Shown here: positions 1 to 64,000 of the stretch, in pieces
Layout: each line of letters starts with the position of its first letter
Position numbering within the stretch: the stretch's first letter is position 1
DNA from: Neolewinella agarilytica
GTDB lineage: Bacteria; Bacteroidota; Bacteroidia; Chitinophagales; Saprospiraceae
Length of the DNA: 64,000 bases
Reading direction: 5' to 3'
NCBI RefSeq assembly: GCF_900110645.1
Contig: NZ_FOFB01000028.1
Coordinates: 1-64,000, forward strand
Program-made: the position numbers and the translations under genes
Notes under the pieces: generated by a model
What the model was told of the DNA's origin: nothing
Database searches by the model: none
The model's input: the letters and a program-made list of their open reading frames with translations, nothing else

Positions 1-649
1 CTTCTGTTTTTTAACGGCTTTTGCCTTCTCATCTCCCGGACACCGCCACCGGCGAAGCCAGCCGCGAAGCGCACCCGCCCTGCCATAGTGCTCCACTTTG
101 GGTTCCACTCTTCATTTTTGAGCTTTGGGGAGCAGGGGCAAAATTATTGACAACGCACTCATTTTCAACGCAATGCCATAAGCTAAAAATGGTACACTAC
201 CCACAAGATTTATACTTTTAGAAACCCAAGTGTTGGATTGTCTTCGCACGAAAGCAGCGTTGGATGAAACCCAAAGCCCGTTGCTTTTCGGAGGACGGTC
301 GTGCGCTTCGCGTCTTCCTTCGGAGGTGGCACTGGCCGGTAGAACGGAGCAAAAGAGCCGTTAAGCGGAAGGGCTGTTTGAGCATACAACAAACTCAAGC
401 TTTTCCCACAAGAGATCGTAGTCCCACAGCTTTGCTTGAAAAACAGATTGTGCTGCGAGTTAGTCCTTTCGTAGGCTCTTTTGCTCCGTTCTGCCGATAA
501 GCCAGTGACACAGGCCAGGGGTTTTGCTACTTTTACCCTTCAAAAGTAGGCCGCCGGCAGGCATGTAAGACGGGAAGCTTAACGGAGGGTAATGGATTAA
601 TCATGTTTATAATCCAAAATCGTAGCGGACCATTGCGTAACACATCTCC
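1..649. other. Intergenic region without a convincing gene
   Basis: No reading frame here has a recognisable domain, and the short open frames overlap one another on both strands. The stretch holds one clear inverted repeat (338-359 against 474-495, described separately). Near 520-550 it also has a 'gttttgctactttta...' segment of the kind left by decayed repeats in this phylum. I read it as non-coding remnant DNA downstream of the minus-strand Ogt gene. Confidence 0.6.
338..495. repeat. Inverted repeat, 22-bp arms
   Basis: The arm at 338-359 (core agaacggagcaaaagagcc) is the reverse complement of 474-495 with one mismatch in 22. About 114 bases separate the arms. Translated in opposite strands, both arms give the same short peptide (GSFAPF), which suggests two inverted copies of one decayed sequence. 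No transposase is nearby. Confidence 0.6.
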
Positions 650-1141
650 TTAAAACAAACTTCCCTGCTCCCCAAACGTCAACGGATTCTCCAGTGCCAG
701 CAGCCGACGCTTAAAATCAAGGCCGTAGAAATACCCCTGCAGGTCCCCCGACTTGGCAATCACCCGATGGCAGGGCACAATAATCGCTATCGGGTTCCGC
801 CGGTTGGCCTGGCCAACGGCCCGGATGGCCTTCAGGTCACCAAGTTGATCAGCAATGTACTGGTAACTGCAGGTACGGCCATAGGCGATCTTCTGTAACT
901 CCGTCCAGACCGATTTATGAAAATCCGTCGCCTCCGTCCAGTCCAGTTCCAGATCGAACTCCTCCAACTCTCCTCTGAAATAAGCCGACAGCTGCTCCGT
1001 AGCGGCTACAAGGTGCGGGTTCTCCGAAGGCGGAATGCCCTCCGGCACTTCAATATCCGTCAGCCTGACCTCCGTCAGCCCCCGGTGAGAAGCCGAAAGT
1101 TGGAAGGTGCCGAAGTTGGTATGAAGCCAGGTGGTGGACAT
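650..1141 (-). CDS. ogt: Methylated-DNA--protein-cysteine S-methyltransferase
   Basis: Suicide DNA-repair protein that moves the alkyl group from O6-alkylguanine (and O4-alkylthymine) onto its own cysteine. The 163-residue length is normal for Ogt. The acceptor motif PCHRVI lies at residues 123-128 with Cys124 as alkyl acceptor, preceded by the usual GQANRRNP segment (110-117) that holds the helix-turn-helix and arginine-finger region. The N-terminal ~75 residues match the divergent ribonuclease-like domain. The ATG at 1141 is the only sensible start. It stands alone; the next gene on the same strand ends at 1398, separated by degenerate 7-bp 'gtag' repeats. Confidence 0.93.
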   Translation of the reverse strand: MSTTWLHTNFGTFQLSASHRGLTEVRLTDIEVPEGIPPSENPHLVAATEQLSAYFRGELEEFDLELDWTEATDFHKSVWTELQKIAYGRTCSYQYIADQLGDLKAIRAVGQANRRNPIAIIVPCHRVIAKSGDLQGYFYGLDFKRRLLALENPLTFGEQGSLF

Positions 1142-1397
1142 GGTAGAAGGTAGTGTTGTAGACAGTAGAAAGGTACGTCTTTCTGATGGAAGCCACTGAT
1201 AGTGCCGAGGGTATTCTAGGGTAATCGCTAGCTCGGGTAACGCGGACGCTCGAAGGTCTTTTCAGGACGCTTCGAGGTCCGGTTTGCTTAGCTTAAGGAA
1301 CCTCAAAGCGTCGCAGAGCGACCTTTTAGCATCCAGGCGAAGAGTTTGCTATCGCCCTGAGGGTATTTCTACAGGCTACCACTCTACCGTCTCCACC

Positions 1398-2642
1398 CTA
1401 CAGACTACAAACCCCCTCCGCCGCCAGCCGACCACTACGCATCGCCGCATCCAGCGATCCGTTTAGCTGATGATCGCCCGCCAGGAAGATTCGATCCCCA
1501 ACGTGACTATGGGTTGCGGCGTAACTGAAAGTAACGGGATTAAGGTTCGGCAATGCCTGCTTCACTTCGTAGTGCTTCAGAAAGGTCAGGCTGTCGTTCG
1601 GCAACCGACTGTGCCGCAGCAAGTCCTGCTCCGCCTGCCCGATCTGGCTCTGACGGGTAACCGCCTCCCGTAAGGTTACGGAGATCAAAGAACCTCCCTG
1701 TCCCTTGAGCTTATAAGTAGGCGCAACTTCATCCAGTACCGCAAAGGTGTTGATCAGGCTCGTTGGGTCAGACACCAGGTTGATCAGCCGGTTCTCCTTC
1801 AGGCGACGGTTACTATAAAAGTACAGGTTACTCGTTGATTTCCACTGCACCGGCTCACCAGCCAGACGAGGAAAGACTTTATCCGGCGGGCAGGCAATGA
1901 TGATACCGCCCGGAGCGGCCAACTCCGTTCCGTCTTCGAGCCGGACCTTCCCGGCAGTCACCTCCGCTACACGCGTATTACAGCGGATATCCGTCTGCTT
2001 CAGCTGCCCGGCCAGTTGCTTCGCAACCGACTCAATACCGCCTACCGGCAAAGCCGCCGCACCACTGCCAAACATTTTAAAGATGTAGCGAAACATCGCC
2101 GCTGGGGTTTGCAGCTCCTGCTCCAGAAAGATACCGCCAAAAAAAGGCCGGAAGAATCGTTCTACGATCTGCTCGCTGAAACCAAGGGACCAGATATAAT
2201 CCATCGTCGGTTTATCCGTGTACCCCTTAAAGCAGTCTTCGTTGGATTTTGCCCGCAGGTTTAGCCCTAACCGGGCTAATTTCAGCTTATCCTTCAGCGT
2301 CCCTACGGGGGAAAGCGTTGACCGGATGATTTGCGCCGGCTCCCGCAAGGGGTCCGCGAAACGGAAGTGCATCTGCCGGGTGTGGACATGGCCTCCGGGG
2401 CGAAAATTTTTCAAGCCCAGGGCGGAAGCATCCAGGTAGCGCTTCACTTCAGGATATTCCGTCAGCAGCACCTGAAAGCCCCGATCGAGTAAAAAGCCTT
2501 CCACCTCATCGGTTTTCAGTCGACCACCAATGCGGTCATCCGCTTCCAGCAAGAGGGGAGCATGGCCAGCACGCTCCAGTTCAAGGGCGGCCACAAGGCC
2601 GGCGGCGCCGGCGCCGATGATGATGGTTTGGGGCTTTTGCAC
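1398..2642 (-). CDS. FAD-dependent oxidoreductase (amine oxidase / protoporphyrinogen-oxidase-like)
   Basis: A 414-residue flavoprotein of the NAD(P)-binding amine-oxidase superfamily. The dinucleotide-binding motif GAGAAG is at residues 10-15, followed by the expected acidic end of strand 2 and the DRIGGRLKT stretch. Near the C terminus RIFLAGDHQLNGSLDAAMRSG is the second FAD-binding motif. The central part is the variable substrate domain, so the substrate (porphyrin, carotenoid or amine) cannot be read from sequence; bacterial homologues are often annotated as protoporphyrinogen oxidase or phytoene-desaturase-like. A -7-like CATCTTTG lies about 21 bases upstream of the ATG, at 2664-2671 on the minus strand, which supports this start. 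Confidence 0.85.
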   Translation of the reverse strand: MQKPQTIIIGAGAAGLVAALELERAGHAPLLLEADDRIGGRLKTDEVEGFLLDRGFQVLLTEYPEVKRYLDASALGLKNFRPGGHVHTRQMHFRFADPLREPAQIIRSTLSPVGTLKDKLKLARLGLNLRAKSNEDCFKGYTDKPTMDYIWSLGFSEQIVERFFRPFFGGIFLEQELQTPAAMFRYIFKMFGSGAAALPVGGIESVAKQLAGQLKQTDIRCNTRVAEVTAGKVRLEDGTELAAPGGIIIACPPDKVFPRLAGEPVQWKSTSNLYFYSNRRLKENRLINLVSDPTSLINTFAVLDEVAPTYKLKGQGGSLISVTLREAVTRQSQIGQAEQDLLRHSRLPNDSLTFLKHYEVKQALPNLNPVTFSYAATHSHVGDRIFLAGDHQLNGSLDAAMRSGRLAAEGVCSL

Positions 2643-2884
2643 AAGTCAAGGGGTTGATCTTCGCAAAGATGCTAATGGATGGGCGGGAAAGCAAATCCTT
2701 GACCACGTTGAGTGGCAGTTAGCTCTTCTGGCTTTTCATATTCCCTAGCTCATGCCTCGCCGGTTGTTTGTTTACATTCATAGAGAAACTCTTTTTCAGG
2801 TTTGTAATTACGGGAATAGTTCGCCGCATCACCAACCGTTTCCCCCGAACCAAAACCCTCCTTCGCGCGTCTTCCTACCACCAA

Positions 2885-3745
2885 ATGAACGAAGTCAAAA
2901 CTCCCCCTACCCTGCCCAGTAGTTTCTTCCAGACCGCCCAAAGCCGCGAAGCACTGGATGTGCCCATCACCGAAGACCGGCTCCACGTTCGCCGCTATGG
3001 CAATGGCGGAGCGATTATGTTGTCCGTCCACGGTTTCGGGCGCAACGGCCGCCGCATGGAGCGACTGGCATTGGCACTGGGCCGGCAGTTCACCACTTTT
3101 GCGCCAGATTTACCCTACCACGGCAAGTCCGAGTGGGTAAAAGAATCTTATACCCCGGCAGATCTTGCCGCAGTATTCAATGCCTTACTCAAGGACTATT
3201 CTGACCGCCCGGTCTTCCTGCTGGGCCACAGCCTTGGCGGGCGGGTGTTGAGCGCAACCCTCCCGCTGCTGGATCACCCCGACATACGAGACCTGGCGCT
3301 CGTAGCGCCAGATGGAGCCGGAGGCCGCTACACCAACTGGATTGACACTTTGCCAACGTCCCTGGTCCGCCCGCTGGCTAAATTCAGTGAGCGCCCCCGC
3401 TATCTGCTCAAGCTGAGCAACTGGCTGCGGCGCAGAGGCGTCATCAATCGCTACTCCGCAGAATACCTGAACCACAACCTGAAAGATGGCACCTTTCGTC
3501 GGCGTCTGGCCGGCAGTCTTCGCAGTGTTTTACGGTTTCCGCCTCAACCCGACAAACTTGAGCAAACGCTCCACCAGCGCAGCATTTCAGCTACCGTTTT
3601 TGCTGGTGACCGGGACCCCCTGCTACACCACGAAAGACTAGAAGCTATTTATGGTCCCCTGCCCTCCGTAAAAGTAGTTCCCTACACCGGCAGCCACTGG
3701 CTGCCCGAGCAATTGCTGTATGACTACTACCTTAGCAGGATATAA
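2885..3745 (+). CDS. Alpha/beta hydrolase
   Basis: A 286-residue alpha/beta-hydrolase-fold enzyme, probably an esterase or lipase-like hydrolase in the cytoplasm. The nucleophile elbow GHSLGG puts Ser at about residue 116, the oxyanion HGFGRN segment is near 49-54, AGDRDP supplies the acid, and GSHW near the C terminus supplies the catalytic His. The frame is open from 2768, but the first 39 codons (basic, hydrophobic mix) lack a signal-peptide or domain pattern, so I chose the ATG at 2885. A MarR regulator follows 30 bases downstream on the same strand, suggesting co-transcription. Substrate unknown. Confidence 0.82.
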   Translation: MNEVKTPPTLPSSFFQTAQSREALDVPITEDRLHVRRYGNGGAIMLSVHGFGRNGRRMERLALALGRQFTTFAPDLPYHGKSEWVKESYTPADLAAVFNALLKDYSDRPVFLLGHSLGGRVLSATLPLLDHPDIRDLALVAPDGAGGRYTNWIDTLPTSLVRPLAKFSERPRYLLKLSNWLRRRGVINRYSAEYLNHNLKDGTFRRRLAGSLRSVLRFPPQPDKLEQTLHQRSISATVFAGDRDPLLHHERLEAIYGPLPSVKVVPYTGSHWLPEQLLYDYYLSRI

Positions 3746-3774
3746 CTATTACTCAGGCTACCATCCCCCACACC

Positions 3775-4209
3775 GTGACCAAGCTTTCTTACTCCAACGT
3801 CGGCACCTTATTGGATCGAACCACCCGCCTGTTGAAGGCCCATTTTCAACGCGCTTTCAAGGAAGCAGAGATTGATCTGACCCCTGAGCAATGGGTCTTA
3901 CTCGACCATTTACAGGCCTCGGGAGCTTCCTCTCAAACGGACCTGGCCAACGGAACCTTCAAGGACGCCCCCACCGTTTCCCGCATCATTGACAAGCTGG
4001 CTAAGAAGGGTTTTGCGGCCCGCACTCGCTTTCCTAATGACCGCCGCCGCTATCAGGTGGCATTGACCAAAAAAGGAGAAGAGACCCACGCCGTGCTTTA
4101 CCCACGCGTTCAGGCCCTGCGAGAACAGACCTGGGAAGGACTGACCGAAGATGATTATGCGGAGTTTACCCGTTTACTGGAAGGAATTCGGGATAATTTT
4201 CCGGAATAG
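3775..4209 (+). CDS. MarR-family transcriptional regulator
   Basis: A 144-residue winged-helix regulator. The dimerisation helix is at the N terminus, then EIDLTPEQWVLLDHLQ leads into the DNA-binding domain, with the recognition helix around APTVSRIIDKLAKKGF and the wing containing RFPNDRRRYQVALTKKGEE, all typical of MarR. The start is a GTG at 3775; no in-frame ATG precedes the domain. It sits 30 bases after the hydrolase gene and may regulate that unit or itself. The ligand is not predictable. Confidence 0.88.
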   Translation: MTKLSYSNVGTLLDRTTRLLKAHFQRAFKEAEIDLTPEQWVLLDHLQASGASSQTDLANGTFKDAPTVSRIIDKLAKKGFAARTRFPNDRRRYQVALTKKGEETHAVLYPRVQALREQTWEGLTEDDYAEFTRLLEGIRDNFPE

Positions 4210-4362
4210 GCGGCGCGAACGCAGGTGCAGGGAAAAACCTAAGCCGCCGGGCCGATTCCCGAGGAATGAGGGTTGGCCCGACCGCTGTGTGGGTGTGACC
4301 CAGCCGTCGGACGGCCTCCGCTATCGCTCCGATCCGGCCGACGGCTTTCCGCCAGCTAGTCA

Positions 4363-4370
4363 TATATTTG
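4363..4370 (+). promoter_or_regulatory. Bacteroidota -7 element TATATTTG
   Basis: TATATTTG fits the TAnnTTTG consensus used by the phylum's primary sigma factor. It ends only 4 bases before the ATG at 4375, so the transcript of the dihydroorotase-like gene would be leaderless or nearly so. No strong -33 TTTG is visible. Confidence 0.55.
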
Positions 4371-4374
4371 CCCC

Positions 4375-5634
4375 ATGCTCCTCCGCCAATTCATCATTAC
4401 TGACCCCGATGGCCCGCATAATGGCCAGACCCTCGACCTTCGCCTTGAAGACGGCCTGATTACCGAAATGGCCGAAAGCCTGACGGCTTCAGCCAATGAA
4501 CCCGTCATGGAAGGTAAGGGTGCCCGCCTGTCGGCGGGCTTTGTTGACCTGGGTGCCTACCTGGGTGACCCCGGCCACGAAGAACGGGAAGACATTGCCA
4601 GCCTGCGGGCGGCAGCTGCTGCCGGCGGCTATACCGCCGTGGCCACGCTACCGAATACGGAGCCCGTTCGGCAGTCCGTCGCCGATGTCGCTTACCTGCT
4701 GCGCCAGAACGGAGATCACCCCGTTGATCTTCTTCCGCTGGCGGCGCTAAGCCGTAATCTGGAAGGCAAAGATCTCACCGAAATGCTGGAGCTGGCCCAC
4801 GCTGGCGCGACTGTTTTTACTGACGGTCCGAAAAGAAGAGTCAGCGGTAGCTTGCTGAAGCGAAGCCTTGAATACGCCCAGGCCGGTAATTGCCGGGTAA
4901 TGATTTCCCCCTACGACGAAGCTCTGGTGCCCGAAGGGCAAATGCACGAAGGCACCATCAGTACCCGACTGGGGCTGCGCGGCATCCCCGTGATGAGTGA
5001 GTCCATTCCGCTGAAACGGGCCATGGAGCTCTTGAAATACACAGAGGGCAAGCTGATCATTCACCTACTCTCCTCCGCTTCCGGTGTTCGGGAAGTTCGG
5101 GCGGCAAAAGCCGCGGGGCTTAACGTACTTGCCACCGTCAGCGCGCATCACCTGCAGTTTACGGATGAAGAACTGGCGACTTTCGACTCCAGCTTCAAAA
5201 TGTTGCCCCCCCTGCGGGAAGAGGAAGACCGGCAGGCCCTCATCGAAGGCCTGAAGGATGGAACCATTGACGCCATTGTGAGTAACCACGTTGCCCGCCA
5301 CGGCGAAGAGAAAGATCTCGAGTTCTTCTACGCTGACTTTGGTGCACTGGGCTTACAGACGGCTTTCCGACAGTGTTTACAAAGCCTGGAAACATCACTT
5401 TCCATTGAAGACATCGTTGCTAAATTCACGAGCGGTCCTCGTCTGCTTCTCGGAGAATCCCCCTTGCACCTGCGCCCCGGCGCCCCGGCCTGCCTTACTC
5501 TCTTCACGACCGAGGGCAGCAGCACCTTCTCCGCCGCCGACCTCAAGGGAAAAACGGTGAACAGTCCATTGATCGGGAAAACACTTCCCGGAAAAATTAT
5601 CGGCGTGGTGAATAACGGAAAGTTGGTTGAGTAA
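4375..5634 (+). CDS. Dihydroorotase-like protein lacking the metal motif (PyrC' type)
   Basis: A 419-residue amidohydrolase-fold protein aligned with type I dihydroorotase (pyrimidine synthesis): GYTAVATLPNTEPV, KMLPPLREEEDRQALIEGL, DGTIDAIVSNH and the FGALGLQTAF segment are all family landmarks. The zinc-binding DxHxH motif, expected after GFVD, reads DLGAY here, and the usual TDHAPH reads SNHVARH. It therefore resembles the catalytically dead PyrC' proteins that act as structural partners of aspartate transcarbamoylase, though some Bacteroidota homologues are still annotated as dihydroorotase. pyrB is not in the window. A TATATTTG box lies just before the start. The GT2 gene follows 53 bases later. 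Confidence 0.8.
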   Translation: MLLRQFIITDPDGPHNGQTLDLRLEDGLITEMAESLTASANEPVMEGKGARLSAGFVDLGAYLGDPGHEEREDIASLRAAAAAGGYTAVATLPNTEPVRQSVADVAYLLRQNGDHPVDLLPLAALSRNLEGKDLTEMLELAHAGATVFTDGPKRRVSGSLLKRSLEYAQAGNCRVMISPYDEALVPEGQMHEGTISTRLGLRGIPVMSESIPLKRAMELLKYTEGKLIIHLLSSASGVREVRAAKAAGLNVLATVSAHHLQFTDEELATFDSSFKMLPPLREEEDRQALIEGLKDGTIDAIVSNHVARHGEEKDLEFFYADFGALGLQTAFRQCLQSLETSLSIEDIVAKFTSGPRLLLGESPLHLRPGAPACLTLFTTEGSSTFSAADLKGKTVNSPLIGKTLPGKIIGVVNNGKLVE

Positions 5635-5687
5635 ACCGGCCCCCGTAACCTGCTTCCTCCAACGAGAAAGTTGCTAACTTCGCCCTT

Positions 5688-6641
5688 ATGGACATCAGCG
5701 TCGTCGTACCCCTCTTCAACGAAGAAGAAAGTCTGCCCGAACTCACTGCCTGGATTGACCGGGTGATGCAAGCCAACAACTTCAGCTATGAAGTCTGGCT
5801 CATTGATGATGGCAGTACCGATAACAGCTGGAAAGTCATCACAGAACTGAGGGCTAAGAATGCCAACCTGAAGGCCGTCAAGTTCCAACGCAACTACGGT
5901 AAAAGCCCCGCTCTTTTCGTGGGTTTTAAACGGGTCTCCGGCGAAGTCGTCATCACGATGGACGCTGATCTGCAGGATAGCCCGGACGAGATACCCGAGC
6001 TCTACCGCATGATAAAAGAAGATGGTTTTGACCTGGTTTCCGGTTGGAAACAAAAACGGCATGACCCCATTGGCAAAACCCTGCCGTCCAAGTTTTTCAA
6101 CGCCGTTACCCGTAAGGTGAGCGGTATTCATTTGCACGACTTTAACTGCGGGCTGAAATCTTACCGGCTTAACGTTGTCAAGTCCATCGAAGTCTACGGA
6201 GATATGCACCGTCACATGCCACTACTGGCTAAATGGGCCGGTTTCAAAAACATCGGAGAGAAGGTCGTTGAGCACCACGCCCGGAAGTATGGATACTCTA
6301 AATTTGGCCTTTCCCGGCTGATCACCGGCTTCCTCGACCTGATGTCACTCATGTTCGTAGGTAAGTTTGGCAAACGCCCCATGCACCTCTTCGGCACGCT
6401 GGGTACCATCGTTTTCCTCGTCGGTTTTTTCAGCATTCTGTACATCGGTGGCACCAAGTTGTACGCCCTGGCCAATCACATGCCCAAACAATTGGTGACG
6501 GAGAACCCCTGGTTCTACATCAGCCTGACCAGCATGGTGCTTGGCACCATTCTCTTTAACACCGGCTTTCTGGCCGAACTGGTGGCCAGATCAAGTGCCG
6601 ACCGGAATAGTTATTTGATTGAGACGGTGCTGGAGGGGTAG
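5688..6641 (+). CDS. Membrane-anchored family 2 glycosyltransferase (GtrB/DPM1-like)
   Basis: A 317-residue polyprenyl-phosphate glycosyltransferase type. The N-terminal GT-A domain shows VVPLFNEEESLPEL, the LIDDGSTDNSW nucleotide-binding motif, and TMDADLQDSPDEIPEL, which contains the DxD-like metal site. Two C-terminal transmembrane helices (about residues 235-260 and 278-303) anchor it in the inner membrane. Such enzymes transfer a sugar from a nucleotide donor to undecaprenyl phosphate for lipid- or surface-glycan modification. A -7-like TAACTTCG is at 5675-5682. Degenerate heptamer repeats begin a few bases after the stop codon. Confidence 0.9.
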   Translation: MDISVVVPLFNEEESLPELTAWIDRVMQANNFSYEVWLIDDGSTDNSWKVITELRAKNANLKAVKFQRNYGKSPALFVGFKRVSGEVVITMDADLQDSPDEIPELYRMIKEDGFDLVSGWKQKRHDPIGKTLPSKFFNAVTRKVSGIHLHDFNCGLKSYRLNVVKSIEVYGDMHRHMPLLAKWAGFKNIGEKVVEHHARKYGYSKFGLSRLITGFLDLMSLMFVGKFGKRPMHLFGTLGTIVFLVGFFSILYIGGTKLYALANHMPKQLVTENPWFYISLTSMVLGTILFNTGFLAELVARSSADRNSYLIETVLEG

Positions 6642-6645
6642 TTTC

Positions 6646-6835
6646 AGGTTGCAGATTGCAGGTTGCAAGTTGCAAGTTGCAAGTTGCAGGTTGCAAGTTG
6701 CAGGTTGCAGGTTGTGGAGTTGGAACCTTTCCCCTGTTACCTGTGACTTGTAACCTGCAACTAGTAACTTGCAACCTGTAACTAGTAACTTGCAACCTGT
6801 AACCTCCCACCCTGCAACCTGCCCCCCCTGTAACC
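6646..6835. repeat. Degenerate 7-bp-period repeat array, two opposed halves
   Basis: From 6646 to about 6722, heptamers of the form AGGTTGC/AAGTTGC follow one another. From about 6734 to 6835 the complementary forms (TGTAACC, TGCAACT, AGTAACT) run on with the same 7-bp period. Because the halves are mutually complementary, the transcript could fold into a long imperfect hairpin between the GT2 and tadA genes. No protein is plausible here. Confidence 0.8.
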
Positions 6836-6845
6836 TCCTCCCCCC

Positions 6846-7292
6846 ATGCCTTTAAAAGTGTACGACGACGCTTACTTCATGCGCCAGGCCATTGCCCAGG
6901 CCGAGATGGCAGCCGCAGCCGGTGAGATTCCGGTCGGAGCCATCGTCACCAGCAACGACAGAATCATTGCCAGGGGGCACAATCAAACAGAACAACTTAG
7001 TGACGTAACGGCCCATGCCGAGATCATTGCACTTACGGCTGCGGCCAATCATCTCGGAGATAAATACCTGCACGACTGCACGCTCTACGTCACGCTGGAG
7101 CCCTGCCCCATGTGTGCCGGGGCGCTGGCCTGGAGCCAGGTGAGTCGCATCGTCTACGGCGCCAGCGACGATAAGCGGGGCTTCATGCGCTTCGGCCGTG
7201 AGCTATTGCACCCGAAGACGAAACTGGAGTACGGGATCCTGCACGAGGAATGCAGTGCGCTGATGACCACTTTTTTTCAGAATAAGCGGTAA
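6846..7292 (+). CDS. tadA: tRNA-specific adenosine deaminase
   Basis: A 148-residue zinc deaminase that converts the wobble adenosine (A34) of tRNA-Arg(ACG) to inosine. The zinc site is complete: HAE at residues 57-59 (His57 ligand, Glu59 proton shuttle) and PCPMC, giving Cys87 and Cys90. The NDRIIARGHN and ASDDKRGF segments also match TadA and not free-base deaminases, though a guanine-deaminase-like role cannot be fully excluded. The ATG at 6846 follows the heptamer array directly, leaving little room for a conventional promoter. It may be transcribed from upstream. Confidence 0.9.
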   Translation: MPLKVYDDAYFMRQAIAQAEMAAAAGEIPVGAIVTSNDRIIARGHNQTEQLSDVTAHAEIIALTAAANHLGDKYLHDCTLYVTLEPCPMCAGALAWSQVSRIVYGASDDKRGFMRFGRELLHPKTKLEYGILHEECSALMTTFFQNKR

Positions 7293-7310
7293 CAAGGCCT
7301 GGGCGTCAGG

Positions 7311-7377
7311 GTGATTAAAAGATTAGGATATACGCCCCAACCGGACGCTTGCGGGTCCCGCAATACTGCGGGACGCT
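7311..7377. repeat. Dispersed element fragment with 8-bp hairpin
   Basis: It starts GTGATTAAAAGATTA at 7311, continues through CGGACGCTTGC, and contains a perfect hairpin at 7355-7374: GTCCCGCA, loop ATAC, TGCGGGAC. The 23-mer 7355-7377 recurs exactly at 54153-54175, and the 7311 end matches the reverse complement of the right end of the 54121-54273 element. I read it as a truncated copy of that element. Confidence 0.65.
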
Positions 7378-7502
7378 CCAAGATCCGTCACCTAAACGCT
7401 AAGACTTCCTTACCCTGTCGTTAAAGTCCCCTTAAAGGCGATGATAAGTATTGAACATCAGGTGCTGCCTGCCGTCTTTTACACGTACCAAATGATATAA
7501 CC

Positions 7503-8036
7503 ATGATCAGATTAATCACCGCCCTGGCCCTGTTTACCTTTTTATTTTCAAGCTGCGGCCCTAAGCTAAGCCCACTGACCCAACGCCTGGTAGACGACCA
7601 GAACTGGACGGAATCGGAGCTCAAACGCATCCAATTTTACCTTTCTGAGGACCTGGTCCTTACCCGGGAACTACGCAATGGAAATTCTGAAATCCGCAAC
7701 GGTCAGGTAAAACTTATTGATGGACGGGAGGTAGAACAGGTCATTTTTAAGCGCAACACGCCGGGTGTTTTCGTTTTTAGCCCGAAGACTCAACGAATGG
7801 CAGTGAGCTTTGAGAGTAATGATGAGAACTACCTTGTTTTTGGTCCTAACCCGAAAGCGAGCCAACGCTACACACTGTTGGCCAGTGACTGGAACCGTCG
7901 TAGCGGCTCGGTGACCTATGCCGGACGCACCTGGCGGGTAAACGCCAGCGATGCTTACGCCAGCCTGCTCATTCCCCTGAAGCGCCTACGGAATAATGAC
8001 GTGAATGGCAAGGTTGTGGGTGGGCGGAAGCTCTAG
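7503..8036 (+). CDS. Hypothetical lipoprotein
   Basis: 177 residues with a lipoprotein signal peptide: a hydrophobic stretch at 3-15 followed by FSSC, with Cys18 as lipidation site. The mature part is rich in beta-strand pattern (ELRNGNSEIRNGQVKL, VIFKRNTPGVFVF, LVFGPNPKASQRYTLLASDWNR, GSVTYAGRTWRV). It resembles conserved small envelope lipoproteins of Bacteroidota that I cannot assign to a pathway. No catalytic motif is visible. It sits between tadA and rlmN with its own leader of about 125 bases after the repeat element. Confidence 0.75.
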   Translation: MIRLITALALFTFLFSSCGPKLSPLTQRLVDDQNWTESELKRIQFYLSEDLVLTRELRNGNSEIRNGQVKLIDGREVEQVIFKRNTPGVFVFSPKTQRMAVSFESNDENYLVFGPNPKASQRYTLLASDWNRRSGSVTYAGRTWRVNASDAYASLLIPLKRLRNNDVNGKVVGGRKL

Positions 8037-8109
8037 GGAAGTTAACCACTGAGGTGCACCGGGGTAAATCACGGAGGTCCACTGAGGATAAACCCCATAC
8101 TATTCCCCT

Positions 8110-8117
8110 TATCTTTG
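8110..8117 (+). promoter_or_regulatory. -7 element TATCTTTG upstream of rlmN
   Basis: An exact match to the Bacteroidota TAnnTTTG -7 consensus, 76 bases before the rlmN ATG. The leader in between has no obvious riboswitch-like structure. Confidence 0.6.
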
Positions 8118-8193
8118 CGGCCGCTTAACGAAATGGTTGCTGAGTTGTTAGCTCAGGGAATACGTTAGGCGTTTTAAAAAGTACGCATTGCAT

Positions 8194-9246
8194 ATGGCCA
8201 CCAGCACTGACCTTAAAGATATCCGTTCCCTTTCACTGGAAGAGCTCACTTCTGAACTGATCCTCGTCGGCGAGCGCCCCTTCCGGGCCAAGCAGGTGTA
8301 CGAATGGCTCTGGAAAAAGGGTGCACGAAACTTTGATGAGATGACGAACCTGTCGCTTGAGCTACGCGAGCGGCTGAAGGAGAGCTACAGCTTTCCGGTC
8401 ATGAGCGAAGACAAAGTACAGCGCAGTAACGATGGTACGATCAAGAGTCGTTTCCGGCTGCACGACGGCCATTTGATCGAATCCGTGCTTATTCCGGTAG
8501 TGGCTGACGACCGTTTTACGGTCTGCGTCTCCAGCCAGGTGGGTTGTAGCCTGACTTGTACCTTCTGCGCCACGGGCCGGATGAAACGCCTGCGCAACCT
8601 TACTGCTGCGGAGATCTATGATCAGGTGTTCCTCGTCAATGAACAATGCCTGGAGACTTACGGTAAGCCGCTGACTAACATCGTTTACATGGGCATGGGG
8701 GAGCCGCTACTGGCCTTCAAGGAAGTGGTGCAGAGCATTGACCGGATCACCTCTCACCTGGGGTTGCACATGGCACCCCGCAGACTAACCGTGTCTACTG
8801 CGGGCATCGCGAAGATGATCCGCAAACTGGCCGATGAGGATACCAAGGTAAACCTCGCCGTTAGCCTCCACGCCGCCGACGACGTGAAGCGCAACGAGAT
8901 CATGCCCATCAATGAGAGCAACAACCTCGAGGTTCTCGTTGATTCGCTGGAGTACTTCTACAGCAAGACCAAGAAGCGCATCGGCTACGAATACATCACC
9001 TTTCAGGATTTCAATGATACCCTGGAAGACGCCGAGAAGCTCTACCAGATCTGTAAGCGGGTGCCCTCCATGGTCAACATCATTGAGTATAACCCAATTG
9101 ACAATGCGCCCTTCCGCAAATCAACCGAACACCGGATCGATGACTTCGCCACCTATCTGCGGGATCGCGGGGTGATGGTCACCGTCCGGCGGAGCCGGGG
9201 TAAGGATATTGACGCGGCTTGCGGGCAGTTGGCGAATAAAGGGTAA
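8194..9246 (+). CDS. rlmN: Dual-specificity RNA methyltransferase (23S A2503 / tRNA A37)
   Basis: A 350-residue radical-SAM enzyme that makes 2-methyladenosine at 23S rRNA A2503 and, in many species, tRNA A37. The 4Fe-4S cluster motif GCSLTCTFC gives Cys118, Cys122 and Cys125. YMGMGEPL, VSTAGIA, NLAVSLHA and the C-terminal SRGKDIDAACGQL, whose Cys is the methyl-carrying residue, are all RlmN signatures. An in-frame TTG lies at 8188, but the ATG at 8194 gives the usual N terminus. It is preceded by a good TATCTTTG box and stands alone. Confidence 0.95.
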   Translation: MATSTDLKDIRSLSLEELTSELILVGERPFRAKQVYEWLWKKGARNFDEMTNLSLELRERLKESYSFPVMSEDKVQRSNDGTIKSRFRLHDGHLIESVLIPVVADDRFTVCVSSQVGCSLTCTFCATGRMKRLRNLTAAEIYDQVFLVNEQCLETYGKPLTNIVYMGMGEPLLAFKEVVQSIDRITSHLGLHMAPRRLTVSTAGIAKMIRKLADEDTKVNLAVSLHAADDVKRNEIMPINESNNLEVLVDSLEYFYSKTKKRIGYEYITFQDFNDTLEDAEKLYQICKRVPSMVNIIEYNPIDNAPFRKSTEHRIDDFATYLRDRGVMVTVRRSRGKDIDAACGQLANKG

Positions 9247-9281
9247 AGATTCTCGATTCTCGATTGGCGATTGTCGATTTA
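9247..9281. repeat. Degenerate heptamer repeat (CGATTNN)
   Basis: Five consecutive 7-base units immediately after the rlmN stop: agattct, cgattct, cgattgg, cgattgt, cgattta. The period is the same as in the arrays at 6.6, 16.2 and 50.8 kb, although the core differs. Confidence 0.65.
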
Positions 9282-9342
9282 CCCGAAAGCAAAGACCGCT
9301 TTTTAGCAGAAAGATTATTCTTTAGCCCAACGACAGTTCCTG

Positions 9343-9440
9343 GTGCCGATCGGCACGGGTCAACCGCTTAGCGAGGTACGGAAGAACTGCGAAGCGGGTG
9401 ATGGAGTGCCTCGCCCGGAAAAGGATAGGCGGTTGACCCG
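9343..9440. repeat. Nested palindromes between convergent genes
   Basis: A perfect 14-bp palindrome (gtgccgatcggcac, 9343-9356) is followed by 12-bp inverted arms (9356-9367 and 9429-9440, core gggtcaaccgc). An inner 6-bp pair gcgagg/cctcgc lies at 9371-9376 and 9409-9414. It lies between the convergent rlmN and 9447 genes, so it may act as a bidirectional terminator, although there is no T-tract. Confidence 0.5.
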
Positions 9441-9446
9441 CTGAAC

Positions 9447-10310
9447 TTACTCTTTCGTTAGCTCGATAAATCCTTCAATTTTCTCGTTCGGAACGGTGAC
9501 GCTGAGGGTATAATGCGCAATTTTCCAGTGGCCATCGGGGCCATCTCTTTTGACAACGGCGGTGCCGCGGCAGGGGCCCATCCAGGTGTCAAGGAGTTCG
9601 TCCCAGTAAGCGACCTGGCTGTTGGGGTCGTAGAAAATGTGGCGTTCGCTGGCCGTGAAGGCCCAGGCTTTGCCCCGGGCAAAGTAGGGAGCGGCGAAGC
9701 CGAGGAATTCGGCTTTGGTCCAGTGTTCGCTCTTGTCGGTACCGATGTAGATGGCGTCGTCGGTCATGGCATCGAAGAAGGCGGTGGAGTCGGCATCGGC
9801 GGCGGCTTTGTGCCAGCCGGTGGCGAGGCTACGGATGGCGGCTTCGGGGGAATCTTCGGAGACGGGGATGCAATCTCCCGGCGCATCGCGACGGGTATCA
9901 GCGATGTGGAGCACGCGCCACTGGCCTTCAGCACCGTCTTTTACCAGCTGAAAAGCATTGACGCCACAGTGATGTAGTTTCTCCTTATAGTTGAAAACGT
10001 AAGGTGCCCAGACGGTGGCGAGGTGGCCGTCGACCCGGACCTCTCCGTAATGAAGTTGTTCGTCCCATGCACCTGCGTCCGCGCCCTGCATACCCTTAAA
10101 CCAGCGGTTGATGTCTCCGGCTCCTACTTCGGTTACCCCATCAGGCTTAGTTACCACCGAGTTCAACGTAGCCCCCGGGTGGAAGTAGGCACGCAGCCCC
10201 GTCGTGTCGCCGGCGCGCATGGCGTTGAAGATGGTGGAGACCGTCTTCATGGGTGTTTCCTGGGCGGAAAGGGAGAAGGAAAAGCAGCAGAGCAGCAGGA
10301 GAATGCGCAT
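9447..10310 (-). CDS. Secreted protein with two NTF2/SnoaL-like domains
   Basis: 287 residues with a signal peptide (MRILLLLCCFSFSLSAQ) and two tandem NTF2-like (SnoaL / DUF4440-type) cone-fold domains. The first runs about 20-140 (VSTIFNAMRAGDTTGLRAYFHP...) and the second about 155-287 (ATGWHKAAADADSTAFFDAMTDDAIYIGT...). Both carry the family's pattern of W/Y-rich strands such as HWKIAHYTLSV. Such periplasmic domains bind small hydrophobic ligands or assist catalysis; the ligand is unknown. The frame continues to 10394, but a minus-strand TATCTTTG (10334-10341) sits 24 bases before this ATG, which fixes the start here. Confidence 0.78.
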   Translation of the reverse strand: MRILLLLCCFSFSLSAQETPMKTVSTIFNAMRAGDTTGLRAYFHPGATLNSVVTKPDGVTEVGAGDINRWFKGMQGADAGAWDEQLHYGEVRVDGHLATVWAPYVFNYKEKLHHCGVNAFQLVKDGAEGQWRVLHIADTRRDAPGDCIPVSEDSPEAAIRSLATGWHKAAADADSTAFFDAMTDDAIYIGTDKSEHWTKAEFLGFAAPYFARGKAWAFTASERHIFYDPNSQVAYWDELLDTWMGPCRGTAVVKRDGPDGHWKIAHYTLSVTVPNEKIEGFIELTKE

Positions 10311-10333
10311 GATCACGTAGTTTGTTAACGGAC

Positions 10334-10341
10334 CAAAGATA
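10334..10341 (-). promoter_or_regulatory. -7 element TATCTTTG, minus strand
   Basis: Read on the minus strand it matches TAnnTTTG exactly and lies 24 bases before the ATG of the NTF2-like gene. A variant of the window's recurring 18-mer (GCACCTGCG...GCGCC, 10343-10360) lies directly upstream, the same order as in front of the ABC-F gene at 59.8 kb. Confidence 0.55.
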
Positions 10342-10415
10342 CGGCGCTTACGCAGGTGCCGGGGGAGGGTTAGAAAAGCAGGGCGAGGGGTCATGGCCTG
10401 GAGGCCCTCCGTCCA

Positions 10416-11765
10416 CTACCTACTCAGCCACTCCACAAACAGCCGCATCCCGAAGCCCGTCGCCTGCCGGTCTTTAGCGTAGGGGCCTTGCTTGAGGGCC
10501 ACGCCGGCAATATCGAAGTGAATAAATTTCGGATGATCGTGGGTAAAGGTTTCCAGAAACTTAAAGGCATCAATTGCCCCGTTGACGGGGCGGCCGGAGT
10601 AGTTCTTGATGTCTGCCACATCGCTGTCCAGTCCGGATCGGTATTCATCCCAAACGGGCAGTGGCCACACTTTTTCCCCGCAGGCATTTCCTGCTTTCTG
10701 AAACTCCCGGATCAGTTTTTCATCCTTGCTCATTACGGCACCACACTCGTAACCGAAAGTACGCACTGCACTGCCGGTAAGGGTAGCCACATCGATCAAT
10801 GTTTTGGGTTTAAAGTGCTTGACGGCGTAGCTCAGCCCGTCACTCATCACCAAACGGCCTTCGGCGTCAGTATCAATTATTTCGATGGATTTACCGGAGT
10901 GGCCCGTAATGACGTCGGAGGGTTTGTAGCTCAGGGCATCGACACTGTTATCCGTGCTGGGCACAATGCCAACGAGGTGAACGGGAAGTTTCAGCCGGGC
11001 AGCCGCCTCCATGGCTCCGAAGGTGGCCGCAGCGCCGCCCATATCAGATTTCATCAGGTGAAGGTTATTGCTGGGCTTTATGCTCACCCCTCCGGTATCA
11101 AAAGTGATCCCCTTACCAATGATGGCCGTTGGGCCACCCTTCGGTGCGCCTTTACCTTTGTATTCCATGATGATGAAGCGGGCCGGGTCTTCACTCCCCC
11201 GGTTAACCGCCAGCAGAGCCCCAAGGCCTTCTTTTTTGCAGGCTTTTTCGTCGAGCACATTAACCGAATAGCCGTATTTCCTGCCCGACTCCACCGCCCA
11301 TTGCGCCAGGTACTGCGGGCGCTTAACGTTGGCGGGCGCATCAACGAGCGCAATAATGCTCAACTGGGTATCCGCCAGGACGATTTCCTTTGCGATGAGG
11401 GCTTCCGTCTTCTTTGATTGCTTACCGGTGTCAATCTTAGCACCGGCTTTTGTCAGGGGATGAGCCTCCGCATCTGTTTTCCACCGGCCGGGCCGGTAAC
11501 TCCCGAGTAACAGGCCGCCTACCGCAGCAGCGACCCAGGCTCCTTTTAGCTTTCCGGTCTCCAGCTTTATGTTTGACTTCAGCTGCCCCGCCTCTTTGTG
11601 GCTAAGGAAACGAAACTGCTCACGCACCTTAGCCTCAGACGCTTTTTCGGTTAGCCGAACGATAAAACCATCCGGAGCGACCGTACGATGATAGCTCCCC
11701 GGACTAAGGATATCCTGAAGCTCTTTGTCATTGTGTTTAATCAGGCGAAGGGTCGTAGTATTCAT
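10416..11765 (-). CDS. M17 leucyl aminopeptidase family protein
   Basis: A 449-residue two-metal aminopeptidase releasing N-terminal residues from peptides in the cytoplasm. The C-terminal catalytic domain has IGKGITFDTGGVSIKP with the lysine and aspartate ligands, LMKSDMGGAAA, the M17 signature DTDAEGRLVMSDGL, and a catalytic arginine in that segment. The N-terminal ~150 residues form the divergent hexamerisation domain. Length is slightly below PepA (~500). It is followed by mltG 34 bases upstream in coordinates on the same strand, so the MltG-PanB-side genes and this one could be partly co-transcribed in the order mltG, then aminopeptidase. Confidence 0.9.
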   Translation of the reverse strand: MNTTTLRLIKHNDKELQDILSPGSYHRTVAPDGFIVRLTEKASEAKVREQFRFLSHKEAGQLKSNIKLETGKLKGAWVAAAVGGLLLGSYRPGRWKTDAEAHPLTKAGAKIDTGKQSKKTEALIAKEIVLADTQLSIIALVDAPANVKRPQYLAQWAVESGRKYGYSVNVLDEKACKKEGLGALLAVNRGSEDPARFIIMEYKGKGAPKGGPTAIIGKGITFDTGGVSIKPSNNLHLMKSDMGGAAATFGAMEAAARLKLPVHLVGIVPSTDNSVDALSYKPSDVITGHSGKSIEIIDTDAEGRLVMSDGLSYAVKHFKPKTLIDVATLTGSAVRTFGYECGAVMSKDEKLIREFQKAGNACGEKVWPLPVWDEYRSGLDSDVADIKNYSGRPVNGAIDAFKFLETFTHDHPKFIHFDIAGVALKQGPYAKDRQATGFGMRLFVEWLSR

Positions 11766-11799
11766 TGGAAAGAAATAAAGAGAAGAAAAAAAATCGTGC

Positions 11800-12828
11800 T
11801 TACCTCAGCCCGCGCGCTCGTAGATTAGCCACGTAAACGGCAATATTCCGGGAGTGGCCGGCTAAGGTTTTAGCAAAGTTGTGGAGGCTGGAGTTGTCTC
11901 CCTTTGCACACATATATACGTAGTCATGCGACTCCGGGTTCAGCACCGCATCAATGGCGCTTACCGATGGCATAGTAATGGGGCCGGGGGGCAGGCCGTA
12001 GTTTGTATAGGTATTGTAGGGATGCTCGAACTGAATATGCTCGTTTAATACCCGCTTAATTCCGAACGCCCGGGTAGCGAAAACAGCCGTGGGGTCAGAC
12101 TGTAACTTCATCCCCTGCCTGATCCGGTTGAGATAAAGGCCCGCAATACGTGGCTGTTCAGATTTAGCCAGGCTTTCGCTGTAAACGATACTTGCCAGCG
12201 TATAGATCTCGGCGGGAGTCAGCCCCTTCGCCTTCGCTTTTTCCAGCCTGCCGTCTGCTTTCCAGAAGCGGTCGTGCTCCTTGATCATGCGTGCGACAAA
12301 TTCCCGTGGGCTGGCGTTCCAATACAGCTCGTAGGTGTTGGGTATAAAGAGCGTTTGCAAAGTCTCCTTGCTATAACCGATGCTATCGATAAAAGCTTCG
12401 TTTTGGAAGAGGCGTACTAATGACAAACTGTCTGTTTCCAGAAAGCGGGCGGCTTTGGCCGCTACGTTCATGGGCTCCCGCTCCAGGTTAAGGATTACCT
12501 TAACGGCCTGCTGGCTTCCGTTGCGAAGTTTACGGATGAGGCCCACCATACTCGTCCCAACGGGCAAAACAAACCGTCCGGAACGCATCGTTTCCCGCTT
12601 CCAGGCCATTCGCTCGGCCAGGGGGTCGAAGATGGCACGGTTAGGCGTGACCCCAGCGGCGGCCAATGAGTCCATCACTTGTTCATAGTCCGCTCCTGAA
12701 GGAATAGTTATGACTACCGGTTGCTCCAGGCTATCCGGCACCACCGGCACCACCGTAATGCTATAGTAGGCGTAACCAACTAACAGGATGCCAATCAGGA
12801 TAAGGGCGAATAGAGTTTTCTTGACCAT
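11800..12828 (-). CDS. mltG: Endolytic murein transglycosylase
   Basis: A 342-residue inner-membrane YceG-family enzyme that cleaves nascent peptidoglycan strands and limits glycan length. One N-terminal transmembrane helix (residues ~5-25) is followed by a LysM-like region and the YceG catalytic domain. The catalytic Glu lies in ASIVYSES, with the supporting KSEQPRIAGLYLNRI, LQSDPTAVFA and YNTYTNYGLPPGPI motifs, the last being diagnostic. It precedes the M17 aminopeptidase on the same strand with a 34-base gap, which suggests an operon. Confidence 0.93.
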   Translation of the reverse strand: MVKKTLFALILIGILLVGYAYYSITVVPVVPDSLEQPVVITIPSGADYEQVMDSLAAAGVTPNRAIFDPLAERMAWKRETMRSGRFVLPVGTSMVGLIRKLRNGSQQAVKVILNLEREPMNVAAKAARFLETDSLSLVRLFQNEAFIDSIGYSKETLQTLFIPNTYELYWNASPREFVARMIKEHDRFWKADGRLEKAKAKGLTPAEIYTLASIVYSESLAKSEQPRIAGLYLNRIRQGMKLQSDPTAVFATRAFGIKRVLNEHIQFEHPYNTYTNYGLPPGPITMPSVSAIDAVLNPESHDYVYMCAKGDNSSLHNFAKTLAGHSRNIAVYVANLRARGLR

Positions 12829-12927
12829 AAAGATATCAACGCTTTGGGGCGGGAGTTCGCAGGCGGGCAGGATGGTATAGGGTAATTACGCGTGGAACAC
12901 CATCAGGCTACCCAGGTCTCCGTCTAA

Positions 12928-13749
12928 TCAATACTGCTCTTTATCGCTGGGGAAGTCACGTGCTTTCACGTCATCGACGTAGCGCTCGGTTGCTTCTTTA
13001 ATCACATCGAAGAGTTCGGCGTAGCGCCGCAGGAAACGGGGGTGAAAGTCTTTGGTAATACCAAGAAGGTCATGGGTAACGAGCACCTGTCCGTCGCAGT
13101 CAGCTCCTCCACCAATTCCAATGGTTGGGATGGTCAGCGACTCAGAGACCTTTTTTGCCAGGTGCGCCGGAATTTTCTCGAGTACTAAGCCAAAACAGCC
13201 CAGCTCTTCAATCAGTTTAGCGTCTTTCATCAGTCGGCGGGCTTCGGCTTCCTCCTTGGCCCGGACGGTGTAGGTACCAAACTTATAGATGGACTGCGGC
13301 GTCAGGCCAAGATGCCCCATGACGGGAATTCCCGCGGAGAGGATGCGCTTGATGCTGTCTTGCACTTCAGCTCCGCCTTCCAGTTTCACGGCATGGCCGC
13401 CGCTCTCCTTCATGATTCGGATGGCGGATTTGAGTGCCATTTTACTGTCTCCCTGGTAAGTTCCGAAGGGAAGATCCACCACCACCAGCGCCCGCTCCAC
13501 GCCGCGGACCACGCTACTGGCGTGATAGATCATCTGATCCAGCGTAATGGGGAGGGTGGTTTCGTGGCCGGCCATCACGTTACTGGCGGAGTCTCCGACG
13601 AGTAGGACATCAGCCCCACCCGCATCCAGGATGCGGGCCATGGAGTAGTCGTAGGCCGTCAGCATGGCGATTTTCTCACCAGCTTCTTTCATGGCATGAA
13701 GCGTTTTAACGGTTACCCGCTTGGCTTCGATTTTCTTATGGATGCTCAT
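12928..13749 (-). CDS. panB: 3-methyl-2-oxobutanoate hydroxymethyltransferase
   Basis: A 274-residue TIM-barrel enzyme making ketopantoate from alpha-ketoisovalerate and methylene-THF, the first committed step of pantothenate and CoA synthesis. Recognisable segments: [41 protein letters not shown] (metal-binding Asp and substrate loop), [18 protein letters not shown], and [21 protein letters not shown]. The frame is open to 13788, but that would overlap the end of the esterase gene at 13769; the ATG at 13749 gives the standard N terminus. No other pan gene is in the window. Confidence 0.95.
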
Positions 13750-13768
13750 GGCGTAAAGGTAATGGCCT

Positions 13769-14803
13769 TCACGGATAAAACACCCCATCGAGCCACTTCA
13801 ACATATACTCCAGCGCAGGAATGGCATCGCGCTTAAACTCGATGCCCAGGAATTCGTTGCTGCCGGAGTCGAGAAAAGCATGGGGGCGACCACCGTACAT
13901 CCAGTATTTATGGTCGACCTGACCGGCCTCCTTCAGCTTATCAGTATAAGCTTTAATGGAGACGGGGGTGGTGACCTTGTCATCGGAGCCAACGGTAAAT
14001 AGCATTCGCGGATAAGCGCCCTTTGAAGCTTTCCTGATGTTGTAGATCGGGGATACTGCCTTATAGCGGTCGGGGTGATCTTTTGGGTTGTACTCCTTGC
14101 CGAATATCCCCCTGGCTTCCGCACCACTCAATTGCCAGAAAATATTGCCGGAAGACTCGAAGCCATTTTGCGCGGAGCTCAGCATATCAAAAGCGCCGTA
14201 GCTGATGAGGGCTGCCTGAACCTGCAAGTCTTTACGGGAGAATCCCTTTTCGGGGATGTAGCTGGGGCGGAAGCCGAAGTCCGGAGCTTTGAACGCTGCA
14301 TCGGCGGAGACCCGGTCACCCTGAGTGGCCACCATGGTAGCCAGGTGCCCGCCGGCGCTGTCTCCGGTAACGGTTATTTGCCTCTTATCTCCTCCATATT
14401 TTTTGATATTTTCCTTTACCCAGAGAAGCGCACCGAAGGCATCACCAACAATTTCATCCATGGTAACACTGTTGTCTTGGTCGCCGAGCAAGCGGTAGTT
14501 GACGTTGCAGACTACGTACTCACCGTTAGCGGCCAGCCAGGCGGAGGCCTCGTCCATGATGCTCTTATTATTGATCAACCAGCCACCACCGTGGTACATG
14601 ATAATGACGGGGTACTTTTTGCGGCCGGTCTGGGGCGTGTAGATGTCCATCGTCAGGTCAAAGCCCCCGGGGGAAGCCCACTTTACGTCAGCGACTTTGG
14701 TGACGCCGTGCTTCGGGACGGCCACCATTTCAGACGACCGTAAGCGGTCAGAGAAACCCAACGTAATGGCAGCGATCAAAAGGAGTAGTACTATTTTATT
14801 CAT
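13769..14803 (-). CDS. Secreted alpha/beta hydrolase (esterase/lipase, acetyl-xylan-esterase-like)
   Basis: 344 residues with an N-terminal signal peptide ([18 protein letters not shown]). The HSL/BD-FAE-like fold shows the oxyanion motif YHGGGW, the nucleophile elbow GDSAGGH, SDDKV for the catalytic acid, and GRPHAFLD for the His. These enzymes hydrolyse small esters, often on polysaccharide decorations, outside the inner membrane. The stop lies 20 bases upstream of the panB start, so the two could share a transcript although their functions are unrelated. Confidence 0.85.
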
Positions 14804-15232
14804 AGGATGACGGGATGATACATGATGGGAACAAGTCTGACCGGGTTTCTGGTTCTGAGGGGAATGTTAAGGGTAGCTTTTGAAGCGTAATAGATTAGGA
14901 ATAGTAGGATTGGGGGGAGATTCATGACCTTTGTCTCCGCTATCTTCTGATCTTCTCCCGACAACAAGATCATCGCGCAGCGACCTGAATCTGTGCTCAA
15001 CCGCGCAGCAGCCACGGAGTGCATCGGTGAAAATCCGTGGCCATTTGTGGTTGACCGAAAAGCTGCGTAGCAGCCTCCGCGAACCTCTGTGTTTACCTCT
15101 CTGCACCTCGGTGGTTAACCTAAAGCGGCGCAGTAGCCTTCCTCCCCTAAAAGCAACTCCTCCAATTTTTTTTCGTCTCTCCCTGTAACAAACTACTCCG
15201 CCCGAACGTGACCAGGGCAAAGACACTCAACT
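14804..15232. other. Intergenic region with 'cctctgtg' repeat fragment
   Basis: No supported gene. From about 15000 to 15130 it contains gctgcgtagcagcc, cctctgtgtttacctc and ggtggttaac, pieces that recur at 17.6 kb and 26.0 kb. The rest separates divergently transcribed units (the esterase on minus, the sigma factor on plus). Confidence 0.55.
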
Positions 15233-15736
15233 TTGGATCATTTTTCCAGCATCATCACTTCCGTTCGCGACCGGCTCTACCGCCTGGCACTGCGGGTGGT
15301 CAACGACGCCGACGAGGCTGAGGACGTGGTGCAGGATGTACTGGTCAAAAGCTGGAAGAAGCGTGACGAGATCGTTGGCCTTGACAACCCACCAGCCTGG
15401 CTGATGCGGATGACGAAGCATCAGGCGATCGATCGCCTGCGCTCGGCCAGGGTTCGCGACCTGCGCGAACGGGAAGCCGCTTTACCGGACCTGGAACGCC
15501 GGACGCCCTATCAGCTGGCCGCTACCAACGATACCCTGGGGCACATCCACCGGATCCTGCAGCAATTGCCGACGGACCAGCGGACCGTCCTGCAACTCCG
15601 CGAAGTGGAAGGGATGGACTACCAGGAAATCGCCGCCGCCACCGGACTCACCATGCCCCAGGTAAAAGTATACCTGCACCGGGGGCGCGGACGAATCCGG
15701 GAATTACTCACCAAAGAAAAAATCATGCCATCATGA
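15233..15736 (+). CDS. ECF-type RNA polymerase sigma factor
   Basis: A 167-residue sigma-70 family factor with only regions 2 and 4. Region 2 is RLALRVVNDADEAEDVVQDVLVKSWKKRDEI...PPAWLMRMTKHQAIDRLR; region 4 is QQLPTDQRTVLQLREVEGMDYQEIAAATGLTMPQVKVYLHRGRGRIREL with a clear helix-turn-helix. The start is a TTG at 15233; no in-frame ATG fits. The stop overlaps the next start by 4 bases (ATGA), which couples it to the putative anti-sigma gene. With the two DUF4252 genes downstream it forms a cassette seen repeatedly in Bacteroidota. Confidence 0.88.
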   Translation: MDHFSSIITSVRDRLYRLALRVVNDADEAEDVVQDVLVKSWKKRDEIVGLDNPPAWLMRMTKHQAIDRLRSARVRDLREREAALPDLERRTPYQLAATNDTLGHIHRILQQLPTDQRTVLQLREVEGMDYQEIAAATGLTMPQVKVYLHRGRGRIRELLTKEKIMPS

Positions 15737-16191
15737 CGCACGCCACCGCTAAGGCCTTACTGGAAAAGTACTTCGTTGGAGAAACATCTCTGCCAGAAGA
15801 AGCTTTGCTGCGCGGCTACTTCCGCGCCGGAAATATCCACCCGGATATCCGGGAGTATAAGGACCTCTTCGCTTACTGGGATGATGCCGCAAAGATCAAA
15901 GCGCCCGCCCGCCGGCGCAGCTTACCCCTTCGTTGGCTCAGTACTGCGGCAGCAGCCGTACTACTGCTCTTCGCGGTTAATCTTTGGGTCGCACCAAATC
16001 CGGAGCCGGAACTCTCCGAGCTGGTCATGACGGAAACGAAGACCGTCGATTGGTCCAAATACGAAATCACCGACGAGAAGGAAGCTTACAAGGTCCTTCG
16101 CGCTGCGCTGAAAACCGCCTCTACCAGCATGAACAGTAGTACGAAGGGGGTGATTGAGGAAGTGAGTGAGGCGGCGGCGATGATACGGTAG
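15733..16191 (+). CDS. Putative anti-sigma factor, single-pass membrane protein
   Basis: 152 residues. The cytoplasmic N terminus (ALLEKYFVGETSLPEEALLRGYF) looks like the short helical sigma-binding segment of Bacteroidota anti-sigma proteins. One transmembrane helix lies at about 72-87 (STAAAAVLLLFAVNLWV), then a periplasmic tail of ~65 residues. Its ATG overlaps the sigma factor stop, so translation is probably coupled. I infer that it holds the sigma factor at the membrane. No enzymatic motif. Confidence 0.72.
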   Translation: MTHATAKALLEKYFVGETSLPEEALLRGYFRAGNIHPDIREYKDLFAYWDDAAKIKAPARRRSLPLRWLSTAAAAVLLLFAVNLWVAPNPEPELSELVMTETKTVDWSKYEITDEKEAYKVLRAALKTASTSMNSSTKGVIEEVSEAAAMIR

Positions 16192-16193
16192 GC

Positions 16194-16235
16194 AGGTTGC
16201 AGGTTGCAGGTTGCAAGTTGCGGGTTGCAGGTTGC
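16194..16235. repeat. Six heptamer repeats (AGGTTGC type)
   Basis: Six consecutive 7-mers: aggttgc three times, aagttgc, gggttgc, aggttgc. They begin 3 bases after the anti-sigma stop and share their unit with the array at 6646-6722. Confidence 0.85.
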
Positions 16236-16359
16236 CGACTAATACCCTGCGGCTAAAAACCTCTCCCCCAGCCCCTTCGAAAATGATTTCCGGTAAGTGT
16301 ATAAGCCACTACCGGTTGTCAGGAAACAATAATTAACAACTCAACAAAAATTAACAACC

Positions 16360-16863
16360 ATGAAATATATCCTCACCACTCTGCTCCTTTGCCTCTACTT
16401 GGCACCTGCGACCGCGCAAAAAAAGCTGCCGCAAGACGCGATCTCTACCTACTTTGCAGAGTACGTTGACGATGAAAAATTTACGGCTATTTATGTGAGC
16501 GGAAAGATATTTTCATTCCTCAAAGAAAGCGATCTCGACCTGGAAGACCTGGACGATGAAGAAGTGGAGGCCGTGCTCAAAGTAGTTAAAGACGTTCAGG
16601 GCATCCGCGTACTGCACACCGATGTGAACACCAGGCAATACTGGATGGAAGCTAAAAAACGCATTTCCACCGACCAGTATGAACTTCTCTTCAAACTCCG
16701 CTCTAAAGACGGTGACAACATCGAGGCCTTCGTACAGGATGAAGAGGCCGTCATCTCCGAACTCTTTCTCCTCATTGGTGGCTTCGACAATTTTGCGATG
16801 ATCAGTTTCGTCGGCGCCATTGACCTTTCTAAGCTCTCGGAATTGCAGAAAGCATTGGAGTAG
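16360..16863 (+). CDS. DUF4252 domain-containing secreted protein
   Basis: 167 residues with a signal peptide (cleavage probably after the ATAQ near residue 20) and a DUF4252 domain. The pattern is short strands and acidic helices: YFAEYVDDEKFTAIYVSGKIFSFL, GIRVLHTD, EYELLFKLRSKDGDNIEAFV-like strands, and ELFLLIGGFDNFAMISFVGAIDLSKLSELQ at the end. The function of DUF4252 is not known. It is the first of two tandem paralogues behind a sigma/anti-sigma pair, so it may be a target or sensor for that system. Confidence 0.82.
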   Translation: MKYILTTLLLCLYLAPATAQKKLPQDAISTYFAEYVDDEKFTAIYVSGKIFSFLKESDLDLEDLDDEEVEAVLKVVKDVQGIRVLHTDVNTRQYWMEAKKRISTDQYELLFKLRSKDGDNIEAFVQDEEAVISELFLLIGGFDNFAMISFVGAIDLSKLSELQKALE

Positions 16864-16998
16864 ATAACTGGTCTTTAAGGACGTCGAGGCAGGAGTGCAA
16901 GTGTGACACCCCGCAATCGGCTGTCAAAGGATCAACAGTCCCAAATACTAACGCCGCCAAAGCACTAACAAACTAAAACAGTAAAACACCCTTCAGAC

Positions 16999-17514
16999 AT
17001 GAAAAAATTAATACTTTCCCTCCTTCTCTTCACCTTCTCCATCGGCTTCGCCGCCGCGCAGAACCCGGCCATCCGCGATTTTATCCGGGAGCACCGTAAG
17101 GGCGAAGAAAATGTAGCCATCAAAATTCCCGGTTGGATGATCGGTCTGGCCTCTGAAGTCGGTATGCTCGCCAGCGACGACGAGGAGGAAGAACTCATCT
17201 TCAGCCTCGCCTCCGAATTCGGAACGATGCGGTTGCTGACCTTCGACAACAACGACTTCAACACCCACCAGGACATTAAGCATCTCCTCAAAGCCCTGGA
17301 GGATCGCCATGAATTTGAGCGCTGGGCCACCGTCCGCGCCGCCAGCGGCGAAGAAGTACAACTCACCGTACGGATGAAGGGAGATGAGGTACGCGAGATC
17401 GTTGCCATCGTCTCCGAACCCGGGGAGGACCGGACCTTCTTCGGCCACTTCAAGACCCACCTTTCAGCGGATGAGCTGGGGGAAATCATGGAAGGGGTTT
17501 TGGCGGAGAATTAG
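16999..17514 (+). CDS. DUF4252 domain-containing secreted protein, second paralogue
   Basis: 171 residues; signal peptide MKKLILSLLLFTFSIGFAAAQ. It aligns with the preceding gene along its length: strand-helix pattern with an acidic segment DDEEEELIFSLASEFGTMRLLTFDNNDFN, then EVQLTVRMKGDEVREIVAIVSEPGEDRTFFGHFKTHLSADEL. The two proteins are clearly related but well diverged, so the duplication is old. About 135 bases separate them. The conserved neighbourhood implies a shared envelope role with the upstream sigma factor. Confidence 0.82.
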   Translation: MKKLILSLLLFTFSIGFAAAQNPAIRDFIREHRKGEENVAIKIPGWMIGLASEVGMLASDDEEEELIFSLASEFGTMRLLTFDNNDFNTHQDIKHLLKALEDRHEFERWATVRAASGEEVQLTVRMKGDEVREIVAIVSEPGEDRTFFGHFKTHLSADELGEIMEGVLAEN

Positions 17515-17659
17515 TCTTTGGTTTTTTGGGGCTACCGAACGTCGGAGGCAGCACAAATAGATTCACTTCGCGGCTGCTGCGCGATAATATTAGCGATATT
17601 GCCGTTACTAAAGAATCTGTGCCCAAATCTGTGTGAATCTGTGATAATCCGCGGTTAAA

Positions 17660-17735
17660 AAAGCTGCGTAGCAGCCCTCTCCGTGTACCTCTGTGTGCCT
17701 CTGTGGTTATCCAAAACTGCGTAGCAGCCCGTTCT
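17660..17735. repeat. Dispersed intergenic repeat fragment
   Basis: Contains gctgcgtagcagccc twice around cgtgtacctctgtgtgcctctgtggtta. The same pieces occur at 15.0-15.1 kb and 25.98-26.04 kb, and in the opposite orientation at 8.04-8.09 kb. Confidence 0.55.
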
Positions 17736-17782
17736 TCCTCTTCTACAGAAAGCAAAAAACTGTGCAGCAACCCCCATTTTTG

Positions 17783-17790
17783 TAAATTTG
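17783..17790 (+). promoter_or_regulatory. -7 element TAAATTTG upstream of priA
   Basis: Matches TAnnTTTG and ends 10 bases before the TTG start codon of priA, so the leader would be only a few bases long. Confidence 0.5.
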
Positions 17791-17800
17791 CAACAATTCA

Positions 17801-20293
17801 TTGCAAATACCTCCCTTGCCCCTACTAGACCAAACTGATCTTCCCTCCGCCGGCACCATTTACGCCGACGTTATTCTGCCGCTGGCGTTGCGGCAGACCT
17901 ATACGTTTTCGGTACCCGAGGAGATGGTCCGCCAGCTGAAGCCGGGGCTGCGGGTGGAGGTTCAATTTGGCAAAAACAAGCACTACACCGGCATCGTGCG
18001 GGGGCTGCACGGCAAAAAACCCGGACATAAGACGAAGCCGATCCTGAGCGTCATCGACCTGGAACCACTCGTTACCGAAAACCAGCTCAAGCTTTGGGCC
18101 TGGATGGCCAGCTACTACGCCTGCACCCTCGGCGAAGTGATGAACGCCGGACTGCCCAGTCACCTGAAGCTGACGAGCGAAACGACCATCACGCTCGGCC
18201 CGCTCTTCAGCGACGACGCGACCCAGCTCGACGATCAGGAATACATGATCGTGGAGGCCCTCACCCTGCAGCACGAGCTAACGCTGAAGGACATCCGCGA
18301 CATTCTCCAGAAAAAAACGGTTTACCCCGTCATCCGGCGACTGCTCGACCGGCGCATCGTCTTTTTAAAGGAAGAATTACAGGAGCGCTACAAGCCGAAG
18401 GTGGTGCGTTGTGTGCAATTCAGCCCGGCGTACAAGACGGAAGCGGAACAGATTGGCGCCTTCGAGCTGGTCTCCAGATCAGAGAAGCAGACGGCGGTTC
18501 TACTTGAATATTTGCAGGTTTCGCGGGAGCTGCCCTTCGTGCGCCGGGTGGACCTGACCAAGCGAACGGGTGCGAGCGACGCTGTGATCAAGGCGATGGT
18601 CAAGAAAGGCATTTTCGAGTTCTACGAGCGGGAGGTGAGTCGCATTGGCAGCGGGGAAGAAGACACGATGGAGGCCAAAGAAATGAGCGGGCAGCAGGTG
18701 GCGGCGCTGACGCAGGTGCAAAGTATTCATGCCTCCGGAAAGCCGGCATTGATCCACGGCGTAACGGGCAGCGGCAAAACCCGCGTCTACCTGGAACTGA
18801 TGCAAAAAGCCATCGACGGCGGCGGGCAGGTGCTCTACCTGTTGCCGGAGATTGCGCTGACCGGACAGATCGTCAAGCGCCTCCAGAAAGTTCTCGGCGA
18901 CAAAATCACCGTCTACCACAGCCGCCTCAACAATATGGAGCGGGTGGAGATCTGGAAAGCCGTGCTGGCGGGTAAGACCTCCATCGTCGGGCCGCGCTCC
19001 GCGATGTTTCTGCCCTTCACGAAGCTGGAGCTGGTCGTTGTTGACGAAGAGCACGACCCCAGTTACAAGCAACAGGAACCCAACCCGCGCTACAATGGCC
19101 GCGACGTGGCCGTTTACCTCGCCTGGCAGCATAAGGCGAAGACCATTCTCGGCACCGCCACGCCCAGCCTTGAAAGCTGGGAAAACGCGAAGCGCGGCAA
19201 GTACGGTCTCGTCTCCATGCCCAAGCGCTTCGGAGACATTGCCATGCCCGAGATCGTGCTGGCTGACGCCCGGGAAGATGACGGCAAGGGCAACCGCCAC
19301 CCCTTCTTCACCCCTACCCTGCTCAACGAGATCAAAGCCACACTCGAGCGTGGCGAACAGGTTATCCTCTTTCAGAACCGCAGAGGCTTCGCACCCGTCT
19401 ATTTTTGCCCTACCTGCGACCACACAATCGAGTGCGTCAATTGCGACGTCAGCCTCACCTACCACAAATTCCAGAACCGCCTGCGCTGTCACTGTTGTGG
19501 CTACGCGACCTCCACCCCGGAGAGCTGCCCCGCCTGCGGAGAGCCGGAGATGAAACTCGGCGGCACCGGCACCGAAAAAATTGAGGACGAGCTCAAGATC
19601 TTCCTCCCCGACGCCCGCATCGGGCGGATGGACCTGGACACCGTCCGCGGCAAAAACGCCCTCGCCGCCCTGCTGGGCCGCTTCGAGGCCGGGCAGCTGG
19701 ATATCCTCGTCGGAACGCAGATGGTGACCAAAGGGCTGGACTTTGAACGCGTCGGCCTCGTCGGGGTCATCAGCGCTGACCAGCTGCTGCGCTTCCCCGA
19801 CTTCCGGGCGGATGAGCGCGCCTTCCATCTCATGACCCAGGTGGCCGGCCGTGCCGGCCGGAAACACCGGCAGGGCAAGGTTATCATCCAGGCCTTCGAC
19901 CGCAGCCACCCAGTCTTAACTGACGTTTTTAACGGCGACTGGGACCGCTTCATCGAGCGGGAGAGCAAGCACCGGGCCGAGACGAACTTCCCGCCCTACG
20001 TCAAAATGATCCACCTGCAGCTCAAACACCCCCGCCGCAACACCGTTGAGGAAGGAGCCAAGCTCCTGGGCAGCTGGCTGGCGCACGCCCTGGGCGGGCA
20101 GGTGACCCCGCCCTTTGAGCCGGCGGTAGCCCGTATCCGGACCTACTACCTGCAGGAAATGGTTATCCGCATGTCCGCTGATCCGAAGGAGATTGCCCGG
20201 GTAAAAAACATCGTCAACCGCGCAGTCGCTAAGCTAAAAACCACGGAAGGGCTGACGGGGGTCCGGGTGGGGGTGGATGTGGATCCTTATTGA
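17801..20293 (+). CDS. priA: Primosomal protein N' (replication restart helicase)
   Basis: An 830-residue 3'-5' DNA helicase that reloads the replisome at stalled forks. The N-terminal DNA-binding domain begins at YADVILPLALRQTYTFSVP. The helicase core has Walker A GVTGSGKTRVY, the DEEH box (VVDEEHDPSYK), and GRAGR (QVAGRAGRKHRQG). An eight-cysteine zinc-binding insert (FCPTC, CVNC, CHCC, CPAC) is complete. The start is a TTG at 17801, or possibly a TTG at 17816; no ATG precedes the conserved N terminus. A TAAATTTG promoter element lies just upstream. Confidence 0.95.
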   Translation: MQIPPLPLLDQTDLPSAGTIYADVILPLALRQTYTFSVPEEMVRQLKPGLRVEVQFGKNKHYTGIVRGLHGKKPGHKTKPILSVIDLEPLVTENQLKLWAWMASYYACTLGEVMNAGLPSHLKLTSETTITLGPLFSDDATQLDDQEYMIVEALTLQHELTLKDIRDILQKKTVYPVIRRLLDRRIVFLKEELQERYKPKVVRCVQFSPAYKTEAEQIGAFELVSRSEKQTAVLLEYLQVSRELPFVRRVDLTKRTGASDAVIKAMVKKGIFEFYEREVSRIGSGEEDTMEAKEMSGQQVAALTQVQSIHASGKPALIHGVTGSGKTRVYLELMQKAIDGGGQVLYLLPEIALTGQIVKRLQKVLGDKITVYHSRLNNMERVEIWKAVLAGKTSIVGPRSAMFLPFTKLELVVVDEEHDPSYKQQEPNPRYNGRDVAVYLAWQHKAKTILGTATPSLESWENAKRGKYGLVSMPKRFGDIAMPEIVLADAREDDGKGNRHPFFTPTLLNEIKATLERGEQVILFQNRRGFAPVYFCPTCDHTIECVNCDVSLTYHKFQNRLRCHCCGYATSTPESCPACGEPEMKLGGTGTEKIEDELKIFLPDARIGRMDLDTVRGKNALAALLGRFEAGQLDILVGTQMVTKGLDFERVGLVGVISADQLLRFPDFRADERAFHLMTQVAGRAGRKHRQGKVIIQAFDRSHPVLTDVFNGDWDRFIERESKHRAETNFPPYVKMIHLQLKHPRRNTVEEGAKLLGSWLAHALGGQVTPPFEPAVARIRTYYLQEMVIRMSADPKEIARVKNIVNRAVAKLKTTEGLTGVRVGVDVDPY

Positions 20294-20358
20294 AAGATGG
20301 CTGTTTCGTATTCTTAACGAACCTCACGTCTTTGGCAAGAGAAAATTAAAAGTACAGT

Positions 20359-20649
20359 ATGTCAGGAGGAGATTGGAAAGAAATGTTCGCGGCCTGCCAA
20401 AGCGGAAACATCGATTTGGTAAAATACCATATTGAAACAGGCGTAGATCCTAATTATACGCACCCAGAATTTTTGACAACAGCTTTGATGGAAAGCGTAA
20501 GATGTAATCGTTTAGAAATCGTCAAGTACCTACTAGTAAATGGCGCAGATCCCAACATCAAAGACGAGTGGACTTCAGAAACGGCGATTTCAATTGCGGA
20601 AGCGATGAAGGATGAGGTTTTGATTGAGATGCTTAGAGTTTATACCTAA
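20359..20649 (+). CDS. Small ankyrin-repeat protein
   Basis: 96 residues made almost wholly of ankyrin repeats: MFAACQSGNIDLVKYHIETGVDPNY, TALMESVRCNRLEIVKYLLVNGADPNI, then a capping unit SETAISIAEAMKDEVLIEML. No signal peptide, so a cytoplasmic protein-binding module. Base composition is more AT-rich than PriA upstream, matching the following ATPase gene and suggesting an acquired segment. Partner unknown. Confidence 0.8.
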   Translation: MSGGDWKEMFAACQSGNIDLVKYHIETGVDPNYTHPEFLTTALMESVRCNRLEIVKYLLVNGADPNIKDEWTSETAISIAEAMKDEVLIEMLRVYT

Positions 20650-20893
20650 GCCTGACTGGTTTAAGACAGTTAGCTTGCAGAGCTTGTCATACAGTAATCG
20701 TTTCAGCCGAATTTTCTGAAGTGAAAACATTGTCAATTGCTCAGTGGCGAAACCCGTACTTGCCCTGATATAAATCGATTAGGGTTGTCTTTGGTTGAAG
20801 AGTAAGGAACCCTAAGCCCCCCCCACGGACCCAGAGACATTAATACTGAACGGAATCTACTCCAAAAAAAAGATTCCGTCGTACATTAGCTCT

Positions 20894-22336
20894 ATGAACA
20901 CAATTCTTACCGGCCGCGAAAACGAGATTTCTACGCTGAAGAAAGCCCTGGCTTCTACCGAAGCAGAGATGATTTCGGTCATCGGCCGTCGTCGGGTGGG
21001 AAAAACGTTCTTGATTCATTCTGTATATGAGAAAGAGATAGCCTTCGAGATATCCGGGCTTCAATATGCTAACAGAACGGATCAGCTACGGAACTTTCAG
21101 CAGCAATTACGGATCGCGTTCCCGACCATACCGGGTCGATCATTGCCCAAAGACTGGCTGGATGCTTTTTTTCAACTAACGGAAGCGTTGGATGCAACAG
21201 ATGATGGTAAAAAAAAGCGTGTCATTTTCTTCGACGAGGTCCCTTGGTTAGCTACCCATCGAGGTAAATTTCTGATGGGCCTGAGCTATTTCTGGAACAG
21301 TTGGGCTGTGCGCCGTAATGTGGTGGTCGTAATTTGTGGTTCCGCTGCCTCCTGGATGATCAAGAAAATTTTGCGAGACAAAGGTGGGCTACACAATCGG
21401 GTAACTCGGAGGATACGGCTACAGCCCTTCAATTTGGCAAATACCCGGGCCTACCTCAAAGCGCGGCACATCAATCTAAATCAACGACAACTATTGCTAT
21501 TGTATATGGCAATGGGCGGCATTCCCCATTATCTGAAAGAGATCGAGCCAGGCGAAAGTGCTGCCCAGGCCATTGACCGAATATGTTTCTCAGAAGACGG
21601 GTTATTACGTGATGAATTCTCAGCGCTATATCCGGCTCTCTTTGATCAATCAGAGTCGCACGTTAAAGTCATTCGTGCCCTATCCAAGACCCAGCAAGGA
21701 TACGACCGACAACAATTGATCGAAGTAACCAGGATGGCAGACGGCGGCTACCTCAGCCGGGTATTGGAAGAACTTACCGAAAGTGGCTTCATCTCTATCT
21801 ACCCCATTTATGGCAAAAAGAAAAAAGGATTACGATACCGGCTTACGGATCAGTATTCAAGCTTCTATCTCCGCTTCATCGAACCCAACACCTATGGAGG
21901 ATCAGGTAGCTTTATGGCCTTAGGCCAGACCCCGGCTTATAAAAGCTGGTGTGGTTATGCCTTCGAAACGGTTTGTCTTCAGCATATCCCCCAATTGAAA
22001 AACGCTTTGAAGATAGGAGGCATATTTGTACAACCTTCGACTTTTTATCAAGTGGGAAATAAGGAAAATCCTGGTGCTCAAATCGATCTGCTGCTGGACC
22101 GAAACGATGGTGTTATTAACCTCGTGGAAATAAAATTTCATGACGGCCCTCTACGGCTCAACAAAGCCATTATTACTGGCCTGACGAAGAAGCAACTGGT
22201 CTTCCAGACAGCCGTCAAGGCACGCAAGCAACTTAGCTGGGTTGTAATAGCTGCTGACGGAGCAGTAGCATCTCCCGATAGTCTGGGCATTGTGAATCAC
22301 TATTTTTCTTCGGACATATTGTTTCAAGAGGATTAG
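20894..22336 (+). CDS. ATPase of the archaeal-ATPase/DUF234 type with nuclease-like C terminus
   Basis: A 480-residue P-loop ATPase. Walker A is GRRRVGKT (near residue 32), Walker B KKRVIFFDEVPWLA, followed by sensor-like VVVICGSAASWM. A winged-helix segment follows (around GYDRQQLIEVTRMADGGYLSRVLEELTESGFI). The C-terminal region carries QIDLLLDRNDGVINLVEIKF, a D-x(n)-E-x-K arrangement like PD-(D/E)XK nucleases and typical of DUF234. Cellular role is unknown; these genes are often mobile and have been discussed as STAND-like or defence ATPases. AT-rich compared with its neighbours. Confidence 0.85.
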   Translation: MNTILTGRENEISTLKKALASTEAEMISVIGRRRVGKTFLIHSVYEKEIAFEISGLQYANRTDQLRNFQQQLRIAFPTIPGRSLPKDWLDAFFQLTEALDATDDGKKKRVIFFDEVPWLATHRGKFLMGLSYFWNSWAVRRNVVVVICGSAASWMIKKILRDKGGLHNRVTRRIRLQPFNLANTRAYLKARHINLNQRQLLLLYMAMGGIPHYLKEIEPGESAAQAIDRICFSEDGLLRDEFSALYPALFDQSESHVKVIRALSKTQQGYDRQQLIEVTRMADGGYLSRVLEELTESGFISIYPIYGKKKKGLRYRLTDQYSSFYLRFIEPNTYGGSGSFMALGQTPAYKSWCGYAFETVCLQHIPQLKNALKIGGIFVQPSTFYQVGNKENPGAQIDLLLDRNDGVINLVEIKFHDGPLRLNKAIITGLTKKQLVFQTAVKARKQLSWVVIAADGAVASPDSLGIVNHYFSSDILFQED

Positions 22337-22523
22337 AAACCAGCGGTTAGCGATCAAAATTCACCGCAGCTTGATTTGTTATCGCGTTTGCTGGCTGGCC
22401 GGCCTTGTTTTGTTATTCCCCCAACACAAACGTTCAAAACCCTACCACTCTTAATCGAAAATTCGGATAGTTGTTCGCTTACTGCGTAACCTTGGGTAAC
22501 CTCAAAATGAAACCCCAGGTGTC

Positions 22524-24629
22524 ATGCATAAAACTATCCTCTTTTTCTCCTTCTTATTCTTTGCTGTTGGCCTGTCGGCTACGGACTATTACGTTGCCAA
22601 AAGTGGTAGCGATACTAACGACGGCTCCGAGGGGAGTCCCTTCCTGACCATCTCCAAAGCCGCCAGCCTGATGGTGGCCGGAGACGTATGTTACATCCGG
22701 CAGGGTACTTATCGGGAAGTCCTCCGCCCCGCCAACGGCGGCACCGCCGCCGCGCCCATCACCTTCCGGGCCTTTGGCGAAGACAAGGTAACCATCTCCG
22801 CCACCGAGCCGATTGAGAGCTGGACCCTGGATGAGGGGACGACCTACAAAGCCAGTGCGGATATCGAATTAGACCGGCAGACCATGCTCTACTACAACGG
22901 GGAGCCCATGGACTATGCCCGCTGGCCCAACAACGAAGACGGAAACCCCTACACCATTGATGCCATGACGGTGGACAATGGCACCGCCAGCACCATCATA
23001 GCCACTGAGCTACCGGCAAATGTTGACCTCAGTGGTGGCTACGTATGGTATCTGGGTGCCCACTCCGGCGCCAGCTGGACCCAACCCATCAGCAGTGTCA
23101 GCGGTAAAACCATCCATCACGCCGCCAATGATATTACCCGCTGGCCATTTAACCCGCATAACCCTACGGTTTTCCGAAACGGGAACCGGGGTCGTTTTTA
23201 TGTTTTTGGTGCTAAAGATTTACTCGACTTCCCAAAGGAGTGGTATTTTGATGCTGCTGCCGATGAAGTATTCTTTAGCCCTCCCGGCGGAGACACTCCT
23301 AACGCCACCACAGAGTACGCCGCCCGTACACATACCATCCTTACCGACAAACCGTGGACTGTAATTGAAGGCATTGGCACCTTTGGCGGAATGGTGGAAA
23401 TCAATGGAGACCATACGACCCTGCGCAATTGTGATATCCGATATGGGTTTCAGGTGCTGGATGAAATCGGCAACACCAACGCCCAGGTAAGTGAAGGCTC
23501 CGTTTGGGTGCGGGCCAGCAATGTACTGGTGGAAGACAATTTTATCGAGGGTGGCTCCCACAACGGAGTCTCCGTTCAGGGCTGGGGAGGCGTAAGCGAC
23601 GTATCCATCATCGCTAATGAAATCAGAGAGTTTAACACCGTTGGCAACCACTCCTCTCCGATTCGATGCCGTTCTCCCCGGTCAAAGCTCATCAGCAATA
23701 CCCTGGTGGGTAGTGGCCGCGACGGTATTTTCATCCCGTCCAACGACTGTGAAGTGGCCTGGAATGACGTCTCGGACGTGATGCGCATTAACAACGACGG
23801 AGGGCTTTTCTACGTCGTGGGTAACGATAGTGATAAGAACACCTCCATTCACCACAACTGGTTTCATGATAGCTTCGGGCCGGACTATGCCGACGGGCGC
23901 TGTGCGGGCATTTACCTCGACAATGACTCGAAGGGCTACGACGTACATCACAACGTGGTCTGGAACATCAGCTGGTCCGCTGTTCAAATGAACTGGGATG
24001 CCTGGAACAACGACATCTTCAACAATACCTTTTGGAACGTGCAGCAAGCCATGGGCATCTGGCTGAACGGTCGTATCCAGAAAGACAACCGCATCTGGAA
24101 CAACTACACCCCCATCGGGCCGTGGGAGGGGCAGGATGTTGCCGACAACGTCATTAGTGCGTCGAACCCCTTTCTGGATCTGGCAGCGCTTGACTTCCGG
24201 CCGGCGGACGATAGCCCGCTCATCAACGCCGGGCGCATCATTCCCGGCATAACGGACGGTTACCGGGGCGCAGCCCCGGAGGTTGGAGCCTACGAGGCCA
24301 ACCAGCCCGGTTGGATCCCCGGCGCGCCGCGCGCCGGCGGCGGTGGCACTACCTCGCTTTTCAACAGCCATGGCACCCGCGTCCGCGCCCGGGTTTTCCC
24401 TAACCCAGCCACTGACCGGGTCTTTGTCAACTTTGAAACTACGGAAAGTGGCCTGCTTAACTGGCGTTTGATTGCCGCCGACGGGAGATCGGTCCGGTCT
24501 TCCCAGCGCACTCTTGCCGCTGGTGAACAAAGCATTATGCTTAATCTCCGGGGGCTGCCTGCGGGCACCTATTTCTTCAGTGCCACATTACGGGACGCCT
24601 ACATTGGGCAGGCAATAATCGTCCGGTAA
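22524..24629 (+). CDS. Secreted right-handed beta-helix protein with T9SS sorting domain
   Basis: 701 residues. A signal peptide (to about residue 20) is followed by DYYVAKSGSDTNDGSEGSPFLTISKAA, the classic DUF1565 start of parallel beta-helix proteins, and then repeating N-rich rungs (LRNCDI, VLVEDNFIEGG, VSIIANEIREFN, SIHHNWFHDS, DVHHNVVWN, DIFNNTFWN). This fold is used by polysaccharide lyases and glycosidases. The last ~80 residues (RVFPNPATDRVFVNFE...GTYFFSATLRDAYIGQAIIVR) form a type A T9SS C-terminal sorting domain. It is therefore exported across the outer membrane, probably to act on a polysaccharide; specificity is not visible. A strong terminator follows. Confidence 0.88.
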   Translation: MHKTILFFSFLFFAVGLSATDYYVAKSGSDTNDGSEGSPFLTISKAASLMVAGDVCYIRQGTYREVLRPANGGTAAAPITFRAFGEDKVTISATEPIESWTLDEGTTYKASADIELDRQTMLYYNGEPMDYARWPNNEDGNPYTIDAMTVDNGTASTIIATELPANVDLSGGYVWYLGAHSGASWTQPISSVSGKTIHHAANDITRWPFNPHNPTVFRNGNRGRFYVFGAKDLLDFPKEWYFDAAADEVFFSPPGGDTPNATTEYAARTHTILTDKPWTVIEGIGTFGGMVEINGDHTTLRNCDIRYGFQVLDEIGNTNAQVSEGSVWVRASNVLVEDNFIEGGSHNGVSVQGWGGVSDVSIIANEIREFNTVGNHSSPIRCRSPRSKLISNTLVGSGRDGIFIPSNDCEVAWNDVSDVMRINNDGGLFYVVGNDSDKNTSIHHNWFHDSFGPDYADGRCAGIYLDNDSKGYDVHHNVVWNISWSAVQMNWDAWNNDIFNNTFWNVQQAMGIWLNGRIQKDNRIWNNYTPIGPWEGQDVADNVISASNPFLDLAALDFRPADDSPLINAGRIIPGITDGYRGAAPEVGAYEANQPGWIPGAPRAGGGGTTSLFNSHGTRVRARVFPNPATDRVFVNFETTESGLLNWRLIAADGRSVRSSQRTLAAGEQSIMLNLRGLPAGTYFFSATLRDAYIGQAIIVR

Positions 24630-24640
24630 ACAGGGCATAA

Positions 24641-24676
24641 AAAAAGCCCGATCCGCTACTGGATCGGGCTTCTAAA
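24641..24676 (+). terminator. Rho-independent terminator
   Basis: Perfect 10-bp stem agcccgatcc (24645-24654) / ggatcgggct (24661-24670) with a 6-base loop, flanked by an A-run before and a short pyrimidine stretch after. It sits 12 bases past the beta-helix gene stop. Confidence 0.8.
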
Positions 24677-24794
24677 GTCATCCCTATGATACTCTAAACG
24701 AGTAATTCTTCCCCAAGATAGGGGCCTGGATGGCTTATTTCGGGCATTTCAGCGGCCGGTTTAGGAAGCGGCCGCACTTTTCCGGAGAGTGGTA

Positions 24795-24835
24795 GTTGTG
24801 GGAGCTTACACCATAAGTGTGTAAGCTCCCACAAC
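24795..24835. repeat. Perfect 17-bp inverted repeat
   Basis: gttgtgggagcttacac (24795-24811) and its exact complement at 24819-24835, with a 7-base loop. There is no T-tract on either side. It lies between two convergent genes and beside a normal terminator, so a second terminator, a processing site or a protein-binding site are all possible. Confidence 0.8.
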
Positions 24836-24862
24836 ATATTATCAAAGGATTGTAGTCTTTTC

Positions 24863-25582
24863 TTACTGCTTTCGTACGCTTCCGCCGGAGCTGGTGTCTG
24901 AGTCAACACTCGCGCCGCCGGTGTAGCGGATGCTGCCGCCGGAACTGGCATCAGCTTCCAACTCTCCGCTTACGTTAAGGTAGATACCTCCGCCGCTGCT
25001 AACGTCAGCCCTGGCGTTCTGCACTTTACAGTCGCTGGCAGATATCTTACCAGAGCTACTTGCCTTCGCCCGGATTTTACTGCCGCTACCCGCGATATTA
25101 ATTTTTCCAGAGCTGGAAGCTTCCAGGCGAATGGACCCGCCGGAGAATTCCAGGTTCTGTACTCTCGCCGAGCTGCTCACATCCACTTCAAGCTCGTCGC
25201 CCCTGAAAGCGTCCTTGAACGTAATAGTAGAGCTACTGCTGGCTTCCACCAACTCCAGTTCATTCATCGTAACGTAAACCCGAATGGGCTCGTGGTTACT
25301 GATGTTTGTTCCGCTCTTGAAGCGGACACTCAGCCGGCCGGCACTAACATTGGTAACGATGTATTCCATCAGGTTGCTCTCCGCCTCGACGCGAACGGCA
25401 GGAGCGCCTTTGCTTACCTCAATCTTAAAAGAACAGCAAGTCGTGATGCCGTTAAAGTCGGATACTTTGCGATCCTGAGTCGTCATGTCGCCGTTGCCTT
25501 TGACACGATTCCGGTTGCCCCAATTCTGGGCGGAAAGGCCAGCAAAAAGAGCGATAAAAAGAAGGGTGAGTAGTGGTCTCAT
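24863..25582 (-). CDS. DUF2807 (head GIN) domain-containing secreted protein
   Basis: 239 residues; signal peptide MRPLLTLLFIALFAGLSAQ. The DUF2807/'putative auto-transporter adhesin head GIN' domain starts at TTCCSFKIEVSKGAPAVRVEAESNLMEYIV and continues as serine- and glycine-rich short strands (SSSARVQNLEFSGGSIRLEASSSGKINIAGSGSKIRAKASSSGKISA), the regular beta-solenoid pattern of this family. Likely a periplasmic or outer-membrane protein of unknown role, widespread in Bacteroidota. It converges on the beta-helix gene. Confidence 0.87.
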   Translation of the reverse strand: MRPLLTLLFIALFAGLSAQNWGNRNRVKGNGDMTTQDRKVSDFNGITTCCSFKIEVSKGAPAVRVEAESNLMEYIVTNVSAGRLSVRFKSGTNISNHEPIRVYVTMNELELVEASSSSTITFKDAFRGDELEVDVSSSARVQNLEFSGGSIRLEASSSGKINIAGSGSKIRAKASSSGKISASDCKVQNARADVSSGGGIYLNVSGELEADASSGGSIRYTGGASVDSDTSSGGSVRKQ

Positions 25583-26042
25583 GGTTGGTTTGTTTGGTAG
25601 TAAAGACGAATAGAGTGTGGGAGGGTTGCATGGGGGAAAAACCTCTCCCCCCAGCCCCAGGGCTAACGCATACTCGGAGCCGGACCCTCAAAGGAACATT
25701 TTATCCTTCGCTCCGCTACGGAAAATGCACACTTCGAGGTCCTATATTGGCAGTCTAGGACCTCGAAGTGTGCTCAGCCATGGAGCCGGAGGCGAAATTG
25801 CTGAGTTCCTTTGAGCGTCCGGTGAGTATGCGTTAGCCCTCCCCCCCCCCCAGCCCCCTCTCCGGTAAGTCGAGCCTCCGGCTCAACGGAGAAGGGGAGC
25901 AACCCGCTGTGGCTACGCCACATAAGAGCACCACCCTCCGCGCCTCTCCTACGCTCCGTTATATCTGCACGAAAAAAACCACAGGCTGCGAAGCAGGCCT
26001 CTGTGTACCTCCGTGGTTAACTTGAAGCTGCGCAGCAGCCCA
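25583..26042. other. Intergenic region holding inverted-repeat elements
   Basis: No gene supported. It contains the nested inverted repeat 25660-25839, an 11-C homopolymer at 25841-25851, and at 25985-26041 another fragment of the gctgcg...cctctgtg...ggttaac family. Confidence 0.6.
25660..25839. repeat. Nested inverted-repeat element, about 180 bp
   Basis: Outer arms 25660-25697 and 25805-25839 pair through gggctaacgcatactc and ctcaaaggaac. Inner arms pair cacacttcgaggtcct (ending 25742) with aggacctcgaagtgtg (25757-25772). The outline is that of a small non-autonomous repeat; no coding frame or transposase is present. Confidence 0.6.
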
Positions 26043-27704
26043 TCAGAAGCCCTGCGGGTGCAAACCATCCCACTCAGAAGCCGACTGATAGGCCGCCGCC
26101 ACATTCACCATCTCCTGCTCCCCAAACAGTTTACCGGTGAAGGTGATGCTCGTGGGTGTTCCTTCGGCGTTCATGCCATTGGGGACGGAGATGCAGGGTT
26201 GCCCCGTCAGGTTCGTGATCAAGAGGCTGTTAGAGTGCCAGCTGGGATTGACGTATACATCAATGTTGTTGTCTTCGAAGACTTTGTCCATATCGTGCAT
26301 CAGCTGCCGGCGCAGGCGGTTGGCCTGCACGTAAGCGACGGCCGGTACGAAGTGCGCCGTGCGGAAGGCATTGGGCCAGGCGTTGCGTACCTGCCGCGTC
26401 AGTTCATCATCCTGGCCGGAGCGGGTCAGGGACTCGAAGGCAGCAGCGGCCTCGACGTTGAGCACGAAACGGATATCGGGTTCTTCGGGCAGTTCGATCG
26501 GGACGAGCTCGTAGCCCAGCTCGCGCAGAGTTTCCAGGGCAACGGAGTCCTGATCGTGGAAGGCATAGTCGCGCTCCATCCGTGATTTGTAGTAGCCGAT
26601 GCGGGTGCCCGGCTTCACGTTTCCTGCTGGCCATTCGTACTGAAAACCGGCCTGAATGGCGTGGGCATCGCGCGGATCATAGTTTGCGATGGCGGAGAGT
26701 ACGAGTCCGGCGTCAGCGGCGGAGCGGGTGATGGGGCCGATCTTGTCCATCGTCCAGCTCAGGGCCATGGCGCCGTGACGGGAGACGCGGCCGAAGGTAG
26801 GCCGCAGACCCGTAGTACCGCAAACCGTGCTCGGCGAAACGATGCTGCCCAGCGTCTCGGTACCGATAGCAAAGGGCACGAGCCCGGCCGCTACCGCGCT
26901 GGCGGAGCCAGCGGAGGACCCGCTGCTACCCGTTTCCGGATTCCAGGGGTTGCGCGTTTTTTCGCCGTACCAGACGTCGCCCCAGGCCAAAGCGCCCATG
27001 CTGAGTTTGGCGACGAGAATAGCACCGGCCTCGTCGAGTTGCTCGATGACGGAGGCATCGACATCGATCGTCTGGTTTTCGTAGGGCTTTGCGCCCCAGG
27101 TGGTTTTGTAGCCTTTGGCGGCGAGCAGGTCTTTGGCGCCGTAGGGAATACCGTGTAGCGGGCCGCGGTATTTGCCGGCGGCGAGCTCTGCGTCGAGCAT
27201 ATCGGCCTGCTTCAGGGCGCGCTCCTCGGTCAGGGTGATGACGCAGTGGAGGGTGGGGTCGTGCTTTTTGAGGCGCTTGAGGAATAGTTCGGTGAGTTTG
27301 CGGCAGCTGATTTTCCGTTGCTTGATTACCGTCCCTAGCTGCTTGACCGTCAGCCAGTGTACCGAGCCTTCCTTTTGGCTTACCGTCAGCATATCCGGCG
27401 CGGACGCAGGTCCAGACACCGTTTGATCAGCAGGGAGTTGCTCCGCCCGAAGCACCGGACTAAACACCAGTGCGGGGGATAGCTCGTTGGGGATATCGGC
27501 CTGGCCAAGTTCGAGCATGGTCTTGCGGTTGTCTTCGAGGCCAGGCAGCGCCTGATCGATCTCTTCGTCGTTGAGGAAGTCAATGCCCAGCACCTCCGCC
27601 GCCGTGGCTACCTGCGCCCGGGTGAGGGCCTCGTTGAGGGCCATGCCGGTAGCGATGAGGAGGAGGGCGGCGAGGGTGGTGGCTAAAAGCCTTCTGTTTT
27701 TCAT
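26043..27704 (-). CDS. Amidase-signature family protein, exported
   Basis: A 553-residue amidase-signature hydrolase (family that includes GatA, which makes Asn/Gln-tRNA). The Ser-cisSer-Lys triad is visible: Lys in GIPYGAKDLL, and the Ser pair in SGSSGSSAGSASAVAAGLVPFAIGTETLGSI. The N terminus has a hydrophobic helix (LLATTLAALLLIATGMAL) and ~100 extra residues absent from GatA, so it is a periplasmic or membrane-anchored amidase and not the tRNA amidotransferase. Substrate unknown. Confidence 0.87.
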   Translation of the reverse strand: MKNRRLLATTLAALLLIATGMALNEALTRAQVATAAEVLGIDFLNDEEIDQALPGLEDNRKTMLELGQADIPNELSPALVFSPVLRAEQLPADQTVSGPASAPDMLTVSQKEGSVHWLTVKQLGTVIKQRKISCRKLTELFLKRLKKHDPTLHCVITLTEERALKQADMLDAELAAGKYRGPLHGIPYGAKDLLAAKGYKTTWGAKPYENQTIDVDASVIEQLDEAGAILVAKLSMGALAWGDVWYGEKTRNPWNPETGSSGSSAGSASAVAAGLVPFAIGTETLGSIVSPSTVCGTTGLRPTFGRVSRHGAMALSWTMDKIGPITRSAADAGLVLSAIANYDPRDAHAIQAGFQYEWPAGNVKPGTRIGYYKSRMERDYAFHDQDSVALETLRELGYELVPIELPEEPDIRFVLNVEAAAAFESLTRSGQDDELTRQVRNAWPNAFRTAHFVPAVAYVQANRLRRQLMHDMDKVFEDNNIDVYVNPSWHSNSLLITNLTGQPCISVPNGMNAEGTPTSITFTGKLFGEQEMVNVAAAYQSASEWDGLHPQGF

Positions 27705-27811
27705 ACTATCCGATATTCACTAAGCTGATGGAGATTATCTGCCCACTAAAGTATTATCTTGCTTTTAGATTATCTAATTGAACCCTACATTACAAAAACT
27801 TCTACCCTATT

Positions 27812-28744
27812 ATGCTTCGTTATTTATTGTTATCAGCCAGCTTCTTCGTTAGCCTCACTTTATTTGCTCAGCATACGGTTAGTAAAGACGTCGTTGTCAG
27901 CGTCAGCAAATCCGTCCGCGACCAGGAGGTCAACCTCACTTACAGTGCCAACAACAGTACCTCTGGCAAAATGACGATAGTGCTCTCCCTTGAAGGTCGG
28001 AGCTTCGAACGAGCTGATGGCTCTATCCCTGCCGTCAAAGAGCTTCTTCCCGGTACGAACCGAATCATCAGTCTGACCAATGTTTCTCGTACGCCTGCTT
28101 ATTCTTACATGTGGGTTTCTGGTTGTGTTGATGTTGAGCATGACGAGGTGACTTACCTTTTGCCCGTTGCTCCGGGAAAAACCACTTGGATGGATACCCT
28201 GAAGAGTATTGGTGAGGTTTTTCTTGGCAAGGAAAAGTCTCTCGATTTTATTTCCTTCTCATTCAAAGCATCTCCGGGGGATAAAATCTACGCCTCCCGC
28301 CGGGGAACCATCATTGAAATGGAAGACAAATACGACGCACCTACCGGAGAGGGGATCAGCTACCAGAGACAAAACAATTATGTAGTGATTGAGCATGACG
28401 ATTGTACCCGTGGCCGGTACGAGTTATTCGCTAAAGGTGGTATTACGGCTGGATTCGGTAAAACAGTGGAAGCCGGAGATGTACTCGGAACCGTTGTTGA
28501 CGGAAGCGCGTTCACAAATGGAACGCACCTTCGCTTCAGCGTCTACTATACAGACCTAAGCCGCAAGCAGCTGATTGAGAAGCAAAAAGACAGAGCAAAA
28601 ACCTACCAAAGGCAGTATGTCTCGGTGGCTTTCACCGGAGCCAATGGCCCCGGAGAAGTCATCTGTACTCACCCTGAAGAAGTTATCTTTCAGGAAATGC
28701 GAAAAAAGGATATCAAAAGATGGAAAAAATCGAGGTCTAACTGA
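27812..28744 (+). CDS. Secreted M23-like (LytM fold) protein with degenerate active site
   Basis: 310 residues; signal peptide ends near FAQ (residue 20). The N-terminal half is a beta-rich domain. The C-terminal half follows the M23 metallopeptidase plan: PGDKIYASRRGTIIEME, NNYVVIEHDDCTRGRYELFAKGG, GKTVEAGDVLGTVVDGSAFTNGTHLRFSVYY. The zinc-binding HxxxD motif is missing and the usual HxH is replaced by HLRFSVY, so it is probably a non-catalytic LytM-type protein, of the kind that regulates peptidoglycan hydrolases. It is divergently placed from the amidase. Confidence 0.72.
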   Translation: MLRYLLLSASFFVSLTLFAQHTVSKDVVVSVSKSVRDQEVNLTYSANNSTSGKMTIVLSLEGRSFERADGSIPAVKELLPGTNRIISLTNVSRTPAYSYMWVSGCVDVEHDEVTYLLPVAPGKTTWMDTLKSIGEVFLGKEKSLDFISFSFKASPGDKIYASRRGTIIEMEDKYDAPTGEGISYQRQNNYVVIEHDDCTRGRYELFAKGGITAGFGKTVEAGDVLGTVVDGSAFTNGTHLRFSVYYTDLSRKQLIEKQKDRAKTYQRQYVSVAFTGANGPGEVICTHPEEVIFQEMRKKDIKRWKKSRSN

Positions 28745-28815
28745 TCCTTTTCCAGGAGTTTCGGCTCTTACCAGAAAAATACACCTATCGCTTTCACTAC
28801 CCCCGTAGGTTCTTC

Positions 28816-29574
28816 TCACTGCACCTGCGGCCGCGCCCCCATCAGCTTCCGCCCCCACACCAGCACCTGTCCGCCATAGATGCACAGCCAGAGCAGCAAT
28901 ACCGTGAAGCTCAGCGCCTGGGCGCCCGCATACCAGACCTGCCCGCGCAAGTCCGCTAAATGATATTTATAAGCTAAGAAATCCGCTCCGGAGAGGATGG
29001 CGTAAGCAAGGATGAAGAGCAGACAGCCCTTCAGTAACTTACGGATATACCACAGCAGACGCGGCAGGCTGCGCCGCTTCAATTGCCGACGCCGACGCCG
29101 CAAATACAGTACACAGAACAGTACATAAAGCGGCCAACCGGCCAGAAAGAGTGCTTGCTCCAAACCACCATAAAAGGGGTTGTAGAAGTACCGCCCCGCC
29201 TCATGCCGGTACTCCGGGAACAGCCAGACGACCAGAAAATAGATCGTTTGCCCGATCGGCAAACCAAAGTGTTTCAGGTCAGACCATCGAAAAACATACT
29301 GCGGATAGAAGCTGATTTTCACATGAAAGAACAGCAGGACCGGCAGCCACAAGCTAAAGTAAATGGGCCAGAACCGCATATTCGGATGTGCTTCCAGATT
29401 CCCCGTAAAGTCCCACAAAAAATGAAGCTGGGTTAAGCCACCCATGATCAGCAACATGCCATAAATCACGTTCGCCCGGCGGTCTCCTGACCGCTTCCGG
29501 AAAAACAACCCGCCAATCAAGAGCGCCGCAGCAATAGCTGCTAACATTATAAGTTTGGGAAGGAGGATGGGCAT
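28816..29574 (-). CDS. Multi-pass membrane protein, unknown function
   Basis: 252 residues with about seven hydrophobic helices (starting ILLPKLIMLAAIAAALLIGGLFF, then YGMLLIMGGLTQLHFLW, FWPIYFSLWLPVLLFFHV, GQTIYFLVVWLF, LFLAGWPLYVLFCVLYL, GCLLFILAYAILSG, LSFTVLLLWLCIYGGQVL). The layout resembles the seven-helix sensor part of some Bacteroidota regulators, but no DNA-binding domain follows, so it may be a stand-alone or truncated relative. The last codons (GARPQVQ) are written by a copy of the window's recurring 18-mer. Confidence 0.65.
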   Translation of the reverse strand: MPILLPKLIMLAAIAAALLIGGLFFRKRSGDRRANVIYGMLLIMGGLTQLHFLWDFTGNLEAHPNMRFWPIYFSLWLPVLLFFHVKISFYPQYVFRWSDLKHFGLPIGQTIYFLVVWLFPEYRHEAGRYFYNPFYGGLEQALFLAGWPLYVLFCVLYLRRRRRQLKRRSLPRLLWYIRKLLKGCLLFILAYAILSGADFLAYKYHLADLRGQVWYAGAQALSFTVLLLWLCIYGGQVLVWGRKLMGARPQVQ

Positions 29575-29911
29575 GGCAGCAAAGCTAGGGTAGAAAATTT
29601 CGCAAAGCGATTTTTTTTAGATGCCTGCGGCTTATGGGCGCTTCGCTTACAGGGCCCAAAAAATGGCCTGTTTTTTCTAAAAGGCCGAAGGCCTTCGAAA
29701 AGCGTAGCGTCTAAAAACCAGGAGCCCTATCTAAAGTAGCACTGAAATACGCTTTGTGCACTCTGTGCCTATGTGTCCCTATGTGTCCACAAGAGAAAAA
29801 GCCGAAGGCCCTCCTAACGGGAAGATTTGGTGTTGAAACAAAAACCGAGCCCAAAAAAAGTGCCCGCACGCAAGTACAGGCACTTCTAATCAATAAGGAA
29901 ATAGCTTTTAA
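29575..29911. other. Intergenic region with palindromes
   Basis: No gene supported. It contains aaggccgaaggcctt (a palindrome near 29680), opposed gcgcttcgct/agcgtagcgtc segments, and short ctatgtgtcc direct repeats at 29768-29788. The terminator for the minus-strand 29912 gene lies at its right end. Confidence 0.5.
29853..29885 (-). terminator. Rho-independent terminator, minus strand
   Basis: On the minus strand, aagtgcc ... ggcactt (29885 to 29859) is followed by a run of seven T (29859-29853 region). It lies 27 bases after the stop of the 29912-30916 gene. Confidence 0.65.
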
Positions 29912-30916
29912 TTACTTACTGGCAACTTCCAGTTTGCCCTGCTTAAGGTCTTTGTAAAAACCTTTCAGGTACTTGGTAATTTCCTTTTTGCTGTCGGCAC
30001 TGAGGCCGTCAAAGGATGCTACCTGGTTCAAAAGGGTGTCTTTCAGGGAGGTAAACATTTCAGTGGTTTCGGTGAAGTCAGGAGCGGTGTCATACTCCCA
30101 GATCAGGCTGCGGTCAGTAGGCTTGGTTTCACCCAGGTGGCTGAAGCCGGTAGCGTAAGTGGCGTTAACCAGACCGCTGAAGTCAAAGTCATAAGGAATG
30201 GCGGTGTAAGTACCATTGGTGTTTTGCATCAGTTTCATGTTACGAACCATCCGGTTGGAGTAATCGCTGTTACCGATCATGTACTGGAAAAGGGCCAGTT
30301 CTTCGGCGTTCTCGATTTGGTCAGCACCAAGTGCGTAACATTCTTTACAGCTCTTAGTGTCCATGCGGCCTTTCAGTTCGTCGGTATCTTCGATCAGGAT
30401 ACCGTAGCTGGTTGTTGTGCTGCCGTCTACAGTATTAACGTAAGTGATGGTGAGCAACTGCGTCCGGAAACTGGCTTCAGGATTGATGGTATTGTACAGC
30501 TCGTAAGCCAACTGCTCCCGAAGGATGGCGTCTTGTCCGGCTTCATCATCCGTACAATGAGTAACCAGTTTAAAGTCGTTGTGGGTGCTAAGGCCAGCGG
30601 CACGGAGACCATCTTTAGCAAACTTCAGCTTCAGGGGAGGCATCGTGCAGGTGCGGCGGCGAAACTTACCGCGAACGGCAACTTCCAGTTCAAGCTCTTC
30701 GCCGCCGGCAATAACGGTAGCAGGAAGAAAGTCAACCTTCTTACGGTATACTTCCAGGCTATCGAAATTTACGTGAAGCTCAATTTCGGTAGCGAGTTCG
30801 TTGCTCCAGGCGTCGAAGAGGCTGTTACCAGCCTTATCCTCGCCGCTGCCGCTGCCGGCAAACACAGCGCAACTAAGCAAGAGGCTGTAAACGATGGTAA
30901 GGATAAAGCGGGTCAT
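29912..30916 (-). CDS. Secreted CotH-kinase-like protein (distant)
   Basis: 334 residues; signal peptide MTRFILTIVYSLLLSCAVFAG. The order of conserved-looking segments recalls CotH spore-coat kinases: VRGKFRRRTCTMPPLKLKF (like the RGNSS...KKPYKLKL opening), NDFKLVTHCTDD...ILREQLAYELYN, then YMIGNSDYSNRMVRNMKLM and AIPYDFDFSGLVN, the last resembling the metal-binding DFD. The match is weak and I cannot confirm kinase residues. The frame is open to 31153, but the ATG at 30916 starts the signal peptide. An own terminator follows. Confidence 0.62.
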   Translation of the reverse strand: MTRFILTIVYSLLLSCAVFAGSGSGEDKAGNSLFDAWSNELATEIELHVNFDSLEVYRKKVDFLPATVIAGGEELELEVAVRGKFRRRTCTMPPLKLKFAKDGLRAAGLSTHNDFKLVTHCTDDEAGQDAILREQLAYELYNTINPEASFRTQLLTITYVNTVDGSTTTSYGILIEDTDELKGRMDTKSCKECYALGADQIENAEELALFQYMIGNSDYSNRMVRNMKLMQNTNGTYTAIPYDFDFSGLVNATYATGFSHLGETKPTDRSLIWEYDTAPDFTETTEMFTSLKDTLLNQVASFDGLSADSKKEITKYLKGFYKDLKQGKLEVASK

Positions 30917-31517
30917 GATTGGGTAGTTATATGGGTCTGTATTAAGAGACTCTGTTTTTAGTGAATGGTTGCACGCTGTTAATGAAGTTGTTATGCTTCC
31001 CGTGCTTGATGATACAAATATGGGGGCAGCAGCCACCGCCGGCAAGTTTGTTCGTTCGCTCCTTGTTTTTGATCGACGAACGAAGGAAAAAGTCGATAAA
31101 CGGCCGTTACTTTCGACCAATAGATTCGTCTCAAGGTGCTTTTCGATCTTCATGGCGCGGCCGCAGGTGCGAGCTTAGGTGTTGGGCAATGTTGCTTAAG
31201 CAGAGTAGTACTAAGACCGTGCCAGGCAAAAACATTACTGATTATCAGCTATTTATGATTTAACCAAGTTTATACCTGTTCGTTTTCGAACGCAGGGTGT
31301 ACGATATTTTATTGCTCTTTAGAGCAAATTGGGGCTTTGGGTTCTCCCCGAAAGGGTGACTTTTCGTCGATGATGGGTACATTACTAACTCTACGCAAAC
31401 TCTGGTAAGTCTTTATTACGGTTGAATGAGGGCCTTTCACGAGCGAAACAAGCCCCCGTTCCGGCGATAGCTTCTTTTTATCCATTACATCCATAAACCT
31501 GTCAATTGACCTCATTC
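30917..31517. other. Intergenic region between divergent genes
   Basis: About 600 bases with no supported gene; short frames on both strands look random. Visible features: one copy of the recurring 18-mer on the minus strand (31154-31170), a small imperfect hairpin at 31275-31296 (cctgttcg...cgaacgcagg) and ttgctct/agagcaa at 31312-31327. It must hold the promoters of the CotH-like gene and of gntP, but I see no good TAnnTTTG. Confidence 0.5.
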
Positions 31518-32837
31518 ATGCTCACCGGTCTCCCTCTCCTACTCGCTATCGCTGCGGCTGTCTTATTCCTCATTTTAAGCAGCAGCCGGCTGAAGTGGCA
31601 TCCTTTCTTTGGCTTGTTGCTGGCGGCAACGGGGCTCGGGCTCATCATTGGCCTGGATTTACCAAAGGTGATCTCCCTTCTGAAAGACGGCTTTGGGGGG
31701 CTCATCGGCTCCGTTGGTCTGTTGATTGTGCTGGGCAGTATTATTGGAGTGGCGCTGGAGCGGTCGGGTGCGGCACGCCGGATTGCCGATCTTCTGATTG
31801 GCGGAGGAGGTAACATCGGCCTCCGGCTGGTTGTGTTGGGTGCCGTTATTTCGATTCCTGTCTTTTGCGATAGCGGTTTCATTATTCTGGCGGGCCTGCT
31901 GCCCGCCCTGGCGCTGCGGGCTGGTGGTAAGGTCGCGCCGCTGGCGCTCAGCCTGGCCGGGGGCTTGTACCTCACGCACACGCTCATCCCGCCCACCCCG
32001 GGCCCGCTGGCCGCCGCAGCCAACCTTGGCGCGGATGAATTTATTGGCACCATCATGTTACTCGGCGCTATCATAAGCCTGCCCGTCATCTTCGTTACCT
32101 GGAAGGCAGCGGGATGGTTTGGCGATAAGATCAAAGCGCTGCCGCCGGTTTCTCCGGAGGAAGACAATAGCGCCCTGCCCTCTCTTTTTCAGAGTCTGCT
32201 TCCTCTTCTCATTCCCATCCTGTTGATCGCCCTGGGCTCCATACTCAAGCTGGCTACCAATGGCCAGGGAATTACAGCCTACATATTATGGTTATGCGAG
32301 CCAACGGTGGCCCTGGCCCTCGGCTGCATTCCGGCCTTGCTTCTCCCCTCCGCCGTCAGTAAGACCAGCTGGATTGGAGACGGGCTTTCCCTGGCCGGCC
32401 CCATCCTCATCATTACGGGCTTGGGCGGCGCCTTCGGCGCCGTGTTAAAAGCCTCCTCTCTGGCCAGCGACGTCGCCGGCTGGGTAGGCAACGAACCACT
32501 CTCCGGCACAGCTTTGCTCTGCCTTGGCTGGGCCGTGGCGGCTCTGATGAAGTCGGCCCAGGGCAGCAGCACTGGCGCACTGGTGATCAGTTCGGGAATC
32601 ATTGCACCACTCCTTCCACTGGCAGGTTTTGCATCCGCCACCGACCTGGCCCTGATGACGCTCGCCATTGGAGGCGGCGCCATGACGATCAGTCACGCCA
32701 ACGATTCCTACTTTTGGGTAGTGACCCGCTTTTCGGGTATTGAAGTAGCGGACGCCTACCGGAGCTATACACCACTGACGGCCGTGATGGGCATTACGGT
32801 ATTGGTAGCGGTGCTGGTGATTTCGGTAGTCGTGTAA
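31518..32837 (+). CDS. GntP-family permease (gluconate:H+ symporter type)
   Basis: A 439-residue polytopic transporter with about 12-13 membrane helices. Family landmarks: the GLILGLDLPKV-like second helix, EVALERSGAARRIAD, PVFCDSGFIIL, the PTPGPLAAAANLGAD loop, LGWAVAALMKSAQGSSTGAL, and GGGAMTISHANDSYFWVV near the end. Substrate is a sugar acid (gluconate or a related hydroxyacid such as glycerate). An in-frame TTG at 31506 exists, but the ATG at 31518 is preferred. No kinase or dehydratase for gluconate is adjacent. Confidence 0.92.
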   Translation: MLTGLPLLLAIAAAVLFLILSSSRLKWHPFFGLLLAATGLGLIIGLDLPKVISLLKDGFGGLIGSVGLLIVLGSIIGVALERSGAARRIADLLIGGGGNIGLRLVVLGAVISIPVFCDSGFIILAGLLPALALRAGGKVAPLALSLAGGLYLTHTLIPPTPGPLAAAANLGADEFIGTIMLLGAIISLPVIFVTWKAAGWFGDKIKALPPVSPEEDNSALPSLFQSLLPLLIPILLIALGSILKLATNGQGITAYILWLCEPTVALALGCIPALLLPSAVSKTSWIGDGLSLAGPILIITGLGGAFGAVLKASSLASDVAGWVGNEPLSGTALLCLGWAVAALMKSAQGSSTGALVISSGIIAPLLPLAGFASATDLALMTLAIGGGAMTISHANDSYFWVVTRFSGIEVADAYRSYTPLTAVMGITVLVAVLVISVVV

Positions 32838-32890
32838 GACATCAGGAGGATTTGAAGCCTGGGAGACCTGTCGTATCCACTACTCATCGT

Positions 32891-32898
32891 TATCTTTA
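32891..32898 (+). promoter_or_regulatory. -7-like element TATCTTTA
   Basis: Seven of eight positions fit TAnnTTTG. It lies 52 bases before the ATG of the sheath-like lipoprotein gene, giving it a promoter separate from gntP. Confidence 0.45.
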
Positions 32899-32949
32899 GA
32901 CAGTGTCCTTTACCCTGACCCCATTCAATTATACCTGGATTCCTGTACT

Positions 32950-34182
32950 ATGAAAAACACTTTAGCGCTCACGTTCCTTTATTTTATTCTCGCCTTTGGA
33001 TGCAGCCAGAAAACCACCATTCTGCCTGACACCGAGGTACCGACAACGCCGGAGGTAACCCCTCCCCCGGAAGAAGTCAGCACGGGTACCCCACTCTTTA
33101 TTGGTTATACGGAGCGAGCCACCGTAAATGGTGGCTCAGCGAGTAACCGGGCCGTGATGGTGAGTTCTCTGCAGGAATTCACCAACACTTTTGGCGGTGC
33201 TACTTCTCAAAGTTCAGTCCATTATTTATATCCAAGTATAGTAGAATTCTATGCCCATGGCGGAAAGACCTGTTATGTACTCTCCGTCGGAGATTATGCC
33301 TCCCCGATCCAAAAGGAAGATTTAATGGAGGCGGTGGAAATCTCCGCTCAAAGTGCAACGGGTGCGGATTTGATCGTGATCCCGGATGCCATGGCAATGG
33401 CGGCAGAAGATGGCTACGAAGTTTACCGTTCCGTGCTAAATCACTGTAGCCAACAAAGATCATGTGTAGGGATATTCGATGTCTATGGAGCGGGTCTGGC
33501 CGGGACCGACCCGCAAACCGCCATTGCCGGTTTCAGAAGTAACATCGGAGAGGAGCACCTTCGATTTGGCATCGCCTATTACCCCTGGGCAATAACGGAA
33601 AACGGAAGCCTGCCCATGGCAGGCATCATGGCGGGAATCATCGCCAGAACCGATCGCACCGAAGGAATCTGGAAAACACCCGCCAATAAAGCTTTACGCC
33701 CGGGCCTTCTGCCAGCAGCAACGGTCTCTACCGAAGACCAGGCGGAGCTAACCGTAGATGCCGCTGGTGGCAAATCCATTAACGCCATCCGGACCTTCAC
33801 CGGTCAGGGAACACTCGTCTGGGGTGGGCGGACACTGGACGGCAACAGCCTGGACTGGCGGTATATCTCGACCGTGAGAACATCTCTCATGATCGAAAAA
33901 GACATCACTCAGTTAGTGAAAGCCTTCGAATTCGAGCCGAATACGAGTAATACCTGGACCTCCATAAAGTCAGTCGTGGATAATTACCTGGGAGATCTCT
34001 GGAGATCGGGCGCACTTCAGGGGACCACGGCTGATAAAGCGTATGGCGTAAGGGTTGGTTTAGGAGAAACCATGACCTCCGAAGATGTTCTTCAGGGCCG
34101 GCTGCTGGTACAGGTTGTAGTCGCGCTGACCAGACCGGCAGAATTCCTTACTATTCACGTAACGCAGCAAATGCAGGAGTAG
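32950..34182 (+). CDS. Contractile-tail sheath homologue with lipoprotein signal peptide
   Basis: 410 residues. Residues 46-402 carry the landmarks of the contractile tail-sheath family (phage, eCIS/PVC and T6SSiv sheaths): GTPLFIGYTE (46-55), FYAHGGKTCYVLSVG, ADLIVIPDA, GIAYYPW (207-213), RTDRTEGIWKTPAN (233-246), GKSINAIRTFTGQGTLVWGGRTL (274-296), GLGETMTSEDVLQGRL and RPAEFLTIHV (395-404). The normal N-terminal arm is replaced by a hydrophobic signal (TLALTFLYFILAFG) ending in Cys18, a lipobox-like site, then a proline/threonine-rich linker. Sheaths are cytoplasmic, so a membrane-anchored one is unexpected. No tube, baseplate, spike or ClpV gene is nearby. Function unknown. Confidence 0.82.
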   Translation: MKNTLALTFLYFILAFGCSQKTTILPDTEVPTTPEVTPPPEEVSTGTPLFIGYTERATVNGGSASNRAVMVSSLQEFTNTFGGATSQSSVHYLYPSIVEFYAHGGKTCYVLSVGDYASPIQKEDLMEAVEISAQSATGADLIVIPDAMAMAAEDGYEVYRSVLNHCSQQRSCVGIFDVYGAGLAGTDPQTAIAGFRSNIGEEHLRFGIAYYPWAITENGSLPMAGIMAGIIARTDRTEGIWKTPANKALRPGLLPAATVSTEDQAELTVDAAGGKSINAIRTFTGQGTLVWGGRTLDGNSLDWRYISTVRTSLMIEKDITQLVKAFEFEPNTSNTWTSIKSVVDNYLGDLWRSGALQGTTADKAYGVRVGLGETMTSEDVLQGRLLVQVVVALTRPAEFLTIHVTQQMQE

Positions 34183-34338
34183 GAAAGTCCGTGACAGGCT
34201 CCGAACACACATTTGCATCATCGTTACATCTCGATAAAATCCACGCCTTTACTAAAAGAGGCCTTTGTGCAGGATACAGCAGGATAGAATCACGCGCGTT
34301 TGCCCCCGATTTTAGGGTTCTGTTATAATCCAATACGC

Positions 34339-35253
34339 ATGAAAATATCAAAGCTCAGCTTCCCTTTGGCCTCCTTGTTTACCCTGATCCTTGTGACGAC
34401 TCTTCTGTCTTGTGGCAAGACAGAAGAAATCATGGAAGAAATGGAAGAAGTGATGGAAGAGGAAATGACTTCAGAAAGCGATGAAGACACCGGACCGATC
34501 GTTGAGTGCACTACAGAAGGCAATAATGCGGTACGGGATACAGACATTGCCAACCCCGTTAATGTAGGGACGGCTGATGACCGCAGCTGCTACGCCAACT
34601 ACAAGGAAAGTACCATTGACGGAACAACCTGGGGCGTATACAACATCACCTTCGGATCCAACCACCTGGATAATAACGGCCTGCAGCCCAGAATTGAACG
34701 ATCACTGAACCGATCACAGACTACCGGTATAGGGAGTTATGCCAGATTCACCGGAACGGTCAGAATTCTGGAAACCGGTAAAACAAACTCCGACGGTAGT
34801 GATGGCAGCTACATCATGCAGGCTAAAGGAAAGCATACTGGCGGCGGTGGTTCTGCAGACCCTGCCATCTGTCTGTACTTAGCCAAACCGGTTTACGGCA
34901 CCGATGCTGACGGCAATCAGGTGCAGGTATCATTTGATCTCTTCCGGGAGCAAATTAATTACCGTGGCGGGTCCGGCGCCGACGGCAGAGACATTGTTTT
35001 CCTGACCAACATTCCTAAAAATGAAGCCACCGACATTGAGCTGAAAGTTGGCTTCAGAGCTGACCCCGACAACCCCGATGCTAAGATTCACTACGCTGAC
35101 GCCGTTATTGGTGGCACCGAATTCAATTGGAACATCCCCGAGCCAGAGCGAGGAACCCAGTCGGGCATCCGATACGGCGCATACCGCGTTAAAGGCGGCA
35201 GAGCACAGATCCGATGGGCCAATACCACTTATGAGAAAGTGGAGATACAATAG
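34339..35253 (+). CDS. Hypothetical lipoprotein, jelly-roll-like
   Basis: 304 residues from the ATG at 34339. Lipoprotein signal ends LLSC with Cys25, then a very acidic Glu/Met-rich stretch ([15 protein letters not shown]). The remainder looks like a beta-sandwich: [51 protein letters not shown], and [27 protein letters not shown] at the end. The strand order recalls PL7-type alginate lyases and related lectins, but the RTExR catalytic motif is not intact (PRIERSL), so a binding role is as likely. It follows the sheath-like gene by 156 bases on the same strand. Confidence 0.7.
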
Positions 35254-35312
35254 CCTCTTGAGACAGACTCCGAAAGGTTGGTCCTCCTGATGAACGGCGG
35301 TAGAATTTATTA

Positions 35313-37307
35313 TTACTCCACCACCGGAATCCGTACCACACTAGGGTATTTTGCGGAGTGGTGGACCGCATTTCGTGCCACTACGCCCTTACTCTCATCG
35401 TAATTTCGCCCACCGGTGTTCAGGTTACGGTCGAAGCGGGGGAAGTTTGAGCTCGAGATTTCGATCCGGATGGAATGGCCGGGCTTGAAGTAATTCGCCG
35501 TTGACATCGGTGTGAGGTCGACTTTGTAGACTTTACCGTCTTCCATCCAGACTTCTTTGTCGTAGCCTTCGCGGTAGCGAACGCGCTGGATGGTTTCGTC
35601 GAGATTGTAGGCCGTGCCGTCAGGCGCAACGTCGATGAGCTTGACGGTAAAGTCGGTGTCTTTAGCATCGGAGCTGACGTAGAGGATCGTTTCAATGCTG
35701 CCGGCAATTTCGACGCCATTGGCGAAGGGCTCGGTGGTGTAGACGAGGATATCGTTGCGGGTTTCCATCACGCGCTGATCGAAGGCACCACCTTTTACGG
35801 CGTTGCCGGTACAGCAGACGTTACCACCGTAGCTGGGTACGGGGTTCATCGGGTCGTAGAAGAAAGCATCGGGCATATCCTTTTCCGGAGCTTTGGCACG
35901 CAGACGGCCGTTGCCGTGCAGGGTGTTAGCGCCACCGTCGGAGTCCAGGTAGAAAGTCTGCATTTTGGCGGCTGGCGGAGGCCAGGCCGTGCTGCTTTTC
36001 CATTCATTGCTTCCCATAACATAATATTGCACCCGCGGCCGCGCCTGCTTTTCTTCGTTCTTCAGGTGCTGGGCGAAAAAGGCTTCAATTTGCTCCTGGT
36101 AGTTCAGGCGGGCATCGCCCACGGAACGCTCCCCTACGATGGTGTTTTCCGTCGCCCGCGTGTAGGCACAGTGGAGGGTGGGCGCAATGACCAGAAACTG
36201 TTCGTCGCGCATCGCTTCCGTAGTCGCGTTCTTGCGCACGTGGTTGAACAGCGCCAGGTTCGGGCTGATCGACACATCGTACCAGCTCGTAAACCAAAAG
36301 GCCGGCACGTTAAAGGGCATATCGTCGTGGTAGAGGCCGCCCTCGAACCAGGCCTTGCTGTTCGGCGTTCGGGTCACCATTTCTTCGAAAATGCCCTTCG
36401 GTCCGTTTTGCGCCCTGATGATGTCCTGCACGGGCAATGTTTTTAAGCCATCTTCCCATTCCACGCGCGGATACTCCGGTGCCATATCGGTGAAGCGCTG
36501 GAGGCGCAGCAGGTCTTCGCGCGTCGCGGTTTTCGGTATCCGTGGCCGCATCGGGTCGTGCTGGACGCTGTAGAGCCAGGCGATAAAGAGCATCTGCGTT
36601 GCTCCGCCGCGGTACCAGTTGCCCTGCTCCTGAAACTGGCCGATTTTCCCGACACCAGCGCCGTAGCCCTGGGGTACGATGGCCTTCAGGGCGGGATGAC
36701 CGAGAGCCGCCACGGCCATCTGCCATTCGGCCGTGGAGCTACAGCCCAGCAGGCCGATGTTACCGTTGCTCCAGTCGCGGTCGGCCAGCCAGGTGAAGGC
36801 GTCGTAGCCATCGGTGGTCGGGGTGCCCAGGATGTCCCAATCCCCTTCGCTGTAGTAACGTCCGCGCTCGTTCTGCACTACGTAGGCATAACCCGCCTTC
36901 ACCCAATCCAGAGCCCGCTGGTAGGTGCGGGTGCGCTCTTCCCCGTCGACCCAGCCGTTCATCTGGTAGGGCGTCCGGCTCAGGATTACCGGTACTTTTT
37001 TGTCGGTTTTGGGGCGGTAAACGTCGGTCCGCAGCCGAATACCGTCGCGCATCGGCGCCATGTGCATTTGCTCGATGTGAGCGAGTTCGGCGAGTTCGAG
37101 GTATTCGCGACTCGACTGTGCGAATAAAGAGGTAAGGGAGGTTAAAGGGAGAAGGGTTAGGAGGAGGAAAGGAAGCAGGAGCTGAAGCCGTAGTCCCTTG
37201 CTCCCTTTTTCCATTCCCCTTTTTTTCGGGGCGCGGACGTGGTTGCCGAGCCTGCCGAATGTACAGGTGCAAAGCAGGGATAAGAGGAGCAAGGGAAGGA
37301 TACGCAT
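35313..37307 (-). CDS. Exported CocE/NonD-family hydrolase (X-Pro dipeptidyl-peptidase S15 type)
   Basis: A 664-residue serine hydrolase with the S15/CocE plan: [34 protein letters not shown], the nucleophile motif [11 protein letters not shown], a helical lid, then the C-terminal jelly-roll ([40 protein letters not shown]...[20 protein letters not shown]). It cleaves acyl or peptide bonds in the periplasm. Two hydrophobic segments lie at the N terminus: [18 protein letters not shown] from 37307, and a stronger signal peptide ([22 protein letters not shown]) that would follow a start at 37214. Either ATG could be real. Confidence 0.88.
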
Positions 37308-37397
37308 GTTTATGGTTTTATCTTTTGGGAAGGTAGGGCCTTTTTGGAAAAAGGGGGCAAATTCCGAGGAAGAACGACGGTCAGTAAAGCTCAACCC

Positions 37398-37733
37398 CTA
37401 GCCTGTACCCCGGCGGAGTTGATTTGCATCAGGAAGCACCTTTAGCAGGGAGAAAGGTTCATTTTCCGCCACTTTACGGAGCTGCCTGGCGATGGTCGTC
37501 AGGTTCTTGTTTTTCACTTCGTAGCAAGTCGCCATCGTCTGCGCGGGCGAGCAATACTCCCGGTCCAGGTCGCACTGTTTAAACTTCAGGTCCAGGGAGT
37601 CTACGATGTAGGCCAGATCGTTCATGGTCGCTTCCGGATAAATATATCCATTCGCGTGTTGGGTGAATTCTCCGGTTTGGGCGCAGACGCAGGTGCAAAG
37701 GATTGTTAATAAAAGCAGGGTGACTAAGCGCAT
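37398..37733 (-). CDS. Small secreted protein, unknown
   Basis: 111 residues; clear signal peptide MRLVTLLLLTILCTCVCAQ. The mature ~92 residues hold three cysteines (CDLDREYCSPAQTMATC) and an otherwise helical pattern (VDSLDLKFKQ, LTTIARQLRKVAENEPFSLLKVL). No family recognised. It lies just upstream of the CocE gene on the same strand, 90 bases away, and may be co-transcribed. Confidence 0.62.
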   Translation of the reverse strand: MRLVTLLLLTILCTCVCAQTGEFTQHANGYIYPEATMNDLAYIVDSLDLKFKQCDLDREYCSPAQTMATCYEVKNKNLTTIARQLRKVAENEPFSLLKVLPDANQLRRGTG

Positions 37734-37860
37734 AGTTGGGTTTTACCTTTATAGGTGCAAAATTTTTCGTTTCGCATACGCTGCGGCAAAATTTTAACTT
37801 TAGACACGCTCACAGAGCCTCCTCCAGGCTCTTCCAACGTAACAGCACCTTTACTCCCCC

Positions 37861-38283
37861 TTAATAATATTGAATCAGGAAGCACTGCTCATTCGTAAAA
37901 GTCAATTTAAGTGTTTCACGGAATTGATCTTTGAGAGAATCTTCAAAGGTTTCATCTTTTAATAGTACATCTGCCAGATATTTAAAGGCCTTAATGTTTA
38001 GGATTCCGAAGTTCCTCTCAAAATCTTCGGGAGCATAACCAAATTCAGTTTCTAACAAATAAAGAAAATCGAAAGTCTGACGGGTATGAAAGGTTTCGAT
38101 GAGAGATTCATCATGGCCAATCACAAAGTCAATTTCTTCGGGGACATACTCTTCCCCTTCAGGAACTACGGCAAGAACATTTAACCATCCAACAGTCAAA
38201 CCTTCAATATCACTCACCTCCCGATAGCGATTGGGGTTAATCAATCGTTTTTCAACTACATATATTTCACTGAAGTACCCCAT
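37861..38283 (-). CDS. Hypothetical protein
   Basis: 140 residues without signal peptide or membrane helix, acidic, with a strand-helix pattern (GYFSEIYVVEKRLINPNRYREVSDIEGLTVGWLNVLAVVPEGEEYVPEEIDFVIGHDE...). AT-richer than the neighbouring genes, which hints at acquisition. No motif recognised; it may be an immunity- or effector-associated small protein, but nothing here proves that. Confidence 0.6.
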   Translation of the reverse strand: MGYFSEIYVVEKRLINPNRYREVSDIEGLTVGWLNVLAVVPEGEEYVPEEIDFVIGHDESLIETFHTRQTFDFLYLLETEFGYAPEDFERNFGILNIKAFKYLADVLLKDETFEDSLKDQFRETLKLTFTNEQCFLIQYY

Positions 38284-38501
38284 CTCGTTTCATTTTACTC
38301 AGGTAGAGCCCAAGGGCTGATGAGTGCCAAGTATCCCTGGTGCTCTTAATCTTTTAGAAAGGTAGCTAATTCGGTGATATTGCTCCTCATTTACGCTTCA
38401 CTACCATTCATCCATCATTAGCGACCATTCACCAGAATTCACGAGCATCCAGCGATTTCAGCCTTCATCTTTGGATCAATCAATGACCAAAACCACCCAT
38501 C

Positions 38502-38924
38502 ATGAAGTCTCGTATTTCTGCTTTGCTCTTAATTTTAGCCAGCACTTTTAGTTTACACGCTCAGCTGTATAGCAGCTTTACAATAACCGCCGAGCTCGCC
38601 GCTGCAGCGCCCCCTGACAAGGCAATTCCCTGTCAGCTACCAAGCCAGCCCGCGGCCTTCGACTTTGCTGATTTCTATAAAACGCACGTACACTACCCTC
38701 CCCTGGCTCAGGAAAACAATATTGAAGGTACCGTGGTGGTAGCCATCAGCGTTGATGATTGCGGGTGGGTGACCGAACGGCAGCTTGTTCGCAGCGTCCA
38801 TTCTTTACTCGACGAAGCAGCACTGACTGCTACCGAAAACCTGAAGTGGATGATGCCCACCGTAGAAAACGGCCAGCCCGTGGCAGGAACGCTGATGGTG
38901 CCGCTGCGTTTTCGGCTGAGGTAG
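38502..38924 (+). CDS. TonB C-terminal-like energy transducer protein
   Basis: 140 residues: signal peptide (LLLILASTFSLHAQ), then a TonB C-terminal domain, VHYPPLAQENNIEGTVVVAISVDDCGWVTERQLVRSVHSLLDEAALTATENLKWMMP...MVPLRFRL, with the conserved YP-x-A and EG-V-V-V-F-like pattern. It lacks a transmembrane anchor and a proline-rich spacer, so it is a free periplasmic TonB-like domain, common in Bacteroidota, and not a full TonB. A CATCTTTG lies about 30 bases before the ATG. Confidence 0.8.
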   Translation: MKSRISALLLILASTFSLHAQLYSSFTITAELAAAAPPDKAIPCQLPSQPAAFDFADFYKTHVHYPPLAQENNIEGTVVVAISVDDCGWVTERQLVRSVHSLLDEAALTATENLKWMMPTVENGQPVAGTLMVPLRFRLR

Positions 38925-38943
38925 GTCAGGGGCCCGGCCGTTG

Positions 38944-38951
38944 TATCTTTC
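38944..38951 (+). promoter_or_regulatory. -7-like element TATCTTTC upstream of the NUDIX gene
   Basis: Seven of eight positions fit TAnnTTTG. It directly abuts an ATG at 38952 in the NUDIX frame, which makes that codon unlikely as the start and favours the ATG at 38973. Confidence 0.5.
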
Positions 38952-38972
38952 ATGCGCTCAACAAAGTACCCG

Positions 38973-39554
38973 ATGCCGAATAGCAACATACGCAATCTTA
39001 GCCCAACCCTTTTGTCAGACAACTGGTACACCTTAAAAAAGTACCGCTTTGAATACCGTAACCGGCATGGCCAGTGGGTTGCCCAGGAGCGGGAAGCTTA
39101 TGACCGCGGCAACGGCGCGGCGATCCTGCTTTATCATCCGACGAAAAAAACTGTCATCCTCACACGGCAATTCCGGCTCCCAGCCTACGTTAACGGCAAC
39201 GAAGACGGGATGCTGATCGAGGCCTGTGCCGGACTGCTGGAAGAAGACGATCCGCTGGAATGCATCAAGAAGGAAAGTATTGAAGAAACGGGCTACCACG
39301 TCGAAAACGTCCAGAAAGTGTTCGAGGCCTACATGTCGCCCGGGTCAGTAACCGAGATTTTACACTTTTTCGTGGCAGAATACGATGAGAGCCTGAAGCA
39401 ATCTTCTGGTGGCGGGCTTGCGGAGGAACAGGAAGAGATTGAGATCCTGGAGCTTGATTTCAGCCAGGCTTTAGCCATGATCAAGACCGGAGAGATCAAG
39501 GACGCTAAAACGATTATGCTGCTCTATCATCTAGCGCTGGAAGGAGTTTTGTAA
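38973..39554 (+). CDS. nudK: NUDIX hydrolase, GDP-mannose pyrophosphatase NudK type
   Basis: 193 residues, like E. coli NudK (191). The NUDIX box is AGLLEEDDPLECIKKESIEETGY, where the EE-x-G and preceding acid residues bind Mg2+; its spacing and CIKKE-IEETGY wording match NudK, not the ADP-ribose pyrophosphatases. YMSPGSVTEILHFFVAEYD is also shared. It hydrolyses GDP-mannose to mannose-1-phosphate and GMP. The frame is open to 38952, but a -7 element ends at 38951, so the 38973 ATG is preferred. Confidence 0.85.
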   Translation: MPNSNIRNLSPTLLSDNWYTLKKYRFEYRNRHGQWVAQEREAYDRGNGAAILLYHPTKKTVILTRQFRLPAYVNGNEDGMLIEACAGLLEEDDPLECIKKESIEETGYHVENVQKVFEAYMSPGSVTEILHFFVAEYDESLKQSSGGGLAEEQEEIEILELDFSQALAMIKTGEIKDAKTIMLLYHLALEGVL

Positions 39555-39685
39555 GTATAGCGTAAAGGTCTCCGTCCCAGGTGGTTTTCAGCCAACAAAA
39601 GAAGCAAAGGGCCTGTTTACACAGACCTCCTGTCCCTGATAAATCTGGTGGCATCAGGTTTTTCAGCCATCAAACATAATCTGCT

Positions 39686-40732
39686 ATGAACAGCCGTCCT
39701 ACTGTTTATTCCATTCTGGAACTTGCCATTGTTGCGCAGGGCAACTCCATGTCGGAGACTTTTGCCAATACGCTGTCGTTGGCACAGCGGGCAGAGTCGC
39801 TGGGATACGAGCGGTTCTGGCTGGCGGAGCACCATAATTCGGATAGCGTAGGGAGCAGTTCTCCGCCTGTTCTGATCGGGCATGTGGCCGCTGGCACCAA
39901 AACGATCCGGGTAGGCTCTGGTGGCATTATGCTGCCGAACCACTCTCCGCTGGTAGTAGCGGAGCAGTTCGGGACTCTGGGAAACCTGTACCCTAACCGT
40001 ATTGATCTGGGCCTTGGCCGGGCGCCGGGCACTGATCAGGCCACGGCTCAGGCGATCCGGTCTGACTTCATGCAGGCAGCTCATTCTTTTCCGCGGGAGA
40101 TTGAAAAGATTCAGCAGTTCTTCTCTCCTGCGAACAAAAAATTCTCCGTGAGAGCGCCGGTGGCGGAGGGAGTAAATGTTCCTCTCTACGTTCTGGGTTC
40201 CAGCACGGACAGCGCTCACCTGGCGGCGGAGAAAGGTTTGCCCTATGCGTTTGCCAGTCATTTTGCGACCGCTAAACTCTTTGACGCGCTGAAGATTTAC
40301 CGGGAGGAGTTCAGCCCCTCCGCCGCCCTCAGCAGCCCCTACACTATGGCCGGGGTCAACATTGTGGTGGCCGATACGGATGAGCGGGCACAGGAGATGT
40401 TTACTTCCGTACTCCGGATGTTCATCGGTTTACTCACCGGTAACCGGCAGCCTCTGCAGCCACCGACGGCCATGACGGCCGAGCTGAACCAGGCACTGCA
40501 GCACCCCACCCTTCAGCAGATGCTGAAATACTCCTTTGTTGGCAGTAAGGAAACTGTGAAGCAGCAAGTTCGTGATTTTATCGGGCAGACAGGCGTGGAC
40601 GAGCTGATTGCCGTTACGGCCATTTATGACCACGAAGACCGCCTGCAGTCTTATACCCTTTTTGCGGAAATCATGAAGGAAATCAATGCTGCAACCGTTC
40701 CGGTTACGCAACGGGAACAAGGAGTTTGCTAA
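39686..40732 (+). CDS. LLM-class (luciferase-like) flavin-dependent oxidoreductase
   Basis: A 348-residue bacterial-luciferase-fold TIM barrel. Typical segments: SLAQRAESLGYERFWLAEHHN, PPVLIGHVAAGTKTIRVGSGGIMLPNHSPLVVAEQFGTLGNLYPNRIDLGLGRAPGTD (FMN site) and LPYAFASHFA. Such proteins use FMNH2 to oxidise small molecules; many of this subgroup (MsnO8/alkanal-type) have no known substrate. Monocistronic, preceded by ~130 bases of non-coding DNA. Confidence 0.9.
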   Translation: MNSRPTVYSILELAIVAQGNSMSETFANTLSLAQRAESLGYERFWLAEHHNSDSVGSSSPPVLIGHVAAGTKTIRVGSGGIMLPNHSPLVVAEQFGTLGNLYPNRIDLGLGRAPGTDQATAQAIRSDFMQAAHSFPREIEKIQQFFSPANKKFSVRAPVAEGVNVPLYVLGSSTDSAHLAAEKGLPYAFASHFATAKLFDALKIYREEFSPSAALSSPYTMAGVNIVVADTDERAQEMFTSVLRMFIGLLTGNRQPLQPPTAMTAELNQALQHPTLQQMLKYSFVGSKETVKQQVRDFIGQTGVDELIAVTAIYDHEDRLQSYTLFAEIMKEINAATVPVTQREQGVC

Positions 40733-40908
40733 GCACCCTACGGTGTTTATTTTTGCGGGCGTCCCGGACACAAACGCAAGGTCATAGCTCCACCTGTGCC
40801 CGGGAGCAATAAAACTCTGAAGGGCTAAGAGCGGGGCTCCCTCATTGCTTATTCACCTTTGCACCAGCACCTGCGGCCGCGCCCTTTTCTTTTTAAAGAA
40901 CAGCCCCC

Positions 40909-41904
40909 ATGACAAGTAATACCCCCACTTCTACTCCCCTTCGCTGGGGCATCATCGGTTGCGGAGACGTTACGGAAATAAAAAGCGGCCCCGCCTACCA
41001 GCAGACAGAAGGCTTTACGCTAAGTGCAGTCATGCGACGGGATGCCGAGAAAGTAAAGGACTACGCTGCACGCCATGGCGTAGAGAAATACTATACGGAC
41101 GCCGATGCGCTCATTAACGACCCCGACGTTGACGCCATCTATATCGCTACCCCGCCCGACACCCACTGCTTGTATGCCGTAAAAGTAGCCGCCGCCGGAA
41201 AAGCCTGCTGTGTGGAAAAACCCCTGGCTCCAAGCTATGCGGACAGCCTCGCCATTTACGAAGCTTTTGCTGAGCGGAACCTTCCCCTGTTTTCCGCCTA
41301 TTACCGGCGCTCCCTCCCCCGTTTCACTCAGGTAAAAACCTGGCTGGACGATCAGCAAATCGGTGACCTGCGCCATATCAACTGGCAGCTGAGTAAACCA
41401 CCCAGCGCTCAGGACCTGTCCGGGGCTGACAACTGGCGAACCGACCCGGCAGTAGCTCCGGGTGGCTATTTCGATGATCTGGCCAGTCACGGGCTTGATC
41501 TGTTTACCTTTTTCTTAGGCGACATGACGGAGGTGCACGGCATCAGCCTGAACCAACAGGGGCTGTACGGCGCAAAAGACGCTTTCTCCGCCTGCTGGCT
41601 CCACGACGATAAAATAACCGGTACGGGACACTGGAATTTTGGCAGCAGCCGATCAGAAGACCGCGTTGAAATTGTCGGCAGCAAGGGAAGCATCCAGTTT
41701 GCGATTTTCGAGGAGCAGCCTGTTGTTCTGATTCAGGGTGACAAACGGCAGGAGAAATTTATTGACCACCCTTATCACGTTCAGCTACCTCACGTAGAGA
41801 ATATGCAGCGGCAACTCCTGAGCGGTGACTACTTTCACCCCTCCACGGGCAAGACTGCCCTTCACACCAGTTGGATAATGGACAGGATATTGGGCAACAT
41901 CTAA
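40909..41904 (+). CDS. Gfo/Idh/MocA-family oxidoreductase (cytoplasmic)
   Basis: 331 residues. The Rossmann domain opens RWGIIGCGDVTEIKSGPAYQQ (GxGxx(G/A/V)), with YIATPPDTHCLYAVKVAAAGKACCVEKPLAPS carrying the catalytic-site EKP lysine, followed by the alpha/beta substrate domain with the DLASHGLDLFTFFLGD segment that includes the conserved His. It oxidises or reduces a sugar, inositol or related polyol with NAD(P). The next gene encodes a second, exported member of the same family 41 bases downstream, suggesting a two-step sugar-modification unit. The recurring 18-mer lies just upstream (40867-40884). Confidence 0.9.
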   Translation: MTSNTPTSTPLRWGIIGCGDVTEIKSGPAYQQTEGFTLSAVMRRDAEKVKDYAARHGVEKYYTDADALINDPDVDAIYIATPPDTHCLYAVKVAAAGKACCVEKPLAPSYADSLAIYEAFAERNLPLFSAYYRRSLPRFTQVKTWLDDQQIGDLRHINWQLSKPPSAQDLSGADNWRTDPAVAPGGYFDDLASHGLDLFTFFLGDMTEVHGISLNQQGLYGAKDAFSACWLHDDKITGTGHWNFGSSRSEDRVEIVGSKGSIQFAIFEEQPVVLIQGDKRQEKFIDHPYHVQLPHVENMQRQLLSGDYFHPSTGKTALHTSWIMDRILGNI

Positions 41905-41945
41905 GTCTTGTTGGTTACTTTGGCTGTCCAAACCAACGTCGAGCC

Positions 41946-43310
41946 ATGTCCACCAGAAGAAAATTCCTCCGTCGCCTCCCCGCCCTGCTGGCCGCTCCGG
42001 TGTTAAGCTCACAGGTAGCGGGTGCCACCCTGACGTTCCCGGATTTCGGCTTCGCCGCCAATGACCAGATCAACCTCGCCTGCGTCGGGCTCGGCATTCA
42101 GGGCTTCAACAACGTAAATGCCGCGCTGAAAAACCCGGGTATAAAAATGGTAGCGGCCTGTGACCTCTACACCGGTCGCCTGGAGCGGGCAAAGGAAGTG
42201 TACGGCAAGGAGCTGTACGTTACGCGAGACTATCGCGAGCTGCTCCTCCGCGAAGACATCGACGCCGTCATCGTCGCCACACCAGATCATTGGCACGATA
42301 CCATAACGATTGCAGCATTGGATGCGGGCAAACATGTTTATTGCGAGAAACCGCTGGTGCAAAGTCTGGATGAAGGCAGGGCAATTCTGGAAGCCGAAAA
42401 GCGAAACCCGGGCGTACTCATCGTCGGCAGCCAGCGGGTGAGTTCCATTTTGCTCGATAAAGCCCGCGACATCTACCGCAGCGGAGAGCTCGGTCAGCTC
42501 GTGATGATCGAGACCTACAACGATCGCTTCAGCGCCCTCGGCGCCTGGCAGTATTCCATTCCGCGGGATGCTTCGCCGGAAACCGTTGACTGGGACACCT
42601 TCCTCAAAGACACTGGTGACCTCCCCTTCGACGCAACAAGGTTCTTCCGCTGGCGAAATTACCAGGATTACGGCACCGGCGTGGGAGGAGACCTCTTCGT
42701 TCACCTCTTCTCCGGAGTGCACCGGATGTTAGACTCCGTGGGCCCCAACCGCGTCTTCGCCACTGGCGGCCTCCGCTATTGGGAAGATGGCCGCGACGTG
42801 CCCGACGTCTTCCTCGCCAACTGCGACTACGCCGAGCAGCCCGGCCACCCGGCATTCAATATGCAACTTCGGGTGAACTTCGTCGCGGGCGGCGGTGGCG
42901 GTAGCCAAACCCGCCTGATTGGCACCGAAGGGAGTCTGGAACTGGGCTACAACTCCCTCACCCTGCGGAGGAACCAACTCCCTGCCGCCCCCGGTTACGG
43001 GGGCTGGGACAGCTTCAACACCTTCCCGGAAAGCACCCGCGCTGACTTCGAAAAATGGTATAAAGCCACCTACCCTCCCGCGCCACCGGAGGTCGTTGGC
43101 CCCAATGAGTGGACCTATCGCACACCTGAAGGTTACTCCGACCATGTCCACCACTTTAACAACTGGTTTACCGCCATCCGTACCGGCGGCAAAGTAGTAG
43201 AAGATGGTGCCTTTGGCTTCCGGGCGGCGGCGCCGTCGCTACTCGCCAATGAGAGCTATTTCGGGAAGAAAGTGATGGGGTGGGATCCGGTGGGGATGCG
43301 GGTGGTGTGA
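41946..43310 (+). CDS. Gfo/Idh/MocA-family oxidoreductase, Tat-exported
   Basis: 454 residues from the ATG at 41946. STRRKFLRRLPALLAAPVLSSQVAGA is a twin-arginine signal, so the protein is folded with its cofactor and exported. The Rossmann part reads LACVGLGIQGFNNVNAAL, and HVYCEKPLVQSLDEGRAI has the EKP motif. HHFNNWFTAIRTG near the C terminus is typical of secreted members that act on surface glycans in Bacteroidota. The frame runs back to 41871, overlapping the previous gene, but only the 41946 start gives the Tat motif at the N terminus. Substrate unknown. Confidence 0.9.
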   Translation: MSTRRKFLRRLPALLAAPVLSSQVAGATLTFPDFGFAANDQINLACVGLGIQGFNNVNAALKNPGIKMVAACDLYTGRLERAKEVYGKELYVTRDYRELLLREDIDAVIVATPDHWHDTITIAALDAGKHVYCEKPLVQSLDEGRAILEAEKRNPGVLIVGSQRVSSILLDKARDIYRSGELGQLVMIETYNDRFSALGAWQYSIPRDASPETVDWDTFLKDTGDLPFDATRFFRWRNYQDYGTGVGGDLFVHLFSGVHRMLDSVGPNRVFATGGLRYWEDGRDVPDVFLANCDYAEQPGHPAFNMQLRVNFVAGGGGGSQTRLIGTEGSLELGYNSLTLRRNQLPAAPGYGGWDSFNTFPESTRADFEKWYKATYPPAPPEVVGPNEWTYRTPEGYSDHVHHFNNWFTAIRTGGKVVEDGAFGFRAAAPSLLANESYFGKKVMGWDPVGMRVV

Positions 43311-43325
43311 GAAATTTCTCTGAAG

Positions 43326-43391
43326 TCGTCGGACGAATCCTTTTTTCTGGAAGCCAGCAAAGCTGCTTTCTGGAAAAAGTTCGTCCGACGA
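43326..43391. repeat. 12-bp inverted repeat downstream of the Gfo/Idh/MocA gene
   Basis: tcgtcggacgaa (43326-43337) pairs perfectly with ttcgtccgacga (43380-43391) around a 42-base loop with a T-run. It starts 16 bases after the stop codon and may end transcription. Confidence 0.6.
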
Positions 43392-43474
43392 TTTGGGTTA
43401 CATCTTGAATGGTAAATCCTGAACCACCCGCGGCGAACGGGTGAAGCTCCGCAAGGCTCGGTGGATGGCAGGCT

Positions 43475-43502
43475 AAACCAATATCTCCTCCCGCCTGACC
43501 TT
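43475..43502. repeat. 28-bp direct repeat, left copy
   Basis: Identical over 28 bases to 44294-44321, which is the last coding stretch (KVRREEILV) plus part of the stop codon of the minus-strand 44292 gene. The two copies bracket the toxin-antitoxin pair, so this copy looks like a duplicated insertion end. Confidence 0.85.
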
Positions 43503-43566
43503 ATTTTCCTATCCCACCAGGCTGCTCAACAGATTCTTAATCTTGTTTCGTTCCTCCCCAAGAATC

Positions 43567-43980
43567 CTACTCCCTCAACTTCAAATACTGATCAGCGGTC
43601 AGCACCGGTATTTTGGAATGCTTAAAATCGGGAAGGTTTCTGGTGATGATAACGTCAGCCCCAATCTCTACTGCGGAGTAATACTGAAGTCCGTCTTCAA
43701 AATCTTTGAAGTCTGAATCGTTTAGGGCTAGCTGAACAATCTTACCGTTCAGGTCGGTGATGCTTACGATTAGCTCTAAATCTCGCAAGACTTTAATCGT
43801 CTTTTCTTTGCCTAACAACTTACGGAGTATGTAATTCATATTAGCAAATGAAAGAGAGGATACATACAGATCAACTTTCTTATTGTCGCCCAAAGTGAAG
43901 AGTGCAGCGGCAGAAGCGTATTCTGGTCTTTTAGCGAGTAAGTCTAATATGATGTTAGTATCTATAAATAGCTTCTTCAT
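43567..43980 (-). CDS. PIN-domain toxin (VapC-like ribonuclease)
   Basis: 137 residues, the normal PIN length. The metal-binding acids are visible: DTN near residue 6-8 (FIDTNIILDLLAKRPEY), an Asp in FEDGLQYYSAVEIGADVIITRN, and the final D in LPDF. PIN toxins cleave tRNA or rRNA and stop growth. Its ATG overlaps the stop codon of the antitoxin gene by 4 bases (ATGA), so the two are translated together, the antitoxin first. The pair is AT-rich compared with flanking genes and lies between 28-bp direct repeats. Confidence 0.88.
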   Translation of the reverse strand: MKKLFIDTNIILDLLAKRPEYASAAALFTLGDNKKVDLYVSSLSFANMNYILRKLLGKEKTIKVLRDLELIVSITDLNGKIVQLALNDSDFKDFEDGLQYYSAVEIGADVIITRNLPDFKHSKIPVLTADQYLKLRE

Positions 43981-44234
43981 TTGTACTTCTCCGTTAGGTA
44001 GTCCGCGTAATCGGATTTGTAGTCGATTTTCGTATCATCGTCTAAGTCAATTACTCCGACCAGCCGGCTCACTAAGGGCGAAATTACGAGTTCTCCTTCC
44101 TCTCCTTCTGTGATAGTTAGTGTGGCTAAATAATTCTCAATCATGCGAGAGAGACTGACACCATGATCCCTGGCATAACTTTTTGCCTTTTCGACCACGA
44201 GTGCATTCAGACTTAAGGTGAGTTTCTTATCCAT
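43977..44234 (-). CDS. Antitoxin, DUF6364 type
   Basis: 85 residues, matching DUF6364 antitoxins paired with PIN toxins. The N terminus MDKKLTLSLNALVVEKAKSYARDHGVSLSRMIENYL is a ribbon-helix-helix-like DNA-binding segment; the acidic C terminus (VIDLDDDTKIDYKSDYADYLTEKYK) would wrap the toxin active site. First gene of the operon. A 9-bp inverted repeat upstream (44244-44276) is a likely autoregulatory operator. Confidence 0.85.
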   Translation of the reverse strand: MDKKLTLSLNALVVEKAKSYARDHGVSLSRMIENYLATLTITEGEEGELVISPLVSRLVGVIDLDDDTKIDYKSDYADYLTEKYK

Positions 44235-44243
44235 TTCATTGCC

Positions 44244-44276
44244 TTTACGTGTAAAAATACAAATTCAACACGTAAA
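44244..44276 (-). promoter_or_regulatory. Putative antitoxin operator (9-bp inverted repeat)
   Basis: tttacgtgt (44244-44252) and acacgtaaa (44268-44276) are perfect inverted arms 15 bases apart, beginning 10 bases upstream of the antitoxin ATG. This is the expected place for binding of a ribbon-helix-helix antitoxin dimer pair. Confidence 0.6.
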
Positions 44277-44291
44277 AGTTTCGCGCGCAGC

Positions 44292-45107
44292 TCAAACCAA
44301 TATCTCCTCCCGCCTGACCTTCAGCTCCTTGCCCGCATGGCTCTTCAGGACATTATCCCACAGATAGGTTAACGCCCCAACGGACTTCCCCTCCGCCGTC
44401 TCCACGGTAAAGAGCGGAAAGATTCGATGGTGGCTGTAGGCAAGGAAGACCATAGCGAGAATCTCCCCCTTATCGTCCTGGACCGCCTGGGTGCCGCCCC
44501 AGCCCCGGTGTAACACCTGGTACATGATGCGCTGCATGGCGTGGTATCGCCATTCGTTTTCGGCGGTCTTACCATTGACCTGTAGCCAGAGGTCCGCCAG
44601 ACGCTCCGGTTTGAAGCTACTGGCCGGACGCAGGCGGGCCATCTCCGCCCGCACGAGGCCTTCGTGGTAGCCGGGGGAAAAGTCTTCGATGATTTGCTCG
44701 TAAGGTCGGTTCAGCGTAAGGGCCGTCCCCGTAGCCGCCTCGACGGTAAAGCGATTACTCACCTTAGGCGCTGAAGCGGGTTCAACCGTCAGGTTTCCAC
44801 TGCGATATTCCTTCGGTATCGCGTCCCAGAAGGCCTGGACGCGCTTCGGGCTAAGCACATTTACGCTGTAGACGGCCAGGTCCGAGATCAGTCTCGGTTG
44901 TTCGAGCCGGGTTCTCCCCAGCCAGTTTTTGGTTTTTGGCAGGGGCATAACACTACTCCAGTTGTCTTCCACCAGAACGTCCCAATCGTCCGTTGTGGCG
45001 TTCAGAAACCAGTGATAGCCATAAATGTTGCCGTTGGTGGCGTAGTGGACGCAGCTGTCGTAAAGCTGCTTGTCAAACTCTTCCCGGGGTACAAGACGGA
45101 TATTCAT
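44292..45107 (-). CDS. Acyltransferase-like (GNAT/FemX-type) hypothetical protein
   Basis: 271 residues, no signal peptide. The layout (short N-terminal alpha/beta part with VLVEDNWSSVMPLPKTKNWLGRTRLEQPR, then YHEGLVRAEMARLRPASSFKPERLADLW, then ILAMVFLAYSHHRIFPLFTVETAEGKSVGALTYLWDNVLK) recalls double-GNAT proteins of the peptidoglycan-bridge FemABX type seen in Bacteroidota, but no motif proves it. Its last 28 coding bases are duplicated beyond the toxin-antitoxin pair. Confidence 0.65.
   Translation of the reverse strand: MNIRLVPREEFDKQLYDSCVHYATNGNIYGYHWFLNATTDDWDVLVEDNWSSVMPLPKTKNWLGRTRLEQPRLISDLAVYSVNVLSPKRVQAFWDAIPKEYRSGNLTVEPASAPKVSNRFTVEAATGTALTLNRPYEQIIEDFSPGYHEGLVRAEMARLRPASSFKPERLADLWLQVNGKTAENEWRYHAMQRIMYQVLHRGWGGTQAVQDDKGEILAMVFLAYSHHRIFPLFTVETAEGKSVGALTYLWDNVLKSHAGKELKVRREEILV
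44294..44321. repeat. 28-bp direct repeat, right copy
   Basis: Same 28 bases as 43475-43502. Here they encode the C terminus of the minus-strand 44292 gene, so the right copy is the functional original. Confidence 0.85.
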
Positions 45108-45204
45108 AAACTATGGAATGCCTTCAGTCAGGAAGCGTTCACTGTTGGTCGATTTATTTACCCGGAGATAACAATTTCGCCCGTGCTTATCCTACATTGG
45201 AAGC

Positions 45205-46302
45205 ATGAAGAAAATTTTGTCTTTTGCGGGGCTATTGATTATGGGTGGAATGATTGGCTACCTGGGCGCTAAATTCTTCCTGTCCGGCAGTGATACTGAA
45301 ACGGCCAGCCTACTCCCGGGCAATAGTAAAGTTTACCTAATCCTCCTTCTCCCCCTCATGTATCTCTTAGTGGTAGGCATCCATGAGCTCGGGCACGTAG
45401 TGGCAGGAAAAACCCAGAACTTTGATTTTTTCGGTCTTACCGTCGGGCCTTTCTCCTGGAAGCCCAAAGACAGCGGTGGCATTCGCTTTGCCTGGAATAA
45501 ATCACTCAATCTGGCCGGAGGTGTAGCGATGATGTTGCCCAACGGAGACCACCGCCTGCGCCAGCGTTTCATGTGGTTTGCGGCAGGTGGGCCATTGGCA
45601 TCGCTACTCCTGCTCGGCTTTTGTTTCCTGATTGGCAACCTTCTGCCGGAGGGGACCTTCGTCCGCTTTTTACTTTTCGCCCTCGGGGCCTTCTCCGGCG
45701 CGATCTTCATAGCAACCATACTCCCCTTCCGGGCGGGTGGTTTTGCCAGCGATGGGCTGCGGATCATAAACTTTGCCCGCAACGGCCCCACTGCTGCTGC
45801 GGATCTTGCTGGCTTGCAAGCCATGACGCACCTGCGATCGGGCCGTCCGCACGAAGATCTTCCTGCCGATAGTTTTGCCACCGTAGCCGCTGACACCTCC
45901 ATCCCCGCCCAACAACGGGTTACGATGGATTACTACCGTTATCTGCACGCCCTGGGAGTTAACAATATTCCGCAGGCCGCAGCACTTTTGGAAAGCGTAA
46001 TGGGAAGGCTCGACGAATATCCTCCCGGCTCCCACGGGGGCTTTTATCTCGAGCAAGCCATTTTTGAGGCCCAGTATCGTAAAGATTTAGCCGCCGCAGA
46101 AGCCGCTTTAGCTCAGTACGAAGACAGCCCTTTCACTGAATCTCTCAGCCTGCCACTCACGCGGGCCACCATCGCTAACCTGCGCGGTGACCGCGCCGCC
46201 GTCCTGGCCGAAATCCCCGCCATCGAAGCCGCCCTGCCTAAAAGCATGGACCAGAGCCGCGTGCCCATTATTCGTCAGTGGGTGGCGGATTGGAAGGCCT
46301 GA
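45205..46302 (+). CDS. M50-type zinc metalloprotease-like membrane protein
   Basis: 365 residues. Two N-terminal hydrophobic helices (ILSFAGLLIMGGMIGYLGAKFF; VYLILLLPLMYLLVVGI) are followed by the zinc motif HELGH (residues 60-64) inside the membrane region, and two further hydrophobic stretches around 120-180. The C-terminal ~150 residues are a soluble, TPR-like helical tail. This matches an M50 site-2-protease-like fold, probably inner-membrane, with unknown substrate. The second M50 motif (LDG) is not obvious. Confidence 0.78.
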   Translation: MKKILSFAGLLIMGGMIGYLGAKFFLSGSDTETASLLPGNSKVYLILLLPLMYLLVVGIHELGHVVAGKTQNFDFFGLTVGPFSWKPKDSGGIRFAWNKSLNLAGGVAMMLPNGDHRLRQRFMWFAAGGPLASLLLLGFCFLIGNLLPEGTFVRFLLFALGAFSGAIFIATILPFRAGGFASDGLRIINFARNGPTAAADLAGLQAMTHLRSGRPHEDLPADSFATVAADTSIPAQQRVTMDYYRYLHALGVNNIPQAAALLESVMGRLDEYPPGSHGGFYLEQAIFEAQYRKDLAAAEAALAQYEDSPFTESLSLPLTRATIANLRGDRAAVLAEIPAIEAALPKSMDQSRVPIIRQWVADWKA

Positions 46303-46403
46303 ATAAAAATGTCCGGTCTCCTGTCATCATCCGACCATTTGAGGCTTACCTATTGACTTTTTCCCCATTCGTGCGTTTAAATTAGTAGCAACTAATAGCA
46401 TCC

Positions 46404-46619
46404 ATGCGTAAAATTCAGGAATTCAAAACCAACATTAATTGCGGCAGCTGTGTCCGCAGCGTCACGCCTTTTCTCGACGACCTGGAAGGCGTCACCATCT
46501 GGCGGGTAGACGTTGAGCAAGAAGACAAAGTACTTACCGTAGAAGGTAACGTACCCGCTTCCGCCATCATCAAGATGGTAGAAGAAGCTGGCTTTGATAT
46601 CGAGCCAGTGGCGGCGTAA
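46404..46619 (+). CDS. Heavy-metal-associated (HMA) domain protein
   Basis: 71 residues forming one HMA ferredoxin-like domain. The metal site reads NCGSC (Cys13 and Cys16; usual form is CxxC), and VTIWRVDVEQEDKVLTVEGNVPASAIIKMVEEAGFDIEPV completes the fold. It is a copper-chaperone-like protein of the CopZ type, cytoplasmic. No ATPase or regulator partner is adjacent. Its stop codon touches the first copy of an 88-bp direct repeat. Confidence 0.85.
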   Translation: MRKIQEFKTNINCGSCVRSVTPFLDDLEGVTIWRVDVEQEDKVLTVEGNVPASAIIKMVEEAGFDIEPVAA

Positions 46620-46706
46620 CGCCCTGTAGCGACAGCTTCAGCCGTCGTTCGGGCAAGGGAGCGCCAGCGACTTTGCCCGCGCAACAACTGCCAAGACAGG
46701 AAGCTA
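46619..46706. repeat. 88-bp direct repeat, first copy
   Basis: Near-identical to 46741-46828, with only a few substitutions. It begins at the HMA gene stop codon and contains gcttcagccgtcgttcggg and gcgccagcgac. Non-coding. Confidence 0.8.
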
Positions 46707-46971
46707 TCCGAACCATTGGCGGCTTAGGCACTTGGTCGAGACGCCCTGTAGCGACGGCTTCAGCCGTCGTTCGGGCAAGGGAGCGCCAGCGACTTTGACC
46801 GTGCAACAACTGCCAAGACAGGAAGCTACCCCGCTAAAACGCTCCGGGAGCCTTTACATTTGCTTCGCAGTACTTCGTGCTCGGCAGGCTTAGTAAACAC
46901 GGCCCCGTTCGCGATCGACGTACAGCGTCTCGACCAGAATTTCGGCCAAACCAATAGGCTTTAACAAAACC
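46620..46971. other. Intergenic region with two direct repeats
   Basis: Occupied mainly by the two 88-bp repeats. From 46829 to 46971 I see no gene or structured RNA; it may hold the promoter of the PLP enzyme. Confidence 0.5.
46741..46828. repeat. 88-bp direct repeat, second copy
   Basis: Second copy, offset 122 bases from the first, with only a few substitutions between the two copies. Confidence 0.8.
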
Positions 46972-47901
46972 ATGCCCTTCCCCCCTCCTGCTAAAAGCCC
47001 GCTTCAGCCCTTACACCTGTCTGCCGCCAAGGCACGAGACATTGCCCTTTTCTGCAAGCGCGACGATCTTTACACCCCTGCCCCGGGTACCGCCCTGCAG
47101 GGCAACAAAGTGCGCAAGCTGGAACCGGTATTGCGGGCGGCCGTGGCCGCAAAGCCTACGCCTTTGCTGGTCAGCTTCGGTGGTGCGTACAGCAATCATG
47201 TTTCTGCGCTGGCTACGGCCGGGCGACTTTACAGCATCCCCGTCCATCTCTTCGTGCGCGGGGAAGAAGTGGACAATGCTTTGCTGGATCAGGCACGGCG
47301 GGACGGGGCGATCATAACGCTGCTAAGCCGGTCCGAATACCGCTTCAAAAACGAGGCAAGCTGGCTACGATTACGCCAGGCCGAACTGGCTGAACAACAT
47401 CGCCTGCCCCCGGAATTCATCTGGTTTATTCCCGAAGGTGGTACGACCAAAGAAAGTGCCCGCAACGTAGGCAAACTGTATGGCGAAGTGGTCTCCGATC
47501 TCGGCCAGCCACCCGATTTTCTGTGCATTAGTGCCGGCACCGGTGGGTCTGCCGCTGGCATCATCCAGGCCGCTGATCCCAAGACCCGCATTGAGGTTTA
47601 TCCCGCTCTGAAGGGAGATTGGATGGCGGATGAGATTCAGCAATTACTTGGACCAGGAGTCTCCCAAAACTGGACATGCATAACGGATTATCACTTTGGC
47701 GGCTACGGCAAATTCCCCTGGGAGTGGGTCGTCCCGTCGGAGGGAATCGCAAGCCGGGCGGACATCGGGGAGCCGGGGCTTCCACAGCTGGAGCCGATCT
47801 ATACGGCGAAGCTTTTTTCTGGTGTATTGGACCGGCTCAGAGCGGGTAAATATCCGGAGGGCAGCAGTGTTGTTGTCGTGCATACCGGGGGGATTTATTG
47901 A
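46972..47901 (+). CDS. PLP-dependent enzyme, ACC deaminase / D-cysteine desulfhydrase family
   Basis: A 309-residue fold-type II PLP enzyme. ALQGNKVRKLEPVL holds the Schiff-base lysine in the family's NKxRK context, SFGGAYSNHVSALATAG is the cofactor and substrate loop, and CISAGTGGSAAGIIQA binds the PLP phosphate. It would deaminate 1-aminocyclopropane-1-carboxylate or desulfurate D-cysteine; sequence alone does not decide, and the short length suits the D-cysteine type. Monocistronic. Confidence 0.87.
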   Translation: MPFPPPAKSPLQPLHLSAAKARDIALFCKRDDLYTPAPGTALQGNKVRKLEPVLRAAVAAKPTPLLVSFGGAYSNHVSALATAGRLYSIPVHLFVRGEEVDNALLDQARRDGAIITLLSRSEYRFKNEASWLRLRQAELAEQHRLPPEFIWFIPEGGTTKESARNVGKLYGEVVSDLGQPPDFLCISAGTGGSAAGIIQAADPKTRIEVYPALKGDWMADEIQQLLGPGVSQNWTCITDYHFGGYGKFPWEWVVPSEGIASRADIGEPGLPQLEPIYTAKLFSGVLDRLRAGKYPEGSSVVVVHTGGIY

Positions 47902-48070
47902 GTTTCTTTAAGGGGCGGCGCAGACCAAACCGTCGCTTTTATTCGCCTTTGGGGGGCCAAAAGAAGCAACAACCTAGTTTGCGCGCCCTTTCAATCTTTA
48001 AGAACTACTCAAAAAATACGCTAAGAAAATTTGGATTCCTTAGGGCAATAATTATCGCCTAAAAATTATA

Positions 48071-48742
48071 TCAACTACCCTGCCACCGTTTAAAAGTAAC
48101 GGGATAACGAGTCTCCGGTTGAATTTCTATAGGCATTGGAGTACTTCCATTTGTACTACAGAGATTCAGAAAAATTTCTCCTTTTATAGTATTACGATCT
48201 ACAAATCGGCCAACAAACGTTTTCCCTCGACAATGCCATTCTCCAGCACGAAAGGAATATTGATTGTTACTCTTATCAAAAAGATCGTAAATCCAAACTG
48301 AGTCCACGGGTGTTGTAAAATCACCGGGAAATACATAGGTAATCACACTTTGGCTGCTTCCAATTGACAAGGCGTCTGGATCCCGATTATACATTTTACC
48401 AGCCCCGTCTTTGAGCCTAGGATCTCCATTTTGCCAAGTCAGGTCAAATGGCTCCTCCAAAAGAGACATAATAAGTGTATCCATCAAGCCGGGATACTGA
48501 TCATAGCTAATGAAGTTTATTGCCTCACTGTTTTGAATGCAAAAACCAGGGGCCAATTGCGCTTCCTGATTCGGACATTCGCAATATCCGTTTTGGCATT
48601 CAGCGACACCTTTACATACGTTGTAACATTCTTCTCCTCTTGGGGTAATAATGTCTTCATCGCAGCCATCGCAACCAATTAGCATCAGGCAAGGCAAGAG
48701 GGATAACAGTACTGTCTGTATTCTTGATTTTAATAAAATCAT
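48071..48742 (-). CDS. Lipoprotein with cysteine-rich EGF-like head
   Basis: 223 residues; lipobox LMLIGC with Cys24. The mature N terminus is cysteine-rich (GCDEDI...EECYNVCKGVAECQNGYCECPNQ), like an EGF-type module, followed by a beta-rich domain (ITYVFPGDFTTPVDSVWIYDLFDKSNNQYSFRAGEWHCRGKTFVGRFVDRNTIKGEIFLNLC). Its ATG overlaps the stop of the preceding T9SS gene by 4 bases, so the two are co-translated and probably act together at the cell surface. AT-rich. Function unknown. Confidence 0.75.
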   Translation of the reverse strand: MILLKSRIQTVLLSLLPCLMLIGCDGCDEDIITPRGEECYNVCKGVAECQNGYCECPNQEAQLAPGFCIQNSEAINFISYDQYPGLMDTLIMSLLEEPFDLTWQNGDPRLKDGAGKMYNRDPDALSIGSSQSVITYVFPGDFTTPVDSVWIYDLFDKSNNQYSFRAGEWHCRGKTFVGRFVDRNTIKGEIFLNLCSTNGSTPMPIEIQPETRYPVTFKRWQGS

Positions 48743-50865
48743 TGGAGTATGATTTTTTTAGCGTAACGACGACCATCAGACAATGTTGCTGACAGAAAAT
48801 ATATTCCAGCCGGCAGGTTGCCTGAATCTATTACGATTGAATTCCCCATTGATATCTCCTGTCTCATAAACTCCTGACCATTGATATTATAGAGCGATAC
48901 CCGAGCCATTTGAGAGGAGCTATTTTCCATTTGCCGAAAAGCTACATTCGTACTCTCAAAGCTTGTTTCTGTAATAAAGACATCATCAAAATCGTCCGTT
49001 CTCGGAGGAACAACGTTAATACTTACGGGGGTGGGACAAGTAAAACCATTGTAAGTAAAACCGTGTCCTGTCTCACTCCATACATTTCTTAGCCATCCAT
49101 TAAGATTAAAGAAAGCTCTGGTAGCATTCTGATAGTTTGACTCGCTTGCACTCCCAGGTATATCATCGGCCATAGTTGATAACAGCCAGGAAGCAACATA
49201 AGGTGAGCAACAATCATTATTCGGGTCTGGGCTTCCTCCTCCTTGCATTATCCCTGCTAACCTAAAAGAAGAGTATATACTCGCATTAGTTTCCCATTTA
49301 CGTAGTCCACTAGCTTCTAGTACTCCGGCCGCGCCAAGAACCACTCTAACCGGCGTATTGGGCCTGATCGTCACATTATGATTCCGATTCGCGCCTGTCT
49401 GTTGAAGGGACCTTCTTTGACCGGATACTTCAATAGAACAAGGTGTTTTATCTAACCAGGGGTCCTCTAATGCATTTCCGACCTGAGCAATAGCATCGCT
49501 GATTAAGCTGTTTTGCCAGATGTTTTGGATTTGTTCTTCCGATTGGCCTGGTGTTCCTGTACCCGCTGGTGGATCTTGGGTAAATTGATAGACAGTAAAG
49601 GCAAATTCAAGAAATTCTGATGCCGTTGGCCCATTGTAAGTCTGGGAACATTCCGATGCTTGTCCATTCGTTTGCATGGAGAGTATCTCAAATGATTCGG
49701 CATTGCCTACTTCCGTAAATGTTACCATCATTGCGTCAACTGCTGAGGCTCTGGCATTTCGATTACTTCCGCAAAAAAGTCCTCCACTAATCACTTCTGC
49801 ATTAGCTCTCACGACAGATTCATAATCCCATTCAAAGGCCACCTCGCGATCACAGCCACAATCCGAGGGAAGGCCGTTAGAACCGGTACACACCCATAGA
49901 AACTCAAGTGTTGCTGTAAAATCAACGGGAAGCACATCACTATTCCCTTGCTGAACAGCATCTCGGTTCCAATAGAACTCATAGGGCGCATTTACACACC
50001 GCAAGGTATTTACGAACATTTCTTGGTAACGTGAAGGTCCCTCGTATGCCCAATATTGATCTGCTCTGATATCTCCTCCACGAAATCTTTGGTCAAGTCT
50101 AGAACCATAGTCTCCGGAGATTCTACCATCAGACCGTACACGGACATAAGGCTCTAAGTCATAGTTCATAGCCACTCTAACTGATGCGCATTGGCAGTCA
50201 TCTGTTAGGGACTTGGCCCCGATAAATACTGATTCCGACGGATAAAAATTTAGGTCTTCATACTTATCTTGAATCGGTTTCCCACCATATCTAAGTTGTT
50301 GTAGTAACCTAATCTTGGAGAACTCATCAATATCATTAGACTTATCTAAGAAGGAGTTGATGTCTGTTCCACTCTTTTGCCATTCAAGGACAACATTATA
50401 ATCATCCCGATTCAAATCTATTGGATCATTCTGTTCTTTTGGGGTAGTGGAAAAAGAGGTGACTTCCTCTTCTGTACCGCACGAATTTTTAGCTAAAACT
50501 GTAAAAAAACGGTCATTAGGAATCTTGACAACTGTTACTGGTTCGATAAGCGTTAATGACATATTTTTACCGCCATCAGCTCTCTCTAAAAGGACATCCC
50601 CTCCCGTTTCGGAGGTAGTTATTTGAACCAGAGAGAATGAATAGAATCGAATTACTTTACATTCAACATTTACGGAAAGTTCACAGCCCTCAGAGTATTT
50701 GTCTGCTATCATCTTGGCCTGGACATTCCTGGCAGCGTCAATTCTAGCAGCATATTCTTTATCAAATTGGACAGCATCTACATTTTGTGCAGTCAAAGCT
50801 TGGCAACAGAGCACAAGAATTAATATCGCTAACGGATAGCGAGTAACGAGTAACGAGTAACGCAT
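48739..50865 (-). CDS. Large secreted protein with T9SS sorting domain, heptamer repeats at the start
   Basis: 708 residues; signal peptide LAILILVLCCQALTAQ. Many cysteines (about 20) are spread along the mature chain, which is otherwise of no family I recognise. The last ~70 residues (ARVSLYNINGQEFMRQEISMGNSIVIDSGNLPAGIYFLSATLSDGRRYAKKIIL) are a T9SS type A sorting domain. The first codons are written by CGTTACT heptamers (three exact, then degenerate), and eight AAACCC units precede the ATG. AT-rich compared with neighbours and overlapping the EGF-like lipoprotein gene, so the pair forms an operon. Confidence 0.82.
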   Translation of the reverse strand: MRYSLLVTRYPLAILILVLCCQALTAQNVDAVQFDKEYAARIDAARNVQAKMIADKYSEGCELSVNVECKVIRFYSFSLVQITTSETGGDVLLERADGGKNMSLTLIEPVTVVKIPNDRFFTVLAKNSCGTEEEVTSFSTTPKEQNDPIDLNRDDYNVVLEWQKSGTDINSFLDKSNDIDEFSKIRLLQQLRYGGKPIQDKYEDLNFYPSESVFIGAKSLTDDCQCASVRVAMNYDLEPYVRVRSDGRISGDYGSRLDQRFRGGDIRADQYWAYEGPSRYQEMFVNTLRCVNAPYEFYWNRDAVQQGNSDVLPVDFTATLEFLWVCTGSNGLPSDCGCDREVAFEWDYESVVRANAEVISGGLFCGSNRNARASAVDAMMVTFTEVGNAESFEILSMQTNGQASECSQTYNGPTASEFLEFAFTVYQFTQDPPAGTGTPGQSEEQIQNIWQNSLISDAIAQVGNALEDPWLDKTPCSIEVSGQRRSLQQTGANRNHNVTIRPNTPVRVVLGAAGVLEASGLRKWETNASIYSSFRLAGIMQGGGSPDPNNDCCSPYVASWLLSTMADDIPGSASESNYQNATRAFFNLNGWLRNVWSETGHGFTYNGFTCPTPVSINVVPPRTDDFDDVFITETSFESTNVAFRQMENSSSQMARVSLYNINGQEFMRQEISMGNSIVIDSGNLPAGIYFLSATLSDGRRYAKKIILQ

Positions 50866-50914
50866 TGGGTTTGGGTTTGGGTTTGGGTTTGGGTTTGGGT
50901 TTGGGTTTGGGTTT
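50838..50914 (-). repeat. Heptamer and hexamer simple repeats at a start codon
   Basis: On the minus strand, eight AAACCC units (50914-50866) run into the ATG (50863-50865), which is followed by CGTTACT three times and then decaying copies CGCTATC and CGTTAGC. The hexamers are in the leader and the heptamers are coding. See the finding on phase variation. Confidence 0.9.
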
Positions 50915-51276
50915 ACTGGCGAAAACCAGTCTTAATGTTAGTACGATATAAATATACTATCATCTATAACAAAAATGCAAGAATCAATAATAAATAATTA
51001 CTAAAAACCCATGATACATTCTATTATAGCCAATATTTGACCAAAAATTCTATTCTAACGCTCCAAAAGTGAAAATTTAGAAAACATCAAAAAAATAAAA
51101 GTTAGACACAATTATGTATTAAAATCGTGACAGTTTCAACCTGAATCAGGTAGCATCAGAATAGATCCTCCCATTTACAACAGGTCTGCAAACAGTTGAA
51201 AATTCACAAAACTCACAAAACCAAAAAACCCTATCTTTAGCACCCACATTCCAACCTCATAAAAAACCTGCGCCCC
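50866..51276. other. AT-rich intergenic region
   Basis: After the hexamer run, 50940-51230 is markedly AT-rich with no supported gene. It holds the leader and promoter of the minus-strand T9SS gene and, at its right end, the promoter of the plus-strand oxidoreductase operon. Confidence 0.55.
51232..51239 (+). promoter_or_regulatory. -7-like element TATCTTTA upstream of the molybdoenzyme genes
   Basis: Seven of eight positions fit TAnnTTTG; 38 bases before the ATG of the 2Fe-2S subunit gene. Confidence 0.5.
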
Positions 51277-51744
51277 ATGGCTCAATTCCAACTCACCGTT
51301 AACGGCAAATCAAGGACGGTAGACGCTGCCCCCGACACCCCTCTACTCTGGGCATTACGCGATGATCTCGGTCTCGTTGGCACCAAGTTCGGCTGCGGCA
51401 TCGGGCAATGTGGCGCCTGCACGGTACACATTGACGGGGTAGCGATGCGCTCCTGCCAGATGCCCGTCAGCCAGGTCGCCGAAGGCGGCAACAAGGTCAC
51501 CACCATCGAAGGACTCTCAGAAAACGGCACTCACCCCGTACAACAAGCCTGGCTGGAGCACGACGTGCCCCAGTGTGGCTACTGCCAGGCGGGGCAGATC
51601 ATGAGCGCTGCTTCCCTGCTGGAGCTCACGCCCAATCCTACGGATGAAGACATCACCGCCGGTATGTCGGGCAACATTTGCCGTTGCGGCACCTACCTCC
51701 GCATTCATGCAGCGGTTAAAACGGCCGCCGGAAAGCTGAGTTAG
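51277..51744 (+). CDS. iorA: 2Fe-2S subunit of isoquinoline 1-oxidoreductase-type molybdoenzyme
   Basis: 155 residues with two iron-sulfur clusters: the plant-ferredoxin-type motif [16 protein letters not shown] plus a following Cys (MRSCQMP), and the four-helix cluster motif QCGYCQAGQ...[16 protein letters not shown]. It relays electrons from the molybdopterin subunit. No signal peptide, which is usual, since it is carried out by the Tat signal of its partner. The catalytic subunit gene follows 123 bases later. Confidence 0.92.
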
Positions 51745-51866
51745 CGCGTGCGTCTTCGGTTCGCTCCGGCGGTGACCATACCTCCCGGCACAAGAGCCTG
51801 ACACTCCCCTACCTTGCTTTTCCAACTTCCTTTGCACCGGCGTTCAGCGCCCCAATCCTTACTCCA

Positions 51867-54062
51867 ATGTCTACCAATAAATCCCGTAGAAATTTCCTGA
51901 AAGTCTCCGCCGCCACCGGCGGTGGTTTTATGCTGGGCTTCAGCATCCTTACCTCCTGCGAACCCAAACCAGTAGTGGCCATGGAGCCCGAGCTGGTGAT
52001 GCCCGAAAAATGGATGGAGCTCAACGGCTTCATCAAAATTGGCGATAACGGCGTGGTAACCATCATGAGTCCTAACCCGGAAATTGGTCAGAACGTAAAA
52101 ACGGCCATGCCGATGATCATCGCCGAAGAGCTCGACGTTGACTGGAAAAACGTGGTTGTGGAGCAGGGCAAACTGGACACCGAAAACTTTGAGCGACAGA
52201 TTGCCGGCGGCAGCCAATCCATCCGCCACGGCTGGGAGCCACTGCGCAACACGGGCGCTACGGCCCGCGCCATGCTCGTCTCCGCCGCCGCCGAAAAACT
52301 AGAGGTTCCCGCCGGAGAACTCCGCACCGAAAACGGTGTCATTCACCACGATGCCTCCGGCAAAAGTATCGGGTACGGCGAAGTGGCCTCCCTGGCCGCC
52401 ACGATGGAAGTACCCACCGAGGTCGAATTAAAGGACCCTAAAGATTTCAAAATTATCGGCCACGGCAAAAAGAACGTCGACGCCAAAAAAATAGCTACCG
52501 GAAAGCCTCTTTTCGGTATCGACGTACAGCGCGAAGGCATGCTCTACGCCGGCATCATTCACCCGCCGGCTTTCGGTCTGGAGTTAAAATCTTTTGACGC
52601 CGCCGCTGCGCTGGCCATGCCCGGCATTACGGACGTTTTCTCCATCGACTGTGCCCCCGAGGGCAAAGAAATGCAATGGTCCGACGGTGCCACGGTACGC
52701 AAACAGGTGGCCGTAGTGGGCAAATCCACCTGGCAGGTGATGCAGGCCAAAAAAGCCGTCACCGTAGAATGGGCCAAAGCCAGTGACGCAGAAGACACGG
52801 CCGGCCACAAAGCCAAAATGGCCGACCTGATCGCTAACGGCAAAGCCGAAGAAGCCCGCCGTGATGGCGATCCGGAAGCCGCCTTCGCCAGCGCCGCCAA
52901 GATCGTTGAGGCCTCCTACTCTGCTCCCTTCCTGCCCCACAACACCATGGAGCCGATGAATTTCTTCGCTCACGTGACGGACGAGAAGGCTGAACTACAC
53001 GGCCCGGTACAAACACCGGAGTTTTTGGAAAAATCCATCGCTACGCTCTTCGATATGGACCCCGCGCAGATCGAAGTGGGCATGACCCGCATGGGCGGCG
53101 GCTTCGGCCGCCGGCTCTACGGTAGTTTCGCCGTGGAAGCAGCGCTCATCAGCAAGCAGGCGGGCGCTCCCGTCAAACTCGTCTACACCCGCGAAGACGA
53201 CATGACCCAGGGCACTTACCGCCCCGACTACCTCGTGAAGTACCGCGCCGGCCTCGACGCCGACGGCAAGCTCATCGCTTTCCACGTGCGCGGCACGGGC
53301 ACCCATGGCAGCCCCATCTTTGCTAACCGATTCCCCGCCGGAACGGTAGACAACTACCTGGCTGAGAACATCAGCATGGACTCCAACATCTCCACCGGTG
53401 CCTGGCGGGCACCGCGCTCCAACTTCATCGCGGGTGCCGAACAGGCCTTCCTCGACGAAGTAGCCGAAGCCGCCGGCAAAGACCCCATCGACTTCCGCCT
53501 CGAACTCTTCGACCGGGCCATCAAGGACCCCGTCGGGGAAAAGAACGACTACGACGCCGAGCGCTACGCTGGCGTGTTGAAGCTCGTTCGCAAAGAATCC
53601 GGCTGGGACGGCGACGCGGGCGAAGCCCGCGGTGTAGCCGCCTATTACTGCCATAACTCCTACGTTGCCCAGGTGCTACACCTGGAACTCGACGACAATG
53701 GCAACCCGAAAGTGGATAAAGTTGACTGCGCCGTAGACTGCGGTATCGTCGTTAACCCCGAAGGTGCCCGCAACCAGATCGAAGGTGGCATCGTCGATGG
53801 CATCGGCCACGCCCTCTACGGACAAATGACCTTTACCGACGGTAAACCCGATCACCAGAATTTTGACAGCTACCGCCTCATTCGGCACGCCGAAGCACCC
53901 CGCGAGATCAATACCTACTTCGTTGACAATGGCATCAAGCCCACCGGACTCGGCGAACCTTCCCTGCCGCCCATCATGGGTGCACTGGCGAACGCGATCT
54001 ACGCCGCCAAGGGAGAACGGGTGTATGATCAGCCGTTTATGGGAGCGGCTTTACGTGGCTGA
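51867..54062 (+). CDS. iorB: Molybdopterin-binding subunit of isoquinoline 1-oxidoreductase type
   Basis: 731 residues. KSRRNFLKVSAATGGGFMLGF is a twin-arginine signal, and a Cys after it (SILTSC) might even lipidate. The xanthine-oxidase-family molybdenum domain shows MTRMGGGFGRRLYGSF, the GAWRAPRSNF substrate channel motif, and GLGEPSLPPIMGALANAIYAA with the catalytic Glu. Two tandem half-domains account for the single long chain. It oxidises aldehydes or N-heterocycles in the periplasm; the substrate cannot be told. No cytochrome subunit gene follows. Confidence 0.92.
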   Translation: MSTNKSRRNFLKVSAATGGGFMLGFSILTSCEPKPVVAMEPELVMPEKWMELNGFIKIGDNGVVTIMSPNPEIGQNVKTAMPMIIAEELDVDWKNVVVEQGKLDTENFERQIAGGSQSIRHGWEPLRNTGATARAMLVSAAAEKLEVPAGELRTENGVIHHDASGKSIGYGEVASLAATMEVPTEVELKDPKDFKIIGHGKKNVDAKKIATGKPLFGIDVQREGMLYAGIIHPPAFGLELKSFDAAAALAMPGITDVFSIDCAPEGKEMQWSDGATVRKQVAVVGKSTWQVMQAKKAVTVEWAKASDAEDTAGHKAKMADLIANGKAEEARRDGDPEAAFASAAKIVEASYSAPFLPHNTMEPMNFFAHVTDEKAELHGPVQTPEFLEKSIATLFDMDPAQIEVGMTRMGGGFGRRLYGSFAVEAALISKQAGAPVKLVYTREDDMTQGTYRPDYLVKYRAGLDADGKLIAFHVRGTGTHGSPIFANRFPAGTVDNYLAENISMDSNISTGAWRAPRSNFIAGAEQAFLDEVAEAAGKDPIDFRLELFDRAIKDPVGEKNDYDAERYAGVLKLVRKESGWDGDAGEARGVAAYYCHNSYVAQVLHLELDDNGNPKVDKVDCAVDCGIVVNPEGARNQIEGGIVDGIGHALYGQMTFTDGKPDHQNFDSYRLIRHAEAPREINTYFVDNGIKPTGLGEPSLPPIMGALANAIYAAKGERVYDQPFMGAALRG

Positions 54063-54120
54063 TCGTGACCCGCTTCGTGCGTTCGGACTAGTCTCCAAGC
54101 CCAGGCGTTCGGTATCTAAG

Positions 54121-54273
54121 GTGATTAATAGATAGCACCGGGACGCTCTCAGGTCCCGCAATACTGCGGGACGCTAAGAGGCCCCTTGAGTCGGGTACCA
54201 GGACCTTGTAGCGTCGCGAAGCGTCCTGCAAGCGTCCGAGTGAGATGTGTATGTACCTTAATCTTTTAATCAC
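54121..54273. repeat. MITE-like element with GTGATTAA ends
   Basis: The terminal inverted repeats are gtgattaa (54121-54128) and ttaatcac (54266-54273), extending imperfectly to ~14 bases. Inside are the 8-bp hairpin GTCCCGCA-ATAC-TGCGGGAC (54153-54172) and a second one around agcgtcgcgaagcgt. Shares a 23-mer and one terminus with the copy at 7311. Confidence 0.7.
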
Positions 54274-54297
54274 TATAGCTCGTAACTTGCGATCTAA

Positions 54298-55794
54298 TCA
54301 AAGCCCGTAAGTAATCCCAATACTGCCGCCCAGCAAAACAGCCCGCTGACGGAGCCCCGTTACGGAGGATTCCCCGAAGCGATAGTAGTGAACATCCGCT
54401 TGCAGAAGGAGCCTGGTACGGCTGTTAGGCCTCGGGCTGAACATCAGGGAAGGTCGCAGCCGGTAGGACAGAAAGAAATCGGAAGTATCTCCAGAGGAGG
54501 AGTCATAGGTAATGACTTCGTCCGGTGCAGCCAGCGTTCGCCCGCTGGCCTGTAATTGGTAATTCAGGCCTACGCCTGCTCCCAGGCCTGCAGTGTAGCG
54601 CCCAAAGGTCTGGCGGTATTCCAATAAAACCGGGAGAGATAAAAATTGCTGGTAATTGTTGTGTGCAATCCGGCGGATGGACGTGGCCGCCGTAGTCCGG
54701 TAGGGAAAAGAAGGATGAGCCGCTACCGTATCCCGCTCAATGGTGTAGCGAAAAGTATTGTGCGTCCGCCAATACTCCAGTCCCGTATTAAGCCTGAATT
54801 TATTGGAGAGCCGGTATGAAAGTTCCAGCGAAACAGACTGGCCGAAGGTGTTGCCAACGGCAGCATTAAGAGCGTTTGCAGCATTTCCTTCGGATGGGTT
54901 CAGGTATTTCCGGAGCATCAGGCTAGTACCTGCTGAAGCGCTGAACTCCAGCTTAGCCGCACCGGCCGTTCGGAAGGTCTCCGGTGAGGGCGGGGAAAAT
55001 GATACTTCAGGAAAGGCGGGGAGGTTTTCGTCGAGACTTAGCGGTTCAATGGCAAGGGAAGGAAGTGACACTCTGGCAGACAAGGCTGCAGTAGCATCGA
55101 CTTCTTTTTCAACGCCAGCTTGCGCCGTGTTGGAAAATCCGGAAGGTGACGTACGCCCTTCCGCAGAAGCCGTGGATTGGCTGGCGGGCAGGTCGGTAAG
55201 CTGCAGTAAGGTGAGTCGCTCCGCTTCATTTTCGATCGATCGTGTCGCGCTTGCCGTCGTTCCGGCAGCAGCGTTTCGCTCCACTCTGGTACGACCAGTG
55301 GTCGCTCCCGAAGGAGAAGTGGACTCCACTTTGGTTTCGTTGGATGCGGATGCGTTTTGGGGGGCGGGACCCGCAGGTGCAGAGGGATGTTTCCCGGAGG
55401 AAGCAGAGGGAGTAGCGGGCTGCGAACCAGTCTTCACAGATTCCATTTCGGAAGCAACCATCGCCTCCTGCGCACTTCCCGTAGCCAGCTTGGGCAGCTC
55501 CGCCGGAAGGTTCGGCTCACTACTCGCCACAACGGAGTCTCTTTCTGTTGCCAAGTCCGCCAGAGCGCGTTCTTGCTGACCTCCAAAGGGCCATAGCAGC
55601 AGCCCGGCCAGAATAAGCCCGCCAAGCAGCAGGCTAAGGACCACACCCCGGAACGGAGAACCAGCAACGGGTTCCTCCTCATTCTCTGGCGGTAGTCCGG
55701 CCTCGATGTCCGCCCAAAGGTCATCCGCATCGATCTCCTCAGTGGAGGTCGCTTCGCGGAAGTGCCGTCGGATGTAATCTTCAAATAGTTTCAT
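54298..55794 (-). CDS. Anti-sigma-like membrane protein fused to a beta-barrel-like domain
   Basis: 498 residues in four parts: a cytoplasmic N terminus (1-49, MKLFEDYIRRHFREATSTEEIDADDLWADIE), one transmembrane helix (50-69), a long Ser/Thr/Ala/Pro-rich linker (70-~275), and a C-terminal domain (~281-498) with alternating strands and aromatic ends (SVSLELSYRLSNKFRLNTGLEYWR, YTAGLGAGVGLNYQLQ, GGSIGITYGL) of the outer-membrane beta-barrel type. The gene follows the ECF sigma gene on the same strand. By neighbourhood I infer an anti-sigma factor that spans the envelope. No catalytic motif. Confidence 0.72.
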   Translation of the reverse strand: MKLFEDYIRRHFREATSTEEIDADDLWADIEAGLPPENEEEPVAGSPFRGVVLSLLLGGLILAGLLLWPFGGQQERALADLATERDSVVASSEPNLPAELPKLATGSAQEAMVASEMESVKTGSQPATPSASSGKHPSAPAGPAPQNASASNETKVESTSPSGATTGRTRVERNAAAGTTASATRSIENEAERLTLLQLTDLPASQSTASAEGRTSPSGFSNTAQAGVEKEVDATAALSARVSLPSLAIEPLSLDENLPAFPEVSFSPPSPETFRTAGAAKLEFSASAGTSLMLRKYLNPSEGNAANALNAAVGNTFGQSVSLELSYRLSNKFRLNTGLEYWRTHNTFRYTIERDTVAAHPSFPYRTTAATSIRRIAHNNYQQFLSLPVLLEYRQTFGRYTAGLGAGVGLNYQLQASGRTLAAPDEVITYDSSSGDTSDFFLSYRLRPSLMFSPRPNSRTRLLLQADVHYYRFGESSVTGLRQRAVLLGGSIGITYGL

Positions 55795-55852
55795 ACTGAT
55801 ATTCGGGTAAATCTGTATCGTATAGTTGTACTAAGATTGGTGAGTAAAATGC

Positions 55853-56488
55853 TTACACATCCGGTAAGCCATAAACGAAGGCCTGCACCAACATGAAGGC
55901 TTGAATGCTCATCATCTCCCGCCGGAATCGTGGGTCATCCCGCAGGGGAGACTTCGGGTCGCGCACCATCTCCTGTTTCAACCAGGCTCTTGCCCGCGAA
56001 AGTCGTTTGCGGGAAAGGGCAGCGTCAATATTCAGCATCTCCGCGATTTCAGGATGCGAAAATCCATCAATTACGTTCAGGCTGAAAACGGCGTAATAGG
56101 CTTCGGGCATTCGCTTTAGCCAGATGATCAAATCATCAGTAGACAGCTTCTCTATCACCTCCGGTGAGGTACACTGTTGGCTTCTTTCCGCGATGAGTTC
56201 TTCCGTAGCATTCTTTTGTCCGTTTGAATTTCTCTTCAGACAGTTATTGATCAGCACGCGGGTGGCCCATGTTTTGAATCCCGCCCGCGACGGATCATAC
56301 TGCTCCAGCTTATGAAAAATGTTCAGGTAGCTGTCCTGCAGGGTGTCTTTCAGATCTTCCGGATTACGGAGGTAGCGTTTGGCGATGATGGTAAAGTAGG
56401 GGACCGTCAGTTCATAGAGCCGCCGTTGCGCCACCCGTTGGTTGGCGATGCAGTCGGCAATCAGTCGCTGATCAATTCCCTGGTTCAT
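55853..56488 (-). CDS. ECF-type RNA polymerase sigma factor
   Basis: 211 residues. Region 2: YLRNPEDLKDTLQDSYLNIFHKLEQYDPSRAGFKTWATRVLINNCLKR; region 4: YYAVFSLNVIDGFSHPEIAEMLNIDAALSRKRLSRARAWLKQEM, with a helix-turn-helix. An in-frame TTG precedes the ATG at 56488. The downstream gene (54298) encodes its probable membrane partner, 58 bases away. Confidence 0.88.
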   Translation of the reverse strand: MNQGIDQRLIADCIANQRVAQRRLYELTVPYFTIIAKRYLRNPEDLKDTLQDSYLNIFHKLEQYDPSRAGFKTWATRVLINNCLKRNSNGQKNATEELIAERSQQCTSPEVIEKLSTDDLIIWLKRMPEAYYAVFSLNVIDGFSHPEIAEMLNIDAALSRKRLSRARAWLKQEMVRDPKSPLRDDPRFRREMMSIQAFMLVQAFVYGLPDV

Positions 56489-56905
56489 CAATTTAGTTCT
56501 TTAAATAAGGCGGGCCGACTAGTCGGCAAGTCTACCCGCCCTGATCGCGGGCGAACCGCTTACCTCCTCAGGTAGTAAGGTAAGCTTCAAAGTGGTGCTA
56601 CCGCTAATGTTTTTAGTTATAGTGTGGATAACAATTTGCACAAGCACCCCTCGACTACCATTTCACTGCGCGGCTGGCTTCGCCGGTCCACTCCCTTCGG
56701 TCGGTCGATGTACGCTCGGGGTCCGGGCCTGTGGGGTAAAGACCGTCGACAAACTTCGCTTGAGGCGAAGTTTGTCGACGGCCTAACATTAACTCGCCGG
56801 TCACCGGGCAAAGCCCGACCTCGGTCTCTGAGCGTAGTCGAATGGGTGTGGAGGGCGTAGTCGAGGGGCTTTTTTCTGCCCGTTTGTGCAATTTGTTAGC
56901 CACAC
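56489..56905. other. Intergenic region occupied by a MITE-like element
   Basis: No gene supported. About 130 bases of leader for the sigma gene, then the element 56622-56905, which reaches the stop codon of the neighbouring gene. Confidence 0.6.
56622..56905. mobile_element. MITE-like element with 22-bp terminal inverted repeats
   Basis: 56622-56643 (core gtgtggataacaatttgcac) and 56884-56905 are inverted copies with 2 mismatches in 22. A second inner pair, cccctcgactac / gtagtcgagggg, follows at both ends. In the middle is a perfect 17-bp stem (ccgtcgacaaacttcgc, 56743-56759) with a 5-base loop. No transposase is encoded, so a non-autonomous element is the best reading. The right end abuts the stop codon of the Cys-repeat gene. 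Confidence 0.68.
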
Positions 56906-57889
56906 TTAATTACACCTGCAATCCCGGCCAATCGATCCGGGAATACTGTCTGCCGTAATACAGGCATCTCCGATGTTGAGCTGCAGGTCGGGGCAATCGA
57001 ACATGCTGTTGCTTTCACAGCCACAGTCTTGGGTGACAATTCCTGCTCCTCCCGCAGGGGTGCGGCAGGCATCCCCGACGTTGGCCTCTAATTCCGGACA
57101 GTCAAAAGCTCCTGAGCCATCTCCAATACATTCACAGCGTTCATTTACTATGCCTAAGTTACCATTACTAAGCGTACAGGTATCCCTGACATTCAGTTGG
57201 AGGTCGGGGCAATCAAAAGTATTCCCTCCTCCCAAACACTCACAGTCTCCGGAAAGGATGCCAAAAGAGCCATCGGCCAGCATGCAGGAATCGCGAAAAT
57301 TCAGCATCAATTCAGGGCAGTCATAAGTAGTGGTTACTGCTTCACAGTTACAGTTCTCGTCAATAAAACCTTCCCCTCCGCCTGGCACCCGGCAGGCATC
57401 GTTATAGTTCGCCTGTAGCTCCGGGCAGTCGAAGGTATTCCCGTTTCCTAAGCACTCGCAATCCTCGCTGGCAATGCCGAAGTCACCGTTGTCAAGTCTG
57501 CAGGTATCCCCAATATTGGTTTCTAAGCGAGGGCAGTCAAAATCCGTGGAAGAACCGCCGAGACACACACAGTCTCCGGAAAGAATACCAAGGGTGCCGT
57601 CCGCATTCATACAAGTATCCCGGAAGTTGAGCTCCCATTCAGGGCAGTCAAAAATATTCCCCAGCGTATCGCCCCGGCATTCACAGTCTTCGGTCACTAC
57701 GCCAAAAAACGTCTGCGGAGCGCCAAGGATGGTCAGCTCACAGCTGTCCCCGAAATTGAGTTGTATCTCCGGGCAATCCAGAATGGGGTTGAGTTCAAAT
57801 TCATCCGTTTCAAAAATCCCACAGGAAGAAAAAATGGCGGAAGCGGCCAGGAAAAAGATCATGCCGTAGGATAAAATACGAAATTGCAT
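56906..57889 (-). CDS. Lipoprotein with eight cysteine-rich ~36-residue repeats
   Basis: 327 residues from the ATG at 57889. Lipobox SAIFSSC, then eight tandem repeats of the plan FDCPELQLNxxDxCxxxxGxxGIxxxDCxCxG, each with four cysteines (about 32 in all). Repeats differ in sequence but keep cysteine spacing, so they are old duplications. The spacing suggests two disulfides per repeat, as in EGF-like chains, or a metal-binding array. No enzyme motif. Surface-exposed extension or adhesin is a fair guess, not shown. It follows the sigma factor gene across a MITE-like element. Confidence 0.75.
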   Translation of the reverse strand: MQFRILSYGMIFFLAASAIFSSCGIFETDEFELNPILDCPEIQLNFGDSCELTILGAPQTFFGVVTEDCECRGDTLGNIFDCPEWELNFRDTCMNADGTLGILSGDCVCLGGSSTDFDCPRLETNIGDTCRLDNGDFGIASEDCECLGNGNTFDCPELQANYNDACRVPGGGEGFIDENCNCEAVTTTYDCPELMLNFRDSCMLADGSFGILSGDCECLGGGNTFDCPDLQLNVRDTCTLSNGNLGIVNERCECIGDGSGAFDCPELEANVGDACRTPAGGAGIVTQDCGCESNSMFDCPDLQLNIGDACITADSIPGSIGRDCRCN

Positions 57890-58107
57890 AAAGCGAAGTT
57901 TCTTTGGTTTGCAAAATGAATACAGCCCGTTCAGGAGCTGCTTTCGGGTACTTATATCCGCCCATTGAATAAAGTGTGACAGCAAAGCCAAAAAATATTT
58001 TTCTTTTCTTTAGTGCTTTGAGCCAATGAGTTCATCTCCGTTGATTCGCATAAACAGCGCTTCTGATTTACTCGGAATACAATTCTTCGACCGAAATAAT
58101 TGATCTC

Positions 58108-59022
58108 ATGCAGCTAGGCTACGTTACCGCTATTCTCCCCGAGCTTTCCCTGGAAGAGCACCTCGCCTTCGCCGCTGAAGTGGGTTATGACTGTCTGGAA
58201 GTCATGTGCTGGCCACCCGGCAAGGCAGAACGCCGCTACGCCGGCGTTACCCACATTGACATCAGCCGGCTCGATGAAGCTGGCATTGAGGAGATTGTCG
58301 ATTTACAGAAAAAGTACGGCGTCAGCATCAGTTCCCTGGGCTACTATCCGAACCCGCTGGCTGCGGATGAGGCGGAGGCAAAAGTGTATACCGATCACAT
58401 CCTGGCGCTAATCGACGCCGCTGCCGCTCTTAGCATCAACTGCGTTACCACTTTTGTTGGCCGGGACAAAAACCGCACCATCGAAGAACAGTGGCCCCGC
58501 TTTCTGGCAACCTGGCGCCCAATTGTGTCATACGCCGAAGAGAAAGGTGTCTCCATCGGCATCGAGAACTGCCCCATGCGTTTCACGAAAGACGAGTGGC
58601 CGGGCGGCACGAACCTGGCCATCAGCCCCGCCGTTTGGGAGCGGATGTGGGCTGACATCCCCAATGCTAACTGGGGGCTGAACTATGACCCCAGCCATTT
58701 TATCCTTCAGCACATGGACTACACCCTCCCCTTCCGGGATTACCCGGAGCGGATGATTCACGTACACGCCAAGGATGCGCGTATCGACGTTGACAAACGA
58801 AACCGTCATGGTGTATTCAGCCATCCCAACCTTTGGCATACGCCAAAGATTCCCGGGCTGGGCGATGTGGATTGGGGGCGCTTCGTTGGCTACCTGCGCG
58901 AGACCGGCTACGACGGCGCCATCTGCGTGGAGGTGGAAGACCGGACTTTTGAGGGCGACACGGAGCTGCGTAAGGCCAGCTTACGGCAGAGTTACCGGCA
59001 TTTACGGCAGTTTGTGGGGTAA
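58108..59022 (+). CDS. Sugar phosphate isomerase/epimerase (TIM barrel, AP2Ec family)
   Basis: 304 residues of the xylose-isomerase-like TIM barrel. The metal ligands expected for the family are visible: Glu in SIGIENCP, Asp in LNYDPSHF, His in [10 protein letters not shown] and Glu in CVEVEDRTF. Homologues act on inositol, hydroxypyruvate or keto-sugars; the reaction here is not readable. No signal peptide. Monocistronic, next to a convergent small lipoprotein gene. Confidence 0.88.
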
Positions 59023-59046
59023 CTGCCTCCTTCGGGTGCAGCGATC

Positions 59047-59529
59047 CTACTGCTTTTCAATTTCCACCTTCACCGAATCGAGGCTTTCCATCAGCTTATC
59101 AAGGCCGCCTTTAAGGATTCCACTAAGCTCTTCGCCTTCGGGCAGCTTATCGATGATGTCTTTCATTTCATCTTTAGAAGGCATCTCCTTACTGATCTTA
59201 TCGATGGCTTCGTCTACTTCACCCCGGGTGGGAGCATCTTCAGCAATTTTATCGATGGCCTCATCGATCTTACGATCCAATTCCTCATCGGTAGGCCATT
59301 CCGCCAGCAGTTTGTCCAGCTCCGCCCGGGCTTCTGCCTGCTCGTCGGCGGGCATTTCAGCAATTTTCTTTTCTGCCATCCGCTTGAACTCCTCCTTAGT
59401 CGGGAGCTTTTCCTGAATGGCGTCCACGTAGCCCTTAATGGCGTCAGAATCCATGATCCCATCAGCCGTACAGGAGGTGAAGGTCAAAGCAAATACGGCC
59501 ATGAGGCAAAAAGTAAGCAGCTTACGCAT
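59047..59529 (-). CDS. Helical, highly charged small lipoprotein
   Basis: 160 residues. Lipobox LTFTSC (Cys20); the rest is almost entirely charged helix with repeated patterns LPTKEEFKR, WPTDEELDRKIDEAIDKI, APTRGEVDEAIDKI, MPSKDEMKDIIDKL, each beginning with P-(T/S)-x-x-E. Four or five such ~26-30-residue units suggest a coiled rod at the outer membrane. No family recognised. Confidence 0.7.
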   Translation of the reverse strand: MRKLLTFCLMAVFALTFTSCTADGIMDSDAIKGYVDAIQEKLPTKEEFKRMAEKKIAEMPADEQAEARAELDKLLAEWPTDEELDRKIDEAIDKIAEDAPTRGEVDEAIDKISKEMPSKDEMKDIIDKLPEGEELSGILKGGLDKLMESLDSVKVEIEKQ

Positions 59530-59753
59530 AGTATCGGATGTTATTGGTTTGTGTGTTTATTGACTGAACCGCCTGCATGTTACGGGCAGCGACAACGAAT
59601 TACACTTCCTATCGACTAATGTAGGGAAAATGTCGATGAGGCGCGGGCGCGGGTGCAAGGGGGGGCATCCCGAGAGGCAAAGGGAAAGTGTTTGGAATTG
59701 TTTACTGACATAAATGCTGCGAACAAATAAGCCTTGCTCCTTAAACCTCCCCT

Positions 59754-59771
59754 GCACCTGCGTCCGCGCCC
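59754..59771. repeat. Recurring 18-mer GCACCTGCGTCCGCGCCC
   Basis: Exact copy also at 10069-10086 (inside a gene). The GCGGCCGC variant is at 28821-28838, 40867-40884 and, reversed, 31154-31170. See the finding for the list. Confidence 0.75.
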
Positions 59772-59781
59772 ATATTTTGGC

Positions 59782-59789
59782 TATCTTTG
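59782..59789 (+). promoter_or_regulatory. -7 element TATCTTTG upstream of the ABC-F gene
   Basis: Exact TAnnTTTG match, 38 bases before the ATG and 10 bases after the recurring 18-mer. Confidence 0.6.
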
Positions 59790-59827
59790 CGCCCGTTTTC
59801 CGGCCTTTACCGACCAAACTATAAACT

Positions 59828-61756
59828 ATGCTTTCCGCTACCGGCATTTACCAACAATACGGTGATCGGGTCTTATTTGACCACGTATCCTTCGTCGTTA
59901 TGCCCCGCGACAAAGTAGGCCTGGTGGGTCGTAACGGCGCGGGCAAATCGACGATGCTTAAGATCATCGCCGGAGATATCGGCTGCGACGAAGGCAAGGT
60001 CGTTCGTTCCACCGGATCCACTCTCGGCTTTCTCCATCAGGAGATGGACATGCCCTCCGGCAACACCGTTATGGAGGAAACGCTGACGGCTTTTGCCCAC
60101 ATCCAGCAAATGGAGGACCGCCTGGCGGAGATCAACAAAGAAATGGAAACGCGCACCGATTACGAGAGCGATTCCTACGCCAATATGATCGAGGAGTTCA
60201 CCAGCCTTACCGAGCGCTTCTCCCTCGTTGGTGGCATCACGATGGAAGCAGAAGCCGAACGCGTCCTGAAGGGCCTGGGCTTTAAACAGGGAGACTTCGC
60301 CCGCCCCACTACCGAATTTTCCGGTGGCTGGCAGATGCGGATCATCCTGGCTAAAATGCTGCTGCAGCGCCCGGATTTCCTGCTGCTCGATGAGCCGACG
60401 AACCACCTCGACATCGAGTCCATCATCTGGCTCGAACAATGGCTGACGACTTACACCGGCGCCGTGATCACCATTAGTCACGACCGGCAGTTCCTGGACA
60501 ATGTCACCAACCGCACCCTGGAAATTGACATGGGCAAGGTGTACGATTATAAAGCCGGCTACAGCAAGTTCGTCGAACTGCAAAAAGACCGCCGAGAAAA
60601 GGCGGAAGCCGCTTACGAGAACCAGCAAAAGGTCATTGCGGAAAAAGAAAAAACCATCAACCGATTCATGGCCAAGGCCACGAAAACGAAGATGGCACAG
60701 TCGATGCAAAAGCAGCTCGACAAAGTCGAGCGCATCGAGCTCGACCAGACGAACAACGCGGTGATGAACCTCCGCTTCCCGAAAGCGCCGCGCAGCGGCG
60801 CCGTGACGCTCAACGCCAAAAACGTTACGAAAAGCTACGGCGACCTCAACGTTTTGCGGGGCGTTGACCTGAAGATTGACCGTGGAGACCGCGTCTCCTT
60901 CGTTGGCCAAAACGGCCAGGGAAAAACAACACTGGCCAAAATTCTGATCGGCCTCATCCCGGCTAACGATGGCGATATTGAGCTCGGTCACAACGTCGAA
61001 GTCGGTTACTACGCCCAAAACCAGGCCGAAGAGCTCGACGGCAAAAAGACCTTGCTGGAAACTATGGAGGAGGCCAGCCCACCCGAAATGCGGACGCGGC
61101 TTCGCCAGATCCTGGGTTCTTTCCTCTTTAGCGGGGAAGATGTGGACAAGAAGGTCTCCGTCCTCTCCGGTGGAGAACGCGCCCGCCTGGCGCTCGCCTG
61201 TATGCTGCTGCGCCCCTTCAACCTGCTGGTGCTTGACGAACCGACGAACCACCTCGACATGGTGAGTAAGGACATGCTGAAGCACGCCGTGCAAAATTTT
61301 GACGGCACCCTGATCGTCGTTAGTCACGACCGGGAGTTCCTCGCCGGCCTCACGGATCGGACCATCGAGTTCCGCGACCATAAACTCTACGAGCACCTGG
61401 GAGATATCAACTTCTTCCTCGAACGCCGGCAAATCGACAATATGCGGGCCGTGGAGCTGGAGAAAAGCAAAGCAGATTCATCCGCAGCTCCTTCCGGTAA
61501 ATCCGCTCCGGCCAAAAAAGCTTCCAACCTCAGCCACGAAGAAAAACGCCGGCTGGAAAAAGACATTGGGAACGCAGAACGCCGGATTGAACGGTTGGAA
61601 AAAGACATCGAAAAGATTCACCTGCAGATGTCTAACCCCGAATTCTACAACGACGAAAAACGCGTAGAAAAAACCACCGCAGAGCTGAAGGCTAAGCAAG
61701 ACGAGCTCGATGAAGTGATGGAAAAGTGGGAAGCAGCCAGTGAGGCGCTGGGCTAG
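59828..61756 (+). CDS. ABC-F family ATPase (ribosome-associated)
   Basis: 642 residues: two ABC domains in one chain and no membrane part, the ABC-F layout. First domain: Walker A GRNGAGKST, signature FSGGWQ, Walker B FLLLDEPTNHLD. Second: Walker A GQNGQGKTT, signature LSGGER, Walker B LLVLDEPTNHLD. The inter-domain linker (~240-310) is the P-site tRNA interaction motif, rich in Lys and Glu (KDRREKAEAAYENQQKVIAEKEKTINRFMAKATKTKMAQS). The C-terminal coiled coil (GNAERRIERLEKDIEKIHLQMSNPEFYNDEKR) is typical of the Uup/YdiF group. It likely acts on the ribosome or DNA. Its promoter contains the recurring 18-mer. Confidence 0.95.
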   Translation: MLSATGIYQQYGDRVLFDHVSFVVMPRDKVGLVGRNGAGKSTMLKIIAGDIGCDEGKVVRSTGSTLGFLHQEMDMPSGNTVMEETLTAFAHIQQMEDRLAEINKEMETRTDYESDSYANMIEEFTSLTERFSLVGGITMEAEAERVLKGLGFKQGDFARPTTEFSGGWQMRIILAKMLLQRPDFLLLDEPTNHLDIESIIWLEQWLTTYTGAVITISHDRQFLDNVTNRTLEIDMGKVYDYKAGYSKFVELQKDRREKAEAAYENQQKVIAEKEKTINRFMAKATKTKMAQSMQKQLDKVERIELDQTNNAVMNLRFPKAPRSGAVTLNAKNVTKSYGDLNVLRGVDLKIDRGDRVSFVGQNGQGKTTLAKILIGLIPANDGDIELGHNVEVGYYAQNQAEELDGKKTLLETMEEASPPEMRTRLRQILGSFLFSGEDVDKKVSVLSGGERARLALACMLLRPFNLLVLDEPTNHLDMVSKDMLKHAVQNFDGTLIVVSHDREFLAGLTDRTIEFRDHKLYEHLGDINFFLERRQIDNMRAVELEKSKADSSAAPSGKSAPAKKASNLSHEEKRRLEKDIGNAERRIERLEKDIEKIHLQMSNPEFYNDEKRVEKTTAELKAKQDELDEVMEKWEAASEALG

Positions 61757-62447
61757 GAATGTAGTATGGTAGTTTTGTAGTAGTGTAGTGCTACCGCATG
61801 TGACAGTAATAGATTGCCATGCGACAGCCCTACATCCTAATCCCAGTCGCGCAGCGACGTGCCGGCCTCTCGCGGCAGCCACTACAATACTACATTCCTG
61901 ATCCCAGTCGCGCAGCGACGTGCCGGCCTCTCGCGGCAGACACTACAGTACTACATTCCTGATCCCAGTCGCGCAGCGACGTGCCGGCCTCTCGCGGCAG
62001 CCACTACAATACTACATCCTAATCCCAGTCGCGCAGCGACGTGCCGGCCTCTCGCGGCAGACACTACAGTACTACATTCCTGATCCCAGTCGCGCAGCGA
62101 CGTGCCGGCCTCTCGCGGCAGCCACTACAATACTACATTCCTGATCCCAGTCGCGCAGCGACGTGCCGGCCTCTCGCGGCAGCCACTACAATACTACATC
62201 CTAATCCCAGTCGCGCAGCGACGTGCCGGCCTCTCGCGGCAGCCACTACAATACTACCGCCTACAATACTACACTCCCCCCACCCCTCCCAATATTATTT
62301 GTCGTCAAAGGCCAAAGGCTTCATAAAAAGGCTAGAGAATTTTCTTCTGCGATACTTTTATCGCCGCGCAAACGTATATTGAGTACACGATTGCCACTAC
62401 GTCAAGCCCACCACCACTCTTTTTTCGATTTTAGCCCCAATTTGACG
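61757..62447. other. Long intergenic region filled by a tandem array
   Basis: Contains degenerate 'gtagt' repeats (61760-61795), the seven-copy array (61821-62260), and about 180 bases of leader for the transglutaminase-like gene. No gene is supported: the open frames are the array read in different frames, because its period is not a multiple of three. Confidence 0.65.
61821..62260. repeat. Seven tandem 60/61-bp repeats
   Basis: The core gtgccggcctctcgcggcag starts at 61859, 61920, 61981, 62041, 62102, 62163 and 62223. Units are 61 or 60 bases and come in three types by the end sequence (cactacaatactacattcctgatccc, the same with a cagacactacagt start, and the shorter tcctaatccc). Each unit carries gtcgcgcagcgac, a 5-bp stem with a 3-base loop. 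Non-coding. Confidence 0.92.
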
Positions 62448-63647
62448 ATGAAAGCCATATTCTTTAAACTCACCACCTTGGTTTTGCTGGTAATGACCCT
62501 TGCCGGATCCAGCAGCTCCACTTTTAGCGACCCCGCTAATCACTACCGTTTTGACCTGCCGTTTTATGCGCAGCAGATCAATATCGTTTATGATCCGGGC
62601 ATGCAGATTCAAAATCCGACGCAACTCAACAACACGAGTATTAGCCAGTCTTACCGGGACTATGGCCGGCGCCCGAGTCAGGTTCTGCTCAACAGCTTGC
62701 TCGAAGCCAAGGAGAAATACGAGCTCAACGATTATCTCTTCTGTAAACTTGCCCGCACCAGCCTGGAGGTCATCTACAGTAACGGTTCCTCCAATGCCCG
62801 CGAAGTTTCCCTCTACGGCTTACTGATCGATGCCGGCTTCGATGCAATTCTTACTTTTCGGGGCGGACGAATATTCGTAAATGTTTACACCAGCGAAGAC
62901 CTTTTCGAAGTCCCGATCATCGATGCTAAAGGCCGCCCCTACGCCAACATCAGCTGCCTTACGGGCGAGTGCAATGGCCGCCAACGACTATACATTCACA
63001 ACGAACACCCTAACCCGCGTGGTCGGTCTTTCGGTTTTCAGTTAAAAAACTGGCCGGACCTGGGCGTGCAGCCCACCGTCAAAGACATGGTCTTTAACTA
63101 CCACGGTGTGAAGCAGAGCATCCGCGTGACTTTTGACCGGACGATGGTGGACATCATGGCCGACTACCCCTTCATCCATGAATACTGTTACCTCGAAACG
63201 CCCCTGTCAGCAACCCTGCGCGAAAGTCTGCTCCCCCAGCTTCGCCGGTACCTGGAGCCCCTCGATCAGGAACAAGGGCTCGAACTCCTGGCCAGTTTCA
63301 CCCGCTCCGCCTTTAACTATAAAGAGGACAACGCCAATTTCGGCCGCTCTAAGCCCATGGTACCCGAAGAACTCTTTGGCTATAGTTTTTCGGACTGCGA
63401 AGATCGTTCCGCACTCTTTTTCGCCCTCGTGCGGGAGTTGCTGGACCTCCCCATGGCTGTGGTCGCCTACGATGATCATCTGACGATTGCCGTAGGAAGT
63501 GATGATATAAAGGGCGATTCCTTCACCTATAACGACCAGCGCTATGTCTTTTGTGACCCTACCGGCCCCAAAAACTCCAGCCGGATCGGGCAGATTCCTC
63601 CTGGTTACGAAAATAAAAATTTCAAAATAATCGGTACTTACAAATAG
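62448..63647 (+). CDS. Secreted transglutaminase-like protein
   Basis: 399 residues; signal peptide from MKAIFFKLTTLVLLVMTLAGSS (ATG at 62448; the frame is open to 62223 through the repeats). The C-terminal ~130 residues fit the transglutaminase-like fold: SDCEDRSALFFALVRELLDLPMAVVAYDDHLTIAVGSD, where Cys, the following D and His form a plausible catalytic triad with VFCDPTGP. The large N-terminal domain is beta-rich. It may be a cysteine protease or amidotransferase in the periplasm. Substrate unknown. Confidence 0.75.
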   Translation: MKAIFFKLTTLVLLVMTLAGSSSSTFSDPANHYRFDLPFYAQQINIVYDPGMQIQNPTQLNNTSISQSYRDYGRRPSQVLLNSLLEAKEKYELNDYLFCKLARTSLEVIYSNGSSNAREVSLYGLLIDAGFDAILTFRGGRIFVNVYTSEDLFEVPIIDAKGRPYANISCLTGECNGRQRLYIHNEHPNPRGRSFGFQLKNWPDLGVQPTVKDMVFNYHGVKQSIRVTFDRTMVDIMADYPFIHEYCYLETPLSATLRESLLPQLRRYLEPLDQEQGLELLASFTRSAFNYKEDNANFGRSKPMVPEELFGYSFSDCEDRSALFFALVRELLDLPMAVVAYDDHLTIAVGSDDIKGDSFTYNDQRYVFCDPTGPKNSSRIGQIPPGYENKNFKIIGTYK

Positions 63648-63708
63648 TTGATTATCAATGACAAGCAACACTTTTTCGGCTAATTCGCTTTGGTTTGCGT
63701 CCAATTGT

Positions 63709-63716
63709 TACTTTTG
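63709..63716 (+). promoter_or_regulatory. -7 element TACTTTTG
   Basis: Fits TAnnTTTG; 69 bases before the ATG of the DUF2795 gene, with TTTG at 63689-63692 as a possible -33. Confidence 0.5.
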
Positions 63717-63784
63717 CGGCCCGGAGGGGTAAAACAAAATGCCACCCCCATGGCTTTTTTAAGTAGTAAAACTTATGCGTTAGT

Positions 63785-64000
63785 ATGTATTGGACTCTAG
63801 AACTCGCTTCTCACCTTGAAGACGCCCCCTGGCCCGCCACGAGGGACGAACTTATCGATTACGCCATCCGCTCAGGCTCTCCCCTGGAGGTGATCGAGAA
63901 CCTGCAAGCCATGGAAGATGAAGGAGAAACTTACGAGGTAATCGACGACATCTGGCCTGATTACCCCCGAAAGGATGACTTCCTCTTCAATGAAGACGAA
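63785..64000 (+). CDS. DUF2795 protein (truncated by window end)
   Basis: 72 residues to the window edge, still open. The sequence MYWTLELASHLEDAPWPATRDELIDYAIRSGSPLEVIENLQAMEDEGETYEVIDDIWPDYPRKDDFLFNEDE is a close fit to the small DUF2795 proteins of Bacteroidota (about 72-75 residues), so probably only the stop codon and at most a few residues are missing. Function unknown; small, acidic and cytoplasmic. Confidence 0.88.
   Translation, partial: MYWTLELASHLEDAPWPATRDELIDYAIRSGSPLEVIENLQAMEDEGETYEVIDDIWPDYPRKDDFLFNEDE

Follow-up and report, generated by a model that had tools for sequence, protein, structure and literature searches.

We have studied a gene for a homolog of contractile-tail sheath proteins, located in a 64,000-nucleotide stretch of the genome of Neolewinella agarilytica (here termed the window). 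Its product, P0001, is probably an exported lipoprotein that has no role in injection. We consider it likely that this is an exaptation, in which an eCIS-type sheath gene was parted from the other genes of the machine and acquired a lipoprotein signal. The features of the gene, in window coordinates, are:

32891..32900, + strand: TATCTTTAGA, a conserved upstream block with a weak resemblance to the Bacteroidota -7 box (from conservation)
32950..34182, + strand: lipoprotein sheath gene encoding P0001, 410 aa (from the ORF, Pfam, PDB matches, AlphaFold2, Foldseek and an ortholog)
32950..33000, + strand: predicted type II signal peptide, residues 1-17, MKNTLALTFLYFILAFG (from reading, retention in the ortholog P0002 and a hydrophobicity scan of all sheath ORFs)
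33001..33003, + strand: lipobox Cys18 (TGC), the predicted lipidated residue (each of the four lipoprotein sheaths has a Cys at this alignment position)
33004..33084, + strand: Pro/Thr-rich linker, residues 19-45, replacing the canonical N-arm (..TPGVYxxE..) (from alignment and low pLDDT)
33085..34179, + strand: sheath core, residues 46-410, lacking the extra domain that most related sheaths have at about residue 217 (from alignment, model and Foldseek)
33865..33921, + strand: helix 306-324, a candidate tube-attachment helix in which R309, S318 and K320 are lost (from model and alignment)
34132..34179, + strand: C-terminal arm, RPAEFLTIHVTQQMQE, retained (from alignment and near-invariant positions)

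A preliminary description of this DNA had placed a sheath homolog at 32950-34182, and both the coordinates and the reading were correct, with Pfam, phmmer, AlphaFold2 and Foldseek in agreement. GTPLFIGYTE follows residue 45, the further sheath motifs come in order, and RPAEF lies near the C terminus. In comparison with Pfam, Phage_sheath_1C (PF17482) was matched above the cut-off with E = 1.5e-10, and Phage_sheath_1 (PF04984) just below it with E = 1.2e-6. The eCIS sheath sequences of the PDB were matched by phmmer with E values from 8.5e-86 to 2e-30. An AlphaFold2 model calculated from a 105-row alignment reached pLDDT = 91.6 and pTM = 0.87; pLDDT is low only in the first ~40 residues, and the linker is disordered; given only three sequences, AlphaFold2 returned a pLDDT of 45. 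The top Foldseek matches to the model were the Anabaena (7b5h) and Algoriphagus (7ae0) sheaths, with E values of ~1e-35 (best 2e-35), so that the structural check proposed earlier does return a sheath fold. Since the input alignment consisted of sheath relatives, model and sequence do not count as independent lines of evidence. Judged from sequence and model together, the sheath homology of P0001 is far above chance, and the predicted fold is secure. The earlier account of the core was right about the sheath motifs, but had overlooked that the domain inserted at about residue 217 is also missing.

The N terminus of P0001 reads MKNTLALTFLYFILAFGC, and is then rich in Pro and Thr up to residue 45. 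It has the basic n-region, hydrophobic h-region and Cys within positions 15-35 of a lipoprotein. M1-K2, the hydrophobic stretch and Cys18 all recur in P0002, the ortholog with 69% identity. Within the first ~70 codons, start codons (ATG, GTG or TTG) occur only at codon 1 and codons 69-71, and no usable start was found in the upstream frame of the ORF. As codons 2-68 offer no start, translation could not begin after the signal without loss of the first core strand, and a cytoplasmic alternative start was thus ruled out. Homologs with a normal cytoplasmic start do exist, yet the close ortholog keeps the signal. The lipoprotein signal assigned earlier to residues 1-18 is therefore backed by both conservation in the ortholog and the forced start codon, and by its conservation in sequence we take the predicted signal to be real.

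The signal and linker take the place of the N-terminal arm, as had been claimed: the arm positions G27, V28, Y29 and E32 are all altered in P0001, and they are also lost in P0002 and in a further lipoprotein sheath, P0003. At 84 near-invariant positions the losses number 17 in P0001, 14 in P0002 and 11 in P0003, compared with a mean of 2.3 for canonical sheaths. In AlgoCIS the tube is contacted by an attachment helix in domain I, and a handshake weaves the subunits together (PMC8894135). Helix 306-324 of P0001 may be an attachment helix of this type, and its R309, S318 and K320 are lost in both P0001 and P0002. The charge of this presumed attachment helix did not separate exported from canonical sheaths; only single residues did so. 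RPAEF and the following strand are retained in P0001, as are the core motifs. With its C-arm and most of its core residues unchanged, P0001 may still be capable of some assembly.

P0001 shares its fold, core and C-arm with the eCIS sheaths (Alg2 of AlgoCIS, PDB 7AE0/7ADZ; All3325 of Anabaena, 7B5H; Afp2-4; Pvc2-4), with 22-30% identity in structural alignment by Foldseek. It differs from them in that a lipoprotein signal stands where they have the N-arm, the inserted outer domain is missing, export is predicted, and the genome search yielded neither a tube nor a gp25 baseplate gene. The one-domain (type 1) sheaths of 321-410 aa also have a single-domain core and are of similar length, but these belong to phages and CISs, and signal peptides or lipoproteins are not mentioned in their description (Evseev et al. 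2022, PMC9230969). In the terms by which eCIS and phage-type sheaths are recognized, P0001 has the sheath fold, the C-terminal domain homology and the C-terminal arm; it lacks the N-arm (TPGVYxxE) and a co-encoded tube or baseplate, and it carries an N-terminal export signal. P0001 thus belongs to the eCIS sheath family by sequence and fold, but not by its working features, namely the arm, the tube partner and cytoplasmic assembly.

The absence of an injection machine, noted earlier for 30 kb on each side of the gene, extends to the whole genome. The genome (74 contigs, estimated to be 100% complete) was searched in full; P0001 was the only sheath found, and the family searches found neither a tube (PF06841) nor a gp25 baseplate (PF04965) gene. 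On these searches for tube, gp25 and further sheaths, a CIS hidden elsewhere in this genome was rejected. The searches evidently work, since two congeners (G116 and G216) gave matches to both PF06841 and PF04965, and the relative G006 to the tube family. Neither family was found in G168, the genome that encodes P0003. The genome of the ortholog (G214, a MAG that is 55% complete) has one tube gene, L051 (G214:C194:115-510), at a contig edge beside an MFS transporter, and so that species may have a CIS.

P0002 comes from an uncultured Lewinella MAG, a second species, where it occupies the same locus (L031); the 69% identity extends over the whole length. This syntenic ortholog in an independent MAG rules out an assembly artefact. 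Comparison of P0001 and P0002 gave dS = 1.06 and dN/dS = 0.19. For seven neighboring genes compared between the window and L031, dS = 0.43-1.23 and dN/dS = 0.035-0.105. The dS of the sheath gene lies within the range of its neighbors, so that it has been diverging in this position for as long as they have. By these sequence measures the gene is under purifying selection. It is nonetheless the fastest-changing gene of its block, evolving 2-5 times faster than its neighbors, and the constraint on it is therefore moderate.

In both species the sheath gene follows gntP, encoding a GntP permease. The gene after the sheath in L031 is a TPR/LuxR gene; in G116 (locus L174) this gene stands directly after gntP, while in G202 (locus L177) the place directly after gntP is taken by the X-Pro peptidase gene found further downstream in the window. 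These empty sites indicate a single-gene insertion of the sheath, with neither tube nor baseplate. At 52.6%, its GC content is below that of gntP (59.7%) but near the window mean (53.6%). A phage, plasmid or viral-contig origin was considered and set aside, as no near relative was found among such sequences. No convincing exported sheath was present among 168 viral-contig sheath ORFs, where the four frames that were flagged lacked a basic n-region or began at internal start codons. The next gene, at 34339-35253, had been suggested as a partner; it encodes a PL28 ulvan lyase, is missing at the matching place in L031, and belongs to a family without a link to sheaths, and the suggestion was dropped. 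Elsewhere in the window, adjacent small genes at 43567-44234 (- strand) resemble a PIN-domain toxin and its antitoxin, as judged by reading.

A survey of ~1,500 genomes, mostly of the same phylum, took the best three candidates per genome among the matches listed, and export signals were judged by a hydrophobicity scan of the 217 distinct sheath ORFs with readable N termini. The canonical PGVY-type arm is present in 207 of these. Four are lipoproteins: P0001, P0002, P0003 (515 aa, from another genus of the family) and P0005 (393 aa, from genome G1065 of another family of the class). One more, L243:126-1388 (- strand) in G1098, has a signal peptide but no lipobox; its N-arm motif is intact, and arm loss is thus not required for export. 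G1098 also has canonical sheaths. Another frame, L166, looked exported but contains an internal, normal MATYNTPGVY start and was left out. In G168 and G1065 no sheath was found other than P0003 and P0005, respectively. Like P0001, the sheaths P0003, P0005 and L243 have an N-terminal export signal on a sheath core, and the adjoining DNA that was read shows no CIS-like gene (for L243 the contig stops a short way off). Unlike P0001, P0003 keeps the inserted domain, L243 has the N-arm and no lipobox, and P0005 lies in a different part of the sheath tree.

In a 34-row tree, in which the long branch of P0005 calls for some caution, constraining the four lipoproteins to group together cost 20.9 log-likelihood units (p-AU 0.001), and constraining all five exported sheaths together cost 28.7 units (p-AU 0.011). 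A single origin of all the exported sheaths is rejected by these tests, and with the common origin of the four lipoproteins rejected, the exported form has arisen at least twice. Taken alone, P0001/P0002 and P0003 may go back to a single event, which was not rejected and for which the support (66/14) is not decisive. The inserted outer domain is missing in four of the five exported sheaths, with cores of 355-367 aa (~363 aa in P0001) compared with a canonical median of 468 aa; the association of domain loss with export has a Fisher p ~1e-5, taking one count per lineage and ignoring relatedness.

Two further observations were made in the course of the survey. Directly upstream of P0005 on the same strand, at L240:10013-10819 (- strand), is a gene for a secreted Peptidase_M9-like (collagenase-type) protein, just under the cut-off, which was not seen at the other exported-sheath loci. 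In G027, L033:527-2470 (+ strand) encodes a 647-aa protein with a CHAT (caspase-like) domain (PF12770, above cut-off) and a divergent sheath domain. This fusion is another sheath re-used outside an injection cluster, in this case cytoplasmic, and is possibly a sensor.

Four alternative explanations are considered together. P0001 might form a self-assembling surface layer or filament, in which surface-exposed lipoprotein subunits polymerize outside the cell. Conservation of the C-arm and most sheath-core residues is consistent with this, and many Bacteroidota lipoproteins are surface exposed (PMC5080379). However, acidic residues just after the Cys are required in Bacteroidota surface lipoproteins, a rule set up in Capnocytophaga, Bacteroides and Flavobacterium that may differ in the present family (Lauber et al. 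2016, PMC5080379). Taking a LES-like tag to be at least two acidic residues shortly after the +1 Cys, none of the four lipoprotein sheaths has one (0, 1, 0 and 1 acidic residues at +2 to +7), whereas the adjacent PL28 lyase, itself a lipoprotein, does have an acidic tag of this kind after its Cys. Without such a tag after Cys18, P0001 is more likely to face the periplasm than to form a surface layer. The strand-donating N-arm that completes the handshake has moreover been lost in P0001, P0002 and P0003. The surface-layer reading, one of those put forward earlier, is weakened by both observations, and we regard it as improbable. A second earlier suggestion, a decoy or immunity protein that would block sheath assembly in an incoming CIS or in one of the cell's own, also loses ground: the sheath of an attacker remains inside the attacking cell or on an extracellular particle, and does not enter the periplasm of the target, where the lipid anchor would put P0001. 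No CIS was found in G000 (the present genome) or G168, and no match in the defence library PADLOC. So while a protein with C-arm and core intact could cap a growing sheath, and its dN/dS of 0.19 is the highest of its block, as might suit such a role, we consider it very unlikely.

The rapid evolution of the gene relative to its neighbors, and the loss of so many near-invariant residues, would also be expected of an accidental fusion or a decaying, functionless remnant of a CIS sheath. Yet 410 codons have remained intact at dS ~1 in two species, the same design has arisen at least twice, and the signal and Cys have been kept; decay is in our view highly improbable. Membrane-anchored CISs are known in other bacteria, for example the thylakoid-anchored CIS, and P0001 might by analogy be a membrane dock, a lipidated subunit that ties injection particles of its own or a neighboring cell to the envelope. 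The single tube gene of G214 would fit such a role, but no tube, gp25 or second sheath was found in G000 or G168, and a cytoplasmic CIS would be separated from a lipoprotein by the inner membrane. A dock is thus extremely unlikely.

We therefore return to exaptation. The earlier proposal of a sheath fold re-used at the envelope is supported by the fold, the lipoprotein signal and the lack of a machine in the genome. Sec export, Cys lipidation and Lol transport are established lipoprotein biology. By this route P0001 would cross the inner membrane by Sec, receive its lipid on Cys18 and reach the outer membrane through Lol, where it would probably face the periplasm. Because the donor N-arm is gone, a two-arm sheath lattice cannot be woven, and with no tube the work of contraction is impossible. 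P0001 would most likely be a tethered single subunit, or form short chains joined by the C-arm, and might serve as a non-contractile envelope scaffold or binding protein. Both localization and function are predictions, and the specific role of scaffold or binding protein is offered tentatively. The broader proposal that Bacteroidota sheath subunits have repeatedly been turned into exported envelope proteins that still assemble via the C-arm into non-contractile chains or lattices, which would be a novel type of scaffold made from a component of an injection machine, seems unlikely.

To our knowledge, every sheath protein described so far is a component of a contractile machine. We found no secreted or lipidated sheath in a literature search that lay outside most subscription journals and preprints, which is weak evidence of novelty. 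If our interpretation is correct, a sheath with predicted export and lipidation, which stands alone in two genomes where tube and gp25 genes were not found, is kept by selection and has evolved at least twice, would mean that the sheath fold is useful outside injection. In P0001 the arm, the inserted domain and three presumed tube-contacting residues are gone while the core is kept, and the protein could thus separate the features of a sheath needed for folding from those needed only for contraction. Since the recruitment of exported sheaths has been repeated, this question can be tested by comparing independent cases.

Follow-up and report, generated by a model that had tools for sequence, protein, structure and literature searches.

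Duplicated gene ends around a predicted toxin-antitoxin module of Neolewinella agarilytica and around related modules of other Bacteroidota

Bare modules between direct repeats

Few bacterial genes are as mobile as those of toxin-antitoxin (TA) modules, and the movement of their bare chromosomal copies is largely unexplained. DNA without a recombinase of its own can lie between two copies of a gene's 3' end, and such elements (CIMEs) form arrays.

CIMEs and the tandem accretion of integrative elements are the subject of a review (PMC5704250, excerpts). For restriction-modification systems, the excerpted papers describe insertion with a long target duplication, which provides a precedent (Nobusato et al. 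2000, Gene 259:99, via PMC3874152, PMC3031569, PMC1643837). In the pdif (XerC/XerD) modules of Acinetobacter plasmids, bare TA modules lie between 28-bp repeats, according to excerpts of PMC7885321 and PMC12907356. No report of TA modules bracketed by gene ends, or of stacked gene ends, was found among the open-licence papers searched.

The bracketed operon and its surroundings

The locus described here lies in a 64,000-nucleotide stretch of N. agarilytica DNA (the window; the genome is labelled G000, other G and L numbers standing for compared genomes and loci). A 28-bp direct repeat, AAACCAATATCTCCTCCCGCCTGACCTT, brackets an operon of one PIN_3 and one DUF6364 reading frame, which overlap by four bases (Table 1). 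The initial annotation had pointed to this duplication and to the AT-rich operon inside it, and both were found as described: the two copies have no mismatch, the proximal one encodes the end of a 271-aa gene, and GC content between the repeats is 41.7% vs 53.6% in the whole window. The genome (6.22 Mb) contains no third copy of the 28-mer, and a search of 20 congeneric genomes, allowing up to three mismatches, found none at all. An exact 28-mer at such short spacing is far beyond chance. A dif/Xer site at the 28-mer was rejected, as it has no dif-like arms. No recombinase is encoded within the bracket or beside the module.

Table 1. Features of the bracketed locus (window coordinates)
Feature	Position	Strand	Details
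Gfo/Idh/MocA oxidoreductase, convergent far-side neighbour	41871..43310	+	separate syntenic block
72-nt near-perfect hairpin, between MocA gene and stranded copy	43323..43394	.	MFE -44.2 kcal/mol, z -6.7
Decayed, stranded copy of the gene's 3' end	43473..43562	-	28-mer 43475-43502, TAG stop 43473-43475, diverged part 43503-43562
PIN_3 toxin, VapC-like (predicted)	43567..43980	-	PF13470, E 4.5e-17
DUF6364 antitoxin (predicted)	43977..44234	-	PF19891, E 3.7e-26; last 4 bases overlap toxin start
Inverted repeat TTTACGTGT...ACACGTAAA, upstream of antitoxin	44244..44276	.	arms 44244-44252 and 44268-44276; read from sequence
Conserved 271-aa gene with duplicated 3' end, intact copy	44292..45107	-	orthologues in 18 congeners
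28-mer, proximal copy	44294..44321	-	exact repeat; the gene's last codons, KVRREEILV

Read on the minus strand, the left copy gives, in one frame, NLLSSLVG, a stop, EN, KVRREEILV and TAG, while the gene itself ends in TGA. A short minus-strand frame, ILGEERNKIKNLLSSLVG followed by a stop, is present and shares its frame with the stranded KVRREEILV and its stop. The whole string (NLLSSLVG, stop, ENKVRREEILV) resembles NVLKSHAGKELKVRREEILV of the same gene. Of the 60 bases that precede the left 28-mer, 30 match the gene in register and without gaps (P ~3e-5: 4 of 127,881 windows of the 64-kb stretch were as good, three lengths having been tried). Since the frame is shared and the upstream part resembles the same gene, the duplication is probably ~88 nt long, 28 nt of these being perfect. 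The initial annotation had described the ~60 bases beside the PIN gene as a short minus-strand tail, which they do contain, and as a possible remnant of another gene; they are best read as the end of the same gene. None of the congeneric orthologues matches this extension better than the gene itself and its G009 counterpart (30/60 each), and its changes are spread over the codon positions as 11/9/10, with no third-position excess. Membership of the left copy in a second complete gene was rejected because the match extends over only ~90 nt; what remains at the left is a stranded gene end.

The PIN_3 protein has all of the invariant residues D7, D93, E95, D96, T113-R114-N115 and D118, as judged by an alignment of 10 relatives. 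As the active-site residues are intact, the module, predicted from its families, looks functional. A sequence search at E 0.01 found no solved structure homologous to the PIN protein, and open-licence papers yielded no mention of DUF6364. The inverted repeat upstream of the antitoxin gene is a probable autoregulatory operator, and ACGT-centred repeats of a similar kind precede related modules. The conserved acidic PIN residues, the toxin encoded behind a small antitoxin gene in an overlapping operon and the palindromic operator are all shared with type II TA systems of the VapBC kind.

The hairpin on the far side is a bystander, probably a bidirectional terminator or a dispersed palindromic repeat; the genome has a second copy of it, 83% identical, at C27:225311-225381. 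Farther along the window, two intergenic 91-nt direct repeats (46619-46831) are 96% identical and lie 122 nt apart.

The 271-aa gene matched no Pfam or NCBIfam family. Its orthologues in 18 congeners are 55-96% identical, and one more congener has a split match. Pyruvate kinase is the next gene in 11 of the 18 congeneric loci and is not adjacent in G000 or in its sister G009. The MocA block is found elsewhere in G004, G014 and G018, and the junction between it and the gene is private to G000 among the 20 congeners compared. G009, the closest relative (gene 96% identical; a draft genome, 55% complete, several other relatives being drafts as well), has no TA module, and its DNA differs directly beyond the gene's stop codon, with other AT-rich reading frames, so it was rejected as an empty site. 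One of these frames encodes a different 119-aa protein and comes with an operator-like palindrome (L004:2317-3160). The 3' end of the 271-aa gene may be an insertion hot spot.

An empty site with a single 28-mer, which the initial annotation expected in TA-free relatives, was not found among the 20 congeners, either by the 28-mer (up to three mismatches) or by conservation of the junction. Because the junction is private to G000, no empty site can be demonstrated and a rearrangement is possible. The junction looks like a rearrangement breakpoint, and rearrangement may have accompanied the insertion. A further-reaching proposal is that an inversion or translocation joined the MocA and gene blocks, so that the duplicated 28-mer and the TA pair mark a breakpoint and no cassette was inserted. 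It agrees with the unique pairing of neighbours, with the missing pyruvate kinase in G000 and G009 and with synteny that breaks at the gene's stop codon and, on the other side, beyond MocA. We consider it improbable: rearrangement by itself does not place a TA pair between direct repeats, and the same scar surrounds other modules.

Gene ends around related modules

We collected 179 PIN/DUF6364 loci, 167 of them with usable flanks, and looked for direct repeats with one copy on either side of the module and no more than 1 kb away, windows of the same loci serving as controls. Direct repeats bracket 14/167 modules vs 10/836 control windows (P 3e-6). Under a strict gene-end rule, which demands that one copy lie at a long ORF's end and that the second fall in no long ORF, the counts are 5/167 and 0/1642, one of the five being a false positive (L241, a palindrome). 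With G000 and L241 left out, 3/165 modules vs 0/1642 controls remain (P 7e-4, or 0.005 with the controls halved, as the windows overlap by half). A hemH case escaped the rule because the intact gene is too far from the DUF6364 module. Thus the search for other modules bounded by duplicated gene ends, suggested by the initial annotation, did reveal the scar at other genes around related modules. Clean cases besides G000 are only four among the 167 modules: the 3' ends of ribBA and of a TPR gene, the 5' end of a Gate-family gene, and hemH in a metagenome-assembled genome (MAG).

Loci L098, L099, L101, L114, L129, L138, L241, L271 and L331 were rejected as gene-end cases or are unclear, their repeats being dispersed or intergenic. 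Such repeats (L099 and L271 apart) lend something to the view that the TA pair lies by coincidence between copies of a short dispersed or conserved repeat. For G000 this is very improbable, since the 28-mer has just its two genomic copies and is the in-frame coding end of the adjacent gene.

Three other PIN/DUF6364 modules (L180, G006 C2:1906478; L164, G017 C1:696121; L173, G020 C34:217069) have a dif-like XerC/XerD site, CATAATTTATATTATGTTAAGT, at a distance of 33-87 nt; most genomes of the genus carry this site in single copy. Xer-mediated entry is possible for these three. The dif-like sites of G000 are on other contigs than the window.

The repeated sequence differs at every locus, and so does its length: 28 nt in G000, ~87 at the Gate-family gene, ~160 at ribBA, 244 at the TPR gene and 37-122 at hemH. 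Together with the case at a 5' end, this counts against a fixed attachment site. It bears on the proposal that the 28-mers are attL and attR of a CIME-like integrative element, mobilised in trans or deleted down to the TA pair, whose integrase recognised the gene's 3' end and which supplied a replacement end. Such an origin would suit the position at gene 3' ends, the perfect cores inside looser similarity, a tandem array that resembles accretion, and replacement ends diverging as coding sequence, as at hemH. It is nevertheless unlikely, as the target gene, core and repeat length change from locus to locus, a 5' end is affected in one case, and the clean-case sites have neither an integrase or its remnant nor a shared core sequence. 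The hemH modules are moreover all bare, with two toxin stop codons 8 nt from hemH copies.

Comparison of the two ends by codon position separates the clean cases. The ribBA remnant in G002 (L036; 161 nt, 78% identity, near-perfect core of ~37 nt) differs from the gene at all codon positions (13/5/14). Sister species side with the gene at 23/32 sites and with the remnant at 5-6, which suggests that the remnant decayed from a copy of the resident gene. The Gate-family repeat in G165 (L301; 87 nt, 91%) has no third-position bias. In this locus (L301:622-3539) one Gate-family gene is flanked by two PIN/DUF6364 modules, the first of which is bracketed by the duplicated 5' end.

At the TPR gene of G226 (L250), which encodes a 670-aa protein, the repeat covers 244 nt at 75% and reaches the gene end. 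The changes are 11/9/38 by codon position (P 0.012 even if half are expected at third positions, an expectation that allows for selection on the live gene and none on the spare). The remnant is 74.9% identical to its own gene and 74.0% to that of the sister species, and gene end and remnant are equally far from the latter (24 vs 24 sites).

The hemH case (L123, a Bacteroidia MAG; L123:2235-6352) is an array in which five hemH 3' ends alternate with four TA modules: UPF0175/DUF3368, DUF6364/PIN_3, an unnamed partner with PIN_3, and a RelB-like one, the last in the array, which may be without a toxin. The stranded ends are at 2235-2350, 3554-3668, 4422-4458 and 5517-5638, and the real end is at 6209. 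Pooled over the four stranded copies, the changes are 8/8/42 (P 4e-4 with the same expectation of one half). Orthologues did not identify the native hemH end, the best being only 63% identical. Third codon positions carry most of the differences at hemH and at the TPR gene, so the ends there diverged as functional genes and were already distinct functional alleles when brought together. This points to the arrival of a foreign end allele together with the module.

Routes of entry and comparison with described systems

The evidence is mixed: some cases resemble a local duplication and others the entry of a module with a foreign end, while G000 does not discriminate between the two. We give a probability of about one half to the reading that the VapBC-like PIN_3/DUF6364 module reached its site, a conserved gene's 3' end, through additive integration that was anchored by homology and used no recombinase. 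This reading builds on the intact module between duplicated ends, on the enrichment of brackets around this TA family and on the coding-type divergence at hemH and the TPR gene. Incoming DNA would hold the TA operon together with a version of that gene end. It would be joined on one side by recombination within the gene end, and the other side would be sealed beside the resident end, so that DNA is added and none removed. One end would then complete the gene, and the second, stranded beyond the TA module, would decay. The gene would survive as it still has a whole end, and the module through addiction, its loss harming the cell. For G000 we infer this order of events by analogy; the donor's identity is inferred as well. 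Homology-anchored additive integration would cover both types of case if donors range from near to distant. The perfect 28-mer beside a stretch of 50% identity is odd for simple decay and speaks against this course of events. Against it also stand the missing empty site for G000, the even codon-position spread of the G000 extension, the ribBA remnant and the small number of clean cases.

The initial annotation had proposed that a cassette was inserted with a replacement end. Much of this agrees with what was found: the TA pair is exactly at the gene's 3' end with a second end beyond it, no recombinase adjoins, the scar recurs, and two loci show coding divergence. A fixed attachment site is disfavoured by the varying lengths and sequences.

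A plain long target duplication is a less probable alternative. The module would have been inserted at a staggered or re-replicated break by end joining or template switching, with 28-240 bp of the resident end duplicated and the spare copy decaying. G000, ribBA and L301 fit this at least as well, being compatible with copies identical at insertion: the ribBA remnant most resembles its own gene and has changes at all codon positions, and the L301 end lacks third-position bias. Variable repeat lengths and the restriction-modification precedent (PMC3874152, excerpts) favour it too. At hemH and at the TPR gene, identical copies are contradicted by the coding-type divergence of the ends; moreover, the TPR remnant and a sister species are equally distant from the resident TPR gene. 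In G000 the abutment of 28 perfect bases on 60 bases at 50% is a further difficulty.

The scar around a few related pairs in other Bacteroidota suggests that two-gene addiction units, though lacking their own recombinase, can enter chromosomes. Stranded gene ends would be a footprint of TA entry, searchable and roughly datable across genomes. If the ends truly come from other species, TA modules would spread by ordinary homologous DNA uptake and addiction, without transposition machinery. We can only speculate that TA pairs move among related bacteria with no recombinase and together with the end of the neighbouring housekeeping gene, and that on arrival they replace that end and strand the old one. 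Successive arrivals would stack as an ordered record (hemH, L123), like a cassette array with the gene as recombination site.

Among the described systems, pdif modules share with G000 a bare TA pair between 28-bp repeats, as far as the excerpted descriptions go, but the G000 repeat is not dif-like. CIMEs are similar as recombinase-free DNA between gene 3' ends that forms arrays. They differ from the present cases, which have no shared att core (the core differs at every locus), no recombinase in the bracket, no related integrase element seen in a non-exhaustive survey of these genes, variable repeat lengths and a TA operon as the only cargo. The long target duplications of restriction-modification systems, as excerpted, likewise involve a bare addiction module, no recombinase and a direct repeat of the target of variable length (order of 100 bp). 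Here too a direct repeat of the target, tens to hundreds of base pairs long, closely flanks the module. The differences are that our modules are type II TA pairs of Bacteroidota, that the repeat is a gene end, that two loci have different coding alleles and that the hemH modules are stacked. Overall, the scar of the G000 type appears to be a version, for TA modules, of insertion with long target duplication.

Follow-up and report, generated by a model that had tools for sequence, protein, structure and literature searches.

The question raised by this locus is whether short tandem repeats at the start of a gene for a secreted protein form a phase-variation switch, or whether they belong to a wider class of repeats that happened to enter the gene. 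The window, by which we mean the whole 64,000-nucleotide stretch of Neolewinella agarilytica contig NZ_FOFB01000028.1 analysed here, carries a 708-codon gene on the minus strand with its ATG at 50865-50863. A perfect array of 8.3 AAACCC units (50914-50865, minus strand, 50 bp) makes up the untranslated leader, its last base being the A of the ATG, and a perfect array of 3.3 CGTTACT units (50840-50862, minus strand) forms codons 2-9 and would encode the n-region of the signal peptide. Two decayed heptamer units, CGCTATC and CGTTAGC, which are also coding, are seen in the sequence at 50826-50839 (minus strand), and both are taken in, together with the preceding T, by a 6-bp hairpin. The first-pass annotation, which described eight AAACCC units directly before the ATG and three CGTTACT units after it followed by degenerate coding copies, was thus accurate on the anatomy. 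A small inverted repeat, ACTGG-CGAAAA-CCAGT (50915-50930), adjoins the hexamer tract, and a motif match further upstream gave a weak candidate Bacteroidetes-type promoter (TTG, 21 nt, TATATTTA; 50949-50980, minus strand), whose pattern is not a strong one, with two matches compared with 0.75 in shuffled sequences. If this candidate is used, the hexamer tract would lie inside the transcribed leader. The tract forms an A/C-rich, largely unstructured leader; its G-rich strand (GGGTTT) is the template strand and gave no signal when folded as plain secondary structure (z -0.3).

The consequences of a change in unit number differ between the two repeats. Loss of one heptamer unit yields MRYSLLAIR followed by TAG at codon 10, gain of one unit leads to TGA after 36 codons, and loss or gain of two units also results in an early stop, while the frame is kept when three units are lost or gained. 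The frame shifts that had been worked out earlier for single units therefore hold, as does the statement that gain or loss of hexamers in the leader would leave the frame unchanged. The sequence (CGTTACT)n reads RYSLLVT in all frames and is free of stops; TAA occurs in its complement, so that only the CGTTACT orientation can enter a reading frame. Of the possible starts, only the ATG at 50865 would provide a signal peptide; the in-frame candidates that follow are a GTG at codon 18 and an ATG at codon 51.

The product of the gene (48739-50865, minus strand; 708 aa) is a T9SS type A secreted protein according to profile matches and homologues, and its family occurs in scattered Saprospiria. The C-terminal T9SS type A sorting domain scored above both cut-offs (TIGR04183, 30.7 bits with a cut-off of 23; PF18962, 27.7 with a cut-off of 27), which bears out the earlier prediction of a secreted T9SS protein, and by inspection the N-terminus is a plausible Sec signal peptide (MRYSLLVTRYPLAILILVLCCQALTAQ). 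A PDB search with the profile of the protein family returned T9SS tails only, with no hint of function. The downstream gene (48071-48742, minus strand) encodes a lipoprotein of 223 aa with a lipobox, LIGC, recognized by inspection, and it overlaps the T9SS gene by the four bases ATGA, as had been noted. The description of this lipoprotein as EGF-like was not upheld, the only match being a sub-threshold EB module (E 0.14).

Both genes and their repeats lie in a low-GC islet of 3.3 kb (47918-51209; 41% GC versus 57% in both flanks). In the closest relative found, G165, the two flanks (window 45358-47917 and 51210-56493) share one contig, on which some 140 bp of unrelated sequence lie between them; the right flank is 87% identical, and both genes and their repeats are absent from this orthologous site. 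A second genome, G152, has a TonB-receptor-like gene at the site of the islet. Homologues of the T9SS protein are only 17-30% identical to it, and the best of them, at about 30%, is from G152, where it is found at two contig ends (L118 and L123; contigs 72 and 133), interrupted by transposase-like sequence, so that the closest homologue is dispensable in that genome. Considering the empty site in G165, the low GC content and the broken homologue in G152, the T9SS gene is accessory and probably horizontally acquired. The best G152 homologue has no repeats at its start, a more distant G152 homologue carries a CAACCCT heptamer array in its leader, and most homologues are without repeats at their starts; judging from these comparisons, the repeats are not an inherited trait of the gene's family. 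Orthologues with the array, sought for a comparison of unit numbers, were not found, and a scan of the genome contigs with the T9SS protein gave no match.

Repeats of this kind are a genome-wide feature. In a sample of 1.24 Mb including the window (20% of the 6.2-Mb genome), perfect arrays of at least three units numbered two at period 6 and 15 at period 7, whereas a first-order Markov model of the same sample gave none, and a chance origin of the arrays was thereby ruled out. When imperfect arrays were included, the counts rose to 63 at period 7, 54 at period 8, nine at period 6 and one at period 5, and merged clusters of 7- and 8-mer arrays amounted to about 80 per Mb. The AAACCC tract is unique genome-wide and is the sole period-6 array of more than 3.0 units in the 1.24-Mb sample, so that the hexamer is the exceptional part of the locus. 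The CGTTACT triplet is unique by exact sequence, and with 3.3 units it ranks near the bottom among the 15 perfect period-7 arrays sampled; perfect arrays of 4-14 units occur elsewhere in the genome. The 14 perfect TCCGCTG units at L063 1942-2039 (own genome, contig 25), which end 15 bp upstream of the called start of an amidohydrolase-like gene, make a much better candidate for slippage than the 3.3 CGTTACT units.

The arrays tend to be situated at gene boundaries, and stop codons are favoured: a stop codon lies no more than 10 nt from the beginning of 41 of the 76 intergenic clusters, compared with 17.2 ± 2.4 expected from random placement in the same gaps. No such enrichment was found at start codons (14 versus 13.0 ± 2.0, with a crude ORF caller). 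Many gaps contain two inverted arrays; at window 6641-6845, for instance, GTTGCAG-type units follow one stop and CTTGCAACCTGTAAC-type units precede the next ATG. Inverted arms were clearly above shuffles in 21 of 75 gaps. Degenerate heptamer or octamer arrays directly after stops were seen at that site and at window 9248-9279 and 16192-16235, and elsewhere in the same genome at L058 11183-11284, L115 13867-13985, L106 10417-10535 and other places, frequently as a pair of inverted arms that take up the space before the next gene. Such post-stop arrays may act like terminators or represent a repeat class that is expanding.

Housekeeping genes are also bordered by such repeats. Arrays immediately precede the ATGs of cmk, tpiA, rsmA, purA and a gene for a TruC/RluA enzyme; in the first four the longest ORF crosses the array and the family models begin just past it, and in the last the TruC model begins after the array and the broader RluA model earlier. 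One further array, longer than the CGTTACT array, is coding: 4.3 units of GGTTGCG, read as RNPQPAT, at L106 13252-13281 (own genome, contig 26) lie in a fused E1 alpha/beta dehydrogenase, in the linker that joins E1_dh (which ends at 317) to Transket_pyr (which starts at 359). This array was absent from all 19 other congeneric species retrieved, among the congeners being Neolewinella persica, and the linker itself varies within the genus. Arrays in this lineage thus enter coding sequence at permissive places, here in a gene in which switching would be senseless. In other Saprospiria, CGTTACT- and CCCAAA-type arrays were likewise found at unrelated gene boundaries. Repeats were thus not concentrated at dispensable surface genes, given the arrays at the four housekeeping genes named and in the E1 linker.

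Three arrays other than that of the T9SS locus could be compared with orthologous G165 sites at 81-86% identity. All three kept their position; the array after the stop at 16191 has six-odd units in both genomes, and of the other two, one differs by one 7-bp unit and one has changed more. The orthologous arrays thus look like slow drift at the scale of species rather than hypervariability, three cases being few.

Considering these results, we propose that a genome-wide repeat class was probably absorbed by an accessory gene for a secreted protein, into its leader and signal-peptide n-region. The lineage carries short tandem repeats, mostly of 7 and 8 bp, at gene boundaries, and here two such arrays border and overlap the start codon of the probably horizontally acquired T9SS gene. 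The heptamer may have become coding by capture, its stop-free reading as RYSLLVT in every frame allowing it to be taken into the ORF, and the basic and hydrophobic RYSLLVT could serve as a usable n-region, which it may now simply encode. Rare slippage would either break the gene, with one or two units gained or lost, or spare it, with three. This proposal is favoured because of the density of about 80 clusters per Mb, the excess at stop codons, the arrays at housekeeping genes and the coding heptamer of the E1 linker, and because arrays resembling both repeats occur at unrelated boundaries in other Saprospiria. The empty G165 site, the 41% GC of the islet and the mostly repeat-free starts of the homologues also argue for it, as do the three orthologous arrays that kept their position and nearly kept their unit number. 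The arrays can be accounted for without invoking a dedicated phase switch. Against absorption, the perfect hexamer and the three perfect heptamers suggest fairly recent expansion or homogenization, the CAACCCT array of the distant G152 homologue might point to selection for repeats in the family, arrays are no commoner at start codons as such than expected, and a pre-capture orthologue of the T9SS gene was not found.

A less likely explanation, on which we would put perhaps a minor share of our belief, is that the repeats tune expression: a change in the number of AAACCC units would alter the length of the leader, or a quadruplex of the GGGTTT template strand, and with it the amount of protein, the frame staying intact. 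The hexamer, with 8.3 perfect units and no counterpart in the genome, is the slippage-prone part of the locus, heptamers in the leader or promoter of hmw1A tune expression (PMC8262952), and G-rich repeats acted as position-dependent regulators in reporter tests (PMC4692102). However, with the candidate promoter situated upstream of the tract, a change in unit number would leave the spacing of its elements as it is, and CCCAAA tracts like AAACCC stand near unrelated genes in other species. Given the hmw1A precedent, the perfect hexamer leader seems the likelier variable element and the better candidate for variable expression. Tuning of this kind is compatible with the absorption of a repeat class, the two not being mutually exclusive.

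The first-pass annotation had gone from the start-region repeats to a contingency locus, in which slippage of the coding heptamer would turn production of the T9SS protein on and off, and that of the lipoprotein with it by way of the ATGA overlap. Slippage switching of the T9SS gene is possible, and several observations agree with it: the frame consequences are correct, a change in heptamer number alters the frame, the product is a surface or secreted protein, the gene is accessory, and three units reach the lowest inclusion threshold for H. influenzae heptamers (PMC2651432), the 8.3 hexamers being long. However, there are only 3.3 perfect units compared with more than 10 in the varying hmw1A/hmw2A tracts, arrays of the same class accompany housekeeping genes and occur within a core enzyme, and other arrays drift slowly between species. 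The short array and the slow change of other arrays disfavour a role as a switch, and we consider this explanation improbable. The step to a contingency locus was unsupported because such arrays are frequent, lie at gene boundaries and also adjoin housekeeping genes, whose loss of expression would do harm. Start-region repeats should therefore not be called contingency loci before a survey of the genome, the class here being pervasive and present at housekeeping genes as well.

It is very unlikely that the annotated start is wrong and that the repeats are an untranslated leader, as they are at cmk, tpiA, rsmA and purA, whose longest ORFs cross an array although the protein family starts after it: there is no further ATG before codon 51, T9SS cargo needs a signal peptide, and a start at GTG18 or ATG51 would remove it. 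Short-read assemblies can collapse or expand repeats, and this assembly consists of 74 contigs, yet an artefact is the least probable explanation of all, with hardly any weight, for the repeats span no more than about 90 bp, the contig runs on both sides and the frame is open through the gene.

The repeat class resembles heptamers known from other bacteria. TAACTGA and related heptamer direct repeats occur in Beggiatoaceae, cyanobacteria and some Bacteroidetes, and are translated only in the orientation that contains no stop, at protein edges (MacGregor, 2015; PMC4679880). The present arrays are similarly genome-wide, lie mostly at gene boundaries and are coding only in the stop-free orientation. 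However, their units are varied (GTTGCAG, CGTTACT, GATTCTC and 8-mers) rather than TAACTGA, they are found at stops more than at starts, whereas TAACTGA repeats mostly lie a few nucleotides upstream of starts, and they are often paired as inverted arms. The class thus resembles MacGregor-type repeats but is not the TAACTGA family. In hmw1A and hmw2A of H. influenzae, 13-38 heptamers were present in the strains quoted, with measured variation (PMC8262952, PMC2651432); there, too, heptamers stand at the 5' end of a gene for a secreted or surface protein, but they lie in the promoter or leader and change expression, whereas the present 3.3 units are coding. Quadruplex-forming repeats of Xanthomonas and Nostoc (PMC4692102) are also G-rich tandem repeats near genes, but they are intergenic heptamers, many per genome, in contrast to the single GGGTTT hexamer tract described here from its sequence, whose G-rich strand is the template.

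A literature search on Lewinella repeats and on repeat phase variation in Flavobacterium found nothing. If unit numbers prove to vary at this locus, it would be an unusual instance of repeat-driven phase variation of T9SS cargo, of which the literature search found none; if they do not, it would be a clear case of repeat DNA turned signal peptide. We also suggest, tentatively and with somewhat less than even confidence, that 7/8-mer boundary arrays in the genus may be raw material for new protein sequence, namely n-regions and domain linkers, wherever the frame is kept. If so, one genome would show two such captures, at the T9SS locus and in the E1 linker.

Two further features of the window were observed. 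An ORF of 361 aa at 56906-57991 consists of Cys-rich repeats (DCPELxxNxGDxC... type) and matched no Pfam family. A 61-bp tandem repeat of about seven copies at 95% identity, with higher-order periods of 121 and 182 bp, lies between predicted gene ends at 61830-62257.
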